Position numbers and translations under genes: made by a program. A model generated the notes under the pieces. The model worked only from the letters and a program-made list of their open reading frames with translations, was not told the DNA's origin and made no database searches. A DNA stretch of 64,000 nucleotides from Xanthobacteraceae bacterium (GTDB lineage Bacteria > Pseudomonadota > Alphaproteobacteria > Rhizobiales > Xanthobacteraceae): assembly GCA_022844205.1 (NCBI GenBank), contig JALHMF010000002.1, positions 1 to 64,000 of the forward strand, in the 5' to 3' direction. This document shows, one piece after another, positions 1 to 64,000 of this stretch; positions within the stretch are counted from its first letter, which is position 1, and every line of letters begins with the position of its first letter.

Positions 1-390
<390 letters not shown>

Positions 391-747
391 GATTTGATCG
401 GCTCGGTCACTACATTATTGACGAGTCCCAAGCACGAGCAGTCGCTTTCGCGATTGCTTGGCTTGATAACTTGAAAAACGTAGGACCGCCGAAGTCTCTT
501 TGACCTCCAGCCCCACGGACTTGCGTCCGCATGAATGGAAGGTCCGCAAGGACCCCGCCGCCCACGTTTCTCTTTCTTCCCGATTCACAGATTCAAACAG
601 CGCGGGCTTTCGCCCCGTCTCACCGGATTTCTCCAGAGCGGCGTCGAAACTCCCGTTCCCAGCTTGCGCCAGAAATGAGCGACCAATGGTCGTTTAGGAG
701 CTATACTGGCGCGCCATCCCGCCATGGGGCGGCGTGCCGAGCGGCTG
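391..747 (-). other. rRNA operon leader region
   Basis: About 350 nt lie between the inferred rrn promoter and the 16S 5' end. This stretch would be transcribed as the rRNA leader and removed during processing. I looked for a clear boxA antitermination element (TGCTCTTTAACA type) on the minus strand and did not find a convincing one. Small open frames here (for example near 500-760) have no ribosome binding site or recognisable product and are not called as genes. Confidence 0.6.
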
Positions 748-777
748 TTTATATGCGCTCTTAGATTTTATTGTCAA
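748..777 (-). promoter_or_regulatory. Probable rrn promoter (-35 TTGACA, -10 ATATAA)
   Basis: Reading the minus strand, a perfect TTGACA (complement of 772-777) is followed after 17 nt by ATATAA (complement of 749-754; an 18-nt spacer gives TATAAA). It points towards the 16S gene and would start transcription near 741. The perfect -35 box, AT-rich spacer and position are what is expected of a strong rRNA promoter. Confidence 0.7.
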
Positions 778-906
778 CAGTCCGTATTCAATGAGTTTCT
801 CAAACGTAAACTATTGGTCTTGCGTCATTATCCCGCCATTTTGAGAGGGCGCTCTACAGCCTGAGCCTTCGGCCGCAGCCGGAGCCTGAATTAGCGCTAT
901 CATCAG

Positions 907-932
907 CCTGCCGAATTGACCGATCCGGCAGG
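907..932. repeat. Short inverted repeat upstream of the M23 gene
   Basis: Seven-base arms CCTGCCG (907-913) and CGGCAGG (926-932) flank a 12-nt loop. It ends 24 nt before the TTG start of the peptidase gene. It could be an operator or a leader hairpin; nothing in the sequence decides between these. Confidence 0.35.
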
Positions 933-956
933 TCCCAGGGAGCGAGAGGAAAGCGC

Positions 957-2906
957 TTGCAACGACGGTATCCGGCAGGCGGCGGGCGGCATGGTTATGT
1001 CGAGCCCATCGACCTAGGCAACGAACCACCGCTCGGCCTCGACGGCGACCATGAGGAGCCGATCGATCGCCGTCGCGTTTCGATCCGCTGGCTCGCGGCC
1101 ACTGTTCTCGTTGCCTTTTCCGGTGCGTTCCTGATGGGCGGCGCCGTATGGGCGGCACTCGATGGCGAATACCGCTTCGCGCAACTTCCCGAACTCGCAC
1201 GCCTTGCCATCAAGAACCTCGGCGACCGCGCATCCAACATCGCACGTAAGGCCGACCGCATTTCCCTGCTAGCGGAACATCAGTCCGCGCGGCAGGTGCT
1301 GCGCGTTTCCACAACGACGCGCGCCGGTGACCGCGAAATCGTCCGCGTGCGCCCGTTCGTGCGCGTCGCAACCAATCTCGCACTGACCCCCTCGAGCTTT
1401 GCTGCCAGCGTGCCGGAGTTCAATCCGGTGAAGCTGATGGCCGATGACTCCGAGCGCGGCGACGAAGCGCCGTCGCTTGAGCCGACCGGAGAGCTTTCGA
1501 TCGTGATGCGCGACCTGATGCAGGTGCCGGGCACCGTGAAGGTGGCCGGCATCATGCGCGCCGAAGATGTGTTGTTCGCCGTGCGCGAAGCACTCTCACC
1601 GGATGGGTCGAATCGGCAGGCCCGCCCGTCGATTGCAACGAGCCTCGGCACCGGTTTTGGCAGCGCGTTCGCCTACGCCGCGGAGAACGCCGACCCGCGC
1701 ATCACACAGCTTCCCGCGGTTGCTGAAAACGTCAGCACCATTCCGAAAACAGGCACGGAAATCACCGGCGGCAACTCCTGGTCCGAACGCACGATTGTCG
1801 CCAAGCGAAACGAAGGCCTCACCGCGATCCTGAAAGAACTGAACGTCCCCGCTCGCGCCTCCGGCCCACTCATTGCGGCGTTCAGCGCACGCGGGCGAGA
1901 CGGCGGTCTGCGCGAAGGCCACCGCATCCGCGTTCTGCTCGACATCGACGCCAAAGGCGAAACGACCCCACTACGGGTCAGCATCTTCAGCGACAAGGGT
2001 CACGAGGCCACCGTCGCGCTTTCCGACAACCAGCGTTACGTCGCGGTGGAAGAGCCGCGCGAGTTTGATGTCGCCAGGATCGAGGATGACAACGAAGAAG
2101 GCCGCGGGATGCGCCTTTATCAGAGCATCTACGAGACGGCGCTCCGCAATGAAATCCCGAAACCGATGATCGAGAACATCATCCGCACGTTCTCGTTCGA
2201 CATCGACCTGCAGCGCAAGGTGCGCGCGGGCGACTCATTCGAGGTTCTCTACGCCGCCGACGAAGCCGAAGGCCATTCGGATGTGCTGTTCGCATCGCTC
2301 ATTTCCGGCGACGAGCCGCGCCGCTACTATCGCTTCCAGACCGGCGACGACAGCATCATCGACTATTACGACGAGACTGGAAAAAGCGCGAAGAAGTTCC
2401 TCGTCCGCAAACCGATGACCGGTGGTGTGCTCCGCTCCGGTTTCGGCCCGCGCAAGCATCCGATCCTCGGCTATGTCCGCATGCATACCGGCGTCGATTG
2501 GGCCGAAGACACCGGCGCGCCGATTTTCGCCGCCGGCAACGGCACTATCATCAAGGCCGACTGGGACTCTGGCGGCTATGGCCGCAAGGTCGAAATCCAG
2601 CACTTGAACGGCTACGCTACCCACTACGCGCACATGTCCGCATTCGCGAAGGGCATCCAGCCGGGCGCGAAAGTCCGTCAGGGACAGATCATCGGCTATG
2701 TCGGCAACACCGGCCTCTCCACCGGACCGCATCTGCATTACGAGGTGCTCGTGAACGGCCACTTCGTCGATCCGATGCGCATCAAGCTGCCGCGCGGTCG
2801 CGAACTGGATGGCTCCATGTTCGTGGACTTTGAGCGCGAACGGAAGCGCATTGACGGCATTCTGGAGCGCGGCGCAGCCCAGCCGCGCGTCGCGCAGACG
2901 AACTAG
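957..2906 (+). CDS. M23 family metallopeptidase (LytM-type murein endopeptidase)
   Basis: A 649-residue envelope protein expected to cut peptidoglycan cross-links in the periplasm. A single hydrophobic segment at about residues 45-67 looks like a membrane anchor. A long central region precedes the C-terminal LytM/M23 domain. The zinc-site motifs are visible: HTGVD (H510, D514), HYAH (H556, H559) and HLH (H592, H594). The start is a TTG with GAGAGGA seven bases upstream; no ATG lies near the N-terminus. It is transcribed divergently from the rRNA operon. The stop is unusual: an IS element inserted inside the stop codon, so the present TAG uses the first base of the IS. The original stop would have been TAA, and the protein is unchanged. 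Confidence 0.93.
   Translation: MQRRYPAGGGRHGYVEPIDLGNEPPLGLDGDHEEPIDRRRVSIRWLAATVLVAFSGAFLMGGAVWAALDGEYRFAQLPELARLAIKNLGDRASNIARKADRISLLAEHQSARQVLRVSTTTRAGDREIVRVRPFVRVATNLALTPSSFAASVPEFNPVKLMADDSERGDEAPSLEPTGELSIVMRDLMQVPGTVKVAGIMRAEDVLFAVREALSPDGSNRQARPSIATSLGTGFGSAFAYAAENADPRITQLPAVAENVSTIPKTGTEITGGNSWSERTIVAKRNEGLTAILKELNVPARASGPLIAAFSARGRDGGLREGHRIRVLLDIDAKGETTPLRVSIFSDKGHEATVALSDNQRYVAVEEPREFDVARIEDDNEEGRGMRLYQSIYETALRNEIPKPMIENIIRTFSFDIDLQRKVRAGDSFEVLYAADEAEGHSDVLFASLISGDEPRRYYRFQTGDDSIIDYYDETGKSAKKFLVRKPMTGGVLRSGFGPRKHPILGYVRMHTGVDWAEDTGAPIFAAGNGTIIKADWDSGGYGRKVEIQHLNGYATHYAHMSAFAKGIQPGAKVRQGQIIGYVGNTGLSTGPHLHYEVLVNGHFVDPMRIKLPRGRELDGSMFVDFERERKRIDGILERGAAQPRVAQTN
2904..2905. repeat. 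TA target duplication, left copy
   Basis: TA here and again at 3753-3754 bracket the insertion element. Removing one copy and the element restores CTAA, which matches the YTAR target preference of IS5-family elements. Confidence 0.75.
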
Positions 2907-2924
2907 GGTCAAAACCCAATAAAT
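2906..2924 (+). repeat. IS left terminal inverted repeat
   Basis: GGGTCAAAACCCAATAAAT matches the complement of 3734-3752 at 15 of 19 positions. Confidence 0.8.
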
Positions 2925-2982
2925 GCGTTGCCGGATGAATCGATTGTTGATTCTCTGCTGCTGTGATTCGGGAGCAGAGAAC

Positions 2983-3742
2983 ATGCGGCGCAATCTCTTC
3001 TGGCTGAGCGATGATCAGTGGCGGCAGATCGAGCCGCAATTACCGACAGACGTCCGTGGCAAGGACCGGGTGGACGATCGTCGCGTGATCAGCGGCATTG
3101 TGCATGTCCTCAAAAGCGGCTGCCGATGGTGCGATTGTCCGCCGGAATACGGCCCTCCGACGACGATCTACAATCGGTTCGTCCGCTGGGCGGAACGCGG
3201 CGTGTGGGAACGACTGTTCCGTGAGTTGGCCAGGCGCGGTCGCTCGCGCCAGACCCAGATGGTCGACTCGACCTATGTCAAGGCGCACCGCTCGGCCTCG
3301 GGCGGAAAGGGGGGAGCAGAACCAGGCGATTGGCCGCTCACGCGGCGGGCGCAATACGAAGATCCACGCAATCGCAGATGCTCAAGGCCGTCTTCTTTCC
3401 GTCCTCTTGACCGGCGGTGAGGCGCATGACTGCCCTCCCGCTCCGCGTCTGATCCGACGCACCAAGGCGGCCCAAAAGTTGATTGGCGACAAGGCTTACG
3501 ACAGTGCGCCGTTGCGGCAATGGTTGAAAGAGCGCGGCACCAAGCCCGTCGTTCCCAACAAATCGAACCGCAAGCTGCCCTTCCGCTTCGACAAGAGGTC
3601 CTATCGACAGCGGCACCACATCGAGAATGCTTTCTGCCGCCTCAAGGACTTTCGCCGTATCGCCACCCGCTACGACCGGCTGGCCAGGAATTTCCTCGCC
3701 TCCGTCTGCCTCGTCGCTGCTCTTGTCTGGTGGATTTTATGA
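2983..3742 (+). CDS. IS5-family DDE transposase, two frames joined by frameshift
   Basis: The first frame (ATG at 2983, open to 3420) gives an N-terminal DUF4096-like DNA-binding region (SDDQWRQIEPQLP) and the first catalytic Asp in MVDSTYVKAHRSASGGKGG. The match then continues in the next frame (open 3098-3742), from NQAIGRSRGGRNTKIHA, through the second Asp (IGDKAYD) and the catalytic Glu (HHIENAFCRLKDFRR). The switch falls at an AAAGGGGGG run (3306-3314). Two-frame transposases made by ribosomal slippage are usual in the IS427 group, so the gene may be active; a simple indel that killed it cannot be excluded. The start at 2983 is preferred over 2923 because family proteins begin at MRRNLFWLSD and a GGGAGCAGAG sequence precedes it. 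Confidence 0.85.
3306..3314 (+). other. Probable slippery site of the transposase
   Basis: AAAGGGGGG lies exactly where the protein match leaves the first frame and resumes in the next one. A shift equivalent to +1 (or -2) would join the halves. Confidence 0.5.
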
Positions 3743-3752
3743 GTCTTGACCC
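3734..3752 (-). repeat. IS right terminal inverted repeat
   Basis: The complement begins GGGTCAAGACTCATAAAAT, matching the left end at 15 of 19 positions. The transposase stop codon (3740-3742) lies inside it, as is common in compact IS elements. Confidence 0.8.
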
Positions 3753-3756
3753 TAAA

Positions 3757-3948
3757 TCACCGCTTCACCTCCACTTCGCTGCGTTTACCGGGCGTGATCC
3801 TGACCGGACGCTCAACTTTTTTCTCGCCGACGGCTGAATTCCTAGTCGTAGGGCCAACCACACCTGCATCGAGCACAACGTTGATCTGCATGGGCGCGCT
3901 GGATTTCACTTCGGCTTGCGCCGTGCGCTTCGCGGCACCTACACCCAC
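3757..3948 (-). CDS. Small hypothetical protein (doubtful)
   Basis: A 63-residue basic frame starting with GTG, between clpB and the IS. It has no recognised domain, no good ribosome binding site and no ATG; an in-frame stop lies at 3973-3975. In favour of a real gene: before the IS inserted, its TGA stop and the TAA of the M23 gene would have been separated by a single base, an arrangement typical of tightly packed convergent genes. The composition (V, K, R, A rich) gives no functional hint. Confidence 0.3.
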   Translation of the reverse strand: MGVGAAKRTAQAEVKSSAPMQINVVLDAGVVGPTTRNSAVGEKKVERPVRITPGKRSEVEVKR

Positions 3949-4001
3949 CGTTACGTCATAGCTTCGGGTTTGCTAGCGAGTGACAAAGGATGCGAAGGCA
4001 A

Positions 4002-6599
4002 CTACGCCGCCTTCGCCGATTTCCCCTTGGTCTCGAACGCAAGCGCATCGCCCTTCACGTTTGCCCGCACCACGTCGCCATCCTTGATCGATCCTTCAAG
4101 GATGCGTTCGGATAGTGGGTCTTGCACGAACTTCTGGATCGCGCGCTTGAGCGGCCGCGCGCCGAACGCAGGCTCATAGCCCTTCTCGGCCAGCCAGACG
4201 CGTGCTTCGGCGGAAAGTTCGATCGTAATCTTGCGATCTTCTAGAAGTTTGGCGAGCCGCGCCATCTGGATGTCGACAATGGCCCCCATCTGCGCCCTCT
4301 TCAGCCGTTGGAACAGGATGATCTCGTCCACGCGGTTGAGGAATTCAGGCCGGAAGTTGGAACGTACAACCGCCATCACCTGATCGCGGACGGCTTCGAC
4401 ATCCTGATCCTCGCCAAGCGCGACGAGGAAGTCCGCACCGAGATTGGAGGTCATCACAATCAGCGTGTTCCGGAAATCGACCGTGCGGCCCTGACCGTCG
4501 GTCAGTCGTCCGTCATCCAGCACCTGCAACAGCACGTTGAACACATCCGGATGCGCCTTCTCGATCTCGTCAAACAGAATGACCTGATATGGCCGTCGCC
4601 GGACGGCTTCAGTGAGCGCGCCGCCTTCGTCATAGCCCACATAACCGGGAGGCGCACCGATGAGGCGCGCCACCGAATGTTTCTCCATGTATTCCGACAT
4701 ATCGACACGCAGCAGTGCCTGCTCGTCGTCGAACAGGAACGACGCAAGCGCCTTCGTCAGCTCCGTCTTGCCGACACCCGTAGGGCCAAGAAACATGAAT
4801 GAGCCGATCGGCCGGTTCGGATCTTGCAATCCCGCGCGCGCGCGACGCACCGCCGTGGAAACGGCCTTTACTGCTTCCTGCTGGCCGACGACGCGCTTGG
4901 CGATCTGCTCTTCCATCCGAAGGAGCTTGTCCTTCTCGCCTTCCAACATCCGATCGACCGGCACACCGGTCCAGCGTGAGACAATCTGCGCGATGTGGTC
5001 GGCGGTGACCGCCTCCTCCACCATCGCCGTACTCGCCTTGTCCTCGATCGCCTTGAGCTTCTGTTCAAGTTCCGGAATGATCCCGTAAGTCAGTTCGCCC
5101 GCGCGCTGATACTCGCCCCCGCGCTGTGCCTTGGCGAGATCGTTTCGCGCCTGCTCAAGTTCAGTCTTGAGCTTCTGCTCGTCGCCGAGCTTTTCCTTTT
5201 CGTTCAGCCAGCGCTGAGTGAGCGCATTCGACTGTTCCTCTAGCGCGGAAATTTCCTTGACGATCTTCTTCAGCCGCTCCTTGGAACCGGTATCGGTTTC
5301 TTTTTTCAACGCTTCCTGCTCAATCTTGAGCTGGATCAAGCGGCGGTCGAGTTCATCCAATTCCTCGGGTTTGGAATCGACCTGCATACGAAGCCGTGCA
5401 GCGGCTTCGTCCATGAGATCGATCGCCTTGTCGGGCAGGAAGCGATCGGTAATGTAACGGTTTGAAAGTGTCGCCGCTGCGACGACCGCGGCATCTAAAA
5501 TCCGCACGCCGTGATGCAGTTCGTATTTCTCTTTCAGGCCGCGCAGAATGGAAATCGTATCCTCGACCGTCGGCTCGCTGACGAAGATGGGCTGGAAGCG
5601 CCGTGCCAAAGCCGCGTCCTTTTCCACGTGCTTGCGATATTCATCGAGCGTGGTGGCGCCGACGCAATGCAGCTCGCCGCGCGCGAGCGCGGGCTTGAGC
5701 AGGTTGGACGCGTCCATCGCACCGTCTGCCTTGCCGGCGCCGATCAGCGTATGCATCTCGTCGATGAAGAGGATGATCATGCCGTCGGAGGACGTGATCT
5801 CCTGCAGGACGGCCTTAAGCCGCTCCTCGAATTCGCCGCGATACTTGGCGCCTGCAACCAGCCCGCCGAGATCGAGTGAGAACAATTGCTTGTCCTTCAG
5901 CCCTTCCGGCACGTCACCGTTGACAATGCGCAGCGCGAGCCCTTCCACAATGGCGGTCTTGCCGACGCCGGGCTCGCCGATCAGCACGGGATTGTTCTTG
6001 GTGCGGCGCGAAAGCACCTGGATCGTGCGGCGGATTTCCTCGTCGCGGCCAATGACCGGATCGAGCTTGCCGTTCCTCGCCGCTTCCGTGATGTCTCGCG
6101 TATAGCGCTTCAGTGCGTCATAGGCATTTTCGGCGGACGCGGAGTCCGCCTTGCGGCCCTTGCGCAAGTCTTCCACAGCGGAATTCAGTTTCTGCGGCGT
6201 GACTCCGACTTTCGCGAGAATCTTTCCAGCCTCGCTCCCGCTCTCGATGGCAAGCGCGATCAGAAGCCGTTCCGCGGTAACGAAGGAATCGCCCGCCTTA
6301 TCGGCGGCTTTCTCGGCGGTGTCGAAGACACGCGCGAGTGCCGGCGCCAGATACAGTTGTCCAGCTCCGGAGCCTTCCACTTTCGGCATCTTGGCAAGCT
6401 GCGCCTCGACAGCTTTCAACGCTTCGCGCGAACGACCGCCGGCGCGATCAATGAGACCAGCGGCGAGTCCCTCGGGGTCGTCGAGCAGGACTTTCAGAAG
6501 ATGTTCGGTCGCGAATTGCTGATGCCCTTCGCGCAAGGCGAGCGACTGTGCCGACTGCACGAAGCCGCGCGAACGCTCGGTGTATTTCTCAAAATTCAT
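4002..6599 (-). CDS. clpB: ATP-dependent chaperone ClpB
   Basis: An 865-residue Hsp100 disaggregase that works with DnaK/DnaJ to recover aggregated proteins in the cytoplasm. The order is N-terminal Clp repeat domain (about 1-145), first AAA+ domain with [10 protein letters not shown], coiled-coil middle domain (about 400-525), and second AAA+ domain with [10 protein letters not shown]. There is no ClpP-binding IGF/L loop, as expected for ClpB. The ATG at 6599 is chosen over a GTG one codon earlier because GGGAGG lies five bases upstream of the ATG. Upstream, CTTCCG (complement of 6689-6694) and CTATTT (complement of 6666-6671) with a 17-nt spacer weakly resemble a heat-shock sigma-32 promoter of alphaproteobacteria. 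Confidence 0.97.
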
Positions 6600-6763
6600 C
6601 ACACCTCCCTAGCCTACTCATGCCGCCCCGAAGGCCCAGCTTAAGCATCCCACTTTTCTTGTCTGAAATAGGTAGCGTTCCGCCCCTGCGGAAGACCTGA
6701 TCTGCATCAAAAATTTCTCCGGATTGCTGGACCTTTCGGGCATTTTCGCCGAGAAGAGCCGCC

Positions 6764-7534
6764 ATGATCGAGCCCATTGCCCGCGTCACTTCCTTGTATC
6801 GCTACCCCGTGAAGGGCCTTTCCGGAGAGCGGCTCGCCACGGTCGAACTCGAGCCAAAGACCACCTTCCCAGCCGACCGCGCCTTTGCCCTCGAAAACGG
6901 TCCATCCGGTTTCGATCCGGCGGCTCCTGCCTGGCAGCCGAAGATCAAATTTTTATGCCTGATGCGGAACGCCAAGATCGCGACACTGACAACCCGCTAC
7001 GACGATGCGAGCGGCGACCTGCTCGTCGAGCAAAACGGAGCAGCGCTCCTCAACGAAAGCCTGCAAGTTCCCGACGGACGCGCGAGCATCGAAAAATTCT
7101 TTCAAGCGTTCATGGGCAAGGACGCACGCGGCCCGGTGCGCGTGCTGACGTCGCCGGGCCACAGCTTCTCGGACCTCTCCAAGAAGGTGATTTCCATCAT
7201 CAATCTGGATAGCGTAAGGGCACTGGAAAAAGCGCTTAGAAAAAAAATCCACCCGCTGCGTTTCCGCGCGAATGTCTATATTGAAGGTCTGCCCGCGTGG
7301 GCTGAGACGGAACTGATCGGGAAGTGCATTCAGATCGGCACAACAAAAATGCGCGTTTTGAAGATGACACAACGCTGCGCAGCAACGGAAGTCGATCCCG
7401 AAACCGCCGAGCGTGACATCGATGTGCCCGACGCGCTCTATCGCCTCACCGGCGAGGACGATTGCGGCATCTATGCCGAGGTTACCGGCTCCGGAAAGAT
7501 TTCCGAGGGTGACCCTTTCATCGTCGAAAGCTGA
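6764..7534 (+). CDS. MOSC domain-containing molybdenum-cofactor protein
   Basis: A 256-residue protein with an N-terminal MOSC beta-barrel region (VTSLYRYPVKGLSGERL) and a C-terminal MOSC domain. These domains bind molybdenum cofactor in mARC-like reductases and YiiM/YcbX-type proteins that reduce N-hydroxylated compounds. The conserved Cys expected to ligand molybdenum is in TQRCAATEVDP. No ferredoxin domain is fused, unlike E. coli YcbX, so an external electron donor would be needed. It is divergent from clpB, and its stop is 3 nt from that of the convergent DUF4167 gene. The substrate is unknown. Confidence 0.85.
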   Translation: MIEPIARVTSLYRYPVKGLSGERLATVELEPKTTFPADRAFALENGPSGFDPAAPAWQPKIKFLCLMRNAKIATLTTRYDDASGDLLVEQNGAALLNESLQVPDGRASIEKFFQAFMGKDARGPVRVLTSPGHSFSDLSKKVISIINLDSVRALEKALRKKIHPLRFRANVYIEGLPAWAETELIGKCIQIGTTKMRVLKMTQRCAATEVDPETAERDIDVPDALYRLTGEDDCGIYAEVTGSGKISEGDPFIVES

Positions 7535-7537
7535 CGC

Positions 7538-8242
7538 TTATTCGCTCGGCTTCGGCGTTTCAGTGGGCACTGCCGCCGGCTCGCCGCCCTGCTGCTCGCG
7601 CGGTTCACGCGGCTCGAAGTTGCGATCGTTGCGCGGGCGGAAATTGCGGCCGCGATTGCGGTTGAAGCGGCGGCCTTCATTCTGTTCCTGATCGTGACCG
7701 TTGTTTCCCTGCTGCGGGGCACCGCCACCACCGGTGATGAACGCCGGCAAGCCGGCGTCGCTCTGTTCGCCCTGCTGCGGATAGCCCTGGAAACTCGGCT
7801 GGGGCTGGTTCTGCGGGTGCGGGCGATGCATTTGCTGTCCGCCCTGCTGCCCCTGAAACGATTGACCGCCCTGCTGGTCGGGCGCGCCGGAATCGTCGCC
7901 TTCATCGTCGAAGTCCTGGTTGTCGGAGTCGGTGCGCTGCAAGGGCTGCTGCGGCTGGTTCGGATTCTGCTGCGCGAACTGCTGCTGGGCCGCCGCGATC
8001 ATGCGAAAATAGTGCTCGGCATGCTGAAGATAGCCTTCGGCGGAAACAGGATCACCGGAAGACTGCGCATCGCGCGCGAGCTGAACGTATTTCTCGGCGA
8101 TGTGATGCGCGGTCCCGCGGATCTTCACATCGGGGCCGTTCGACTCGTACACGCGCGTCAGCGGATTGTGGCCGCGACGGTTATTGTTGCGCCCCCGCAT
8201 GCGCTTGTTCTGGTTATGATTATGGTTGTGACCGTTTCTCAT
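7538..8242 (-). CDS. DUF4167 domain-containing protein
   Basis: A 234-residue protein widely conserved in Hyphomicrobiales. The N-terminus is rich in Asn, His and Arg (MRNGHNHNHNQNKRMRGRNN) and is followed by the conserved DUF4167 core (about 25-90: NPLTRVYESNGPDVKIRG, then HIAEKYVQLARDA and GYLQHAEHYFRM). The rest is low-complexity Q/G/P then RNRGRNFRPRND. The basic, RG-rich tail suggests nucleic-acid binding, but no function is established. It follows prmC in the same direction after a 360-nt gap, so it probably has its own promoter. Confidence 0.85.
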   Translation of the reverse strand: MRNGHNHNHNQNKRMRGRNNNRRGHNPLTRVYESNGPDVKIRGTAHHIAEKYVQLARDAQSSGDPVSAEGYLQHAEHYFRMIAAAQQQFAQQNPNQPQQPLQRTDSDNQDFDDEGDDSGAPDQQGGQSFQGQQGGQQMHRPHPQNQPQPSFQGYPQQGEQSDAGLPAFITGGGGAPQQGNNGHDQEQNEGRRFNRNRGRNFRPRNDRNFEPREPREQQGGEPAAVPTETPKPSE

Positions 8243-8602
8243 TCCGACCGTCTCTCCCTGTGTGCGGCTAAGCCGCCCTACTCACGCTTGCCGGCCAGCG
8301 ACCGGCAACAACAAGAAATCCCCGCAGCGAAAAAGCTGCTTCGTGGAAACCGGGCCCACAGGCCACGGCAATGTTGGTTTGGTTTGCGAATTTAGAGACC
8401 AAGTCCGCGCTCGTCGCGGAATGTTGCCCTTTGCCTTCGCGCTCCAGACAGCCCAGGCGCGAATATCGATGAAGCGTTTGATCCGTGAGTTTCGCTGGCA
8501 CCCCGTGCCCCGCGATCTCGCCATTGAACCGCTTTTCGCAGTCCCTGCGCGCCGAGCCCCATCTGGCCCATCGCGCTACCCGGATCGAATCTCGTGTGGA
8601 CA
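8243..8602. other. 360-nt gap between prmC and the DUF4167 gene
   Basis: No convincing gene. A 111-codon minus-strand frame (8268-8603) starts with a GTG overlapping the prmC stop, but it has no ribosome binding site and no family resemblance. The gap holds a 7-bp inverted repeat (TTGCCGG/CCGGCAA, 8289-8309) and a GCAGC/GCTGC hairpin near 8326-8341, which may belong to the DUF4167 leader. Confidence 0.4.
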
Positions 8603-9526
8603 CTAGTGCGGTTCGCGAATGCTTCCAAGCGCTTTTTTATCCTTTCCGGAGGCCAATACAAGCGCTCTTGGGTGCCCCGCAAGGTCCATCTTGACATCGT
8701 TAACAGTTAGCCCGGCCCTCTGCGCGATCTCCGAAACAGCGGTTTGTTGTCCCAGCCCGAGTTCGAGCACGGCCGCCCCGCGTGGCAACAATAATCCAGC
8801 AAGGCTGGCACAGATTGCCCGGTACGCATCGAGACCATCCATTCCGCCATCGAGCGCTAGCGCCGGATCATGGTCACGAATTTCGGGCTTCAAGGAAGCG
8901 ATGACGCTAGTTCCGACATATGGCGGATTAGAGACAACGAGATCGAATTTTTGCCCGACTGCCGCGCCCCAATCACCACAGACAAAAGATGCGCGCCCGG
9001 CGAGCGCGAGACGCTGAAAATTGGCCCTCGCAATGCGCAGCGCATCCTCATTCCGATCGAGCGCAAGTCCTGTGGCGTTAGGACGCTCGAGCAGGATCGC
9101 GGCAAGAAGGATACCGGTACCAGTACCCATATCCATAACGCGCAAGACCGCATTTCGATCCGCTTTTGCTGCAAGCGCCGCTTCCACGATCGCCTCGCTT
9201 TCAGGACGCGGCACGAGGGTATCAGGGCCAAGCAGAAATTCGTGGCTCCAGAATTCTTTTTTTCCGACGATACGCGCGACCGGCTCGCCCCTGAACCGGC
9301 GCTCCACCAGCGTCTCAAATCGGGCAGCGATGTCTTCCGGGGTTTCCTGAGCGCCACGCGAAACAAGTTCGACGGCTTCCAGTCCGCTTGCAAAAGACAT
9401 GAGCAGCCGCGCATCGAGTTCGGCGCTTTCGATGCCCGCTTGCGCGAGTTTTTCAGCGGCGCGTTTCCGCAAGCCGCCGAAGCATGTTCTCGATTGCAAT
9501 TTTCTGGCTGCCCGCATCTCGCTCAT
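8603..9526 (-). CDS. prmC: Release factor glutamine methyltransferase PrmC
   Basis: A 307-residue SAM-dependent enzyme that N5-methylates the glutamine of the GGQ motif in peptide-chain release factors, improving termination. A helical N-terminal domain binds the release factor (about 15-115). The SAM-binding loop DMGTGTG is at 132-138 and the catalytic NPPY at 200-203. The start ATG overlaps the stop TGA of prfA (ATGA), so the enzyme is coupled to its own substrate. This prfA-prmC pair is one of the most conserved in bacteria. Confidence 0.95.
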
Positions 9527-10599
9527 GCCGCATCCACGGACGCGAGTAGTGCCGCCTGGTGATCCGCGACCAGCGCATCGATCAATTCATGCAACGCCGT
9601 ACCTTCCAGAATTTGCGGCAACTTGTGGAGTGTCAGATTGATCCGGTGATCCGTCACGCGGCCTTGCGGAAAATTGTAGGTACGGATGCGCTGCGAGCGA
9701 TCCCCGGAGCCGACCTGCCCTTTGCGGTCCGCGGCCCGCGCACTGTCCAACTTCTGCCGCTCTAGATCGTAGAGTTTCGTTCGCAGCACATCCATGGCTC
9801 GCGCCTTGTTTCGGTGCTGCGAGCGCTCGTCCTGCACGAAGACCACAATGCCTGTTGGAAGATGAGTGATGCGGATCGCGGATTCCGTTTTGTTCACATG
9901 CTGCCCGCCCGCTCCTTGCGCGCGCATCGTATCGATCTTCAGGTCGTTCTCATTAATGGCGACATCGACCTCCTCTGCCTCCGGCAGCACCGCCACCGTC
10001 GCGGCCGAAGTATGGATGCGGCCCGAAGTTTCGGTATCAGGCACGCGCTGGACGCGATGTACGCCGGATTCGAATTTCATCCGCGCATAAGCGCCCTTGC
10101 CTCGGATCGCCGCGACCACTTCCTTGAACCCCCCGACCGTGCCTTCACTCAAGGAAAGCGCTTCGACTTTCCAACCCTGCAGGGCGGCATAGCGTTCATA
10201 CATGCGGAAGAGATCGCCTGCGAACAATGAAGCCTCGTCCCCGCCGGTACCGGCGCGAACCTCTATAATGACGTCCTTCTCGTCGGCGGCATCTTTAGGC
10301 AGCAGGGCAATTCGCAACTCGTTCTCAAGCGCCTCGATACGCTTCTGAAGTGCTGACTTTTCATCGCCGGCAAGACGGGCCATTTCCGGATCGGCCTTCT
10401 TGTCCGCGATCAGCGCCTCGACATCTTTCAGGTCAGCTTCCGCCTGACGCAGAGCCTTCGCTGCATCCACCACAGGCTTCAGTTCGGAATATTCCCGCGA
10501 GAGCTTCACGAACTGGTCGCGGCCGGGATTGCGCGAAAGCTCCGCCTCGACAGCGGCATGGCGTTCGACAAGTGCAGCGATGCGCGCGACCGGCAGCAT
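9523..10599 (-). CDS. prfA: Peptide chain release factor 1
   Basis: A 358-residue class I release factor that recognises UAA and UAG in the ribosomal A site and triggers peptide release. The GGQ loop ([20 protein letters not shown]) sits at about residues 230-250. The length is the usual one for RF1. It starts 2 nt after the stop of ptsP and overlaps prmC, suggesting a ptsP-prfA-prmC operon read leftwards. Confidence 0.97.
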
Positions 10600-10601
10600 G
10601 G

Positions 10602-12875
10602 TCAGACCGGAACGCCGTGTTTGGCAGCGAATTCGCCAAGCAAGGTCCTGATACTCGCCGTCAGCGCGCCATCATTCAGCAAAGGATCGAGTGTTTTTTC
10701 TGCCTCGGCAAGATCGAGACCGAGCACCATCGCCTTCACCGGTCCGATAGCGGCGGGTGACAGCGACAGTGTACGGAAGCCAAGCGCCAGCAGCGCCATT
10801 GCTTCCAGCGGCTTTGAGGCGAGTTCACCGCAAAGCGTGATGGGTTTCTTGTGCACCTTGCCCGCTTCCACGACGGTTTTCAGCGCGCGCAGCACCGGCA
10901 CCGACAGCGCATCGAACCGGTTTGAGACGCGTGCGTTCCCGCGATCCGCTGCGAACATGAACTGCACGAGATCGTTGGAGCCGACGGAAAGAAAGTCCGC
11001 GCGCTGCAAAATCTCATCCAGCGCGAACAGCAGCGAGGGGACCTCAACCATGACGCCGATGTGCAGCGTTTCTGGAAGCTTATGACCGTGACGACGCAGA
11101 TGTGTCAGTTCCTGCTCCACCAGTTCCTTGGACCGGTCGAATTCATCGGCCACCGCTACCATCGGAAACATCAGCCGCAACTCGCGACCTGCCGCGGCGT
11201 GCAGCAGCCCGCGCAACTGGATACGCAGCAACGCAGGCCGGTCGAGGCTAAGACGAATCGCTCGCCAGCCAAGCGCCGGATTCTCTTCCTCGACCGAACG
11301 CATGTAGGGCAGCACCTTGTCGCCCCCTACATCGAGTGTGCGGAACGTCACGGGCTTGCCGTTCGCCGCGTCGAGGACCGCCCGATAGAGCCGCAACTGC
11401 TCACTGGTGCGCGGCAGCGTAGATGCCACCATGAACTGCAGTTCGGTGCGAAAAAGACCGATGCCATCCGCGCCTGTCTGGGCAATGTGTGGAAGATCGA
11501 CAAGCAGCCCCGCGTTCATCAGCAACTGCACACGCTGGCCGTCCTTGGTGATGGCGGGCTTGTCGCGCAGTTCCGCATATTGCGCCTGACGCCGCGCACG
11601 CAGCTGGACTTTTTCCGAGTAGGAGGATTCGAGGCCCGCGGGCGGACGCAGATGCATCTCGCCGGTCTCGCCGTCCACAATGATGGCGTCGCCCGGATCG
11701 GCGATGCTCGCTGCATTCTCGATTTGCCCGACCGTCGCAATGCCAAGCGCCTTCGCAACAATCACCACATGGCTGGTCGCCGTTCCTTCTTCCAGCACCA
11801 GCCCCCGCAGGTGGGCGCGGTCGTAATCCAGAAGCGCTGCTGGGCTCATGTTGCGCGCAACCAGCACGGCATTTTCCGGCAAGACGCTTTTCGTAGGCAA
11901 CTGGTCGGGTCCGAGCAATTCGCGTAGCAGCCGGTTTGCAAGGTCGTCCAGGTCGTGCAGCCGCTCGCGAAGATAAGGATCGACCATGCGCTGCATGCGC
12001 GCACGCGTGTCGGATTGTACGCGCTCCACCGCCGCCTCGGCAGTGAGGCCGGTCATCACGGCTTCTCGTAATTTATGCATCCAGCCGCGGTCGTGGGCGA
12101 ACATACGATAGGCTTCTAGAACATCGCGATGCTCGCCGCCACGCAGCACGTTTTCGTCATCAAGCATGACGTCGATGGACGCACGCAGCGTATCGACCGA
12201 CTGATCGAGCCGCTTCAATTCATTCTGGACGTCGTCCGCGATCAGGTTCTTCACGAACACGCGCGGCTCATACAGCACGACATGCCCAAGGCCGATACCA
12301 TCGGCGAGCGCGGCACCCTGCACATGCACCGGCCGGCGAACGGCGGGCTCGGCCCCCGGACGCGCTAGCGCGGAAAGCTCGCCGGATGCGATCATCTCCG
12401 CTAGCACCATCGCGGTGGTCTGCAGTGCTTCGATTTCTTCCTCGCTGTAGGTGCGATGGGCACGGTTCTGCACGACCAGCACGCCGAGCATGATGCCCGC
12501 GCGCAGCACCGGCACGCCGAGGAAGGAGTGATAGATTTCTTCGCCGGTTTCCGGTTTGTAGGAAAACGCCGGATGCGATTGCGCGTCGGGCAAATTCAGC
12601 GGCTGCGCTTCGCTTGCAACGAGACCCACGAGGCCTTCGCCCGCGCGCAGCACGGTCATGTGAACGGCTGCGCGGCTCAGACCTTCGGTGGCGTAAAGTT
12701 CGAGACTGCCATCGACGCGCAGCACATAGACCGAGCAGACTTCCGCCACCATATTGGCGGCGATCATCACCACGATCTTGTCGAGCCGTTCCTGCGCGCT
12801 GACCCGTTCCGCCATCACCTCGCGGAGTCGGCGGAGCAGAACGCGTGGACCGCCCATCGCACCACGAGCCGCCAT
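10602..12875 (-). CDS. ptsP: Phosphoenolpyruvate-protein phosphotransferase PtsP (EI-Ntr)
   Basis: A 757-residue first enzyme of the nitrogen phosphotransferase system. It takes phosphate from PEP and passes it to NPr (PtsO) and then EIIA-Ntr. An N-terminal GAF domain (about 20-165), which in this family senses glutamine or other small signals, precedes the EI part. The phospho-histidine lies in [17 protein letters not shown] (His about 369), and the PEP-binding barrel contains [12 protein letters not shown] and [10 protein letters not shown]. It is first of a likely three-gene unit with prfA and prmC. Confidence 0.95.
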
Positions 12876-13061
12876 CGGCCGGGTTTCCCTTAGGGGCGCC
12901 GCGCCGCCCGCTTCTTGCGTGAATAGTCTCGCGCGGGAGGAGAGCCCACGCCTGGCTAGAGGCCGTGCTCGAGTGCCGCTTTCTTACGCTGCCGCTCGTT
13001 ACTAAGAATGTTCACGGGTCGCCGCCGTCTGCCTTGACCGGAGAATGAGGCGTGAGGACGC

Positions 13062-14312
13062 CTACCGATCAAGTCCATATACAGAATGCAAAGTCCGTAC
13101 CGCAAGCTCGGTATAGGCCGCATCGATCAGGATCGAAATTTTGATCTCGGAGGTGGATATGGCGCGGATATTGATGCTTCGCTCCGACAGAGCCTTGAAA
13201 GCGGTGGCGGCAACACCGGCATGGCTGCGCATACCGACACCAATGATCGACACCTTCACCACATCGGCCGCCCCCTCGATGGCGGTAAAACCGACCTTGT
13301 TCTTGATGCCGTCGAGTGCCTTCTTCGCCCGTTCGTAATCGGCCGTAGGCACGGTGAAGGTTATGTCGGTCAGCCCTTCAGCTGAAATGTTCTGCACGAT
13401 CATATCGACGTTGATGTTGGCCTCGGCGAGCGGGCCGAAGATCGCCGCGGCGACGCCCGGCTTGTCGGCCACCCGGCGGATCGAGATTTGCGCTTCGTCC
13501 TTGGAGAAGGCGATGCCGGTAACAATGTGGTTTTCCACGATCTCCTCCTCGTCGCAGATCAGCGTGCCGGGCGGCACGGCGTGTGGGTCAATGTCTTCGG
13601 GCTTCACGAAACTGGAGCGGACGAAAATGCGGACGCGATGCTGCATGGCAAGCTCCACTGAGCGCACTTGCATCACCTTGGCGCCGAGCGAGGCCATCTC
13701 CAGCATTTCCTCGTAGGCGATCTTGTCGAGCCGCCGCGCTTTCTCCACGACGTTGGGATCGGTCGTGTAAACGCCGTCCACATCCGTATAGATATCACAA
13801 CGGTCGGCCTGGATTGCGGCAGCCACCGCAACCGCACTCGTATCCGATCCGCCGCGGCCGAGCGTGGTGATGCGGCCGGTTTCCTTGTGAATTCCCTGGA
13901 AGCCAGCGATCACCGCGACTTCCCGGTTGCGGCTCTTGAACCGTTCGATAATCTCCTGACCGTTCATGCCGATGATACGGGCCGAGCCATGCGTGTTGTC
14001 CGTGTACATCGGCAACTGCCAGCCCTGCCAGGAGCGGGCCTGCAGACCCATCTCCTGCAGGGTGATTGCGAGCAGTCCCGCTGTCACCTGCTCGCCCGAC
14101 GCGACGACGGCATCGTACTCGCGCGCATCGTGCAACGGAGCAGCTCCACGGCACCACGCGACCAGCTCGTTGGTCTTGCCGGCCATCGCGGACACGACAA
14201 CGGCAACCTCATGCCCCGCCTTCACTTCGCGCTCGACGTGGCGCGCGACATTAAGGATGCGGTCGAGGTCGGCCACCGAAGTGCCGCCGAATTTCATGAC
14301 GAGACGAGCCAT
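13062..14312 (-). CDS. lysC: Aspartate kinase
   Basis: A 416-residue enzyme that phosphorylates aspartate, the first step to lysine, threonine, methionine and diaminopimelate. The kinase signature KFGGTSV is near the N-terminus. Two C-terminal ACT domains (about 265-416) are the usual sites of feedback control. The ATG at 14312 (MARLVMKFGGTSV) is chosen because homologs begin there; upstream in-frame codons do not resemble the family. It is divergent from ubiG across 126 nt. Confidence 0.96.
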   Translation of the reverse strand: MARLVMKFGGTSVADLDRILNVARHVEREVKAGHEVAVVVSAMAGKTNELVAWCRGAAPLHDAREYDAVVASGEQVTAGLLAITLQEMGLQARSWQGWQLPMYTDNTHGSARIIGMNGQEIIERFKSRNREVAVIAGFQGIHKETGRITTLGRGGSDTSAVAVAAAIQADRCDIYTDVDGVYTTDPNVVEKARRLDKIAYEEMLEMASLGAKVMQVRSVELAMQHRVRIFVRSSFVKPEDIDPHAVPPGTLICDEEEIVENHIVTGIAFSKDEAQISIRRVADKPGVAAAIFGPLAEANINVDMIVQNISAEGLTDITFTVPTADYERAKKALDGIKNKVGFTAIEGAADVVKVSIIGVGMRSHAGVAATAFKALSERSINIRAISTSEIKISILIDAAYTELAVRTLHSVYGLDR

Positions 14313-14356
14313 GCGGCGGTCGTACCTCGTTGGAGCGAAAAAGGAACGGAGGAATT

Positions 14357-14386
14357 TTGTTCCCCCGCGCGAAAGGCGCGTATAGA
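14357..14386 (+). promoter_or_regulatory. Candidate promoter for ubiG
   Basis: TTGTTC (14357-14362) and TATAGA (14381-14386) are separated by 18 nt in the lysC/ubiG divergent region. The spacer contains a CGCGC-GAAAG-GCGCG hairpin. This is a match to the sigma-70 pattern by eye only. Confidence 0.35.
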
Positions 14387-14438
14387 TACAATCTGGGCAC
14401 GCCCCAAGCAACGGCGCGAAACGACGGAAAGCACGTAA

Positions 14439-15203
14439 ATGGCCAGCTTAGACACAAAGCCGCAATCCACCGTCGATCCCGAGGAGGTTGCCCGTTTCGC
14501 CGCGATGGCGGACGAGTGGTGGGACCCGCGCGGCAAGATGCGGCCGCTGCATAAATTCAATCCCGTCCGGCTCGCGTATATCCGCGACCATGCCTGCGGG
14601 CTTTTCCAGCGCGATCCAAAATCGCTCGATTGCATGAAAGGAATCCGCATTCTCGACGTAGGGTGCGGTGGCGGAATTCTGTCCGAGCCGCTCGCGCGTC
14701 TGGGCGCGGATGTCGTAGGCATCGACCCGGCCCCGGAGAATGCTGCTACTGCGCGCGTTCACGCCGAGAAAAACGGGCTGAACATCGACTACCGCGCCGC
14801 CACCGCGGAGAAACTGGCCGATGACGGCGAACAATTCGACATCGTGCTGGCGATGGAGGTGCTAGAGCACGTATCCGATGTCGGCCTGTTCGTGCGCCGT
14901 TGCGCGGAGATGGTGAAACCAAGCGGCTTCATGATTGCCGCCACGCTCAACCGCACCGTGAAAAGTTTTGCGCTGGCGATTGTCGGCGCAGAATACGTAC
15001 TGCGATGGCTGCCGGTCGGCACCCATGACTGGAGAAAGTTCGTAACCCCAGACGAACTTGAAATAGCGATGAAAGCGGCCGGGCTTGAAGTCACCGACGA
15101 AACCGGCGTGATCTACAATCCGCTGAACGACGAATGGCGGAAGTCTGACGACATGGACGTAAACTACATGCTGCTTGCCCAGAAAAGATTCGTCGTTGCC
15201 TGA
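14439..15203 (+). CDS. ubiG: 3-demethylubiquinol 3-O-methyltransferase UbiG
   Basis: A 254-residue SAM-dependent methyltransferase that carries out both O-methylation steps of ubiquinone synthesis. The N-terminal FAAMADEWWDPRGKMRPLHKF is typical of UbiG, the SAM-binding motif LDVGCGGG is at 72-79, and the post-motif region includes VLEHVSD. The C-terminal hydrophobic stretch that in UbiG contacts the membrane is present. The start ATG is supported by homolog length. Confidence 0.95.
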   Translation: MASLDTKPQSTVDPEEVARFAAMADEWWDPRGKMRPLHKFNPVRLAYIRDHACGLFQRDPKSLDCMKGIRILDVGCGGGILSEPLARLGADVVGIDPAPENAATARVHAEKNGLNIDYRAATAEKLADDGEQFDIVLAMEVLEHVSDVGLFVRRCAEMVKPSGFMIAATLNRTVKSFALAIVGAEYVLRWLPVGTHDWRKFVTPDELEIAMKAAGLEVTDETGVIYNPLNDEWRKSDDMDVNYMLLAQKRFVVA

Positions 15204-15214
15204 ACGGATCATTC

Positions 15215-16111
15215 ATGCCCGATCAAGGCTGGCTCTGGGTTGTCTTCACGCTGATAGCATCGCTCTCACAGACAATCCGCAATGCGATGCAGCGTTCTCT
15301 AACCGGTGAACTTGGCACCGTCGGTGCCACTCATGTGAGGTTCCTGTTCGGCTTTCCGTTCGCGTTGCTTTCGCTGGCGGCTGTCGCGATTTTCAGCGGC
15401 GTAAGGCTGCCTTCGCCTGCCTTGATTTACATCCCCTGGCTTTTGCTCGGCGCCCTCGCACAGATTGTAGCGACGGCGCTCATGCTCGCGGCGATGGGCG
15501 AACGGTCCTTTGTTGTCACGACCGCCTACATCAAGACAGAACCGGTGCAAGTCGCTTTATTCGGTTTGCTCTTTTTGGGCGACGCAATCACGCTGCCCAT
15601 CGCGCTTGCGATCCTGATTGCGACTGCAGGCGTGATGCTCATGTCGATCCGACCGGCGCAGCTTTCAGCGGGCGGCTATCGGGCTATGATTTTGGGCATC
15701 ACGGCCGGCGCAATGTTCGCATTCTCCGCGATTGGCTATCGCGGTGCGATCCTTTCCCTCGACACAAATTTCGTGATGGCCGCCACGTTCACCCTCGCTT
15801 GCGGGCTGGTTATGCAGGCAGGACTGCTCTCGCTCTACCTCGCGATCCGTGACCGCAAGGTTCTTACCGCCATCATCCATTCATGGAAGCCTTCGCTGTT
15901 CGCAGGCTTTATGGGCGCGCTCGCTTCGCAATTCTGGTTCCTGTCCTTCGCGCTCGCGACCGCCGCTAGCGTCCGCACGCTGGCATTGGTCGAAGTCCTG
16001 TTTGCACAGGCGGTTTCAACCTTCGTGTTTCACCAGAAGGTTACGCAGCGGGAAGTGCTGGGAATGATGTTGGTAGTGGGTGGCGTCGCGCTGCTCTTAT
16101 GGGCGCACTAA
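15215..16111 (+). CDS. DMT-superfamily (EamA-type) transporter
   Basis: A 298-residue inner-membrane protein with about ten predicted membrane helices arranged as two EamA repeats, typical of drug/metabolite exporters. It starts 12 nt after ubiG, so the two may be co-transcribed. Its stop overlaps that of the convergent DUF1178 gene by 4 nt. The substrate cannot be told from sequence; relatives export amino acids or other small metabolites. Confidence 0.85.
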   Translation: MPDQGWLWVVFTLIASLSQTIRNAMQRSLTGELGTVGATHVRFLFGFPFALLSLAAVAIFSGVRLPSPALIYIPWLLLGALAQIVATALMLAAMGERSFVVTTAYIKTEPVQVALFGLLFLGDAITLPIALAILIATAGVMLMSIRPAQLSAGGYRAMILGITAGAMFAFSAIGYRGAILSLDTNFVMAATFTLACGLVMQAGLLSLYLAIRDRKVLTAIIHSWKPSLFAGFMGALASQFWFLSFALATAASVRTLALVEVLFAQAVSTFVFHQKVTQREVLGMMLVVGGVALLLWAH

Positions 16112-16560
16112 TTCTTGTCTTCCGGCAGCGTCGGCAGCGGCGTCAGTTCAACCCCTTCTTCGACGAGTGAACGCACTTCATCCGGCTTCGCCTCGCCGTA
16201 AATCGACCGCTTCTCGATCTCCTCGTGATGCATCTTGCGCGCGAGATCGGGGAATTTCTCGCCGACATAATCGGCGTTCTTGGTGACGTGTTTGTACAGC
16301 TCTTTCAGTTTTTTGCGGAACTCGGTTTCCTGCGGCGACATCATCGCGACCGTGGCTGTCTCCCCGCTCGCGGGTGCGTCGGCCGCGTCCTTCTTCGAAC
16401 GCCCGAGCGACGGCGCCATAATCTGCTTCTCTACTTTCGGCGAGTCGCATACGGGGCACATGACGAGCCTCTTCCTCGACTGCGCGTCGTAATCGCTTGA
16501 GGAGCGAAACCAACTCTCAAAGCCGTGGCCCGCTTCGCAAACAAGCGAGTAGCGGATCAT
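16108..16560 (-). CDS. DUF1178 family protein
   Basis: A 150-residue protein of a family restricted largely to alpha- and betaproteobacteria. It has a small zinc-ribbon-like N-terminus (MIRYSLVCEAGHGFESWF, then MCPVCDSPKVEKQIMAP). The start overlaps the stop of the nitrilase-type gene (ATGA), and this pairing is common in Hyphomicrobiales. No biochemical function is established. Confidence 0.85.
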   Translation of the reverse strand: MIRYSLVCEAGHGFESWFRSSSDYDAQSRKRLVMCPVCDSPKVEKQIMAPSLGRSKKDAADAPASGETATVAMMSPQETEFRKKLKELYKHVTKNADYVGEKFPDLARKMHHEEIEKRSIYGEAKPDEVRSLVEEGVELTPLPTLPEDKN

Positions 16561-17435
16561 GATGCCTTGCCCACAAGATGCAGCCGCGACTGGTCTTTAT
16601 TGGGTGCGGCAACTTCAAAACGCCGTCCGTGATCGAGTGCCGGAACCTTTCCACGCGCTTCAGCAACCAGCGAAAGATCGATGTCCACCATCGTAACCCC
16701 TGGCTCGACACCGGCTTCGGCCAGCACCCGGCCCCAGGGATCGATCGCGATCGAGTGGCCGTAAGTATCTCGGCCATTCTCGTGCCTGCCGCCCTGCGCC
16801 GCCGCCAGAACGAAACAGCCCGTTTCCACCGCGCGAGCGCGCAGCAGAAGATGCCAGTGCGCTTCTCCCGTCGTCTTGGTGAAGGCCGCTGGCACCGTCA
16901 GTACATGCGCGCCCGCTTCAGCCAGCGCGCGGTACAAGGCCGGAAAGCGGAGATCGTAGCAAATCGTCAGCCCGAACATCGCGAGCGGCGTCGGAACTAC
17001 GACCGCGGTCTCGCCGGGACGGTAGGTATTCGATTCGCGATAGCTTTCGCCGTTCGGCAAATTTACGTCGAACATGTGGATCTTGTCATAGCGGCCGATG
17101 ATCTCGCCGTCAGGCCCGATGAAGAACGCGCGGTTCGCCGCCTTCTCGGGTGAAACCTTGATCGCGAGCGACCCGATGTGAAGATGAATCTTCAGTTCGC
17201 GCGCCAGCTCCTGAAACACTGCGAGCGACGCGTCATGTGCTTCTTCCACAATGCTGGAGAAGAGGCTCTTGCGGTCGAGTTCCATCAGCGAAGTTTGCTC
17301 AGGCGTCTGCACATAGTCCGCGCCCTGCGTCTTCGCCTGGCGAATGAACTTCGCGGCGAGATCGACATTCGCCACTACATCGCGGCTGGCGCGAAGCTGC
17401 ACAAGGCCAGTGCGGAATTTTCTGCTTCCTGTCAC
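16557..17435 (-). CDS. Carbon-nitrogen hydrolase (nitrilase superfamily, Nit-like amidase)
   Basis: A 292-residue amidase-type enzyme with the complete Glu-Lys-Cys triad: E46 in QTPEQTS, K118 in RYDKIHMFDV and C159 in LTICYDLRFP. The LPNGESYRESNTY region resembles the Nit1/Nit2 branch, whose members hydrolyse deaminated glutathione or omega-amides, a metabolite-repair role. The GTG at 17435 is preferred over an upstream TTG because AGGAGG (complement of 17441-17446) is five bases away. It is coupled by overlap to DUF1178. In many relatives a glutaredoxin gene lies between comF and this gene; here only 36 nt do. Confidence 0.9.
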   Translation of the reverse strand: MTGSRKFRTGLVQLRASRDVVANVDLAAKFIRQAKTQGADYVQTPEQTSLMELDRKSLFSSIVEEAHDASLAVFQELARELKIHLHIGSLAIKVSPEKAANRAFFIGPDGEIIGRYDKIHMFDVNLPNGESYRESNTYRPGETAVVVPTPLAMFGLTICYDLRFPALYRALAEAGAHVLTVPAAFTKTTGEAHWHLLLRARAVETGCFVLAAAQGGRHENGRDTYGHSIAIDPWGRVLAEAGVEPGVTMVDIDLSLVAEARGKVPALDHGRRFEVAAPNKDQSRLHLVGKAS

Positions 17436-17471
17436 GAAAGCCTCCTGTTCCAAGTTTTCAAGATATGCGCT

Positions 17472-18242
17472 TCAGGTCTCGTCCACAACCCGAGACAGGA
17501 CGAGCACGTCCACGCGCTTGGCGCCCGCACGCAGCAACACGCGCGCGCACGCATTCGCAGTCGCACCCGAAGTCAGAACATCGTCAATGAGCGTGATATT
17601 CCTTGCTTTCAGTTCGCCGCGCGTTTCCTTGTCCACTTCAAACGCGCCTTGCACGTTACGCGCTCGTTCGTTACTTCCAAGCCCGATCTGCGGCGGCGTC
17701 GCGCGCGTGCGCACGAGCACATGATCAGCAACCGGGACCTTAGCGATGGACGACACTTCCCGCGCCAGAGCCGCCGACTGGTTGAATCGGCGCTGCCATA
17801 GCCGCGTCCAGTGCAACGGCACCGGCACGAGGAGATCAGCCTCGGCAAGAATTTCCACGCCCGCGCGAGCCATCCATTTTCCGAACGGCTTCACAAGGTC
17901 GAGACGGTCGCCATATTTGAGAAGATGCACGAGATCGCGCGCAACATCGCTGTATCGTGCCGCTGCTCGTGCGCACTGAAAGGCGGGCGGATCGGCCATT
18001 GCGGCAGGCGAAAGCAGCGTACCCATGTCATGCGCGAATGGCGTGCCGAGCCGCTCGCAATAGGGCCGTTCGATGAAACCCATCCTGCCCCAGCAGCCAG
18101 AGCAAAGCCCGCCGATTTCGCCGACGGGTTTGCGGCATGCGGCACAGGTCGGCGGGAGCATGACGTTAAAGAGGGCTCCGGCCACGCCGCCGAACAGCCG
18201 CGCGAAGCGAAATGATTTTCCGGCCGGCTCCGATGCCTGCAT
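17472..18242 (-). CDS. ComF family phosphoribosyltransferase-like protein
   Basis: A 256-residue ComF/GntX protein. A four-cysteine zinc knuckle (C33, C36, C47, C50) is followed by a type I phosphoribosyltransferase domain with the PRPP loop IDDVLTSGAT at 219-228. In transformable bacteria ComF helps take up single-stranded DNA; in most alphaproteobacteria the role is unproven. It is divergent from the methyltransferase gene at 18306. Confidence 0.9.
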   Translation of the reverse strand: MQASEPAGKSFRFARLFGGVAGALFNVMLPPTCAACRKPVGEIGGLCSGCWGRMGFIERPYCERLGTPFAHDMGTLLSPAAMADPPAFQCARAAARYSDVARDLVHLLKYGDRLDLVKPFGKWMARAGVEILAEADLLVPVPLHWTRLWQRRFNQSAALAREVSSIAKVPVADHVLVRTRATPPQIGLGSNERARNVQGAFEVDKETRGELKARNITLIDDVLTSGATANACARVLLRAGAKRVDVLVLSRVVDET

Positions 18243-18305
18243 GCGGAAAGGCTAGCGCCGAAAAAGCAGGGATGTCACCTTCAAAATACGGATTTGTTGG
18301 ACCCT

Positions 18306-19220
18306 ATGAACCGCATGGATACGCCGCCAAAACTCTTCGATCGTAAGTTGCTTCAGAGCCGCCGGAAGCGAGCGCTTGCTCAAGGCGCGGATGATTTTCT
18401 GCTTGAGCGGGTGGCCGAGGACATTTCGGAACGCCTGCAATCCGTGAAGCGGAGATTTTCATTGGCACTCGATCTTGGCACGCCGGGTACACGCATCGCG
18501 CAAAGCATAGGTGGGAGCGGCCAAGTGGAGCGGCTGATTCTTGCAGAGCCGCTTGTCTCACACGATGGGAGATGGCCGCGGATTGTGGCCGATGAGGAAG
18601 CACTCCCCTTCGCGGAAGAGAGTTTCGATCTCGTCGTATCGGCCCTGGCGCTGCAATGGACCAACGATCTGCCGGGCGCGCTTTTGCAAATCCGCCGCGC
18701 GCTGAAACCAGACGGACTGTTTCTCGCCGTACTCGCCGGTGGCGAGACTCTCACCGAATTGCGCCAGTGCCTCGCCGAAGCAGAGGCGGAGATTGAAGGC
18801 GGTCTGTCGCCTCGCGTTTCGCCGTTTATCGAAGTGCGGATAATGGGGGCGCTGCTGCAGCGCGCGGGATTCGCGCTGCCCGTCACCGACATCGACCGGC
18901 TGAGGATTCGTTACGCAAATATGTTCGACCTGTTCAGGGATCTTCGCCGCATGGGCGCCACGAACGTGCTTACCGAACGAAGCCGCAGGCCCATGAAGCG
19001 GACAATGCTTGCTCGCGCCGCGGCTCTCTACGCGCAAAAATTTTCGGGCGCGGACGGAAAACTTCACGCCACGTTCGACTTACTGTGGGTTTCAGGATGG
19101 GCGCCGTCGGACAATCAGCAAAAGCCGCTGCGTCCCGGCTCCGCGAAGGCGCGGCTCGCGGACGCGCTCGGCACAACGGAGACATCCGCTGGAGAAAAAT
19201 CGCGACCGGATAAGGCCTGA
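18306..19220 (+). CDS. Class I SAM-dependent methyltransferase, NDUFAF5/BioC-like
   Basis: A 304-residue protein resembling the alphaproteobacterial relatives of mitochondrial NDUFAF5 (complex I assembly factor). LFDRKLLQSRRKRAL begins the conserved part, LALDLGTPGT is the SAM-binding region, and LVVSALALQWTNDLPGAL is the characteristic BioC-type segment. Whether the bacterial protein acts on complex I or on another target is unknown. The start could be ATG 18306 or ATG 18315; no strong ribosome binding site decides. Confidence 0.85.
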   Translation: MNRMDTPPKLFDRKLLQSRRKRALAQGADDFLLERVAEDISERLQSVKRRFSLALDLGTPGTRIAQSIGGSGQVERLILAEPLVSHDGRWPRIVADEEALPFAEESFDLVVSALALQWTNDLPGALLQIRRALKPDGLFLAVLAGGETLTELRQCLAEAEAEIEGGLSPRVSPFIEVRIMGALLQRAGFALPVTDIDRLRIRYANMFDLFRDLRRMGATNVLTERSRRPMKRTMLARAAALYAQKFSGADGKLHATFDLLWVSGWAPSDNQQKPLRPGSAKARLADALGTTETSAGEKSRPDKA

Positions 19221-19409
19221 TTACTTGAGCGCGTTATCGACCTTGCCGAAGTAATCGTCGCGCAGCGTGGAGCCGAGCGAATAGGCCGAGGCGGCGATCG
19301 CAATCGAGATGCCGGACGCAATCAACGCATATTCGATCGCGGTGCTGCCGCCTTCTTCCTTGGCGAAGCGCTTCAGGGTTTCTAACATACGCACGCTCAC
19401 AAACTGCAT
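19221..19409 (-). CDS. Flp/Fap-type pilin (type IVb prepilin), orphan
   Basis: A 62-residue prepilin. The processing site EEGG/STAIEY fits the Flp pattern, with Glu at +5 and Tyr at +6 after the cleaved Gly, followed by one hydrophobic helix (ALIASGISIAIAASAY). Such pilins build tad pili for surface attachment. No tad assembly genes occur in this window, so the machinery must be elsewhere. The ATG at 19409 follows AGAGAG; a second ATG at 19388 gives a 55-residue version. It lies 19 nt downstream of mutT. Confidence 0.88.
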   Translation of the reverse strand: MQFVSVRMLETLKRFAKEEGGSTAIEYALIASGISIAIAASAYSLGSTLRDDYFGKVDNALK

Positions 19410-19428
19410 AACCGACTCTCTGCGCCTA

Positions 19429-19842
19429 TCATCCGCCGGGCGTGGCGAGAAGTTCAATCAGATGCGGGATCAAGGGCTCGTCCGCGGGCGGCATCGCATA
19501 TTCCTTCAGCCGTTGCGGTTTTACCCAGGCAAGTTCCTGACCCTCCATCGCGGTCGCCATTCCTTGCCAGCGGCGGCAGATCCAGAGCGGCATCAGCAAA
19601 TGAAAGTCCTCGTAGACATGGCTCGCGAATGTCAGCGGCGCGAGACAGTCCGGACTTACCTCGATCCCGAGTTCCTCCTTCAGTTCCCGGATCAGACATT
19701 GCTCCGGGAGTTCACCCGCTTCGATCTTGCCGCCGGGAAATTCCCACAGGCCCGCCAGTGTCTTTCCTTCCGGGCGGCGGGTGAGAAGCACCCGCCCATC
19801 GACATCGACGAGTGCGCAGGCGGCGACCAGTACGACCTTCAC
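19429..19842 (-). CDS. mutT: 8-oxo-dGTP diphosphatase MutT (Nudix)
   Basis: A 137-residue Nudix hydrolase that removes oxidised dGTP from the nucleotide pool. The Nudix box runs at about 38-60 (GGKIEAGE, then RELKEELGI). WEFPGGK and the N-terminal VAACALVDVDGRVLL are typical of MutT. The start is GTG at 19842 or TTG at 19848; neither has a strong ribosome binding site. argJ ends upstream on the same strand. Confidence 0.9.
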   Translation of the reverse strand: MKVVLVAACALVDVDGRVLLTRRPEGKTLAGLWEFPGGKIEAGELPEQCLIRELKEELGIEVSPDCLAPLTFASHVYEDFHLLMPLWICRRWQGMATAMEGQELAWVKPQRLKEYAMPPADEPLIPHLIELLATPGG

Positions 19843-19927
19843 GTGCAAACTCGTTGTTTTGGATACAGGGAGGACGTTAATTTCGCGCTAGCGCGATTGC
19901 TACCAATCGCAGCAAAAGGCGGATCGC

Positions 19928-21169
19928 TCAACTGCGGTAATCGCCGTTGATTGCCACATATTCCTTGGTGAGATCGCAGGTCAGCACGCGATCGGTCGCT
20001 TTTCCAAGCCTCAGATCGACGGTTAAGTCGATCACGTCCCGCTTCATGTAAACGGAAACCTTTTTTTCATCATAAGCCGGATCTCTGGCCCCCGCGTGCG
20101 CCACGCGGATTTCGCCGAAGAAAATCGAGAGCTTGTCGCGGTCGGCCGGCTCGCCGGCCTTGCCGACGGCCATAACCACCCGACCCCAGTTCGCGTCCTC
20201 GCCGGCGATCGCGGTCTTCACGAGGAGAGAGTTGGCGATCGACAAAGCGATCTTGCGCGCTGAGGACTTGGATACGGCGCCCTTGATATGCACGCGGACG
20301 AGCTTGCGGGCACCCTCGCCGTCACGGGCGATCTGCTCGGAAAGATCGGCCAGCACCACATGAAGCGCGCGCGCAAAATCGATGAGGTTTTTGTCGCCGG
20401 CGCTCTTGATAACGGGCGCTCCCCGCGCCGCCGCGGCACCCGTCGCGAACAGCAGCAGCGTATCCGACGTCGAAGTATCGCCATCGACCGTGACCGCGTT
20501 GAATGTATCCACCACCTCGCGCTTCAAGAGCGCCTGCAAGGCGGAAGCGGCGACCGGCGCATCGGTGAACACGAAGGCCAGCATCGTCGCCATGTCCGGC
20601 GCGATCATGCCGGAGCCCTTGGCAATTCCGTTGATGCGGACCTGCACGCTGCCGATCATGGCGGTAGCCGTCGCGACCTTCGGAAATGTGTCGGTCGTCA
20701 TGATGGCGCGAGCGGCCGCCTTCCAGTTTTCCGGACGGGCAGCGAGTGCGGCGCCGCGCATCACGCGCGCGATTGCATCTGTGTTCAAAGGCTCGCCGAT
20801 CACGCCGGTGGAAGCGAGAAAAACCTCGTTCGGCTTGCAGCCGCTTGCCTCGGCGGCGAGCGTCGCGGTGTGCTTCACCGCCGCCACCCCCTTGGAACCG
20901 GTGAAGGCGTTGGCGTTGCCGGCATTGACGACCAGCGCCCGCGCCTTGCCCGCCTTCAGCCGCACCTTGCACCATTCAACCGGCGCCGACGGGCATTTGG
21001 AACGCGTCAGGACACCCGCGACCGTCGTTCCCTTTTCGAAGAGAGCCAGCAGGACGTCCGTGCGGCCTTCATAGCGGATGCCGGCGGAGGCGGTCGCGAG
21101 ACGGACGCCCGCGACCGGCGGAAGCTCCGGAGTACCCGCCGGGGCCAGTGGCGAAACGGTCGTCGACAT
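19928..21169 (-). CDS. argJ: Bifunctional glutamate N-acetyltransferase / ornithine acetyltransferase ArgJ
   Basis: A 413-residue enzyme of arginine synthesis that transfers acetyl from N-acetylornithine to glutamate and can also use acetyl-CoA. The proenzyme cleaves itself before Thr195 in the motif MATML (A194/T195), producing two subunits. The sequence includes the SNAGNANA-like [11 protein letters not shown] region. It starts 8 nt after the stop of the parvulin gene, an order found widely in Hyphomicrobiales. Confidence 0.96.
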
Positions 21170-21177
21170 CTGCGCGA

Positions 21178-22032
21178 TTAGTTCTTTTTGTCCGCCGGAG
21201 CGGCGGGTGCGGGCTTGACCTCGTCGAAGCGCTCGATCTTGGCGCCTTCGCGCAGCTTCGCAACAAGCTCAGCCTGCGCCTTACGCCCGATGAACTGCTC
21301 GATCTGCGGCTTCACCTGATCGAAGGCCGGGGCCGGCTGCTTGCGCTTGTCTTCCAGCTTGATGATGTGAAAGCCAAACTGCGATTTCACCGGATCGGAA
21401 ATCTTGCCCTTCTCGAGTTTGAATGCCGCTTCCGAGAATTCGGGCAGCATCCCCTCCCTGGTGAAGTACCCTAGATCGCCGCCATCGGCGGCACCCGGGT
21501 CCTTGGAGTTTTCCTTCGCCAGCGTCGCGAAATCCGCGCCCCCCTTCAGCTTGCCGAGCAATTCCTTGGCCTTCTCTTCCGTCTCCACAAGAATGTGACG
21601 CGCGCGGACTTCGTCCTGCGGCGTCATTTTCTTCACCGAGTCGTCGTAAAGCTTCTTCATTTCGCCTTCGGTTGCCGCGGACTTCGAAGTCTCCTCCATC
21701 AGCGCTTCCATCAGTACGCGCTTGCGGGCGAGTTCCACCTTGCGGTCGAAGCCTGGAGCCTGGGCGAGTTTTTTGTCCTCGGCGGCCTTCGCCAGCAGAT
21801 TGATGTCCACGAGATAGGATACGAGCGCGTCGCGCCGCGCTTCCAGACTTGTGGCGGGGAGGTTCGCGCCAATTTCAGCGTCGGCGGTATCGATATCGCT
21901 CTGAAGGATTTCGATGCCATTCACCTTGGCCACGACCGCATCGGCTGCCTTTTGCGCGTGCAATTGACCGGCGCCAGCGAACAGGGCTGCTGCCACGGCG
22001 GCAGCGGTGAGTTGCGTCTTCAGTCGGATCAT
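21178..22032 (-). CDS. Periplasmic peptidyl-prolyl isomerase, parvulin type (SurA/PrsA-like)
   Basis: A 284-residue secreted foldase. A signal peptide at about 1-27 ends in LHAQ. A SurA-N-like helical region precedes a parvulin domain (about 130-230) with [20 protein letters not shown] and [12 protein letters not shown]. It should help outer-membrane or periplasmic proteins fold. The ATG at 22032 is chosen over an upstream in-frame start because GAGGA lies six bases before it and the signal peptide begins there. It faces secA divergently, a sensible pairing of export and folding. Confidence 0.92.
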
Positions 22033-22353
22033 TGAAATTCCTCGGGCTGTCCGGCGATTTCGGGCGCGGAAACTGGCGGATGCGGGTTCGTTGCGCATGC
22101 TTCTAGCATGGAATCAAGGCTTTGGCGGACGTTTTCACGCGAAATGTCGCGCCCGGCGGCCAATTGACAAGGTTGGGGCCGGTTCATATCTCTCCGGGAT
22201 CACGCCGGAATTCCCTATAAACACGTTGATGTGACCGGCCGGTTTGCCGAGAAACCATCGCATTTTGGCTGCACTACCGTTCCCCATTCCGAGGAACTCC
22301 GGATAACAGTATTCGGCCTCCGCTGATCGAGCGGCGGACGACAGGAAAAAAAG
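22033..22353. other. Divergent intergenic region between the parvulin gene and secA
   Basis: A 321-nt gap with no supported gene. It holds a candidate secA promoter (22164-22192) and about 160 nt that would be the secA leader. I found no secM-like peptide and no obvious hairpin close to the secA start. Confidence 0.45.
22164..22192 (+). promoter_or_regulatory. Candidate secA promoter
   Basis: A perfect TTGACA (22164-22169) is followed after 17 nt by TATCTC (22187-22192), directed towards secA. The -10 box is only a partial match. Confidence 0.45.
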
Positions 22354-25140
22354 ATGATTGCCTCGCTTGCACGCAAGATTTTCGGCTCCGCCAACGACCG
22401 GCGTGTTCGTAAATATGAGCCGAGAGTGGAGGCAATCAACGCGCTGGAGCCCGAACTCGAGGCACTCTCCGATGAAGCCCTGAGGGCGCGCACCGCTGAA
22501 TTCCGTAAGCAGATTGCGGACGGCGCCAGTCTCGACGACCTGCTTGTGCCCGCCTTCGCAACCGTACGCGAAGCCGCCAAACGCACGCTTGGACAGCGGC
22601 ATTTCGACGTCCAACTCATCGGCGGCATGGTACTGCATGAGGGCGCCATCGCCGAAATGAAGACGGGCGAAGGCAAGACCCTCGTCGCGACGCTGGCGGT
22701 GTATCTGAACGCGCTGAACGACAAGGGCGTGCACGTCGTCACCGTCAACGATTATCTCGCCAAGCGCGACTCCGAATGGATGGGCCAAGTCTATACGTTT
22801 CTCGGCCTCACCGTCGGCGTGATCGTTCACGGCCTCGACGATTCCCAACGCCAGGCGGCTTACGCCTGCGACGTTACCTACGGCACCAACAACGAGCTTG
22901 GCTTCGATTATCTGCGCGACAACATGAAGTACGAGTTGAACCAGATGGCGCAGCGCGGGCATGTGTACGCGATCGTGGACGAAGTCGACTCCATTCTCAT
23001 CGACGAAGCACGCACGCCGCTCATCATTTCGGGCCCGCTCGACGACCGCTCGGACTTCTACAACACGATCGACAAATTCATCCCGCTGCTCGCAGCGGAG
23101 CATTTCGAGGTCGATGAAAAGCAGCGCGCGACCAACCTCACCGAGACCGGCACGGAATTTCTTGAAAACAAGCTCAAGGAAGCGGACTTGCTGAAGGGCG
23201 ACTCGCTCTACGACATCGACAACGTGTCGGTTGTCCATCACGTCAATCAGGCGCTGCGCGCCCACAAGCTGTTCCAGCGCGACCGCGATTACATCGTGCG
23301 CAACAACGAAGTCGTCATCATCGACGAGTTCACCGGCCGCATGATGCCGGGACGCCGCTATTCGGAAGGCCTGCATCAGGCGCTGGAAGCCAAGGAACAC
23401 GTTGCGATTCAGCCGGAAAACCAGACGCTGGCCTCGATCACCTTCCAGAATTACTTCCGCCTGTATAAAAAGCTCGCGGGCATGACCGGTACCGCCAACA
23501 CCGAGGCGGCGGAATTCGGCGACATCTACAATCTTGAAGTGATCGAAGTACCGACCAACCGGCCAATGCTGCGCGACGACCAGCACGACGAGGTCTATCG
23601 CACGGCACAGGAGAAATACCGGGCAATCATCGAACTGCTGAAAGACTGCAAGACGCGCGGTCAGCCCGTGCTGGTCGGTACCGTTTCGATTGAGAAATCC
23701 GAAAGCCTTGCCGAAGCGCTGCGCAAGGAAGGCTGGAAGCAGGCGGATTTCTCCGACCCCAACGCCTTTGCCTCGCTGTATGACGGCGACCAGAAAACCG
23801 CTGGCGAAAAGGTCTTCGCGGTGCTGAACGCCCGCTACCACGAGCAGGAGGCCTACATCATCTCGCAGGCCGGTGTGCCGGGCGCCGTCACCATTGCCAC
23901 TAACATGGCCGGCCGCGGCACCGACATTCAGCTCGGCGGCAACGCCGACATGCGTGTGCGCCAGGAACTTAAGGACGTCGCGGATCCGGCAAAACGTGAA
24001 AAAGGCATCGCCGATATCCGGTCGCAAGTTGCGCGTCTGAAGGAAAAGGCGCTCGCCGCCGGCGGCCTGTTCGTGCTCGGCACCGAGCGCCACGAGTCCC
24101 GCCGCATCGACAACCAGCTTCGCGGCCGCGCCGGCCGTCAGGGCGATCCGGGCGCATCGCGCTTCTTCCTCTCGTTGGAAGACGACCTGATGCGCATCTT
24201 CGGATCGGATCAACTCGGCGGGATGCTGACGAAACTCGGCCTCAAGGAGAACGAGGCGATCGTCCATCCCTGGATCAACAAGGCGCTTGAGAAAGCTCAG
24301 CAGAAGGTCGAGGCGCGCAACTTCGACATCCGCAAGAACATCCTGAAATACGATGACGTGATGAACGACCAGCGCAAGGTCGTATTCGAGCAGCGCATTG
24401 AACTGATGCGCGATCAGGACGTATCCGGCACCGTCGCGGACATGCGGCACTCGATCATTTCCGATCTCGTCGCGCGCCACATTCCCGAGAACGCCTACCC
24501 CGAGCAGTGGGACACGCCAGGCTTGAAAGCGGCCGTCGAAGGCGCGCTCGGCCTCCAGCTTCCGGTCGAACAATGGGCCAGGGAAGAAGGCATTGCCGAT
24601 GCGGAGGTGCGCGAGCGCATCACCCGCGAGGCCGACGAAGTGATGGCCGCGAAGGCCGCCAAATACGGCCCCGAGATCATGCGCTATGTGGAGAAGTCGA
24701 TCCTGCTGCAGACGCTCGATCATCTCTGGCGCGAGCATCTCGTGATGCTGGAGCATCTGCGCCAGGTCATCGGTTTCCGCGGCTACGCACAGCGCGATCC
24801 GTTGCAGGAATACAAGTCAGAGGCGTTCGCGCTGTTCGATGCCCTGCTGACCCGCCTGCGCGAAGGGGTCACCACCCAGCTTCTGCGCGTCGAAATCGTA
24901 TCCTCACCGCCGACGATGGACGAGCTTCCGCCGATGGAAGCCCATCACATCAATCCGACCACCGGCGAGGACGAGATGGCGCTGGCCGCTGCTTCCGTGG
25001 CGGGAGCCTCCGCACAGCGCAGCGCGCCTGAAACGCGCAAAGCCGAAGACCCCAACTCCTGGGGCAAGGTCGGCCGCAATGAACTTTGCCCCTGCGGCTC
25101 CGGCAAGAAATACAAGCAGTGTCACGGACGTCTCGCCTGA
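22354..25140 (+). CDS. secA: Preprotein translocase ATPase SecA
   Basis: A 928-residue motor that drives unfolded preproteins through SecYEG. Nucleotide-binding motifs are present: Walker A MKTGEGKT (about 102-109) and DEVDS (209-213), plus the helicase-like second half with [10 protein letters not shown] and RGRAGRQGD. The C-terminal zinc finger for SecB binding, [14 protein letters not shown], begins at 912 (C912, C914, C923, H924). The length is usual for the family. It stands alone, divergent from the parvulin gene. Confidence 0.98.
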
Positions 25141-25174
25141 GGGGGCGCGTCGGCTGCGCGTTAGCCAATAATCT

Positions 25175-26479
25175 TCAGTTCGTGAAAGAGAATCCGCCCG
25201 ACGACAGAATGGGCGAAGCGCCCGGCAGTGTCTGCGGGGATACTGGACGCTGTTGCGGCGCGGGCCGCTGCGTCGGCGGTGCCGGCTGATCGTCGTCGGC
25301 ATCGTTTCCACCGAGACCGGCGGAACGTGACCGCGGATTCAGCGATGTGCTGGAAGCGTTCTTGGTCTTCTTCGCGGAAGCGCTGGTCGGCGTGGCCGCC
25401 GTGCGGCGCGGCGTAGTTGCAGAGGTCGTTTCCGGCGCCGGCGTAGTTGCGACAGCATTCGGGGTTTCGACAGGGCGCTGGACCGGCGTCGTGCGGCCGG
25501 GGCCGCCGAATGCAAAAGCCGAGTTCGTGCCGCCGTCCTGACCGGTCGCGATCGGCGCGGCCGGGATGTTCAGGTTGGCAAGCATCGTGAATTCGCGTTC
25601 GTCGGCTTGTTTCTTCGCAGCCACAAGTTTCGACGTTTCAGCCGGCACCTGATAGGCAGGGCACTGGCTAGACGGGTTGAACGGACGCGACGGATCGACG
25701 AGGTGCGCGTTGAACACATAACGCTTGTCGCAGACATCGACTTTCAGCGCGGTCTTCGTCACTTCGAAATGATCGCTGCCTTCCTTCAGCATCCGCCAGT
25801 AGGCGAGATGCGGGTTCTTGCGGTGACGCGCCATATTTTTCGCGGTCATGCGGAACGGATAGGCCTGCACCTGGAAGGAAAGCTGGCCGCCGTCGAACGC
25901 CTCGCGGGCGAGCGAGAAAATTTCGGAAATCTGTTCGTCGGTCATCGCGTAACAGCCGCGCGAGGAACAGTCGCCATGCACCATCAGATGCGCGCCCGTG
26001 CGTCCGTGCGAACGGTCGTATTCGTTCGGGTAACCCATGTTGAAGGCAAGGTGATAGCTGGAACGCGGCTGAAGTAGTTCGGGCGTAATCGTGTAGAAGC
26101 CTTCCGGCGCCTGCCGGTCGCCTTCCTTGAACTTCGGCCCAAGCTCTCCCGACCAGCGGCAGATTGGATAGGTTTTGAGGACTTCGTATTTGCCGGCGCG
26201 GGTCAGCTTCCAGACCTCCAGCTCGGATTCTTCCTTGTAGATGCGGAGCAGGATCGGCGAGTTTTTCGCCATCCCCTTCTGCTCGATCTGGGCGACCATC
26301 GCGGGAGAGAGCTGCTGCAGGTGCTTCGGCCCGAAACCGTTTGCGATACCGCCGTCATCGGAGACGCATCCCGCAAGCGCGACGGCTGAAACCGCCGCGA
26401 GCAGGAAGCCTCTGGCTCCATTGCGGAATGTACGGCTCAACGCGAAACTCCCGGACCCGTCTCTGAATGGCACCGTCAT
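25175..26479 (-). CDS. L,D-transpeptidase (YkuD family) lipoprotein
   Basis: A 434-residue envelope enzyme. The N-terminus has a lipoprotein signal (LAGC, C38). The YkuD domain spans about 75-220 with the catalytic motif HGDCSSRGCYAM (H168, catalytic C176). These enzymes make 3-3 cross-links in peptidoglycan or attach proteins to it. The C-terminal third (about 300-434) is a disordered tail rich in Thr, Pro, Ala and Gln. It is convergent with secA. Confidence 0.9.
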   Translation of the reverse strand: MTVPFRDGSGSFALSRTFRNGARGFLLAAVSAVALAGCVSDDGGIANGFGPKHLQQLSPAMVAQIEQKGMAKNSPILLRIYKEESELEVWKLTRAGKYEVLKTYPICRWSGELGPKFKEGDRQAPEGFYTITPELLQPRSSYHLAFNMGYPNEYDRSHGRTGAHLMVHGDCSSRGCYAMTDEQISEIFSLAREAFDGGQLSFQVQAYPFRMTAKNMARHRKNPHLAYWRMLKEGSDHFEVTKTALKVDVCDKRYVFNAHLVDPSRPFNPSSQCPAYQVPAETSKLVAAKKQADEREFTMLANLNIPAAPIATGQDGGTNSAFAFGGPGRTTPVQRPVETPNAVATTPAPETTSATTPRRTAATPTSASAKKTKNASSTSLNPRSRSAGLGGNDADDDQPAPPTQRPAPQQRPVSPQTLPGASPILSSGGFSFTN

Positions 26480-26592
26480 TGGCTAAAGCGTTACCCTTGA
26501 CGACTGGTTACCGCAAGAACCGGACTCAGACCGGCGCGGTCATTAGGAACTTTCAGGAATCGGGATGAATCGCCCCCTTTCCCCTCGGATGT

Positions 26593-27546
26593 TTAGAGTT
26601 TACGGCCAATTGCGAGGAATTTTTGTTGCCGGCGGGTCCTGATTTCCTCTCTCGACAGGGATTTCAGCCTCTCGAAGGAATTTGCAATTGCGTCGCCCAC
26701 CGCAGCAATTGTGGCGTCCGCGTGGCGATGCGCTCCGCCAACGGGTTCCGCGACCACCAGATCCACCACCCCGAAGCGTTCAAGATCGCGTGCGGTGATT
26801 TTCATATTGGTCGCCGCCTCCTGCGCCTTGGAGGTATCGCGCCACAGAATAGATGCCGCTCCTTCCGGCGAGATGACGCTGTAGATTGAGTGTTCCAGCA
26901 TGATGACCGTGTTCGCCGTCGCAATCGCGATGGCGCCGCCGGAGCCACCCTCACCAATGATGGTCGCCACGTTGGGAACGCCGAGATTAAGACACGCATC
27001 GGTCGAGCGCGCGATCGCTTCGGCCTGTCCCCGCGCCTCCGCATCGATGCCGGGATACGCACCTGCAGTATCGATGAGTGAAATGACTGGCACTTCGAAT
27101 CGGTCGGCAAGTTCCATCAGCCGCACGGCCTTGCGGTAGCCCTCCGGCTTCGCCATGCCGAAATTATGCTTGATGCGCGCTTCGGTGGTGGAGCCCTTCT
27201 CGTGACCAATCACGCAGATGCTCGATCCCCGGAAGCGACCGAAGCCGCCGATGATCGCCTCGTCCTCGCCGAATTTACGATCGCCCGCGAGCGGCGTGAA
27301 ATCCGTGATGAGCTGCGCGACGTAATCCGAAAAATGCGGGCGCTGGGGATGGCGTGCGACTTGCGTTTTCTGCCAGGGCGTCAGGTTCGCATAGAGCTGC
27401 GCCAGCGTTTCTTTCGCCTTGATTTCCAGCCGGCCAATCTCGTCGCCAACGGATACCGGTTCTCCGCCCGCACCGATAGCGCGCAGTTCCTCGAGCTTGG
27501 CCTCGAGTTCGGCGACGGGTTTTTCAAAATCGAGATATGTGCGCAT
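26593..27546 (-). CDS. accA: Acetyl-CoA carboxylase carboxyltransferase subunit alpha
   Basis: A 317-residue subunit of the carboxyltransferase that moves CO2 from biotin to acetyl-CoA, making malonyl-CoA for fatty acid synthesis. TYLDFEKPVAELEAKLEELR is the typical start, and GEGGSGGAIAIATAN is in the CoA-binding crotonase fold. The ATG at 27546 is preferred over a TTG three codons upstream. accD is not in the window. Confidence 0.97.
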   Translation of the reverse strand: MRTYLDFEKPVAELEAKLEELRAIGAGGEPVSVGDEIGRLEIKAKETLAQLYANLTPWQKTQVARHPQRPHFSDYVAQLITDFTPLAGDRKFGEDEAIIGGFGRFRGSSICVIGHEKGSTTEARIKHNFGMAKPEGYRKAVRLMELADRFEVPVISLIDTAGAYPGIDAEARGQAEAIARSTDACLNLGVPNVATIIGEGGSGGAIAIATANTVIMLEHSIYSVISPEGAASILWRDTSKAQEAATNMKITARDLERFGVVDLVVAEPVGGAHRHADATIAAVGDAIANSFERLKSLSREEIRTRRQQKFLAIGRKL

Positions 27547-27612
27547 TGACTGCAATGGATGGGGGAACCGCCCGCCCCTATATCAAGTCAAACGCAGGCA
27601 GGCAAAACCCGC

Positions 27613-28548
27613 TCAATCGTCGGTCAGAGGATGCAGGTCGCGGACTAGACTTTTCAGCCGCTCATCCAGCACATGCGTGTAAACCTGCGTGGTCGAAACA
27701 TCGGCATGGCCGAGCAGCGCTTGCACGACGCGAAGATCGGCGCCGTTCGCAAGCATGTGACTGGCAAAGGCATGCCGGAGCACATGCGGGCTCATCTTGC
27801 GTGGTTCGATCCCGGCGGCTTCGGCAAGTGCTTTCAGTTCGCGCGCCGCGTGTTGCCGCGTTAAATGCCCGCTCTCGCCGAATGACGGAAACAGCCAGCG
27901 CGAGACCCCGGCCTGCGCCTTTCCAAGAAGCTTAAGGTAGTTTTTCATCGCCCTGCGCGCGGCCTCTCCGAGTGGCACGAGCCGCTCTTTGTTGCCTTTG
28001 CCTCGAACAATGATCGTGCCGCCTTCCGCATGCGCCGACGACGATGGAAGCGCGACGAGTTCGGAAACACGCAATCCCGTCGCATACAAAACCTCAAGCA
28101 GGCAGACGAGACGCGAGACGCGAAGCTGCTCGGTCACGGAAACATTTTCGTTGTTTGCGGCTGCATGCGCGGTATCGAGCAGCCGCGAGACTTCATCGAT
28201 ACTCAGAATTTTCGGCAACGGCCGCCCGCGGCGCGGTCCTTCCAGAACGGCGGCTGGATCCTCTTTCCGTTTTCCTTCCGCATACAAAAAACGATGAAGC
28301 TGGCGCACCGCCGACAGACGCCGCGCGACCGACGGTGCGGCTAGATGGCGTTTTGCAAGGACAGCAAGATAGGCGCGGATGTGCTCGGTCGATGCGGTTT
28401 CGACGCCAAGCGATTTCTCGGCCAAGAAGGCGCTGTAATCCTCAAGGTCCCGCCGATAGGCATCGAGCGTGTTGCGGCTTGCCCCCCGCTCCGTCGCCAT
28501 CATGTCGAGGAACAGGTCGACGAGCTGGAAAGGTTTTTGCTGGGCCAT
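27613..28548 (-). CDS. xerD: Site-specific tyrosine recombinase XerD
   Basis: A 311-residue recombinase that with XerC resolves chromosome dimers at dif. It has an N-terminal SAM-like DNA-binding domain (about 1-100) and a C-terminal catalytic domain with R160 (TGLRVSEL), the Lys of GKGNKER, H255-x-x-R258 (HVLRHAFASH), H281 and the nucleophile Y290 (QVYTHV). Its position between accA and aroK is standard for Hyphomicrobiales, so this is the housekeeping enzyme and not an integrase of a mobile element. Confidence 0.95.
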   Translation of the reverse strand: MAQQKPFQLVDLFLDMMATERGASRNTLDAYRRDLEDYSAFLAEKSLGVETASTEHIRAYLAVLAKRHLAAPSVARRLSAVRQLHRFLYAEGKRKEDPAAVLEGPRRGRPLPKILSIDEVSRLLDTAHAAANNENVSVTEQLRVSRLVCLLEVLYATGLRVSELVALPSSSAHAEGGTIIVRGKGNKERLVPLGEAARRAMKNYLKLLGKAQAGVSRWLFPSFGESGHLTRQHAARELKALAEAAGIEPRKMSPHVLRHAFASHMLANGADLRVVQALLGHADVSTTQVYTHVLDERLKSLVRDLHPLTDD

Positions 28549-28557
28549 GCGCGCCGC

Positions 28558-28701
28558 CTACTTTCCGATCCTGTCGGGCGGAATGGTGATCGTGATCTCG
28601 CGCGTCTCCGGCTGGATCAGATTGGCGAGCGACCAGATGCCGGCAAGCGCCAGACCCGCTAGAATTCCTAGAATGGTAAGCAGTCGGATCAGGCTTGGCA
28701 T
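28558..28701 (-). CDS. Small conserved membrane protein between xerD and aroK
   Basis: A 47-residue protein with one membrane helix (LLTILGILAGLALAGIWSL) and a conserved tail TREITITIPPDRIGK. Similar small proteins occupy the same place beside aroK in many Hyphomicrobiales and are often misnamed histidine kinases. The ATG at 28701 gives the family-like start MPSLIRLLT; longer in-frame starts add nothing recognisable. The function is unknown. Confidence 0.7.
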   Translation of the reverse strand: MPSLIRLLTILGILAGLALAGIWSLANLIQPETREITITIPPDRIGK

Positions 28702-28836
28702 GTCGGGGCCGATTCGGACGGACGATAAGCTGTTATAGGCGAGCATTGACCATCGCGGCCAAGTTTTTAAGCGCCGCAATTGCCCTCATGACCCGATGCT
28801 GTAGTTTCCCGCCTTGATTGACCGGACGCACCCCGC

Positions 28837-29442
28837 ATGAACGCCGCACACGACATGGAACACGAGCAAGGGGACACGAAATCGTTGCGCACCCGCCTCG
28901 GCGCGCGTTCGATCATGATCGTCGGCATGCCCGGCTCGGGAAAAAGCTCCATCGGACGGCGGCTTGCCCCCAAACTCGGCATGGACTTTTTCGATGCCGA
29001 CGCCGAGATCATCAAAGCCGCGAACGGCATGACCATTCCGGAGATTTTCGCAAAGCACGGAGAAGCGGAGTTCCGCTCGCTGGAAGCACGCGTGATCGGC
29101 CGCCTGCTGGACGGCCCACCAAAGGTAATTGCGACCGGCGGCGGCGCGTTCATGAACGCCGAAACGCGCGCCTCGTCGCGAAAACACGCGGTATCGATCT
29201 GGCTGAAAGCGGACATTCCAATTCTGCTTCGTCGCGTGAAGCGAAAAAACGACCGGCCGCTGCTGCGTGGAGACGACCCTGAAGGCGTTTTGCAACGGCT
29301 CCTGTCCGAGCGCGAGCAAACATACGAGGAAGCGGATATCATCGTCGTTTCCCGGGAAGGACCGCACGAGGCAGTCGTGGATGAAATCACCGACAATCTC
29401 GATCGCTGGCTGAGCGCGCGTGAAGAAGAGGCTCAGTCATGA
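28837..29442 (+). CDS. aroK: Shikimate kinase
   Basis: A 201-residue enzyme that phosphorylates shikimate on the way to chorismate. The P-loop GMPGSGKS is at 30-37, DADAEI binds shikimate, and ATGGGAFM and RPLL follow in the usual order. About 20 residues precede the conserved core; an ATG at 28855 is an alternative start. Its stop overlaps the aroB start (ATGA). Confidence 0.96.
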   Translation: MNAAHDMEHEQGDTKSLRTRLGARSIMIVGMPGSGKSSIGRRLAPKLGMDFFDADAEIIKAANGMTIPEIFAKHGEAEFRSLEARVIGRLLDGPPKVIATGGGAFMNAETRASSRKHAVSIWLKADIPILLRRVKRKNDRPLLRGDDPEGVLQRLLSEREQTYEEADIIVVSREGPHEAVVDEITDNLDRWLSAREEEAQS

Positions 29443-30569
29443 GCGTTGCGCTAAAGCAGGCCATGCGGACCGTCACGGTCGAGCTGGGCGATCGCAGTTA
29501 TGAAATCGTGATCGGTCCCGGCGTCATCGACGAGGCCGGGCCTAGAATTTCCAGGCTACGCCCCGGCGCCGCCGCCGTGATCGTCACCGACGAAAATGTC
29601 GGCAAGCTGCACGCGGACCGCCTCGAAAAATCGCTTGGCTCGGCGGATATACGCAGCAGCCGCACGACGATCCCCGCAGGCGAAAGCTCAAAAAGCTATC
29701 CGATGATCGAGCGCGTCGTGGATTCGATCCTTGCCGCGAAAATCGAGCGCGGCGATCTCGTGATCGCTTTGGGCGGAGGCGTGGTAGGCGATCTCGCGGG
29801 CTTCGCAGCCGCCATCGCCCGCCGTGGCATGGACCTCGTACAGGTCCCGACAAGCCTGCTCGCGCAGGTCGACTCCTCGGTCGGCGGCAAGACCGGCATC
29901 AACAGCCCGCACGGGAAAAATCTTGTTGGCGCGTTTCACCAGCCATTGCTTGTGCTCGCCGATACCAGCCTTCTCGACACGCTTCCCGAGCGGCAATTCC
30001 GTGCCGGTTATGCGGAAGTGGCAAAATACGGCCTCATCAACGACGCGGCTTTCTTCAACTGGCTGGAAAAGAACTGGGGCGACGTGTTTAAGGGCGGCGA
30101 TGCCCGCATCGAGGCCATTGCAAAAAGCTGCCAGGCAAAGGCCGCTATCGTCGGCCGCGACGAACGCGAGAGCGGCGAACGGGCATTGCTGAATCTGGGC
30201 CACACGTTCGGCCATGCGCTCGAAGCCGCAACCGGATTTTCCGACCGGTTGCTGCACGGCGAGGGCGTCGCACTCGGCATGGTTCTGGCATTCCAGCTCT
30301 CCGCGCGTCTAGGCATTTGCCCGAAGGCGGACGCCGAACGCGTGGAAGCGCATCTTGCAGCCGTCGGCCTGCCGATAAAGCTCTCGCAAATTCCCGGCGC
30401 ATTGCCGGATGCAAGCGGACTTCTGGAACTCATGGGCCAGGACAAGAAAGTCCGCCGGGGCGTTCTCGTATTCATCCTCGCGCGCGGCATCGGCAAGGCG
30501 TTCGTCGAGCCGAAAGTCGAGCCGGAAATCGTCCGTCAACTGCTTGCCGATGCGCTGAACAGCGCCTGA
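29439..30569 (+). CDS. aroB: 3-dehydroquinate synthase
   Basis: A 376-residue NAD- and metal-dependent enzyme converting DAHP to 3-dehydroquinate. Family motifs include ALGGGVVGDLAGFAA, the PTSLLAQVDSSVGGKTGIN segment and the metal-binding HTFGHALEA. It is translationally coupled to aroK; the pair is conserved across proteobacteria. Confidence 0.97.
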   Translation: MSVALKQAMRTVTVELGDRSYEIVIGPGVIDEAGPRISRLRPGAAAVIVTDENVGKLHADRLEKSLGSADIRSSRTTIPAGESSKSYPMIERVVDSILAAKIERGDLVIALGGGVVGDLAGFAAAIARRGMDLVQVPTSLLAQVDSSVGGKTGINSPHGKNLVGAFHQPLLVLADTSLLDTLPERQFRAGYAEVAKYGLINDAAFFNWLEKNWGDVFKGGDARIEAIAKSCQAKAAIVGRDERESGERALLNLGHTFGHALEAATGFSDRLLHGEGVALGMVLAFQLSARLGICPKADAERVEAHLAAVGLPIKLSQIPGALPDASGLLELMGQDKKVRRGVLVFILARGIGKAFVEPKVEPEIVRQLLADALNSA

Positions 30570-30577
30570 TCACAGCC

Positions 30578-31489
30578 ATGCTCGCACGCGTCTTTTCCTG
30601 GATTTTCGAACTCGTAAGCCGGGTCTTCTTCGCCATGAAGACGCTTGTTCGGTGGATCCCTCGTCTCGCCGGGTTCGGCAAGAACGGCGCGACCGCGCAC
30701 GATGAACTCCGCGAGACGGTCAACGTCCTTCACCGCGAGGGAAGCGTCGTCAAATCCGACCGCGACATGCTGGGCGGATTGCTCGACCTGAAAGAACTGG
30801 AAGTTTCCGACGTAATGCTCCACCGCACCAAAATGATGTCGATCAACGCGGACGATCCGGCCGAGAAGATCGTGCATGAGGTTTTGGAGTCGCGCTACAG
30901 CCGCATTCCGCTCTGGCGCGATACGTCCGATAATATCGTCGGTATTCTGCACGCCAAGGATTTACTGCGCGCACTGCAGGCGGCAGGCGGCAACGCCGCA
31001 AAGATCAACATCCCCAAACTCGCCACGCCGCCATGGTTTGTGCCGGCGACGCGGCCAGTCACCGATCAATTGAAGGCATTTCTTCGCCGCAAGACCCATT
31101 TCGCGCTCGTCGTGGACGAGTACGGAGAGATGATGGGACTGGTGACGCTGGAAGATATTTTCGAAGAGATTGTCGGCGATATTTCCGACGAGCACGATGC
31201 GGCGATGGATGACCTGCGCCGGCATCAGGACGGCTCGTTCACCATCGACGGTTCGGTGCCGATCCGCGACCTGAACCGCGCCCTCGACTGGAAATTACCG
31301 GACGACGAGGCAACCACCGTCGCCGGCCTTGTCATTCACGAAGCCCGCCTGATCCCTGAGGCGGGCCAGACGTTCACCTTTCATGGCTATCGTTTTCAAG
31401 TGCTCAGAAAAACGCGTAACCGGATTATGTCACTGCGCGTGTCGCCGCTCGTCCGCAAGGAACCGGCACCCGCGGGCCGCGCCGCCTGA
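30578..31489 (+). CDS. CorC/HlyC-type CBS-domain protein lacking the DUF21 membrane domain
   Basis: A 303-residue protein. A hydrophobic N-terminus (FSWIFELVSRVFFAM) is followed by two CBS domains (about 70-200) and a CorC_HlyC domain (about 215-300). Homologs at this place after aroB in related genera are about 430 residues, with an N-terminal four-helix DUF21 (CNNM) domain thought to move Mg2+ or other ions. Here the frame begins near the last helix of DUF21; the upstream sequence belongs to aroB in another frame. No good ribosome binding site precedes ATG 30578. It is either a degraded transporter or a gene that now makes a soluble or peripheral CorC-like regulator. Confidence 0.8.
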   Translation: MLARVFSWIFELVSRVFFAMKTLVRWIPRLAGFGKNGATAHDELRETVNVLHREGSVVKSDRDMLGGLLDLKELEVSDVMLHRTKMMSINADDPAEKIVHEVLESRYSRIPLWRDTSDNIVGILHAKDLLRALQAAGGNAAKINIPKLATPPWFVPATRPVTDQLKAFLRRKTHFALVVDEYGEMMGLVTLEDIFEEIVGDISDEHDAAMDDLRRHQDGSFTIDGSVPIRDLNRALDWKLPDDEATTVAGLVIHEARLIPEAGQTFTFHGYRFQVLRKTRNRIMSLRVSPLVRKEPAPAGRAA

Positions 31490-31500
31490 ACCCGCTTTCC

Positions 31501-31547
31501 AGCATGATCTTTTCCGAAACCCGGTTTCCGGTTTTCGGGATCCTGCT
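31501..31547. repeat. Rhizobial-type intergenic palindrome
   Basis: A palindromic element with outer arms AGCATGATC and GATCCTGCT and an inner hairpin (31514-31538, CCGAAA..CCGG/CCGG..TTTCGG type, 10 of 11 pairs). It resembles the short dispersed palindromes seen between genes in many rhizobia. It fits exactly between the stops of the corC-like and bolA genes, and its last base is the first base of the bolA stop, so it may serve as a shared terminator. Confidence 0.6.
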
Positions 31548-31813
31548 CATTCGCCCGGCGCTTTCGCTTCGATCGCGAGCGCATGCAGGCCTGCGGCAAT
31601 CTCATCTTTCAGCAATTCGTTCACAGCGCGGTGCCGTTCGATCCGGCTCTTGCCTGCAAAGGCCGTAGTCGTAACTTTCACCCGCACATGCGTGATCTTG
31701 CCCGGGATCGCACCCGCGTGCCCCACATGCTGCCCGCTCTCGTCGATCACTTCGAGGCGATCAGGCGAAAGTCCGCTCGTCAGGCTATTCTGGATTCGCT
31801 CCACAGTACCCAT
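31547..31813 (-). CDS. bolA: BolA family protein
   Basis: An 88-residue BolA-type protein. MGTVERIQNSL and HAVNELL-like RHRAVNELL, with a conserved His, fit the family, whose members pair with monothiol glutaredoxins to handle Fe-S clusters and affect cell shape and stress response. The ATG at 31813 is used; an upstream TTG would add two residues. It is divergent from the J-domain gene. Confidence 0.9.
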   Translation of the reverse strand: MGTVERIQNSLTSGLSPDRLEVIDESGQHVGHAGAIPGKITHVRVKVTTTAFAGKSRIERHRAVNELLKDEIAAGLHALAIEAKAPGE

Positions 31814-31890
31814 ATACAAGCGAATAGAGCGCGATCCGCGTTCCCGTCAACTTCGCGTCAAACTGTCGTTGTCTAGTTTCTATTGCCGCC

Positions 31891-31919
31891 TTGTTCCCAA
31901 ACGCTCCCGCGCACATAAT
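31891..31919 (+). promoter_or_regulatory. Candidate promoter of the J-protein gene (leaderless)
   Basis: TTGTTC (31891-31896) and CATAAT (31914-31919) are 17 nt apart. Transcription would start about 7 nt later, at or next to the ATG at 31926, and there is no ribosome binding site. A leaderless mRNA is therefore plausible. Confidence 0.35.
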
Positions 31920-31925
31920 CCCTCC

Positions 31926-32540
31926 ATGAAATTTGACTCGCCCCTCTTCGACAAAATCCGGGTAAAACCGGACAAGAACCGCCGCCAGAAGCGCGAAGCG
32001 CCATCTTGCGAGTGGGCGGGCTGCAAGAAGCCCGGTCTCCATCGCGCCCCGAAGGGCCGCGGGCATGAGAACCAATACTGGCGCTACTGCATCGATCACG
32101 TCCGCGAGTACAACAACAACTACAACTACTTTGCGGGTCTTTCCGACGACGCGGTGACGGCGTTCCAGAAGGATGCGCTCACCGGCAACCGCCCGACCTG
32201 GAAGATGGGCATGAACGCTTCGCGCCGTGCCGGCGGCGGCGACGCGGCCACCGGTGGTTTTACGTTCACCGATCCGCTCAACATCGCCGAGGGAGTGGAA
32301 GGTTTCGCCCGCGTCGAGCCCAAAGTTCCTGAAGGCCGCGTGGTTCACAGCGCAGGACGCAAGGCGTTCAACGATCTCGGACTTGAGACCCATGCAACGC
32401 CCGTGGAGATCAAGGCGCGTTTCAAGGAACTCGTGAAGCGTCACCACCCTGACGCCCACGGCGGGGACCGCACCTATGAGGAGCGGCTGAAGGTCGTAAT
32501 CCACGCCTACAACTATCTGAAGAGCGCCGGTTTCTGCTGA
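31926..32540 (+). CDS. J domain-containing molecular chaperone
   Basis: A 204-residue co-chaperone with a C-terminal J domain (about 145-204) carrying HPD at 174-176, so it should stimulate a DnaK-type ATPase. The N-terminal part has conserved cysteines (C28, C33, C55) and the Asn/Tyr-rich REYNNNYNYFAGL, a signature of this alphaproteobacterial family next to bolA and cobS. The specific client is unknown. The start ATG lacks a ribosome binding site (see the promoter entry). Confidence 0.9.
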   Translation: MKFDSPLFDKIRVKPDKNRRQKREAPSCEWAGCKKPGLHRAPKGRGHENQYWRYCIDHVREYNNNYNYFAGLSDDAVTAFQKDALTGNRPTWKMGMNASRRAGGGDAATGGFTFTDPLNIAEGVEGFARVEPKVPEGRVVHSAGRKAFNDLGLETHATPVEIKARFKELVKRHHPDAHGGDRTYEERLKVVIHAYNYLKSAGFC

Positions 32541-32752
32541 CCGGCCTTTGGCCTTGAAAGGTAGCGTTAACGCCGCAGCGGTTATCAGACCGTCCGATCG
32601 CCCGATTTACCAGCGTTTTCATCGCGATAATTGGTCCATCGGCCCCGTTTCAATGGCTGCTGCGTTTCTGCTAAATTGTCCCTACATCCAGCGTACGACC
32701 TCAAATCAGACCGATAAGCCGCTTTTTGGCGGATTCGGCCAACGGAGCGGCA

Positions 32753-33739
32753 ATGACTACCGCCAATCAGCACGTAAGCGGCCTCCCCGACATGAAGGTG
32801 TCGGCGCGTCAGGTCTTTGGCCTCGACATCGATATGGACGTGCCCGCCTATTCCAAACCGGACGAGCATGTGCCGGACTTCGATCCGGATTATGTATTCG
32901 ACAAGGACACGACGCTCGCGATCCTCGCCGGCTTCGCGCACAACCGCCGCGTCCTGATCTCCGGCTATCACGGCACCGGCAAGTCCTCGCATGTCGAGCA
33001 GGTCGCCTCGCGCCTGAACTGGCCCTGCATCCGCGTGAACCTCGACAGCCACATCAGCCGCGTCGATCTCGTCGGCAAGGACGCGATCGTGTTGAAGGAG
33101 GGCAAGCAGGTCACGGAATTCCGCGATGGCATTTTGCCGTGGGCGCTCCAGAATAATATTGCACTATGCTTCGACGAATACGACGCAGGCCGCCCGGACG
33201 TGATGTTCGTGATCCAGCGTGTGCTTGAAGTGTCTGGCCGCCTGACGCTGCTAGATCAGAATAAAGTGATCCGCCCGCATCCGGCATTCCGTCTGTTCGC
33301 AACCGCAAACACGATCGGCCTCGGCGACACGACCGGCCTCTATCACGGCACGCAGCAGATCAACCAGGGCCAGATGGACCGCTGGTCGATCGTGACCACG
33401 CTGAATTATCTGCAGCACGACAAGGAAGTTGACATCGTGCTCGCCAAGAATCCGAAATACCGCACGACCGAAGGCCGCGAGACCATCTCCAAGATGGTGC
33501 GCGTCGCCGATCTCACCCGCTCCGCGTTCGTGAACGGCGACCTCTCCACGGTGATGAGCCCGCGTACGGTCATTACCTGGGCGGAAAACACGGAAATTTT
33601 CAGCGATATCGGCTTCGCCTTCCGCCTCACCTTCCTCAACAAATGCGATGAACTCGAGCGTCCGCTGGTCGCCGAGTTCTTCCAGCGTAGCTTTGGCCGC
33701 GAACTCCCCGAGTCCACGGTGAACGTCGCGCTGTCATAA
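32753..33739 (+). CDS. cobS: Cobaltochelatase subunit CobS
   Basis: A 328-residue MoxR-type AAA+ ATPase that, with CobT and CobN, inserts cobalt into hydrogenobyrinic acid a,c-diamide in aerobic B12 synthesis. Walker [10 protein letters not shown] is at 71-79 and Walker [11 protein letters not shown] follows at about 135. ATG 32753 is chosen because GGAG precedes it by a suitable distance and homologs begin there. cobT follows after 3 nt. cobN is not in the window, as is usual for this locus. Confidence 0.95.
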
Positions 33740-33742
33740 CGA

Positions 33743-35635
33743 ATGTCGATTCCAAACACGGGAAAAGGCAAAGGGACCGAATCTCCGTCCGAGCCGTTCA
33801 AGCGCGCGGTCGCCGGTTGCGCGCGCGCGATTGCCGGTAAGCCCGAACTGGAAGTCGCCTTCGCCGCGGAGAAGCCGTCGATGACGGCGCAACGCATCCG
33901 GCTGCCGGAGCCGCCGCGCCGCATGAGCAAGAGCGACGCCGCCGTGTTGCGCGGGCACGCGGACTCCATGGCGCTACGGCTCGCCTGCCATAATCCCTCC
34001 ATTCATCGCCGCATGCTGCCGGAAGGTAATACCGCCCGCGCCGTCTTCGAGGCGGTAGAGCAGGCGCGCGTGGAAGCGATCGGCTCGCGCCGCATGCAGG
34101 GCGTCGCCGCCAATCTCGGCGCGATGCTAGAGGACAAATATCATCGCGGTTTTCAGGATGTCACCGACCGCGCCGATGCGCCGATCGAGGATGCCGTTGC
34201 CATGATCGTGCGCCAGCGCCTCACCGGGCAGGAACCGCCCGCGGCCGCCCGCAAGATCGTCGATCTCTGGCGCGAATTCATCGAGAGCCGCGCAAGCCGC
34301 GAGCTGGATCGCCTGGGCGAGGAGATCGAGGACCAGCGCGCGTTCGCCGAAGCCTTGCGCGAACTTCTGACCTCGCTCGAAATGGGCGAAGATCAGTCCT
34401 CCGACCGGGAGGAAGATTCCGGTGAGGATGATGAGGAAAAGGGCGAACAGGAAGCAAGCGAGCAGGGTGCCGCCGAAACCGACGAAGCGCAGGACGGCGC
34501 CTCGAAGGAAGATTCCAAGCTCGCCGCCGACGATATTTCCGAATCCGTCACGGATACCGACGAGGCTCCTTCCGCCGACCGCACGGACGAAATCGATGCA
34601 GGCAATACCAGCGACAGCGCGGAGCCATGGCGGCAAAATCGCAACGGCTCAAACGAGCCGCGCGGCCCGGACTATCGCGCGTTCGTCACGCGCTTCGATG
34701 AAACGGTTGGCGCCGAAGAACTCTGCGACGCCGAGGAACTGTCGCGTCTGCGCTCCTATCTGGACAAGCAGCTCAGCCATCTGCAGGGCGTGGTGGCGCG
34801 GCTCGCGAACCGGCTTCAGCGGCGGCTGCTCGCCAAGCAGAACCGTGCCTGGGAATTCGATCTGGAAGAGGGCATCCTCGATCCGGCCCGGTTAGCACGC
34901 GTGATCGTCGATCCGTTTCAGGCGCTTTCGTTCAAGCGCGAGCGCGACACTGACTTCCGCGACACGGTCGTCACGATGCTGCTCGACAATTCCGGCTCGA
35001 TGCGCGGGCGTCCCATCACCGTTGCCGCCACTTGCGCCGACATTCTCGCGCGCACACTGGAGCGTTGCGGCGTGAAGGTGGAAATTCTCGGCTTCACCAC
35101 CCGCGCCTGGAAGGGCGGGCAATCGCGCGAAGCCTGGCTTGCGGCAAACAAGCCGGCCACTCCGGGCCGCCTCAATGACCTGCGCCACATCATCTACAAG
35201 TCCGCTGACGCCCCATGGCGCCGCGCGCGCAAAAATCTCGGCCTGATGATGCGTGAGGGCCTGCTGAAGGAAAATATCGACGGCGAAGCGCTAGACTGGG
35301 CGCACAAGCGGCTCCTGGCGCGGCATGAGTCCCGTAAAATCCTGATGATGATCTCCGACGGCGCGCCGGTGGACGATTCCACGCTTTCGGTTAATCCTGG
35401 AAATTATCTGGAGCGGCATCTACGCTACATCATTGAGGACATCGAGACGCGCTCCCCGGTCGAATTGATCGCCATCGGCATCGGCCATGACGTGACGCGC
35501 TACTATCGCCGCGCGGTCACGATCGTGGACGCCGAGGAACTCGGCGGTGCGATGACGGAAAAACTCGCCGAACTTTTCGACGAGCAAACCGTGCCCGCAC
35601 CGCCTTCCCGCGGCGGCAGACGCAGGCTTCAATGA
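33743..35635 (+). CDS. cobT: Cobaltochelatase subunit CobT
   Basis: A 630-residue partner of CobS. The middle region (about 210-310) is strongly acidic ([19 protein letters not shown]). The C-terminal von Willebrand A domain has a MIDAS metal site, [11 protein letters not shown], with D415, S417 and S419, which binds Mg2+. CobS and CobT form stacked hexameric rings that power CobN. Its TGA overlaps the start of the next gene (ATGA). Confidence 0.95.
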
Positions 35636-36651
35636 AAATTCGAAATATGAAGGGAACGGCCATCGGCTTGCTGGCGCTTGCCGTTTGCGTTGCCCCGCTC
35701 AAGGCGGAAACCGCAACCCCCGGTCCGCTCCTGATCGAGATCAAATCGACGCTGATCGATTCCTTTGAAACGCGCCACCCCGATCGCCGCCGCTTCGGCA
35801 AACTCGAATTTCGCGGGGGTCTGGTGCTGACCTCGCCCAACCGAAATTTCGGCGGCCTGTCGGGCATGACCATCGACCCCGACGGAAAGCAGTTCTTGGC
35901 CGTTACCGATCGCGGCTTCTGGCTAAGCGGAACGATCGAAGCGAACGGCGACAGGCCGACGGGTATCAGCAAAGCAGCGATCGCGCCGGTGATTGCACCG
36001 GACGGCAAGCCCGCGGGCGAAAGCCGCCGCTACGATACAGAGTCGATGGCCCGCGACGGGAACACGATCTATCTCGGCGTCGAGCGCGTGAACGAAATTC
36101 TGAAATTCGACTTTGGGAAGAACGGCCTGCTTGCCAGAGCCGAGCAGGTACCGGTGCCGCCAGGCGTGAAGAAGCTACCCTCTAATGGCGGCCTTGAAGG
36201 GCTTGCCTTCGTTCCAATAGGCATGTCGCTTGCCGGCACCCTCATCGCACTTGGGGAACAGGGCGTATCGAAGACCGACGACAACCCGGCATTTCTGATC
36301 GGCGGGCCTTCACCAGGCGAGTTCACCTTTCGGAGGCTGGACGATTTCGACGTGACCGACGCCACGATCACCCCGGATGGGCAGCTTATCGTGCTGGAGC
36401 GGCACTTCTCGCTCACCCGCGGCGTAAACATGCGCGTGCGCCGGGCAGCGCTCTCCGGGATAAAGCCCGGCGTACGGGTGGAGGGTGATGTGTTGTTCGC
36501 GGCCGATGGCGGCTACGAGATCGACAACATGGAAGCGATCGCCGCGCACCGGAATGCGGCCGGCGAAACGATTCTTACAATCCTGTCCGACGACAATTTC
36601 AATACGCTGCTGCAGCGGACGGTCCTGCTGCGCTTTGCGATTGTCGAATAG
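35632..36651 (+). CDS. Secreted esterase-like/phytase-like beta-propeller protein
   Basis: A 339-residue exported protein of the 'esterase-like activity of phytase' family. The signal peptide (about 1-26) ends at LKAE. The mature part has [34 protein letters not shown] and YEIDNMEAI, typical of this propeller. Its catalytic activity is uncertain in the family. The ATG overlaps the cobT stop, so it is translated with the cobaltochelatase, although its periplasmic location makes a shared function unclear. An internal ATG at 35647 also fits a signal peptide start. Confidence 0.85.
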
Positions 36652-36779
36652 TTCGACGCATGCCCGCCTCCGGAGATACGAGCCGCATATTCGGGAGCAT
36701 TGCATTCCCGTACGGCTGGCGCAGCCAGCCGAGCCGGTGGGCAGTTCTAACGCCAGGATTTCCGTCAATGATTTCTGGA

Positions 36780-36818
36780 CCCCGGGTCTTCGCCGCGCTG
36801 CGCACGGCTCGCCCGGGG
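36780..36818. repeat. CCCCGGG inverted repeat between convergent genes
   Basis: Arms CCCCGGG (36780-36786) and CCCGGGG (36812-36818) enclose a GC-rich loop. It sits just before the rpmB stop, downstream of the convergent phytase-like gene. Similar GACCCCGGGTC palindromes occur as dispersed elements in Bradyrhizobium-like genomes. It could aid termination, but there is no T run. Confidence 0.4.
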
Positions 36819-36831
36819 AAAGTTCAGAATG

Positions 36832-37116
36832 TCAGCTCGCTGCCGCGGCCTTGATCTTCTTCTTCAGTTCGAGCGCGCGCGGGGAAAGCTCGGTATCCCG
36901 TGCCTTCATCAAAAAGGCGTCGAGACCACCGCGATGGTCAACGGACTTCAGCGCGTTGGTGCTAACGCGGAGACGCACATTGCGTTTGAGCGCATCGCTT
37001 TGCAGCGTCACGTTGCAAAGGTTCGGCAGGAACCGGCGCTTGGTCTTGATGTTGGAGTGGCTGACCTTGTGGCCAACGAGAACCCCTTTGCCGGTCAATT
37101 CGCAACGGCGCGACAT
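36832..37116 (-). CDS. rpmB: 50S ribosomal protein L28
   Basis: A 94-residue ribosomal protein. [20 protein letters not shown] and [12 protein letters not shown] are unmistakable L28 motifs. It is a little shorter than the 97-102 residues common in relatives, with a lysine/alanine-rich end. It is monocistronic; rpmG, its neighbour in enteric bacteria, is not here, which is normal for alphaproteobacteria. Confidence 0.97.
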
Positions 37117-37372
37117 GGTCGTAATCCTTCGCTAAAGCCCCAAGCCGCCGGGTCCGTAACCGCTGCGCTCACGGGTCATGTTCGAGAGTTGGGAAGGTCT
37201 TAGTAAGGGGCCGCGAAAGCGTCAAGGAGTAGGTTCCGGCCTGACTGGCACAGGCCTGGTTCCCGGCATGGCTGGCCTGCGCCGTCTTTTTGCCGCGCGG
37301 GCGGAAAAAAATGCCGTTCCGTAGTATGTTGATTCCCGACTGCTTCGCCGGCCGACTCGTGCCGCGCCAGGA

Positions 37373-38191
37373 ATGACGGCCATGATGCCGCGCCTCTTCT
37401 TATCTTGCCTTTTCGCGGCGGTCTCCGCGTCGGCCATTGCGGCCGAAAGCCGGACGGAGATTCGTTATGCGGTCTCCTTCGCAGGCATCTCCGTCGGACA
37501 AGGCGCGATGGACCTGGAGATCAACAATGAAGGGTATTCGGCTTCCGGCAGCGGGGCTGTGGCCGGCATGCTGAAAATCCTCAGCCCGGGCAAAGGCACC
37601 GCATCCGCGCGCGGCCGCTTCGGAGGCGGCAAGGTCGTTCCCTCCACCTTCTCCACCGCCTCCGAAAGCGGCGAGAAGTGGGAAGATATCCGGCTTGTGA
37701 TGAGCAACGGACAGGTCAAGGAAGCGACTGTCCTTCCACCCCGCACTTCCAGCAGCAAGGATCGCGTGGCGGTCACCGACGAACACCTGAAAAACGTGCT
37801 GGACCCGATGAGTGCGGCGCTGATGCCCGTGCCGGGCACAGGTAGTGTGTCCGGACCAGAAGCATGCAATCGCACGCTTCCCATTTACGACGGACGCATC
37901 CGCTACAATCTTGTGCTGACCTTCGACCGCACCGAGCAGGCGAAGGACATCAAAGGTTTCTCCGGCCTTCTCGCGGTGTGCAAGGTCAACTACATCCCCG
38001 TTGCCGGTCACCGCGCAAGCAAAGTGAAAGACACGAGCCAGCAGAACATTCTCGTGTGGCTGGCGCAGGTCGGTGAATCGCGGGTGGTCGTGCCCGCCAA
38101 GGTGACGATCGGAAACACTGTTGGTACGCTTATCGTGCAGGCGACGCAATTTTCGAACGGAAAACCCGCCGTCAAGGACGCCGCGAAATAG
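37373..38191 (+). CDS. DUF3108 domain-containing periplasmic protein
   Basis: A 272-residue exported protein: signal peptide about 1-24 (ending AIAAES), then the DUF3108 region with RYAVSFAGISVGQGAMDLEI. Two cysteines in the C-terminal half (EACNRTL and LAVCKVNY) may form a disulfide. The family is common beside rpmB in Hyphomicrobiales and has no proven function. The 256-nt region upstream is shared with rpmB as a divergent promoter area. Confidence 0.85.
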   Translation: MTAMMPRLFLSCLFAAVSASAIAAESRTEIRYAVSFAGISVGQGAMDLEINNEGYSASGSGAVAGMLKILSPGKGTASARGRFGGGKVVPSTFSTASESGEKWEDIRLVMSNGQVKEATVLPPRTSSSKDRVAVTDEHLKNVLDPMSAALMPVPGTGSVSGPEACNRTLPIYDGRIRYNLVLTFDRTEQAKDIKGFSGLLAVCKVNYIPVAGHRASKVKDTSQQNILVWLAQVGESRVVVPAKVTIGNTVGTLIVQATQFSNGKPAVKDAAK

Positions 38192-38322
38192 TCCAGCCGA
38201 TTTGCCCGAGTAAACGTCCAAATGTTAACGGAATTCGTCTGTTTTCGCCGATCCGTGCGGCGCATGCGCATCTTTTCGTAGCAATCTGGAAAAACAACCC
38301 AATATCTAGCCGGGAACGAAAT

Positions 38323-38349
38323 CCGAATCTTACTGCAACACCGATTCGG
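38323..38349. repeat. Inverted repeat CCGAATC / GATTCGG
   Basis: Perfect 7-base arms at 38323-38329 and 38343-38349 with a 13-nt spacer, in the 256-nt gap between the DUF3108 gene and the helicase gene. It may be an operator of the helicase gene or a weak terminator; there is no T run. Confidence 0.3.
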
Positions 38350-38447
38350 GCGCGATTCGTTCACAGCACGTTCCAAACCTTTCCAGAATTCGCGGCCGTA
38401 CGCTTCGACCGTCGCATTTTGGGACAGAAAGTGTACTGATACCGCCA

Positions 38448-41400
38448 GTGCAGCATTCTTCGCTTATTTCCTCTCGCCCGGCAGCGGCAAGACAGCAGCG
38501 TGACCGCGGCATGACCGCCGTGCTCGGTCCGACCAACACCGGCAAAACCCATCTCGCCATCGAGCGGATGCTCGCTCATTCGAGCGGGGTCATCGGCCTG
38601 CCCCTACGGCTGCTCGCACGCGAGGTTTACAACCGCTGCGTCGAGCGCGTCGGCGCGAAGGAAGTTGCGCTGATCACCGGCGAGGAATGCATCAAGCCGG
38701 CTACCCCGCGATTCTGGGTTTCGACCGTGGAGGCCATGCCACGCGATCTCGATGTGGCATTCGCCGCCATCGATGAAGTGCAGCTCGCGGGCGATTTCGA
38801 GCGCGGTCACGTTTTCACCGATCGTCTTTTGAATATTCGCGGCCGCGAGGAAACGCTCATTCTCGGCGCTGCCACCGTGCGGCCGCTCGTCGAAAAACTG
38901 TTGCCCGGCGCGGATATCGTACAGCGGCCGAGAATGTCGATTCTCGACTATGCGGGCGAGAAGAAGATCACCCGCCTGCCCCGGCGCAGCGCCATCGTCG
39001 CCTTTTCAGCGGACGAGGTTTACGCAATCGCGGAATTGATCCGCCGCCAGCGCGGCGGTGCCGCTGTCGTGCTGGGCGCACTGTCACCGCGCACGCGGAA
39101 CGCACAGGTCGAACTGTATCAAAACGGGGACGTCGATTATCTCGTTGCCACTGATGCGATCGGCATGGGCCTCAATCTCGACGTGGATCACATTGCCTTT
39201 GCATCCGACAAGAAATTCGACGGCTACCAGTACCGGCAGCTTTCTGCGTCCGAACTCGCGCAGATCGCCGGGCGCGCGGGCCGCGCGACGCGCAACGGCA
39301 CCTTTGGCACCACCGGCCGCTGCCCGCCTTTCGACGACGAAACCGTGCAACGCCTTGTCGCGCACGACTTCGAGCCGATACGCGTGCTTCAGTGGCGGAA
39401 TTCCCGGCTCGATTTCCGTTCGATCCGCGCGCTGGTTGAGAGCCTCTCGATGCCGCCGATCGAAGACGGGCTCACTCGTGCGCCTACCGCCGACGACGTT
39501 CGCGTGCTGGAACGGCTTTCAAAAGAAGAAGATGTGACAGCTTTTGCCACCAACGCCGCCGCCGTTGAGCGCTTGTGGCAGGTCTGTCAGGTTCCCGACT
39601 ACCGGAAAGTAGCGCTGGCGGCACATGCCGAGCTGATTCAAACCCTCTATGGATTCTTGATGCGAGAGGGTAGGATTCCCATCGACTGGTTCTCGAGCCA
39701 GGTGGCTCTCTCGGATCGGACGGATGGCGATATCGACACCCTCTCCAACCGCATCGCACAGGTGCGGACCTGGACCTTCGTTGCCAACCGTGCCGACTGG
39801 CTCGATGATCCCGCGCAATGGCAAGGCATCACGAGGGGAGTAGAGGACAAGCTTTCGGACGCACTGCATGAGCGGCTGGCCCAACGTTTCGTGGACCGGC
39901 GCACCAGCGTCCTGATGAAGCGGCTCCGGGAAAACGCGATGCTCAATACCGAAATCAGCAAGACCGGCGAGGTCACCGTTGAAGGCCACGTGATCGGACA
40001 TCTGCATGGCTTCGAGTTCGCGCCCGACACCTCCGGCGCATCGCAGGACGCAAAAGCCTTGCGTGCCGCTGCACAGAAGGCGCTCGCCGGCGAAATCGAG
40101 GCCCGCTCGAAGCGGCTTTCGGAAGCGGCCGACGAGCAGTTCATCCTCTCCAATGACGGCGCGATCCGCTGGGTCGGCGAGGCGGTGGCGAAGCTGACGA
40201 CGGGCGAAGCTGTGCTTGAGCCGCGCCTACGAATTCTGGCCGACGAACAGCTCACGGGTCCCGCGCGTGACAGGGTGGACGCGCGGCTGACGCTCTGGCT
40301 GAAGACCCATATCGACAAGTTGCTCGGACCGCTCACCGCACTCGGCAAGGCCGAGGACATCACTGGTATCGCCCGCGGTGTCGCATTTCAGCTTATCGAG
40401 AATCTCGGCGTGCTGGAACGACAGAAGGTTGCCGACGAGGTGAAGGGTCTCGATCAGGAAACGCGCGCGGTATTGCGCAAATACGGAATCCGTTTCGGGG
40501 CTTACCACATTTATTTGCCCGCACTCCTGAAGCCCGCGCCGCGTACCATGGCGCTGCTGCTGTGGGCGCTGAAGAACGGCGGACTCGACCAGCCTGGCCT
40601 CGACTCGCTGCCGGGCATCGCATCGAGTGGACGGACTTCCATCGCGATCGAGCCGGAGACCCCGAAGACGCTTTACCGCACCATCGGCTACCGGGTCTGC
40701 GGCAACCGCGCGGTGCGTGTCGATATTCTGGAGCGGCTAGCGGACCTGATCCGTCCTGCCCTCTCATGGCGTCCCGCCGCCCCCGGCGAGAAACCGGCCG
40801 GTGCCTTCGACGCCCGCGGCTTCACCGTCACCGTGGCGATGACTTCACTCGCGGGATGTTCGGGCGAAGACTTCGCATCAATCCTCCGCTCGCTCGGCTA
40901 TCGTCTGGACCGCCGTCCGCCGTTACCGGAACCCGCCGCCCCCGCAGCCGAACCGCCACCTGCGGCCGATGCGGGAAAGCCCATCGAACCGGGGGAAAAT
41001 GCCGTTCCGGATGTGGTTGAAGCGGAGGTTCAGACGGCTCCGAGCGTCGAGGTGGCATTGGTTGAGGAAACAGCCTCTACTGAAACGGCCGCGGAAGCCC
41101 CTGCAGAACCCGCACTGATTGATGTCTGGCGTCCGGGGCGTCCGGAAGGCGTCCGCCCGAAGCAACGCAATCGCAGGCCGGAACGCCCGCGCCCGCAACA
41201 AGCCGCGGCCCCAACTGGAGGCGAACAAGCGGTAAGCGACTCAGCGCCATCCGAACAGAATGCGCGGCCGCGGCATGAACGCCCCGACCGTAAACCCCGC
41301 GAAGGCAAGCGCCCGCATCACGGCAAGGACCGCGGACCGCGCAAGCCGCGCAACGAAAATTTCCGCGAGCCGCCGCGTCCGCGTGACAAGCCGATCGATC

Positions 41401-41471
41401 CGAACTCTCCGTTCGCGGCGCTGCTCGAACTGAAAGCCAAGATGGAAGCTGGCCGCAAGGATGAGGCCTGA
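38448..41471 (+). CDS. Suv3-like ATP-dependent RNA helicase
   Basis: A 1007-residue superfamily 2 helicase related to mitochondrial SUV3, which unwinds RNA for the degradosome. Walker A GPTNTGKT is at 27-34, the DEVQ box at 109-112 (typical of Suv3, instead of DEAD/DEVH) and motif VI QIAGRAGRATR begins at 272. A C-terminal Suv3 domain follows. Residues about 825-1007 form a disordered tail, first acidic/Pro/Ala-rich and then very basic (RPRHERPDRKPREGKRPHH), ending in SPFAALLELKAKM. The start is GTG 38448; ATG 38511 would begin at MTAVLGPTNTGKT. The S4 protein gene begins at the base after its stop. Confidence 0.92.
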   Translation: MQHSSLISSRPAAARQQRDRGMTAVLGPTNTGKTHLAIERMLAHSSGVIGLPLRLLAREVYNRCVERVGAKEVALITGEECIKPATPRFWVSTVEAMPRDLDVAFAAIDEVQLAGDFERGHVFTDRLLNIRGREETLILGAATVRPLVEKLLPGADIVQRPRMSILDYAGEKKITRLPRRSAIVAFSADEVYAIAELIRRQRGGAAVVLGALSPRTRNAQVELYQNGDVDYLVATDAIGMGLNLDVDHIAFASDKKFDGYQYRQLSASELAQIAGRAGRATRNGTFGTTGRCPPFDDETVQRLVAHDFEPIRVLQWRNSRLDFRSIRALVESLSMPPIEDGLTRAPTADDVRVLERLSKEEDVTAFATNAAAVERLWQVCQVPDYRKVALAAHAELIQTLYGFLMREGRIPIDWFSSQVALSDRTDGDIDTLSNRIAQVRTWTFVANRADWLDDPAQWQGITRGVEDKLSDALHERLAQRFVDRRTSVLMKRLRENAMLNTEISKTGEVTVEGHVIGHLHGFEFAPDTSGASQDAKALRAAAQKALAGEIEARSKRLSEAADEQFILSNDGAIRWVGEAVAKLTTGEAVLEPRLRILADEQLTGPARDRVDARLTLWLKTHIDKLLGPLTALGKAEDITGIARGVAFQLIENLGVLERQKVADEVKGLDQETRAVLRKYGIRFGAYHIYLPALLKPAPRTMALLLWALKNGGLDQPGLDSLPGIASSGRTSIAIEPETPKTLYRTIGYRVCGNRAVRVDILERLADLIRPALSWRPAAPGEKPAGAFDARGFTVTVAMTSLAGCSGEDFASILRSLGYRLDRRPPLPEPAAPAAEPPPAADAGKPIEPGENAVPDVVEAEVQTAPSVEVALVEETASTETAAEAPAEPALIDVWRPGRPEGVRPKQRNRRPERPRPQQAAAPTGGEQAVSDSAPSEQNARPRHERPDRKPREGKRPHHGKDRGPRKPRNENFREPPRPRDKPIDPNSPFAALLELKAKMEAGRKDEA

Positions 41472-41855
41472 TTGACGGCCGCGTCCGCGGAAAGTCAGCG
41501 CATCGATCGCTGGCTCTGGCACGCACGCATGGTCCGCACCCGCGCATCGGCAGCCGCACTCGCCCAGTCAGGACATGTTCGCCTGAACGGACAGCGGATA
41601 AAGGCTCCCGCCTGTGCGGTCAGGCCCGGCGACGTGCTCACGATTGCACTGCCCAATGTAGTGAAAGTCCTGCGTGTGATCGGCTTCTCGCCGCGCCACG
41701 GCGGCTCCAGCGATGCAAAATGTCTCTTCGAGGATCTCAGCCCGCCGAAAGAGCAAAAGAAATCCATTCCCGATCTTTTGCGTAGAGAACCAGGAACTGG
41801 GCGTCCGACCAAGAAGGACCGCCGCGCAGTCGATCGCTTGCGCGGACGGAACTAA
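41472..41855 (+). CDS. S4 domain RNA-binding protein (Hsp15-like)
   Basis: A 127-residue protein with an N-terminal S4 domain (IDRWLWHARMVRTRASAAAL, then GHVRLNGQRIK) and a basic C-terminus (RPTKKDRRAVDRLRGR). Hsp15 proteins recycle 50S subunits that carry stalled nascent chains. It starts with TTG directly after the helicase TGA, so it depends on translation of the helicase; together they suggest a small RNA-handling operon. Confidence 0.9.
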   Translation: MTAASAESQRIDRWLWHARMVRTRASAAALAQSGHVRLNGQRIKAPACAVRPGDVLTIALPNVVKVLRVIGFSPRHGGSSDAKCLFEDLSPPKEQKKSIPDLLRREPGTGRPTKKDRRAVDRLRGRN

Positions 41856-41936
41856 GGAACGAACGGCTGAACTTGGCGGATTCCGCAAGCCGTCCTAGAT
41901 AGATGCTGCACAAACTCGTTATACGGACAGCCTTGA

Positions 41937-42272
41937 ATGACCTACATCGTCAATGACGCCTGCATCCGCTGCAAATACATGGACTGCGTGGAAGTGTGTC
42001 CCGTGGACTGCTTCTATGAAGGCGAGAACATGCTCGTCATTCACCCGGACGAGTGCATCGACTGCGGCGTCTGCGAGCCGGAATGCCCTGTAGAGGCGAT
42101 CAAGCCCGATACCGTGCCGGGCGTGGAGAAGTGGCTTGCCCTGAATGCAGAATACTCGAAAATCTGGCCGAACATCACGGTGAAGCGGGACGCCCCGGCC
42201 GACGCGAAGGAATGGGAAGGCAAGCCCGGCAAGGAAGCGGAATTCTCGGCCAACCCGGGCAAAGGCGATTGA
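41937..42272 (+). CDS. fdxA: 7Fe ferredoxin FdxA
   Basis: A 111-residue ferredoxin of the Azotobacter FdI type, with one [3Fe-4S] and one [4Fe-4S] cluster. The cysteines are C9, C12, C17, C21 and C40, C43, C46, C50. By family precedent C9, C17 and C50 hold the 3Fe cluster. The C-terminal extension ([15 protein letters not shown]) is typical. Such ferredoxins are essential in several alphaproteobacteria, although their main partner is uncertain. Confidence 0.95.
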
Positions 42273-42344
42273 TCGGATTCGAACCTAATTTGGGCCGCTG
42301 CTAACCAATTCGCGGCTGCGCCGTTATCGCACCACGGCAAGGCT
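42273..42344 (+). terminator. Hairpin-rich region after fdxA, possible terminator
   Basis: Two consecutive stem-loops, GCCGC/GCGGC (42295-42315) and GCCGT/ACGGC (42320-42338), follow the fdxA stop and lead into CTTTGATTTTT. This could end fdxA transcription. The T-rich part doubles as the -35 area of the carD promoter. Confidence 0.4.
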
Positions 42345-42374
42345 TTGATTTTTAGCGAAATTGTGCTATATATA
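42345..42374 (+). promoter_or_regulatory. Candidate carD promoter
   Basis: TTGATT (42345-42350) is followed by TATATATA (42367-42374), giving a 16- or 18-nt spacer. It is the most AT-rich sequence in the area and points to carD, predicting a leader of about 145-150 nt. Confidence 0.55.
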
Positions 42375-42390
42375 CAACAACGTCGACATT

Positions 42391-42527
42391 CAGCCGCGCC
42401 GCGAGTTCCTTCGGGGCTGTTTTTATCGGTACAGAGCCGTTGCGCATGCCAATCGGGGCAACCCGCCAGTAGCGGGAAGGTAGAGAATTGTCGCTGTTAC
42501 AGGCTTTAGTTGTGTTGGAGTAGCCCC
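42391..42527 (+). promoter_or_regulatory. Structured carD leader with attenuator-like hairpin
   Basis: CAGCC (42391-42395) can pair with GGCTG (42415-42419), helped by an inner CCG/CGG, followed by TTTTT (42420-42424): an intrinsic-terminator layout before the gene. GGGGCT at 42413-42418 is also complementary to AGCCCC at 42522-42527, which lies between the GGAG ribosome binding site and the carD ATG. A second GGGGC at 42455-42459 can do the same. A CCCGC/GCGGG hairpin lies at 42462-42476. Mutually exclusive folds are possible; this is inference from base pairing alone. Confidence 0.35.
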
Positions 42528-43142
42528 ATGGGCAACAGGAGCAAGGTGCAAATGCCGGCCAAGAAGTCCCCCGCGCCCACTACCCCGCGTCAGAGCCACA
42601 GCCGTCAGGGTTTCCGGACGAACGAACGCATCGTCTATCCGGCCCACGGTGTCGGTCAGATCGTGCGGATCGAAGAGCAGGAAGTCGCGGGCTTCAAGCT
42701 CGAACTGTTCGTGATCAGCTTCGCCAAGGACAAAATGACGCTCCGCGTGCCCACTTCCAAGGCCGCATCGGTCGGTATGCGCAAGCTTGCGCCACCGGAT
42801 ATCGTGAAGCGGGCGCTCGAAACCCTCAAGGGCCGCGCCCGCATCAAGCGCACGATGTGGAGCCGTCGCGCGCAGGAATACGAAGCGAAGATCAATTCCG
42901 GCGATCTTATCGCAATCGCGGAAGTCGTGCGCGATCTCTTCCGCTCCGAAAGCCAGCCGGAACAGTCCTACAGCGAACGCCAGCTGTATGAAGCCGCACT
43001 CGACCGCATGGTGCGCGAACTCGCCGCGGTCGAGGACATCACCGAGACCGAAGCAACGAAGCAGATCGAGACGCAGTTGCTGAAGGGCCCGCGCCGCACG
43101 CCGAAAACCGGCGATGACGACGCGCAGGAAGAAGCCGCCTGA
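42528..43142 (+). CDS. carD: CarD family transcriptional regulator
   Basis: A 204-residue RNA-polymerase-binding factor. The N-terminal CarD/TRCF Tudor-like domain (about 28-90: TNERIVYPAHGVGQIVRIEEQEV) contacts the beta subunit, and a helical C-terminal domain (about 95-180) contacts promoter DNA, stabilising open complexes especially at rRNA promoters. ATG 42528 follows GGAG by seven bases and is preferred; ATG 42552 is an alternative. The basic start KKSPAPTTPRQSHSRQG is disordered. A strong terminator follows. Confidence 0.93.
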   Translation: MGNRSKVQMPAKKSPAPTTPRQSHSRQGFRTNERIVYPAHGVGQIVRIEEQEVAGFKLELFVISFAKDKMTLRVPTSKAASVGMRKLAPPDIVKRALETLKGRARIKRTMWSRRAQEYEAKINSGDLIAIAEVVRDLFRSESQPEQSYSERQLYEAALDRMVRELAAVEDITETEATKQIETQLLKGPRRTPKTGDDDAQEEAA

Positions 43143-43171
43143 AAAGATGGCAAAAGCCAAACCCGTTAAAA

Positions 43172-43195
43172 AAAGCCCGGCGAAAGCTGGGCTTT
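43172..43195. terminator. Bidirectional intrinsic terminator between carD and the M48 gene
   Basis: A 10-bp stem (AAAGCCCGGC/GCTGGGCTTT with one G-T pair) has a GAAA tetraloop. On the plus strand it is followed by CTCTTT. On the minus strand it is followed by a run of T (complement of 43168-43174). It ends both carD and the convergent M48 protease gene, whose stop is at 43200. Confidence 0.88.
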
Positions 43196-43199
43196 CTCT

Positions 43200-44687
43200 T
43201 TATTCGGTGATGAGTTTCACAAGCGTGCCCATCTTGAGCTGGGCGTTGCGATCAAGACCGTTGAGGATGAGGAAGCGTTCCAGCTTCTTGTCCGGTACCG
43301 CCATGCGGGCGGCCATCTTCTCCACCGTGTCGCGCAATCCCACGCGCGCGATGGAAATGCGCAAGGGATTGGCATTCTTACTCTCCTCCACGGAAAGCCT
43401 GCGGAAACTGCCGGCCGCATTCCGGAAACTCGCTTCGGCCGCAGGCGACATCTCGCGCGCGGCGAACGCCAGCCGGTAGACGTCGCTGCCAAAGCGGATC
43501 GCAAACAGCCGGAACGACCATTGCTCGCCGCGCGCCACCGCCGTCGCGGCGGGGAAGCCATTGATCTCCAGCGTCTCAACCGAAGTCTGGTCGATGCCGT
43601 CGATCCAGCCGGACGCGATGTAGCTGCTGAGCGCAAGCTGCGCGGGAAGACGTACCGCATCGAGCCTGAGCGCTTGTTTACCGCTCGCTGTCGCACCCAG
43701 TACGGCTTGCGGGGTATTCTCGAGCGAAAATCCTTCCGGTGCGGTGAAAGTGAAGCCGAGATTGGAATGCAGGAACCGGCGCCCGCGAACGAAGCCCTCT
43801 TTCGGGTCGTCGCCATAAATGACCCCTTCCAAGGAATCCAGATACGTCTTGCGGTCGCGCTCAGCCGATTCCGGCGCTATGTATTGCCGCGCATTGGAGA
43901 ACGCGATCGAAATACGTTCCGGTGTCGAAGGGTGGCTAGAGAGAAAATCCATCCGGTCGCGCAGCGACTCCGCACCCGTCGCGGCCGCGCGCAGTTCCGC
44001 GTATTTTCCCATCGCCGTCAGAAAGCGAGATGCCCCATAAGGGTCGTAGCCCGCGCGCGCCGAGATGCCGACGCCGACGGCGTCCGCCTCAAGCTCCTGC
44101 CCGCGCGAGAAAGTGGCGATGGAAAGTTTGCTCTTCGCCAAAGCCAGCGCGCCGAGATTGGGGTCGCTCAGCACATCGGAGATCACCCGGCTTTCGATCA
44201 CCGCCTGCCGGATCTGTTCCTCGCGGCTCGACGCATGGCGCGCAACCACATGTGCCATTTCATGCGCTAGTACCGAAGCGATCTCGGATGTATCGTTGGC
44301 GAGCGCGACGAGTCCGCGGGTGATGTAGAGCGAGCCGCCGGGCAAAGCGAAAGCGTTGATCGCGGGCGAATTCAAGATCGTCACACGATATTTGACGCTG
44401 GGATTTTCGGAAATCGAAGAGAGCCGCTCGACGGTCTTGGCGATCAAGGATTCCAGCGCGGGGGCGCGATAGACGCCGCCGTAACTTGTGACCAGACGCT
44501 CGTGCTCCCGGCGCTGCGCTGGTGGGAGTTGCGTGGCAACTTCATCGCGCGGCGATCCGGCATCGCTGAGACCGATCCGTTCGGGATCGAGTGCCGCACA
44601 GCCCGCGAGCGCAAGGCCAAACACAAAAACTGCGAGCGCTCCCTTGCGCAACGCCTCGTAAGGCGAACTCATCTGCCACAAACTCAT
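43200..44687 (-). CDS. M48 family metalloprotease, lipoprotein (BepA/Oma1-like)
   Basis: A 495-residue envelope protease. The lipobox LAGC (C30) makes it a lipoprotein. The zinc site is HEMAH (H142, E143, H146). M48 lipoproteins such as BepA and LoiP degrade or assist assembly of outer-membrane proteins. The far C-terminus (RVGLRDTVEKMAARM to NGLDRNAQLKMGTLVKLI) resembles a LysM-like module, as in peptidoglycan-binding relatives. The start overlaps the nuclease stop (ATGA); an ATG five codons in is equally good. Confidence 0.9.
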   Translation of the reverse strand: MSLWQMSSPYEALRKGALAVFVFGLALAGCAALDPERIGLSDAGSPRDEVATQLPPAQRREHERLVTSYGGVYRAPALESLIAKTVERLSSISENPSVKYRVTILNSPAINAFALPGGSLYITRGLVALANDTSEIASVLAHEMAHVVARHASSREEQIRQAVIESRVISDVLSDPNLGALALAKSKLSIATFSRGQELEADAVGVGISARAGYDPYGASRFLTAMGKYAELRAAATGAESLRDRMDFLSSHPSTPERISIAFSNARQYIAPESAERDRKTYLDSLEGVIYGDDPKEGFVRGRRFLHSNLGFTFTAPEGFSLENTPQAVLGATASGKQALRLDAVRLPAQLALSSYIASGWIDGIDQTSVETLEINGFPAATAVARGEQWSFRLFAIRFGSDVYRLAFAAREMSPAAEASFRNAAGSFRRLSVEESKNANPLRISIARVGLRDTVEKMAARMAVPDKKLERFLILNGLDRNAQLKMGTLVKLITE

Positions 44688-45496
44688 GCGCCGCCAGCCT
44701 TCAGCAATTCCAGAGCCAGGGGGTCGCGAAGCACTATTGCTGGCCCGCCCTGAATTGAAACAATACCCCGTACACGCAACCGGACCCCTCCAAGGGCCCG
44801 CAAATCTATCCCTGCGCTGGTAAACGCCTTATTTGCCTCGCGGGGGACGATCACCGAAAAATCCTCGTTAAACCGGGTGCCAAAATCGAGATAGACGCGT
44901 CCTCCGGACTCGCCAACCCGCCGCACCACCCCCTCCACGACCATGAAACGTCCCTCGGCGGCCTTGAGTTCGGCAAGGTCGAAAGGGCCATGAATCGCGA
45001 ACCGGGGGTCGGACCAGTTGCCAGCACCCCGCAGGCGGGCTTCCCGTTCGGCCGCAAGCAGGAATTTCGTGCATTCGCCGCCTTCGGTATGAGACGCTAC
45101 ACGCGCTTCGCCTGACGACACCAGCGCTGCCTGCACCCACTTTCCGTCCGTTTCTATCTGGCCCGTAATGCGTCCATATCTGTCCGGCTTGTCGTTGCTT
45201 GTACGAACGGAAACAGACTTCCCCATCAAAAGCTCTCCGAGCATTTTCTCCACGCGCGCACTTGCCTGCGGATCGGCATCGAGACTTGTCGGGGCCACGA
45301 CTCCGGCAAGCCGGATTTCTACGCCCTGCTCCGTCACGATTGTGTTTCCATCACGGATACCGGCAACACGATAATTCACAGCGTTTTTTCCCGCGCAGCG
45401 ATCCAGCGCTCGCGCCGGTTCCGCAACCGCAGTTGCAGTGGCGACGAAGAACATCCCCGCAACCGCCGGCAAAATCCGTGCTGCACGCCACCCCAT
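44684..45496 (-). CDS. Thermonuclease-family (SNase-like) exported protein
   Basis: A 270-residue protein with a signal peptide (about 1-27) and a staphylococcal-nuclease-like OB-fold: VAGIRDGNTIVTEQGVEIRLAGV and DRYGRITGQIE. The usual catalytic arrangement (D..D..R..E..R) is only partly visible: RLAGV has the first Arg and no DTPE-like motif follows (VAPTSLDADPQ), so nuclease activity is uncertain. A C-terminal half (RFMVVEGVVRRVGESGGRVYLDFG) is characteristic of alphaproteobacterial members. ATG 45496 starts the signal peptide. Confidence 0.82.
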   Translation of the reverse strand: MGWRAARILPAVAGMFFVATATAVAEPARALDRCAGKNAVNYRVAGIRDGNTIVTEQGVEIRLAGVVAPTSLDADPQASARVEKMLGELLMGKSVSVRTSNDKPDRYGRITGQIETDGKWVQAALVSSGEARVASHTEGGECTKFLLAAEREARLRGAGNWSDPRFAIHGPFDLAELKAAEGRFMVVEGVVRRVGESGGRVYLDFGTRFNEDFSVIVPREANKAFTSAGIDLRALGGVRLRVRGIVSIQGGPAIVLRDPLALELLKAGGA

Positions 45497-45644
45497 CCCG
45501 GACCCTTTCAGGCGACCGCTCTTACCAAAGGCGTCATGGCGGCGATTCTGCGGCAATGGCAGCCCGGCGCAATATGGTCCCATTTATTGCGCCATATGCC
45601 GCGCGATGCGCGCCGATTCCGCCTGTGCTAAGGGGACCCATAGC

Positions 45645-45721
45645 GGTCCCGTAGCTCAGCCGGATAGAGCAGCGGTTTCCTAAACCGAAGGTCGGAAGTT
45701 CGAGTCTTCCCGGGACCGCCA
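45645..45721 (+). tRNA. tRNA-Arg (anticodon CCU)
   Basis: A full cloverleaf: acceptor GGTCCCG/CGGGACC, D arm GCTC-AGCCGGATA-GAGC, anticodon loop TTCCTAA with CCT at 45679-45681, T arm GGAAG-TTCGAGT-CTTCC, discriminator G and an encoded CCA. Only the first anticodon-stem pair (G27-A43) is mismatched. It reads the rare AGG codon. Such genes are frequent integration sites, but no integrase is adjacent and the 3' end is intact. Confidence 0.97.
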
Positions 45722-45767
45722 CCGTTCCGGAACCGGCGCCCGATTGTCGCTGGCTGAGGCAGAAAGA

Positions 45768-48200
45768 ATGCAATTCAAGACAATTCAGAAAAAACCGATT
45801 TTCCCCCGCCGTCTTTTTCCAGCAATCGCAATTCCGCTTTTCCTGTTTCTGTCGATTGCGGGGGTATTCTCTGCCGACGAGCGGCTGCAAACGATCAACA
45901 CGCGGCTCGAGGCGATCCGGATCAAGCTCGATCAGATCGAAGGCGTGCTCGCGGCATCCGATCAGCGCCGCCGAACTTTGCTCGCGCTGCGCGAGGAGAT
46001 TGAGCCGCTGCGCGACGACGTGCGCGGCTTCAGCGACGAGATAGCGCTGCGGCTCACCGAAACAGAAACGAGATTAAAGGAACTTGGCTCGCCACCCGCG
46101 GATCCGGCCACCGAGAACCCTGCATTTGCCAGCGAGCGCAGGGTGCAGGGGGCGTTGCAGAAAGAACTCGATGGCACGCTGCGCCAGTCGCGGCTGTTGT
46201 CCGTGCGGGCGGACCAACTCACAGACCGGATTGAACGCCAACGTAGAGCGCTCTTCACCAACCGTCTGTTCTCACGCGCCGATAGTATGATCGATCCTTC
46301 GCTCTGGATTTCGGCATACCGCGCTGTGCCGTTCGAGGTGTTGAGCTTCAATTACCTCATATCCGAATGGCGCGAGCATGTGGTCACCCGCGCGGGCTAT
46401 CTGGGGGCGACACTCGCTCTTCTCGCAGCGATGGCTGCAGGCGGACTGGTTTTCTTCCTGCGCAAAGCGGTCCGCAGCCGGATCGCGGCCTATCCGCTAC
46501 ACGCCGATGCGACATCGTTCACGCTGCTGAAAAAATCCCAGATCGCATTCCGCGATGCTGTGCTGAATTCGGCGGCGGCGCCAATCGCAACGCTCGTCGT
46601 CATCGAAACGCTTTCCGCTTTCGAGCTTCTGACCGGCAGCGCATCGAATGTATTATACGGCCTGCTCGCAGCGGTGATCTTCGCATCGGCCGGCCGGGGC
46701 CTTGCGAGTGCCGTACTGGCCCCGCATGACCGCAGCCTCCGCCTGCCGGCACTAAACGATTTACCGGCCCGGCGGCTTCACTCGCTGATTTCGAAAACCG
46801 TCGTCGTGACGGCGGTGATCCTGTTCGTTAACGTGCTGCACCGGACGCTATCCGCGCCGCTTGCACTGACAATCTTGACCAGTGCGATCTATAGCTTCGT
46901 GATCGCTTCCCTGATCGCCCACTCGTTGCTCACCCACAGCAGCCAGAGCAGCGGCGACGGCGAAGACCTGCCGCCCTGGATCAGGCTCACCGGCTGGGTC
47001 GCGACCGCCACGATTGCGATCGCGCTGCTTACCGGCTTCATCCGCTTCGCGGCATTCGTATCGGACCGCATGGCAATGGCCGCGGTCGTGCTGACGGCCC
47101 TCTATCTCGGCCTAGCTTTGATCGACGCATGGATGGGGCGCGGCCTCACCGAGGAATCCGGCCGCCGCCGCGCGGTCGCTGCAACGCTCGGCATCAAGAC
47201 AAAAACGCTCGATCTGATCGCGACGCTGCTAGCAGGTTTCCTGCGCGCGCTGCTGCTCGTGTTCGCAGCCTTCCTCGTCGTCGGCACGATCACGACATCC
47301 GCCATCGACATCGTCGGCACGCTTGATCGCGTGGCACTCGGCATTGAGATCGGCAAGACGAAAATCCTGTTCGTAGACGTGCTCGCAGCGGTGCTGATTC
47401 TCGTCATTGGATTCGCCTTTGTCCGTGTTGTGCACCGCTGGATCGGCAATTCGGTACTGCCCAGCACCGATCTTGAGCCCGGCCTGCAAAACTCGATTGC
47501 GACCATCATCGGCTATGCCGGCGTGATCATCACCATCTCGCTGTCACTCGGACGGCTTGGCCTCAACCTTGAAAACGTGGCGCTCGTCGCGGGCGCGCTT
47601 TCCGTCGGCATCGGCTTCGGCCTGCAGGCGATCGTCTCGAACTTTGTGTCCGGTCTTATTCTTCTGACCGAACGTCCGATCCGGGTCGGCGACTGGATCG
47701 TCACGAAGGGCGAGGAAGGCGTCGTGAAGAAAATCAGCGTCCGCTCGACCGAAATCGAAACCTTCGAGCGCGCGACGGTGATTCTCCCGAATTCCGACCT
47801 GATTACAGGTGCTGTGAAAAACTGGACGCACACCAACAAGCATGGGCGGCTCGTGCTGCCGGTTGCCGTCGCATTCGATTCCGATCCAGAACAGGTAAAG
47901 AACATTTTGCTGGGCATCGCGAATGCCCGCAGCGAGTTCCTCAAGAATCCAGAGCCCAATGTTTTGTTTACAAAGATCGGCGACAACGCCATGAACTTCG
48001 AATTGCGCGGTGTCGTGGGCGACGTCAATCAGAGGCTGAATGTGACCAGCGAGATCAACTTCGCCATCTTTCGCGAGTTCAAGGCGGCGGGGATCAAGAT
48101 TCCGTCGCAACAGCAGCCGGAGATCCGCATCGTCCGCGGGGACAACGGAACGGCCGATACGCTCGGCGAACTGCTGCAGGGCCGCTCGCAGAAATCATGA
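45768..48200 (+). CDS. MscS-type mechanosensitive channel with DUF3772 domain
   Basis: An 810-residue inner-membrane channel. A signal-like N-terminal helix (about 13-35) is followed by a periplasmic DUF3772/coiled-coil region (about 40-190), several membrane helices, and the MscS pore and beta domain (about 590-700: [23 protein letters not shown], then RPIRVGDWI). These large channels release solutes on hypoosmotic shock, like MscK. ATG 45768 is preceded by GAGG; an upstream TTG is less likely. Its stop overlaps the start of the CAP gene (ATGA). Confidence 0.92.
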
Positions 48201-48715
48201 TAAAATTCCTTCCGCTCGGCTTTATCGCGTCCACCCTGATTCTGCTCGCCGCCTGCGGTGGCGTAGTCGAGCAGGTGGAGAAATCTCCTGCGTTTTACGA
48301 GAACCTCGCACAGCCGAATTCGGAAGTGAACGTAGCGGCCGCGGCATCGCTGTTTTCGGATTATCGCCGCTCCAAGGGGCTGCCCGCGGTTGAACCCGAC
48401 GATAAACTCATTGCCGCCGCCCGCGACCAGGTCCGCCGCATGGTGGCTGCCGACAAGGTCACCCACGATCCGGGTGGCCGCGGCTTCGTCCAGCGCCTGA
48501 AGGCGTCCGGCTTCAATGCTGCCCGTTCAGCGGAAAACATCAGCGCCGGATACCACACCCTGGCCGAAGCATTCTCCGGGTGGCGCGATTCTCCCTCCCA
48601 TAACAAGAACATGCTGCTTCCCGGCGCGACCCGCTTTGGGATTGCGAGCGCCTATACGCCAAAATCGAAATACCGGGTATTTTGGGCGCTGATCTTGGCC
48701 GAGCCTGCGAACTAA
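48197..48715 (+). CDS. CAP (SCP/PR1) domain lipoprotein
   Basis: A 172-residue lipoprotein (lipobox LAAC, C20) with a CAP domain. YRRSKGLPAVEPDDKLIAAA, a conserved His in KVTHDP, RSAENISAG and WRDSPSHNKNML follow the family order. CAP proteins are extracellular or envelope proteins of mixed roles. The overlap with the mechanosensitive channel gene suggests joint expression. Confidence 0.88.
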   Translation: MIKFLPLGFIASTLILLAACGGVVEQVEKSPAFYENLAQPNSEVNVAAAASLFSDYRRSKGLPAVEPDDKLIAAARDQVRRMVAADKVTHDPGGRGFVQRLKASGFNAARSAENISAGYHTLAEAFSGWRDSPSHNKNMLLPGATRFGIASAYTPKSKYRVFWALILAEPAN

Positions 48716-48747
48716 CGAAACCGGCCGCCTGACGTAAGCGGGGAAAC

Positions 48748-50358
48748 ATGCTGCCTGAGGCGCGAGACTACGAGACGCTGCGCGCGAAATTCCGCTGGCA
48801 GATTCCGCAGCACTACAACATCGCGGTTGACGCTTGCGACAGATGGGCGGCGCGGGAGCCTGATCGCGTTGCACTGATCATCGGGAAACCGTCGAGCGGC
48901 TTTGACGGCATTTCTTATGGATACCTGAGCGAGCAATCGAACCGGCTTGCGAATGTGCTCATCGCGAACGGCGTGCAACGCGGCGACCGCGTGTCCATCA
49001 TCCTTCCGCAATCGCCGGAAACTGTGATCGCGCATCTCGCGATCTACAAGATCGGTGGCATCGCCGTGCCGCTCGCAGCTCTGTTCGGCACCGATGCGAT
49101 GTCCTATCGGCTCGGCAATTCCGGCGCGTGCGCGGTCGTCACCAACAAGGCTGGCCTCGCGAAGCTCGACGGCATCCGGAAAGACCTGCCGGCACTGAAA
49201 TTGGTGCTTTCCGTCGATGGCGCAGCCGACAGCGTGCTCGATTTTGCAAGCACGCTCGCCCGCGCCGCGAGCGGCTTCACGCCGGTCGATACGTCGCCCG
49301 ACGATCCGGCACTCATGGTTTACACATCCGGCACCACCGGCCAGCCGAAGGGCGCGCTGCACGGACACCGCGTACTGCTCGGGCATTTCCCGGGGGTCGA
49401 ATATCACCATGAATTCTTGCCGCAGCCGGGCGACAGGATGTGGACGCCGGCCGACTGGGCGTGGGCGGGAGGACTTTTGAACATTCTGCTTCCCGGCCTC
49501 GCGCACGGCGTTCCTGTCGTAGCCCGCAAGACCGATAAATTCGATCCCGACGAGGCCTATGCGCTGATGAGCGAAGCGGGCGTGCGAAACACTTTTATTC
49601 CGCCGACTGCACTCCGGATGATGCGCGGTGCGGGGCGGCCGAAACACAAACTCAATTTGCGTACGGTCGCCTCCGGCGGCGAGGCGCTCGGCGTGGAAAC
49701 TTACGAATGGGGACGCGACGTGCTCGGCCTCACCATCAATGAGTTCTACGGCCAGACCGAATGCAACATCGTGCTGTCGTCATGCAGCGCGATAGGAATC
49801 ACGAAACCCGGCGCCATCGGCAAGGCCGTACCCGGCCATGAGGTCGCGGTCATCCGCGAGGATGGCAGTGTCTGCAAGCCGGGCGAGCTTGGACAGATCG
49901 CGATCCTGCGTCCCGACCCGGTGATGTTCCTCGAATACTGGAAGAAGCCGGAAGCCACCCGCGACAAGTTCATCGGCGACTGGATGACCACCGGCGATCA
50001 GGGCATGGCCGATGACGAAGGCTATGTCAGTTTCATCGGCCGCGACGACGACGTGATCACGTCCGCGGGTTTCCGCATCGGTCCCGGCGAGATTGAGGAT
50101 TGCCTGATCTGCCATCCCGCTGTGGCGCTGGCGGCAGCGGTCGGCAAACCCGACGCGCTTCGCACCGAGATCGTCAAGGCGTTCGTCGTGTTGAAGCCCG
50201 GGCATGCGCCTTCGCCCGAACTTGCAAAAGAGATTCAAGATTTCGTCCGCACGCGGCTTTCCGCGCATGAATATCCGCGCGAAGTCTCGTTCATCGACCA
50301 ACTGCCACTGACGACAACCGGAAAAGTGATCCGCCGCCTGTTGCGGGAACAAACCTAG
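48748..50358 (+). CDS. AMP-dependent acyl-CoA synthetase
   Basis: A 536-residue ligase of the acetyl/medium-chain acyl-CoA synthetase group, activating a carboxylic acid through an acyl-AMP. The P-loop YTSGTTGQPKGALHG, the A8 hinge SAGFRIGPGEIED and the C-terminal TTTGKVIRR with its catalytic Lys are present. EFYGQTECN is the adenylate motif. Substrate is not predictable with certainty; the group includes medium-chain and propionyl/acetyl enzymes. Its stop overlaps that of the convergent acyltransferase gene by 4 nt. Confidence 0.9.
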   Translation: MLPEARDYETLRAKFRWQIPQHYNIAVDACDRWAAREPDRVALIIGKPSSGFDGISYGYLSEQSNRLANVLIANGVQRGDRVSIILPQSPETVIAHLAIYKIGGIAVPLAALFGTDAMSYRLGNSGACAVVTNKAGLAKLDGIRKDLPALKLVLSVDGAADSVLDFASTLARAASGFTPVDTSPDDPALMVYTSGTTGQPKGALHGHRVLLGHFPGVEYHHEFLPQPGDRMWTPADWAWAGGLLNILLPGLAHGVPVVARKTDKFDPDEAYALMSEAGVRNTFIPPTALRMMRGAGRPKHKLNLRTVASGGEALGVETYEWGRDVLGLTINEFYGQTECNIVLSSCSAIGITKPGAIGKAVPGHEVAVIREDGSVCKPGELGQIAILRPDPVMFLEYWKKPEATRDKFIGDWMTTGDQGMADDEGYVSFIGRDDDVITSAGFRIGPGEIEDCLICHPAVALAAAVGKPDALRTEIVKAFVVLKPGHAPSPELAKEIQDFVRTRLSAHEYPREVSFIDQLPLTTTGKVIRRLLREQT

Positions 50359-51503
50359 CGAATCAGGCCGCGCGTCGCTTTCAGACCGGCGACAGACATC
50401 CGCCGGGCGGTTTCAAACACGATCCCGGCAGCGAAACTCGCCTGGCCCGACAATGGCACCAGCCAATCGGCGATCCGGATACGCCGCGCCCACAGATGAT
50501 CGATCATCGGATGGTTGGCGGCGGCGCAGGAATCAACAAGTGCGAGATTCGTTTGCTTGAGCAAATCTTCCGTAAGATCGAGCGCGAGCAGAACGCCCGG
50601 CGAATGGCGCGCAAAATCCTCGTCGTAGGAAATTTTCCAGAACCAGGCTTCGCTGCCGGAAAACAGCGTAATCGCTGCGGCGATCGGAACATCGTTCAGA
50701 CGGAGAAAATCAATCCGCGCCTGTCCTTTACCGCCAAGACCGGAAACAGCCGAGCGCATGAATTCTTCGGTATCCGAATGCGATTGCGCAGCACTACCCT
50801 TGCGGCCTTTCCAGCCTTTCGCTTCCAGCGAAACATATTCCGACAGTGCTGCAGAAATATCCTCCGGCTCCGTAACCGGTTTGTGGTTAAGCTCACCCAT
50901 TTCTTCAAGCCGGCGGCGCTGGCGCCGCAGCTCTTTTGTTTTTTTCGCCGAAAGCGCCGGGGCGTCTCTCATGAGCGGGGAGAAAGCCGCGCGATCGTGC
51001 GCGCTGAAACGCCTGACGCTGCGGTTGCTGGCTGACAACGCTTCGCCCATCACGCGTGCAAATTCGCCGCTCTCGTTCAGGAGCGGAAACAGCGCGAGAC
51101 GCGGCGAGGCATGGATGGAGGGAAGAAATTTCAGGAATGTATCAACCGCATCCCGGGCATGCTTCGCATCCACAAGCGGCGTACCAAGCGGCGCGAACGG
51201 ATGCGTCCACATCACAAAAGTATTCACCGCGCGCCCGTTGGCAATACCTTCCACCTCGCCGGGAAACAATCCGATCAGGCGCGATCCTTCGCGCACCAGC
51301 ACGGCGCCGGGATTCTGACCGGGCATTTTCGCCGCAGCCATGGCAAAAGCAAGCTCGAGGAAAACATTTGGCTCCAGCGCGCGGACAGTCAGATCTTGCC
51401 AGTCCGAAAGATCGCGTTCGCTCAGACCGACAACGCGCTTCCATTCGGCGCTCAGCGTATCTGGGAGGATTTCTGTTTGCAGAACGGACCGGTTCATGGA
51501 CAT
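50355..51503 (-). CDS. GNAT/CelD-type acyltransferase (BioF2-like domain)
   Basis: A 382-residue cytoplasmic protein of the Acetyltransf_6 (CelD/FemAB-like) group. The C-terminal half (about 180-340) has EYVSLEAKGWKGRKGSA and FYLR-type LNDVPIAAAITLFSGSEAWFWKISYDEDFARHSPGVLL, typical of this family, which acts on exopolysaccharide or cell-wall precursors. The gene starts 15 nt after the flippase stop, so the two look like an operon. Starts at ATG 51503, ATG 51497 or GTG 51509 are all possible. Confidence 0.82.
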   Translation of the reverse strand: MSMNRSVLQTEILPDTLSAEWKRVVGLSERDLSDWQDLTVRALEPNVFLELAFAMAAAKMPGQNPGAVLVREGSRLIGLFPGEVEGIANGRAVNTFVMWTHPFAPLGTPLVDAKHARDAVDTFLKFLPSIHASPRLALFPLLNESGEFARVMGEALSASNRSVRRFSAHDRAAFSPLMRDAPALSAKKTKELRRQRRRLEEMGELNHKPVTEPEDISAALSEYVSLEAKGWKGRKGSAAQSHSDTEEFMRSAVSGLGGKGQARIDFLRLNDVPIAAAITLFSGSEAWFWKISYDEDFARHSPGVLLALDLTEDLLKQTNLALVDSCAAANHPMIDHLWARRIRIADWLVPLSGQASFAAGIVFETARRMSVAGLKATRGLIR

Positions 51504-51518
51504 CGCCACCAGCTGCCG

Positions 51519-52898
51519 TTACCAGCGCCAGACCAGCGCGTGCAGACCGAGCCTGCGCTTCACCACAAAAAAGAGAAGCGCCGATTCGAGCAGGATTGCC
51601 GTCGCAGTCGAGATCGCGGCCCCCTCGATGCCGATCAACGGAACGAGAATGAGACACAAAACAAGATTGGTGACGAACGCCGTTCCATAGACCGCCGCAC
51701 AGGCACGCTGCTCGCCGACCATGTTCAGGAGACGCTCAGCCGGGCCGACCGCCGCGCGCGCGAGCAGGCCAAAGGCCAGAATAAACATCAGCGGATAGCC
51801 TTCAACGAAATCTTCCCCGAACAGCAACAGGATCCAGTGGCCAAGCGAGAGCATCACGATCGCGGCCGCGAGCGAAGGCCAGAAGGTCCAGCGCGTTGCA
51901 AGCGCCAGAAAATTCTCCAGCTTTTCTTTCTCTCCGGCAAAATGATATTGGCTGAATTTGTGCGCAAAAGCCGCGTTCACGGCGAAATAGATGAATGCTA
52001 TCAGGGCCAATGTTTTCGTGGCCGCATAGTAGGTCGCGATTTCTTCCGGCCCGAGGTACAGTTCCAGAACCAGGATGTCGGTGTAGGTGAGGAGAAAATA
52101 AAAGCCATCCACCATGAAGATCGGCAATGCCGTCTTGAACCAGTGCGAGACTTCAAACTTGCGCGGACCTTTTTCTATGCGCGCGGAAAGCCGGCGCTGT
52201 AGCAACCATCCCTGCACGAGAACCATCGTCCAGATCGCGATCACCGTCGCCGCCATTGCTGTAACGGCGCTTGTTTTCATCCCGCTCATATGTGCGGCCG
52301 TGAGCAGCGCCAGAATAAGGATCGGCTGCACGACATAGCCGGGCACCATGGCGATATTGAACCAGTTGTAAGAGCGTGCGATTCCATCCTGCGAACTCGA
52401 AAGGGCGAAGATCGGCAGGCACGCGAATCCAAATAGGAACGCCCCGCGAAAACTCTCACCGACGCGTTCTCCAAGGAGGAGAATGACCCCAATGCCCAGC
52501 GCCGCCGCCGCTGATCCGAGCGCTAAACTGAGCGCGCGGCTACCGAACAGAAAACCGCGCAGCAGGCCCGCATCGTTGCGCGCGATATATTCCGGAATGA
52601 AGCGCTGCGTGGAATAGGCAAGCCCGAGCGGCGCCAGACCGCCGATCAGGATCACCCAGGTCCATACATATACATAGATGCCGAATTCGTAACGGCCCAT
52701 CCAGCGCGCAAGAAAAATCTGCGAAGCGAAAATCAGTGCCGCGGATACGACGCGCACGAAAAAGGCGATACCGGCCATGCGCTTTGCGACCGCATCGTCG
52801 CCATCGCCTGTAACCAGCGCCCGCATGTGCCCGGCCAGCTCGCTGAGACGCGACCGCGGACTGCCTAATCCGGCTTCGCTGGGGTTTGCGATGGACAA
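51519..52898 (-). CDS. Wzx-type polysaccharide flippase (MOP superfamily)
   Basis: A 459-residue protein with about 12-14 predicted membrane helices and an N-terminal cytoplasmic stretch of about 45 residues. ARWMGRYEFGIYVYVWTWV and the later LNMVGEQRACAAVYGT fit lipopolysaccharide/oligosaccharide flippases, which move lipid-linked sugar units across the inner membrane. No glycosyltransferases or polymerase (Wzy) are nearby, only the acyltransferase, so the cargo may be a small lipid-linked unit. The 131-nt region upstream should contain its promoter. Confidence 0.88.
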   Translation of the reverse strand: MSIANPSEAGLGSPRSRLSELAGHMRALVTGDGDDAVAKRMAGIAFFVRVVSAALIFASQIFLARWMGRYEFGIYVYVWTWVILIGGLAPLGLAYSTQRFIPEYIARNDAGLLRGFLFGSRALSLALGSAAAALGIGVILLLGERVGESFRGAFLFGFACLPIFALSSSQDGIARSYNWFNIAMVPGYVVQPILILALLTAAHMSGMKTSAVTAMAATVIAIWTMVLVQGWLLQRRLSARIEKGPRKFEVSHWFKTALPIFMVDGFYFLLTYTDILVLELYLGPEEIATYYAATKTLALIAFIYFAVNAAFAHKFSQYHFAGEKEKLENFLALATRWTFWPSLAAAIVMLSLGHWILLLFGEDFVEGYPLMFILAFGLLARAAVGPAERLLNMVGEQRACAAVYGTAFVTNLVLCLILVPLIGIEGAAISTATAILLESALLFFVVKRRLGLHALVWRW

Positions 52899-53029
52899 TG
52901 CTCTCTCGCTGGCTTGCCTGAAATGTCGGCGTGAATTAGCAGGACGGCATTAAGAAACCCTTGGGTAAGGCGAGGTGCGCGCGAAACTGAAACCGATTGT
53001 TAAAGTTAATGCCGGCTCAAAAAAACAGC

Positions 53030-54829
53030 CTAGAGCCGAACGGCGCCAGAACTCAGCCGCTTTTGAAGCGTATCATCGACCCGAACGAACGATTTGGTGG
53101 CCGGATCGCTAAAATAAATCTCGTCGGAACTTGCCGCCGGATCGAATCCCTCGCGCATGAGATCGACCTTGCGCTGCTTGAATGTGCCCGTCAGTTCCAG
53201 CGCTCCGCGAATACGGATGAACAGCGGCCGCGCATATTCCGGCAGCGACCGGACAATGTGCTCGCGCAGCTTTGCGAGATCGGGGTTTGCTTCCGTAACG
53301 ATTGCCGCCATGCCAGCACGGCCCTCGTTGCCTTGAACGTGCACGCCATAGACGGTCGTATCCTTCACGCTGGGAAACGTGTTGATTGCCTCGGCGACTT
53401 CGGTGGTCGAAACATTCTCCCCTTTCCAGCGGAACGTGTCGCCGAGCCGGTCCATGAAATAGAAATAGCCGAGTTCGTCCTGACGCATCAGATCGCCGGT
53501 GCGAAACCAGGCGTCGCCTTTTTCGAAGGCATCCCGAACGATCTTCTGCTTCGTCGCTTCAGGATCGGCATACCCCTCGAAGCGGTTGGCGGGCTTGGAG
53601 GGATCGTTGAGAATCTTGCTGATGAGTTCGCCCGGCTCGTTGGGCGGCGCAAGCACAAGACGTCCGTCCGGGCCGCGCATCGGCTCTACGGTATCGACGT
53701 CGACCTGCACGATCGCGGTCGGGAACCGCTTCGCCATATACCAGGGAATGCGCCCGACGGCGCCGGCCGTTCCATCGAAATTGAACAGCGCGACGTTGCC
53801 CTCGGTCGCCGCATAGAACTCGATGATGCGCGGGATGCGAAAACGCTCCTGAAAGGTCTTCCAGATATCGGGGCGCAAGCCGTTGCCACAGCAAAGGCGC
53901 AGGCGGTGTTTCTTCTCCGCCTCGCATGGCGGTGCCATGACGAGATAACGGCAGAGTTCGCCGATATACTGGAACATGGTGCAATCGAAGCGAACGATAT
54001 CGTCCCAGAATTCGCGCGCAGAAAATTTCTCGCGGATGACCGCCGTACCGCCCGCGAGCAGCACCGCTCCCGGCGCCAGCACGCCTCCCGCCGTGTGATA
54101 CATCGGCAGACAGATATACATGCGGTCGTCGGCTCTGGTATGCATCGCACCGGAAAAGCCGTGCGAGATCGCCATGATTCGGTAGTGGTTGATGTTGGCC
54201 GCCTTCGGCATTCCCGTGGTGCCGCTCGTGTAAACGAACAGCGCACGGTCCTCGATGGAAAGCGAAACACGTTCTGATTCCAAAAGCGCGCCACCGTCGA
54301 ACCTTGAAACCGCTTCACTGATCGACGGCCAGTCCGCTTCGACTTTTCCGTGCAGCCAGACTTTCGCGCCGTTCGCCCGGGCGAGATCGGCCGTGCGGAA
54401 TTGCGCCAGCAGCGCCGCGTCGACGATGATCTGCTTCGGCTCGACAATTGCGATGCAATAGCTGAGTGCTGCCCCCGTCAGATTGGTATTTAGCATCGAA
54501 ACGACGGCGCCCACGCGCGTCAGGCCGACCCAGACCGCGAGATATTCAGGCCGATTCGGCATCAACAGGCAAACGACGTCGCCTTTCTTCAAGCCCTGCG
54601 CCAGCGCCCAGCGGGCATAGCGGTTCGCGCGTTCGTTCAATTCGCGATAGGTGAGCTTTTCGAGGGCGGAAACGAGCGCTTCCCTGTCGCCGAAACGTTC
54701 GGCGAGTTCCTCAATCACATGCGGAAAGACACGGCCGGGATTTCGCCCGATCGGGGTTGTCATCTTCAGCGCGCGAAGCACGCTGCGCAGCCCGGTATAT
54801 TCGCGATTCAGGCGGTCGAAAAAACCCAT
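53030..54829 (-). CDS. Long-chain acyl-CoA synthetase (FATP/FadD6-like)
   Basis: A 599-residue AMP-binding enzyme of the very-long-chain/FATP branch. YTSGTTGMPKAANINH is the P-loop, EFYAATEGNVAL the adenylate motif, and FRTGDLMRQDELGYFYFMDRLGDTFRWKGENVSTTEV the hinge region. It activates long fatty acids and may help import them. ATG 54829 (MGFFDRLNREY) matches the family start; ATG 54874 gives a 15-residue extension. The CobW gene lies upstream on the same strand. Confidence 0.9.
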   Translation of the reverse strand: MGFFDRLNREYTGLRSVLRALKMTTPIGRNPGRVFPHVIEELAERFGDREALVSALEKLTYRELNERANRYARWALAQGLKKGDVVCLLMPNRPEYLAVWVGLTRVGAVVSMLNTNLTGAALSYCIAIVEPKQIIVDAALLAQFRTADLARANGAKVWLHGKVEADWPSISEAVSRFDGGALLESERVSLSIEDRALFVYTSGTTGMPKAANINHYRIMAISHGFSGAMHTRADDRMYICLPMYHTAGGVLAPGAVLLAGGTAVIREKFSAREFWDDIVRFDCTMFQYIGELCRYLVMAPPCEAEKKHRLRLCCGNGLRPDIWKTFQERFRIPRIIEFYAATEGNVALFNFDGTAGAVGRIPWYMAKRFPTAIVQVDVDTVEPMRGPDGRLVLAPPNEPGELISKILNDPSKPANRFEGYADPEATKQKIVRDAFEKGDAWFRTGDLMRQDELGYFYFMDRLGDTFRWKGENVSTTEVAEAINTFPSVKDTTVYGVHVQGNEGRAGMAAIVTEANPDLAKLREHIVRSLPEYARPLFIRIRGALELTGTFKQRKVDLMREGFDPAASSDEIYFSDPATKSFVRVDDTLQKRLSSGAVRL

Positions 54830-54895
54830 CGTGCGTTCCCGATTCGTTGCGGCAGCATTTCTGGGCCACAGCATCTTGGCAAGGGCAATCGGAAA

Positions 54896-55996
54896 CTAGC
54901 GGCCCAGCGCCAGCGGATTTTCGGTGAGTGCGGCGCGGTCCGGCGCATCCACCGCCGGTATCCCAAGAAACGCATCGAGCATACGCCGTACTTTTGCGGG
55001 TTCGAGATCGTGCGTGACGCACACAAGCCGCGAGCGGCGGTCGTCGTCCGGCCATCCTTCAAGCCGCGCGAGCGGGTGCAAGATATGTTGCACCATGTGC
55101 AGGACCACCGGCTGCTCAGGTTGCTCGGCGAGCTTTATGATGCCCTTAAGCCGCAGAATTTTCGAACCATGCGCCGTCCGCAGGAGATCAATAAACAGTT
55201 CAAGCGTGGAGGCCGGAATCGCGGCTTCGGTCGCCAGCGTGAATACGCGGATGCGGTGATCGTGACGGCTGTGGTCGTGCGTGTGACCCTTGCCCGCCTG
55301 CTCGGCACCGTTGACGGCTTCCTCGGCAAGCCAGCGTGCGACATCCGGAATTTTGCGTTCGGGATCGTAGAGGCCAGCCCCCGTGAGCGCCTTCACCGTC
55401 GCTTCGCCCCTGGCGGCGTCGAGGACAGGCGCGGATGGATTGAGCTGCTTCAACCGCTCGCGCAGCGCGCCGGTATCTGACGCAATGTCCGTTTTCGTCA
55501 GCACGATGCGGTCAGCCATCGCGGCCTGCTTCACCGCCTCGGCGTGGTTGTCGAGCGTCGCCATCCCATTCGCACCATCGACAACGGTGACGACGCCATC
55601 GAGACGGAAGCGCAGCACAAGATAGGGATGCGTCATCACCACGTGCAGGACGGAGGCGGGATCGGCGAGTCCCGTCGTTTCGATCACGACGCGCTTGAAG
55701 GGGACGATGCGGTCATTGTCGCGGCGGCGCAGCAGGTCTTCGAGCGAATTGACGATATCGCCGCGCACCGAGCAGCAGAGACATCCGCTGGACAGGAGCA
55801 CCACGTCGCTGTCGATCACTTCATACAGCAGATGATCGATTCCGATTTCGCCGACCTCGTTCACGAGAACGGCGGTGTCCGCGAATTCCGGATCGCGCAA
55901 AATTTTATTCAGAAGAGTTGTTTTACCGGCACCCAGAAAACCGGTGATCACCGTAAGCGGAATAGGCTCAGGAGGAGTGCGCGAAACCGTGCTCAT
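54896..55996 (-). CDS. COG0523 (CobW/Zng1-like) GTPase metallochaperone
   Basis: A 366-residue G3E-family GTPase. The P-loop GFLGAGKTT begins at 19, the metal-binding GCLCCSV at 71-77 (C72, C74, C75), TTGLADP and TKTD follow, and a CobW C-terminal domain ends the protein. A His-rich loop (HTHDHSRHDH) at about 238-247 is typical of zinc or cobalt chaperones. No Zur box or B12 gene adjoins it, so metal and client are open: zinc transfer is the commonest role, cobalt the alternative. Confidence 0.88.
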   Translation of the reverse strand: MSTVSRTPPEPIPLTVITGFLGAGKTTLLNKILRDPEFADTAVLVNEVGEIGIDHLLYEVIDSDVVLLSSGCLCCSVRGDIVNSLEDLLRRRDNDRIVPFKRVVIETTGLADPASVLHVVMTHPYLVLRFRLDGVVTVVDGANGMATLDNHAEAVKQAAMADRIVLTKTDIASDTGALRERLKQLNPSAPVLDAARGEATVKALTGAGLYDPERKIPDVARWLAEEAVNGAEQAGKGHTHDHSRHDHRIRVFTLATEAAIPASTLELFIDLLRTAHGSKILRLKGIIKLAEQPEQPVVLHMVQHILHPLARLEGWPDDDRRSRLVCVTHDLEPAKVRRMLDAFLGIPAVDAPDRAALTENPLALGR

Positions 55997-55999
55997 TCG

Positions 56000-57565
56000 T
56001 CAGTGTCTGGCCTGAGGCCGCGGGAGAGGCAGGCGCACTTCGGCCGGCAGATCGATGGTGCGGGCCATCACGGTGCTGACATCCGGCGCAATCAGCGGAC
56101 CGCCGACGGCCAGCGCCACGCCCGGATTCGGCACGAGGCCGGAGAGGACCGTCTCACCGGGATTGGATTCTTCCTCTTCTTCGATGGTTCCACGCAACGC
56201 CACAAGCGAAACACCCGCTTCCGAACCAGCGGAAGCAAGCTGATGTTTCGGATTTGCTTCGGTCACAGTGACAAACGGGCTGGTGTTCTCATCGCCCGCA
56301 TCGGCTCCCTTCGTGCCTTTTTCTGCCTTCGGCTTTCCGCCCGCGATCCCTTTGGTATTCTTATCCTTTGCGGACTTCGCGTCCTTCGCGTCCTTCGATT
56401 TCTTTTGTGGTGTCTGTTTCTTCGGCTCGAGGGCGCTGTTCGCCTGCGCGGCCGGCGACGAACCGAGGAACACGCGGATCGGCGGCATCGAAGCCGGCAA
56501 ATCCTTCAGCAAGGGCTTCTTCACGAGCGCCACGACTTTCTTGATCGCTCCAGGCTTCTGGTTTTCGGACTCGGCCGCCGCCGCGGCTTCCGGGTCGTCA
56601 TCATCGTCGTCAACAAAATCGTCGTCAGCTAACGGCTTCTTCCGTTTTTTCTTCGGGCCGCACATATCGTCGCGCATATCGAAGGGCGTGCCCGGGATAT
56701 TCGTGACCGCATCGATGACGACCGGGTCCTTGCCGAGCACAGACGCGATCGTGAGGTTCCGCCCGAAGCCGCGCTCGAACAGACGGGCAGCATGTTCCGC
56801 GCGCTTCACGGAAGTGGTCGCGCCGAACACCACCGCGATCAGTCGCTTTTCATTGCGGCGCGCGGTTGCAACGACGTTGAACCCCGACGAGCAGATAAAG
56901 CCGGTCTTCATGCCGTCGGCGCCAGGATAGTGGTCAATGAGCTTGTTGTGGTTCGCGAGGATACGTTTTCCGAGCTGAAGGGCAGGAATGCGGAAATACA
57001 ATTCGTATTCCGGAAATTCGCGCAGGATTTCACGCGCCAGAATCGCCATGTCGCGCGCGGTCGTGAACTGGTTCTCGTCGGGCAATCCGTGCGGATTGGT
57101 GAAATGCGTTCCACTCATTCCAAGTTTGGCGGCCGCAGCATTCATCTGCAGAACGAAATTATCTACATTGCCGCCAATGCCTTCGGCGATCACCACCGCG
57201 ATGTCGTTCGCGGACTTCACCATCAAAATCTTGATCGCATTGTCGAGCGTAATCTCGGAACCCTTTGGAAAGCCCATCTTGGATGGCGGCTGTGCGAGCG
57301 CATTTTCCGAAACAGTGAGCAGCGTGCCCGCTTCCGCCTTCTTATCGCGCATCGCCTTGAACGCGAGATAGGTGGTCATCAGCTTCGTGACCGATGCCGG
57401 ATACCAAGGTTTTCCCGCATCCGACTGCGAGAGCACTCTCCCGGTATCTGCTTCAATCACAAGATAAGGACCGGCCTGGGCACCCGCGCACGAGAGCACC
57501 GCGGAGAGGGCGGCAATCGTTAGGCCAATAAAAAAAGGCTTCCGGGTCGCGGCCATCGAACTCAT
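56000..57565 (-). CDS. D-alanyl-D-alanine carboxypeptidase with long charged C-terminus
   Basis: A 521-residue penicillin-binding protein of the DacA/DacF type. It has a signal peptide (about 1-31), the catalytic S58-x-x-K61 (PASVTK), S118-A-N and K220-T-G. It trims the last D-Ala of peptidoglycan stems. After about residue 300 the usual PBP5 C-terminal domain is replaced by low-complexity sequence: a poly-Asp run (DDDFVDDDDDDPE), then Lys/Ala-rich repeats (SKDAKDAKSAKDKNTKG). There is no obvious C-terminal membrane anchor. It begins 3 nt before the CobW gene's start on the same strand. Confidence 0.9.
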   Translation of the reverse strand: MSSMAATRKPFFIGLTIAALSAVLSCAGAQAGPYLVIEADTGRVLSQSDAGKPWYPASVTKLMTTYLAFKAMRDKKAEAGTLLTVSENALAQPPSKMGFPKGSEITLDNAIKILMVKSANDIAVVIAEGIGGNVDNFVLQMNAAAAKLGMSGTHFTNPHGLPDENQFTTARDMAILAREILREFPEYELYFRIPALQLGKRILANHNKLIDHYPGADGMKTGFICSSGFNVVATARRNEKRLIAVVFGATTSVKRAEHAARLFERGFGRNLTIASVLGKDPVVIDAVTNIPGTPFDMRDDMCGPKKKRKKPLADDDFVDDDDDDPEAAAAAESENQKPGAIKKVVALVKKPLLKDLPASMPPIRVFLGSSPAAQANSALEPKKQTPQKKSKDAKDAKSAKDKNTKGIAGGKPKAEKGTKGADAGDENTSPFVTVTEANPKHQLASAGSEAGVSLVALRGTIEEEEESNPGETVLSGLVPNPGVALAVGGPLIAPDVSTVMARTIDLPAEVRLPLPRPQARH

Positions 57566-57726
57566 TTTCCGTCGTGTTTACCGGCGTGCTTTCCGACGAT
57601 GGCGGAAATGCGACAGTTCTGCTTAGGGCGGGCTATTCCTAGCCTCTCCCGGGGGGAGAGGCAAAGTTTCTCGCCGTCGGGCGGAACTCGGCCTATATTA
57701 CTTGGAACATTGTGCCGGAGAATTCC

Positions 57727-58896
57727 ATGTCCGCCTGCATCGTCGGTATTGCGCATACCCCTTTCGGCAAACTGGATGCCGAAACTGTTGAAAGCCTCGT
57801 TGTAAGGGTCGCGCGTGACGCGCTCACCGATGCGGGCATCGAAGCCGGCGACGTCGATGAGATCGTGCTCGGGCATTTCAACGCCGGATTCAGCGCGCAG
57901 GATTTCACTGCTTCGCTCGTGTTGCAGGCCGATCCCGGTTTTCGCTTTAAGCCGGCACTTCGGGTTGAAAATGCCTGCGCGACCGGTTCCGCCGCCGTGC
58001 ACCAGGGACTGAAGTCGATCGCCGCGCGTACCGCGAAGATCGTGCTTGTGGTCGGTGTGGAACAGATGACGCGCACACCCGGCGCGGAAATCGGCGGCAT
58101 CCTCCTCAAGGCTTCCTATCTCGCCGAGGAGGAAAATACACCCGCAGGCTTTGCCGGAATTTTCGGCCGGATCGCCGACCGCTACTTCCAGGCTTACGGC
58201 GACCAATCCGATGCGCTGGCTAAGATCGCAGCGAAGAACCACAAGAACGGTGTTGGCAATCCGTACGCACAGATCCGCAAGGACCTCGGTTACGATTTCT
58301 GCCGCACCGAAAGCGAAAAGAACCCGCGCGTTGCAGGTCCGCTGAAACGCACTGACTGCTCGCTGGTTTCCGATGGTGCAGCCGCGATCGTGCTCGCGGA
58401 CACAGCGACTGCGGTGAAGCTGGGCAAGCCTGCGGTGATGTTCCGCGCCGCCGCCCACGCACAGGATTTCCTGCCGCTCTCCATGCGCGACATCCTGAAA
58501 TTCGAGGGCTGCGCCGAAGCATGGCAGCGCGCCCTTGCAGCCGCCGGTGTGAAAATCGGCGATCTTTCTTTCGTCGAAACGCACGACTGTTTCACGATCG
58601 CAGAGCTTATTGAATATGAGGCGATGGGCCTCGCAAAGCCCGGACAGGGTGCCCGCCTCCTCGAAGAAGGCATTGTCGAGAAAAACGGCAAACTGCCGGT
58701 CAACCCGTCCGGCGGCCTCAAGGCGAAGGGCCATCCCATCGGCGCCACCGGTGTCTCGATGCATGCGATCAGCGCCCTGCAGTTGCGCGGCAATGCGGGC
58801 GACATGCAGGTGAAGGACGCACGTCTTGGCGGCGTCTTCAACATGGGTGGCGCCGCCGTCGCCAATTACGTCAGCATTCTCGAACGAGTGCGATAG
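57727..58896 (+). CDS. Thiolase (SCP2-type acetyl-CoA acetyltransferase)
   Basis: A 389-residue thiolase-fold enzyme with the nucleophilic Cys in ENACATGSAA (C84), a His in ETHDCFTIAEL and GHPIGATG near the end. The second catalytic Cys of classical thiolases (CxG near the C-terminus) is replaced by NMGGAAV, and HDCF is present, both marks of the SCP2/thiolase-like branch. It probably acts in lipid or acyl-CoA metabolism. ATG 57727 with GGAG six bases upstream is chosen over a GTG at 57712. Confidence 0.9.
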   Translation: MSACIVGIAHTPFGKLDAETVESLVVRVARDALTDAGIEAGDVDEIVLGHFNAGFSAQDFTASLVLQADPGFRFKPALRVENACATGSAAVHQGLKSIAARTAKIVLVVGVEQMTRTPGAEIGGILLKASYLAEEENTPAGFAGIFGRIADRYFQAYGDQSDALAKIAAKNHKNGVGNPYAQIRKDLGYDFCRTESEKNPRVAGPLKRTDCSLVSDGAAAIVLADTATAVKLGKPAVMFRAAAHAQDFLPLSMRDILKFEGCAEAWQRALAAAGVKIGDLSFVETHDCFTIAELIEYEAMGLAKPGQGARLLEEGIVEKNGKLPVNPSGGLKAKGHPIGATGVSMHAISALQLRGNAGDMQVKDARLGGVFNMGGAAVANYVSILERVR

Positions 58897-59169
58897 ACCT
58901 CTTGAATGCAATCCGCACGGAGTTTTTCTGATCAGCCAATCATCTACCTTGCCTGCAACTACAGCTATTTTGCGAATTTTGCGCCCCCCTGATCCGATCG
59001 CTGGGCGATGTGAGTTCAGATAGCCAGTTACATCTTCATCTCATGGATGCATCGGATTCGGAATTGGATCGGCTGAGAACATTTTTCGCGAAATCGACCC
59101 CGACCGCGCAAAATATCTGCAGCTTTTTGAAAAGTACTTTGCACCCGTCTGAAAACGAGCGTTTTGCTT
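58897..59169. other. Intergenic region with a possible gene remnant
   Basis: A 273-nt gap between thiolase and ndvA. On the plus strand, 59058-59153 reads as an open stretch ending in a stop, with protein-like content (ENIFREIDPDRAKYLQLFEKYF), but no start codon and no matching upstream part. It looks like the C-terminal end of a lost gene. The region is more AT-rich than its neighbours. Confidence 0.3.
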
Positions 59170-60963
59170 TCAGTCCGCGCGCTTGACCGGCACAGCTTCC
59201 GCTTTCGCGGTTTCCGCGACCATGAACTGCGCGCGGGCGAGACTGGCAAAGCGACCATCCAGCTTCACCAGTTCATCGAACGAGCCCTGTTCGACGATTT
59301 TGCCCTCGTGAAATACGAAAATGCGGTCGGCGTTGCGGATGGTCGCGAGCCGGTGGGCGATCACGAAGGTGGTGCGCCCCTTCATCACTTCATCGAGTGC
59401 TGCCTTCACCTTGGTTTCGGTGGTGGCATCGAGCGCGCTCGTCGCCTCGTCCAGGATCAGGATCGGCGGGTCCTTGAGAAGCGCGCGCGCAATCGCAAGC
59501 CGCTGGCGTTCGCCGCCGGAGAGCGCACGTCCACGCTCGCCGACATTCGCCTGAAGGCCTTCGGGCGTACGTTGGATGAATTCCGTCGCCTGCGCCCGCT
59601 CCAGCGCCATCATGATCTCGTCCTGCGTTGCATTGGGACGGCCAATCTTGAGATTATCCTCGATCGAACGGTTGAACAGAAGCGCTTCCTGGAACACGAC
59701 GCCGATATTTCGCCGCAGCGAAACCAGTGTCACATCCCGGATGTCGTGCCCGTCAATCTTCACGGTTCCGTGTTGCGGGTCGAAGGCACGGTGTAGGATC
59801 GCAAGTGCCGTGGATTTGCCGGCACCCGTCTCGCCGACCACTGCGATGGTCTCGCCCGGCTCCACGCGGAAGCTAAGATCGGAAACCGCCGCCCGCTTCC
59901 CGTCATAGGAAAGCGAGACTTCCTCGAATTCGACAAGCCCCTTGGGGTGGCCAAGGTCGGTTGCGCCCGGCTTGTCGCGCACGGCCGGGGCCGCGTCGAG
60001 CACATCGAAGAATTCCTTGAGCCGTGGCGCATCCAGGACAAGGCGGTTCGTGAAAGCGACCGCCTGTTCCAGCTTGCCGACAAACATGCCGGCGATGTTC
60101 ACGAAAGTGACGATCTCGCCGATAGTCACAAGGCCCTGAATGTGCAGCCAGGTGCCGACCAGAAAGATCGACAGAATGGTGATCGTGGTCGCGGCACGGG
60201 TCAACACCGAAACGACCGCCCACCACGACAGCACGGGCAACTGCGCGGCGAGCACTTTGTTCGCTACGTTCCTGACGTCCCGCACCTCTGCGTCCGCCCG
60301 CGTAAAGCTCTGAATCAGCGCGATGTTGCCGAGCGCATCGGAGGTGCGTTCGGCAAGATCGGACTGGTAGCGCTCCACGCCAAGCTGCAGTTTTTCAGTG
60401 CGCCGGAGCACGTAGGAAGTGAGAATAGCAAATACGATCAGCAGACCAACGAGCAGGCTGCCGAGCCGCCAGTTCAGATAGACCGCAATCGGCAGCAGCA
60501 CGATCATCGCGATGAAAGCCGCAAAATGATCGCGAAAGAAGGAAAGCCAAAGCCCCCAAAGTGTGTCCGCGCCTTGCAGCATCACTTTCATCAGACGGCC
60601 GGAATGCGTACCGCCGTGATAGGCGAGCGGCAGCTGCAATACGTGTTCGAAGTAGTTGGTGACGATGCCGAGCCGGCGGCGGTGCGCGAGCCGGTCGGCA
60701 TGGAGCGCCAGCGTGACGCCGGCCGCGATCGTGAACAGTCCAAACGCCGCCCAGGCGATGAGCAGCGTAAGCAAGTCGTTCGTTGAGGGAACGCGCTTCT
60801 CCGCCTGCGCGGTCACCAGCGCATCGACGATCTTGCCGAACAGGATCGGCTCGGCAAATTGCGCGACCGCCAGCAGGATGTTGGCTAACGCGAGAAATGT
60901 GCCGAGCCTTTGCTCGGGGCCGAGCATCGTGAAAACGCGGCCATAGAGTTTGATGAAGTTCAT
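59170..60963 (-). CDS. ndvA: Cyclic beta-1,2-glucan ABC exporter (ChvA/NdvA)
   Basis: A 597-residue fused permease-ATPase. Six membrane helices (about 1-310) are followed by an ATPase domain with Walker [10 protein letters not shown], signature [15 protein letters not shown] and Walker [34 protein letters not shown] and the strong overall match identify it as the exporter of periplasmic cyclic glucans, needed in rhizobia and agrobacteria for osmotic adaptation and host interaction. The glucan synthase (chvB/ndvB) is not in the window. Confidence 0.92.
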
Positions 60964-61059
60964 GGGCTTCCGGCGGGACGATCGATGCGGCGCACTGTAC
61001 CGGGATCGTAGCCATCGGCAACGGCAACACCGGGTTCGTCCAGCGTTCCTTGCGCTTAT

Positions 61060-61836
61060 TCAGCCTTGGGCAAAGCCCGAACGCTGCGCCCAGCCGGTCA
61101 TGCGGCGTTCCAGCACAGCCATGGCCCAGTACATCACGATGCCCTCGATCGCGAGCGCCACAAGCCCGGCGAAAATCAGGGGCACCTGAAACTGGGCCTG
61201 TGCCTGCAGCATCAGGTTTCCGATGCCATAATTGGAAGCGATGCTCTCTGAAATCACCGAGCCTACGAAGGCTAAGGTGATCGCTACTTTCAGCGAGCCG
61301 AAGAAATAAGGCAGCGAGCGCGGGATGCCCACCTTGCGCATGATGTCGAGCTTGGACGCGCCAAGCGCCTTCAGGACGTCCTCCAGTTCGGGTTCGATGG
61401 TGGCAAGCCCGGTCGCAACGTTCACGACAATCGGAAAGAACGAGATCAGGAACGCCGTCAGCACTGCCGGCACGAACCCGATGCCGAACCAGAGCACGAG
61501 GATCGGCACCACAGCGACTTTCGGGATCGCGTTGAAGCCGATCATCAGCGGATAGATGCCGGCATAAATCGTCCGCGACCAGCCGATCACAAGGCCGAGC
61601 AGCAGGCCGAAACCGACCGCGAGCGCAAAGCCGATCAGCGTGGTGGAGAGCGTGAAAAGCGAATTGTTATAGATCGGCCACCAGTAATCGTAGAACGCCT
61701 TGGCCACAGCGGTAGGCGGCGGCAGGAAGAAAGTTGGTATCTTGAAGATATAAACCGAGGCTTCCCAGATCACGAGCAGCGCAATCGTGAACAGCCACGG
61801 TGCAAGGCGAACCATGATCGGAAGGCGCTGGTTCAT
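61060..61836 (-). CDS. ABC transporter permease, NitT/TauT (SsuC) type
   Basis: A 258-residue permease with about six membrane helices and the cytoplasmic EAA-like loop (ALGASKLDIMRKVGIPRSLPY). It forms the channel of an importer with the two genes upstream. Its start overlaps the ATPase stop by 4 nt. Confidence 0.9.
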   Translation of the reverse strand: MNQRLPIMVRLAPWLFTIALLVIWEASVYIFKIPTFFLPPPTAVAKAFYDYWWPIYNNSLFTLSTTLIGFALAVGFGLLLGLVIGWSRTIYAGIYPLMIGFNAIPKVAVVPILVLWFGIGFVPAVLTAFLISFFPIVVNVATGLATIEPELEDVLKALGASKLDIMRKVGIPRSLPYFFGSLKVAITLAFVGSVISESIASNYGIGNLMLQAQAQFQVPLIFAGLVALAIEGIVMYWAMAVLERRMTGWAQRSGFAQG

Positions 61837-62615
61837 TGCCGCGCCTTCACGATATGGTCGCGCAATTCCTGCACGATGCCCTGAAATTCGTTCTGGAAAG
61901 TAATTTCAAGTTCGCGCGGACGCACCAGCTCTACCTTGCGCTCGGCGATGATTTTCCCAGGACGCGCAGACATCACGAAAATCCGGTCTGCAAGAAACAC
62001 CGCCTCGCGCAGATCGTGCGTGACCAGAACAACCGTGATCTGTCGCGTCGCGTGCAGGTCGCGGATCACGCACCAAAGTTCTTCGCGTGTGAATGCGTCG
62101 AGCGCGCCGAACGGCTCGTCCAGCATCAAGAGTTGTGGCTCATGGATGAGCGCCCGGCACAGCGAAGCGCGCATCTGCATGCCGCCGGAAAGCTGCCACG
62201 GGTATTTCTCGCTCTGCCCCCCCAATCCGACGGATGCAAGCAAATTTTCCGCACGCTCGACATACTGTTTGCGCTTGCGCCGCAGTTCGCTGCGATGCGG
62301 CTGCACGATCTCCAGCGGAAGGAGGAGGTTTTCCAAGGTCGTGCGCCAAGGCAAAAGGGTCGGCGCTTGAAACGCCATGCCCGCGATCTTCACCGGCTGG
62401 CTCACCTTCTTGCCTGCGACAGCGACAGTTCCCTTGAAGGGGAACTGCAAACCCGTCGCAAGCTTCATCAAGGTGGATTTGCCGCAGCCTGAAGGACCAA
62501 CGACCGCGGCGAATTCGCCGCGGCCGATGGAAAGTGTCAGATCGTCAACGGCAAGTGTTCCGGAACCGCCGCCATACATATGACTGACCGCAGCTAGATC
62601 GACGAACGCGGTCAC
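61833..62615 (-). CDS. ABC transporter ATP-binding protein, NitT/TauT (SsuB) type
   Basis: A 260-residue ATPase with Walker A GPSGCGKST, Q-loop (AFQAPTLLPW), signature LSGGMQMRASLCRAL (a GGMQ variant usual in this subfamily) and Walker B LLMLDEPFGALD. It energises import by the permease. Middle gene of a three-gene operon. Confidence 0.92.
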   Translation of the reverse strand: MTAFVDLAAVSHMYGGGSGTLAVDDLTLSIGRGEFAAVVGPSGCGKSTLMKLATGLQFPFKGTVAVAGKKVSQPVKIAGMAFQAPTLLPWRTTLENLLLPLEIVQPHRSELRRKRKQYVERAENLLASVGLGGQSEKYPWQLSGGMQMRASLCRALIHEPQLLMLDEPFGALDAFTREELWCVIRDLHATRQITVVLVTHDLREAVFLADRIFVMSARPGKIIAERKVELVRPRELEITFQNEFQGIVQELRDHIVKARQ

Positions 62616-62647
62616 AGACCCCCACTCCCCGGTGTTACTTCACTCGA

Positions 62648-63691
62648 TCAGTTGGCCTTCCGCGTATCGGCGGCAGGCAGGAACGAGGCGTCGAAGATCT
62701 CGGCGCCCTTCGGCTTTGCTTTAAAGCTGAAGGTCAATGCGATCTGCTCGATGGCACCGTCCAGACGCGCGAGATCGACGGCACCAAAGCCGTTCTTCTT
62801 CACTTCGTCGGTCATGATGTTGTCCTTGATCGCCATGTTAAGACGCTCAAGTTCGACATCCTTCTTCGCGACTTCGTTGCGCTTCACGACCGAATCCACG
62901 GCGGTCGCCGGCGACTTCACGGTTTCCTGCAGCGCCTTGGTGAAGGCGCGAAGGAATGCCTTCACCGCATCGGGTTTCTCGGCGGCGAACTTCGGATTCA
63001 CGATGATCGTATTGCCATAGAGATTGACGCCGAAGTCGGCCATCAGCAGCACGACGATGTCGTCGGCCGGAACGCCGCGGTCCTTCAGGTTGATGTACGA
63101 GGAAAACGAGAAGCCGGTAATGGCATCGACCTGGCCGGCGGCCAGCATCGGCTCGCGCACCGGGAAGCCCACGTTTTCTATCGTGACCTTGGAAGCGTCG
63201 ATGTTGTTCGCCTTCACGAAGATCGGCCACTGGGCATAGGCACCGTCCGGCGCGGGCGCGCCAAGCTTCTTGCCTTCGAGATCCTTCGGCTTCGCCACAC
63301 CGCGGCTCTTACGGCCGACGATGGAGAACGGCGGCTTGTTGTAGACCATGTAGATGGCCTTGATCGGCACGCCCGGATTGGCATCGCGGAACTTGATCAG
63401 CGAATTGATGTCGCCGAAGCCGATGTCGTAGGTGCCCGACGCAATACGGTTCAGCGGTTCGAGCGAGCCGCCCGCCGTGTCGATCGTGACGTCGAGGCCT
63501 TCGGCTTTGTAATAACCCTTGTCCAGCGCGAGCACGAACGGTGCGGCCGGTCCTTCGAATTTCCAGTCGAGCGTAAACTTGATCGGCTGCTGCGCGAAGG
63601 CAGCGGTGGCGAACGCCACCATCATCGACCCCGCGATAACACCGGCTGCCGCGCGGCGAACTGCTGCGGCGGCACTCACACACCCTCTCAT
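62648..63691 (-). CDS. ABC transporter substrate-binding protein, NMT1/THI5-like
   Basis: A 347-residue periplasmic binding protein. ATG 63691 with GGGAGA upstream starts a signal peptide (about 1-33, ending AFAQQ). The mature part begins IKFTLDWKFEGPAAPFVLALDKGYYKAEGLDV, the standard NMT1/SsuA-like opening. Relatives bind thiamine pyrimidine precursors, sulfonates, nitrate or riboflavin. No thiamine or sulfonate genes adjoin and I see no TPP riboswitch upstream, so the ligand is open. Confidence 0.9.
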   Translation of the reverse strand: MRGCVSAAAAVRRAAAGVIAGSMMVAFATAAFAQQPIKFTLDWKFEGPAAPFVLALDKGYYKAEGLDVTIDTAGGSLEPLNRIASGTYDIGFGDINSLIKFRDANPGVPIKAIYMVYNKPPFSIVGRKSRGVAKPKDLEGKKLGAPAPDGAYAQWPIFVKANNIDASKVTIENVGFPVREPMLAAGQVDAITGFSFSSYINLKDRGVPADDIVVLLMADFGVNLYGNTIIVNPKFAAEKPDAVKAFLRAFTKALQETVKSPATAVDSVVKRNEVAKKDVELERLNMAIKDNIMTDEVKKNGFGAVDLARLDGAIEQIALTFSFKAKPKGAEIFDASFLPAADTRKAN

Positions 63692-63915
63692 GACGATCTC
63701 CCGTTCTCCGGCGCGGCACCGAGCCGCGTTCTCGGATAACAATAGCAAAGACCATGCCGCATCAGAGAGCAAGCGAGGGTGACCGTTTGGTCTCCGCTGC
63801 CCACCGGTTGGGCATTGGATGCGATCCGCTGACCGCTGGATGGACAAAACAGCCTCTAGGCCATTGGGTTAACGGGGGGATTCGCGCCCGAGCGTTACCA
63901 GGATATGTTGCAGGC

Positions 63916-64000
63916 ATGATTGATTCGGTTCGCCGTCTGCACGATGCGGTCCGGTCTGCACGCGCAAGCGATCTCAGTTCCTCCCGGACCGCTCGGCTCC
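63916..64000 (+). CDS. Probable phosphoribosyl-ATP diphosphatase, N-terminal fragment
   Basis: The frame starts at ATG 63916 and runs off the right edge after 28 codons. MIDSVRRLHDAVRSAR and SSSRTARL resemble the beginning of HisE-type proteins (RLYxAVxxAR, TSRTARLL). HisE removes pyrophosphate from phosphoribosyl-ATP in histidine synthesis. The fragment is too short to be sure; a HisE-like paralog outside the his operon is also possible. Confidence 0.4.
   Translation, partial: MIDSVRRLHDAVRSARASDLSSSRTARL

Follow-up and report, generated by a model that had tools for sequence, protein, structure and literature searches.

The gene that directly follows aroB in the window, the 64,000-nucleotide stretch of Xanthobacteraceae DNA analyzed here, encodes a CNNM/CorB ortholog that has lost its DUF21 membrane domain and kept an intact CBS pair and CorC_HlyC domain, which confirms the central observation of a first-pass annotation of the sequence. 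The loss is recurrent, the cytosolic module is conserved and under purifying selection, and the residues at its ATP-contact positions are retained. We think it probable that DUF21 was deleted and that the cytosolic Mg2+-ATP-binding module was kept by selection as a stand-alone regulator.

The short gene after aroB

The window is the start of contig C2 (471 kb) in a 3.17-Mb genome of 17 contigs that is 98% complete. The shikimate kinase gene aroK (28837..29442, + strand; Pfam SKI, 4.5e-46) lies 5' of aroB, which encodes 3-dehydroquinate synthase (29439..30569, + strand; Pfam DHQ_synthase and DHQS_C) with a C terminus that is intact in a by-eye alignment with its orthologs. An 8-nt spacer (30570..30577, + strand) leads to the short gene (30578..31489, + strand), recognized by its open reading frame, by Pfam, and by comparison with orthologs, and its 303 codons contain neither a stop nor a frameshift. 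Thus, the aroB end at 30569, the ATG at 30578, and the intactness of the soluble part were as the first-pass annotation had described them. The lack of a clear ribosome binding site that it reported also holds for the short gene but is not peculiar to the short form, as no Shine-Dalgarno sequence was seen by eye in the aroB-gene intergenic sequences before the full-length genes of two same-genus genomes, G001 and G003. Because the GCCATG at the start of the short gene is present in G001 and G003 too, its ATG may date from the ancestral gene, with the in-frame deletion lying after it. A BolA-like gene (31547..31819, − strand) is the convergent neighbor of the short gene and serves as context only. 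Elsewhere in the window, a 928-codon open frame (22354-25140, + strand) lies opposite an 873-codon one (22135-24756, − strand), probably as a by-product of high G+C content.

Full-length forms of the gene are found in the same genus. Five genomes of the genus were examined, and the gene was found in four, the window species (G000) and G001 to G003; it was absent from the matches of G004, a genome that is only 68% complete. In all three other genomes with the gene, a full-length protein follows aroB directly (432 residues in G001 and 428 each in G002 and G003), and the short form is therefore not the only one that sister species have. The window protein aligns to that of G001 from G001 residue 126 onward, and therefore about 126 to 129 residues, the whole of DUF21 bar its last stretch, are gone. 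The core is identical to that of G001 at 195 of 263 residues. Alignment with aroB-linked homologs thus bears out the earlier claim that, relative to transporters of roughly 430 residues, more than 100 N-terminal residues with the membrane domain were lost and the CBS and CorC_HlyC domains were kept.

Pfam recognized CBS (1.6e-19) and CorC_HlyC (1.6e-23) in the 303-residue protein and returned no match to CNNM/DUF21 (PF01595) at E<=1. An N-terminal stub, placed by alignment (residues 1 to 33; 30578..30676, + strand), is a remnant of DUF21's last part. An acidic-helical-bundle segment follows (approximately residues 41 to 72; 30698..30793, + strand), which keeps 10 of 11 conserved positions and forms two helices in a structure model. 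In the first CBS motif (residues 76 to 134; 30803..30979, + strand), T84 and R109 occupy Mg2+-ATP contact positions by motif, and T190 and D193 occupy ATP-contact positions by motif in the second (approximately residues 150 to 205, with approximate boundaries; 31025..31192, + strand). The CorC_HlyC domain was assigned by Pfam to residues 215 to 290 (31220..31447, + strand). The contact positions were taken from MtCorB, whose cytosolic part binds Mg2+-ATP and dimerizes according to the available text of PMC8242095. The stub is amphipathic: its moment is 0.65, it carries a net charge of +5 over 35 residues, and its maximum hydropathy over 19 residues is 1.39. It is predicted to be a single helix over residues 2 to 30 in the low-confidence model and could possibly attach to the membrane. 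By hydropathy, the protein has no transmembrane domain alongside its CBS pair and CorC_HlyC domain, although the stub could still be membrane located. The structure prediction, made from 21 sequences, was too weak for a fold search (mean pLDDT, 69.8; pTM, 0.33), and only its helix positions were used.

Loss, apparent exchange, and alteration of the membrane domain

In Hyphomicrobiales, DUF21 was missing from the aroB-linked gene in 23 genomes, among them those of 11 species of a genus coded g23 and 7 of one coded g108. A family survey covered 391 genomes, 346 of which had a match at E<=1e-60, and the 146 lowest-scoring genomes, the window's included, were searched a second time, the query being a protein with a different DUF21; most misfits were then read by sequence. 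By sequence, 12 lacked DUF21 (the window species and the 11 species of g23) and 4 had a strongly altered DUF21 (G021, G071, G100, and G121). By score, 124 were of a form that we call type II, with a different DUF21 and helical bundle and the same CBS/CorC part. The remaining six are unclassified: G181 (contig end), G254 (unopened, probably contig end), G263 (unopened), G184 (a normal-looking DUF21 with a poor match behind it), and G301 and G408 (runs of N). An order survey covered 297 genomes, 224 with a match at E<=1e-50, and 23 low-scoring ones were opened. Ten of these lacked DUF21, namely, the 7 genomes of g108, in which a single hydrophobic helix stands in its place, G675, with a stub rather like that of the window protein, G629, and G473. 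Nine had an altered DUF21 (6 of g143 and 3 of g107), two were type II, and two were incomplete and unclassifiable (G598 and G570); G038, G422, G440, G509, G537, G561, and G583 were low scoring but unopened. The survey counts are lower bounds in that low-scoring genomes were followed and high-scoring ones were not, and a high score means a full-length match rather than a normal ion site, as G002 and G003 scored high.

Named loci numbered 24, two of which are the records of G002 and G003, and among the other 22, which were inspected, one lacked DUF21, that of Agaricicola taiwanensis CCM 7684 (NZ_BMCP01000005.1). There, an in-frame hydrophobic stretch devoid of ATG, GTG, and TTG lies 5' of the short gene's first ATG (L060:3872-3950), and a single-helix anchor may be concealed there by the use of a rare start codon. 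Among the titles and abstract openings of the literature matches listed, none described DUF21 loss in bacterial CNNM proteins; a paper on domain atrophy (PMC4432964) was set aside, as the DUF21 match in its available text was to DUF2172.

On a tree of aroB plus core with 73 rows and a bootstrap that had not fully settled, the DUF21-less state needs 7 changes, with at least 6 forced by starred branches, and the altered-DUF21 state needs 5. That tree lost 10 rows in which the core start was not found by motif (altered L133, L135, and L141; canonical L044, L112, L034, and L159-L162). An earlier 63-row tree forced at least 3 changes for the DUF21-less state. Tree counts give changes of state and not their direction, and the wide occurrence of the complete form at this locus leads us to infer that the DUF21-less changes were losses.

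The membrane domain also differs in kind. Type II, assigned by score in the 124 genomes, was read by sequence in seven of them and in the two of the order survey (L033, L095-L099, L101, L146, and L150), where the junction between the different DUF21 and helical bundle ('LLAANAFYVAAEFALVKSRGF...GEQVPKTLAI') and the shared CBS/CorC part falls close to where CBS1 begins. One genus contains both type II and the other form, judged by score, and the 73-row tree forces at least 4 changes. In type II, the membrane domain looks as if it had been exchanged. For G176 and G352, which are single-contig genomes of g25, the match to the type II gene is split into two overlapping pieces, suggestive of a frameshift.

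In other lineages DUF21 is present and altered at the ion site. DUF21 has 37 positions with a conservation of 90% or more, of which 16 have changed in G002 and G003, whereas all 93 conserved core positions are kept in these two; G001 keeps 36 of the 37 and likewise 93 of 93. Among the changes in G002 and G003, Arg replaces both Asn69 and Glu109, and Glu109, by motif rather than by alignment with the archaeal protein, would correspond to Glu111 of MtCorB. In the available text of PMC8242095, Glu111 of MtCorB coordinates Mg2+, mutation of the equivalent Glu in TtCorB reduces transport, the human CNNM2 disease mutation E357K alters the same Glu, and Ala at three other Mg2+-site residues, including one Asn, raised transport. 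The DUF21 domains of G002 and G003 match PF01595 at 86 and 82 bits, versus 155 to 161 bits for 11 canonical aroB-linked copies in the same search. We take the Asn among the transport-raising Ala mutants to be Asn69, and since that substitution raised transport, the Asn69 change alone says little. The G002 and G003 forms probably do not transport normally. Relaxed selection on their DUF21 was considered and was not borne out by dN/dS, as the codon maximum-likelihood w on their branches (0.093) equals the background (0.093). Their DUF21 is identical to four canonical ones at 48 to 58 of 122 to 123 residues, and their core at 191 to 214 of 262 to 263. The domain is changed, though not evidently drifting.

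A full-length DUF21 in which the ion-site glutamate is replaced by Arg, Cys, Asp, Leu, or Ala is carried at L007, L009, L100, L117-L119, L133, L135-L141, L143, L054, L059, and L109, and in the further lineages with this replacement the cytosolic part is well conserved. Loss of the glutamate need not mean decay, because at Hyphomicrobium-type loci Glu is replaced by Ala in a DUF21 that is otherwise well conserved (33 to 34 of 37 positions). At one locus, L050, Glu is kept and Asn69 and Lys113 are lost. A general route in which the ion site is altered first and the domain is deleted later is suggestive only. On the 73-row tree, the window species groups with G002 and G003 at 90/54, and G629 groups with three altered genomes at 100/96. 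Contrary to such a route, however, the deletions in g23 arose within a genus that has canonical members.

Selection on the cytosolic module

All 23 short proteins keep 76 to 83 of 83 conserved CBS/CorC positions, and the four Mg2+-ATP site residues located by motif (Thr, Arg, Thr, and Asp) are likewise retained in every one of them. The helical bundle is not the conserved part, because 21 of the 23 keep only 3 to 9 of its 11 conserved positions; G629 keeps 11 and the window species 10. A younger deletion in the window species would fit its nearly intact bundle.

Codon models point to purifying selection on the core; they were fitted with our own script, and the values are rough, with synonymous sites near saturation. 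In g23, w was 0.050 inside DUF21-less clades versus 0.053 on other branches (p=0.94), in a fit that used the branching of the 63-row tree, which differs within g23 from that of the 73-row tree; the optimizer may not have converged for the w=1 fit, and only its direction is relied on. By a simple pairwise method, in contrast, the median dN/dS of the g23 core was slightly higher for DUF21-less pairs (0.270; 55 pairs) than for canonical ones (0.237; 45 pairs). In the seven species of g108, w was 0.023 for the core and 0.17 for the N-terminal part. On the branch of the window species, represented by one genome, w was 0.060 or 0.050 on two topologies, against a background of 0.057 or 0.058, with a range of roughly 0.03 to 0.105, and w=1 was rejected (2dlnL, 54 and 77); that branch includes time before the deletion. 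The first-pass annotation had proposed that the soluble part was kept after the membrane part was deleted. For the phenomenon this is well supported, as the 11 species of g23 experience purifying selection like that of their DUF21-bearing relatives. For the window protein itself, a dN/dS of about 0.06 supports the proposal short of proving it.

Instead, the window-species gene might be a recent remnant en route to loss, the intact core of which reflects selection before the deletion. The averaging in of predeletion time is consistent with a remnant, as is the confinement of this deletion to a single species. Moreover, the stub is identical to six relatives at only 8 to 11 of 33 residues, versus 15 to 26 of 34 among four canonical relatives, and, measured against aroB, the core has evolved more rapidly in the window species than in most relatives, with pN(core)/pN(aroB) at 0.83 to 0.90 in the 6 pairs that include the window species and 0.44 to 0.83 in the 15 pairs that do not. 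The 303-codon frame is intact, however, and 91 of 93 conserved core columns are kept. By interpolation, w above approximately 0.11 is rejected on the branch, and under a simple mixture, neutral change could have occupied no more than about 5% of it. Finally, short forms of this kind have persisted elsewhere in groups of 11 and 7 species. We consider a remnant unlikely, though it is the strongest of the alternatives to selective retention of the module.

Relation to CorC and CorB and a proposed function

The shortened protein resembles CorC (YbeX) of E. coli and Salmonella, which also consists of a CBS pair and CorC_HlyC and has no transmembrane domain. YbeX has a role in the ribosome and the cell envelope, and the short form could have taken over such housekeeping rather than regulating a transporter. 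The best solved relative of the window protein is likewise soluble CorC (4hg0; E, 9.5e-39). The window gene differs from CorC, however, in locus and in descent. A ybeY-ybeX-lnt neighborhood is typical of CorC/YbeX, and the window gene instead follows aroB. It scores 153.4 bits against the CorC equivalog model PRK15094, the cutoff of which is 379 bits. Moreover, the genome already encodes a YbeX-like CBS protein at C2:434367-435266, beside a frame that we take to be Lnt-like. A YbeX-like role therefore seems improbable, and somewhat more so than a decaying remnant.

The window protein is related to the CorB/CNNM Mg2+ transporters (MtCorB, TtCorB, and TpCorB; PaeA) through a homologous cytosolic module in which the ATP-contact residues are kept, and it differs from them in having no DUF21 transport domain, so that the ion-site residues are absent from its sequence. 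It is an ortholog of the aroB-linked full-length CNNM proteins of Hyphomicrobiales, such as the 432-residue protein of G001, both by its place after aroB and by same-gene descent, and it differs from that protein by the deletion of about 126 DUF21 residues. Judged by these comparisons, we class it as an aroB-linked CNNM ortholog by descent and as CorC/YbeX-like by architecture, and it would no longer be a CNNM transporter.

Could the DUF21 part exist in the cell and have been dropped in assembly? The deletion was seen in one genome only. The site lies 30 kb inside a 471-kb contig, however, the junction is in frame and has a start codon, the stub is more diverged than in canonical relatives, and 22 other genomes show a loss of this kind, such that an assembly error is very unlikely. 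A relocated DUF21, acting in trans from a gene of its own, can be dismissed, as PF01595 has no match at the aroB locus and a single match in the window genome, which is a full-length CNNM paralog on contig C11 (C11:64859-66136), and as two CNNM domains are present in 10 of 10 canonical g23 genomes searched and one, elsewhere, in 11 of 11 DUF21-less ones. Of the short forms searched, only G629 has two CNNM domains, and both lie away from the short gene.

How the deletion would have altered the protein can be proposed from its parts. In the window species, the aroB-linked CNNM/CorB gene would have lost nearly all of DUF21 through an in-frame deletion; what remains is the stub helix, which is amphipathic, together with the acidic helical bundle, the CBS pair, and CorC_HlyC. 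The shortened protein should be unable to transport as CorB does and is most likely a cytosolic or membrane-attached dimer that responds to Mg2+-ATP. Such a dimer would regulate another protein, plausibly another cation transporter, and the full-length paralog on C11 is a candidate partner. The putative regulatory role is drawn from the retained ATP-contact residues and from soluble CorC, which in the available text of PMC12421838 affects Mg2+ efflux in Salmonella and is proposed to regulate an uncharacterized transporter.

More tentatively, and with somewhat less than even confidence, we suggest that the conserved function of the aroB-linked CNNM family of Hyphomicrobiales may reside in the CBS/CorC module, acting as a Mg2+-ATP regulator in its own right. 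The membrane domain would then be dispensable, given that it has repeatedly lost its normal ion site, given way to a different DUF21 or to a single helix, or disappeared altogether. If so, the aroB-linked CNNM family would be a natural experiment that separates the role of sensor from that of transporter. Repeated natural removal of the membrane domain, together with strong selection on the module, would provide ready-made proteins in which the sensor may be tested apart from transport.
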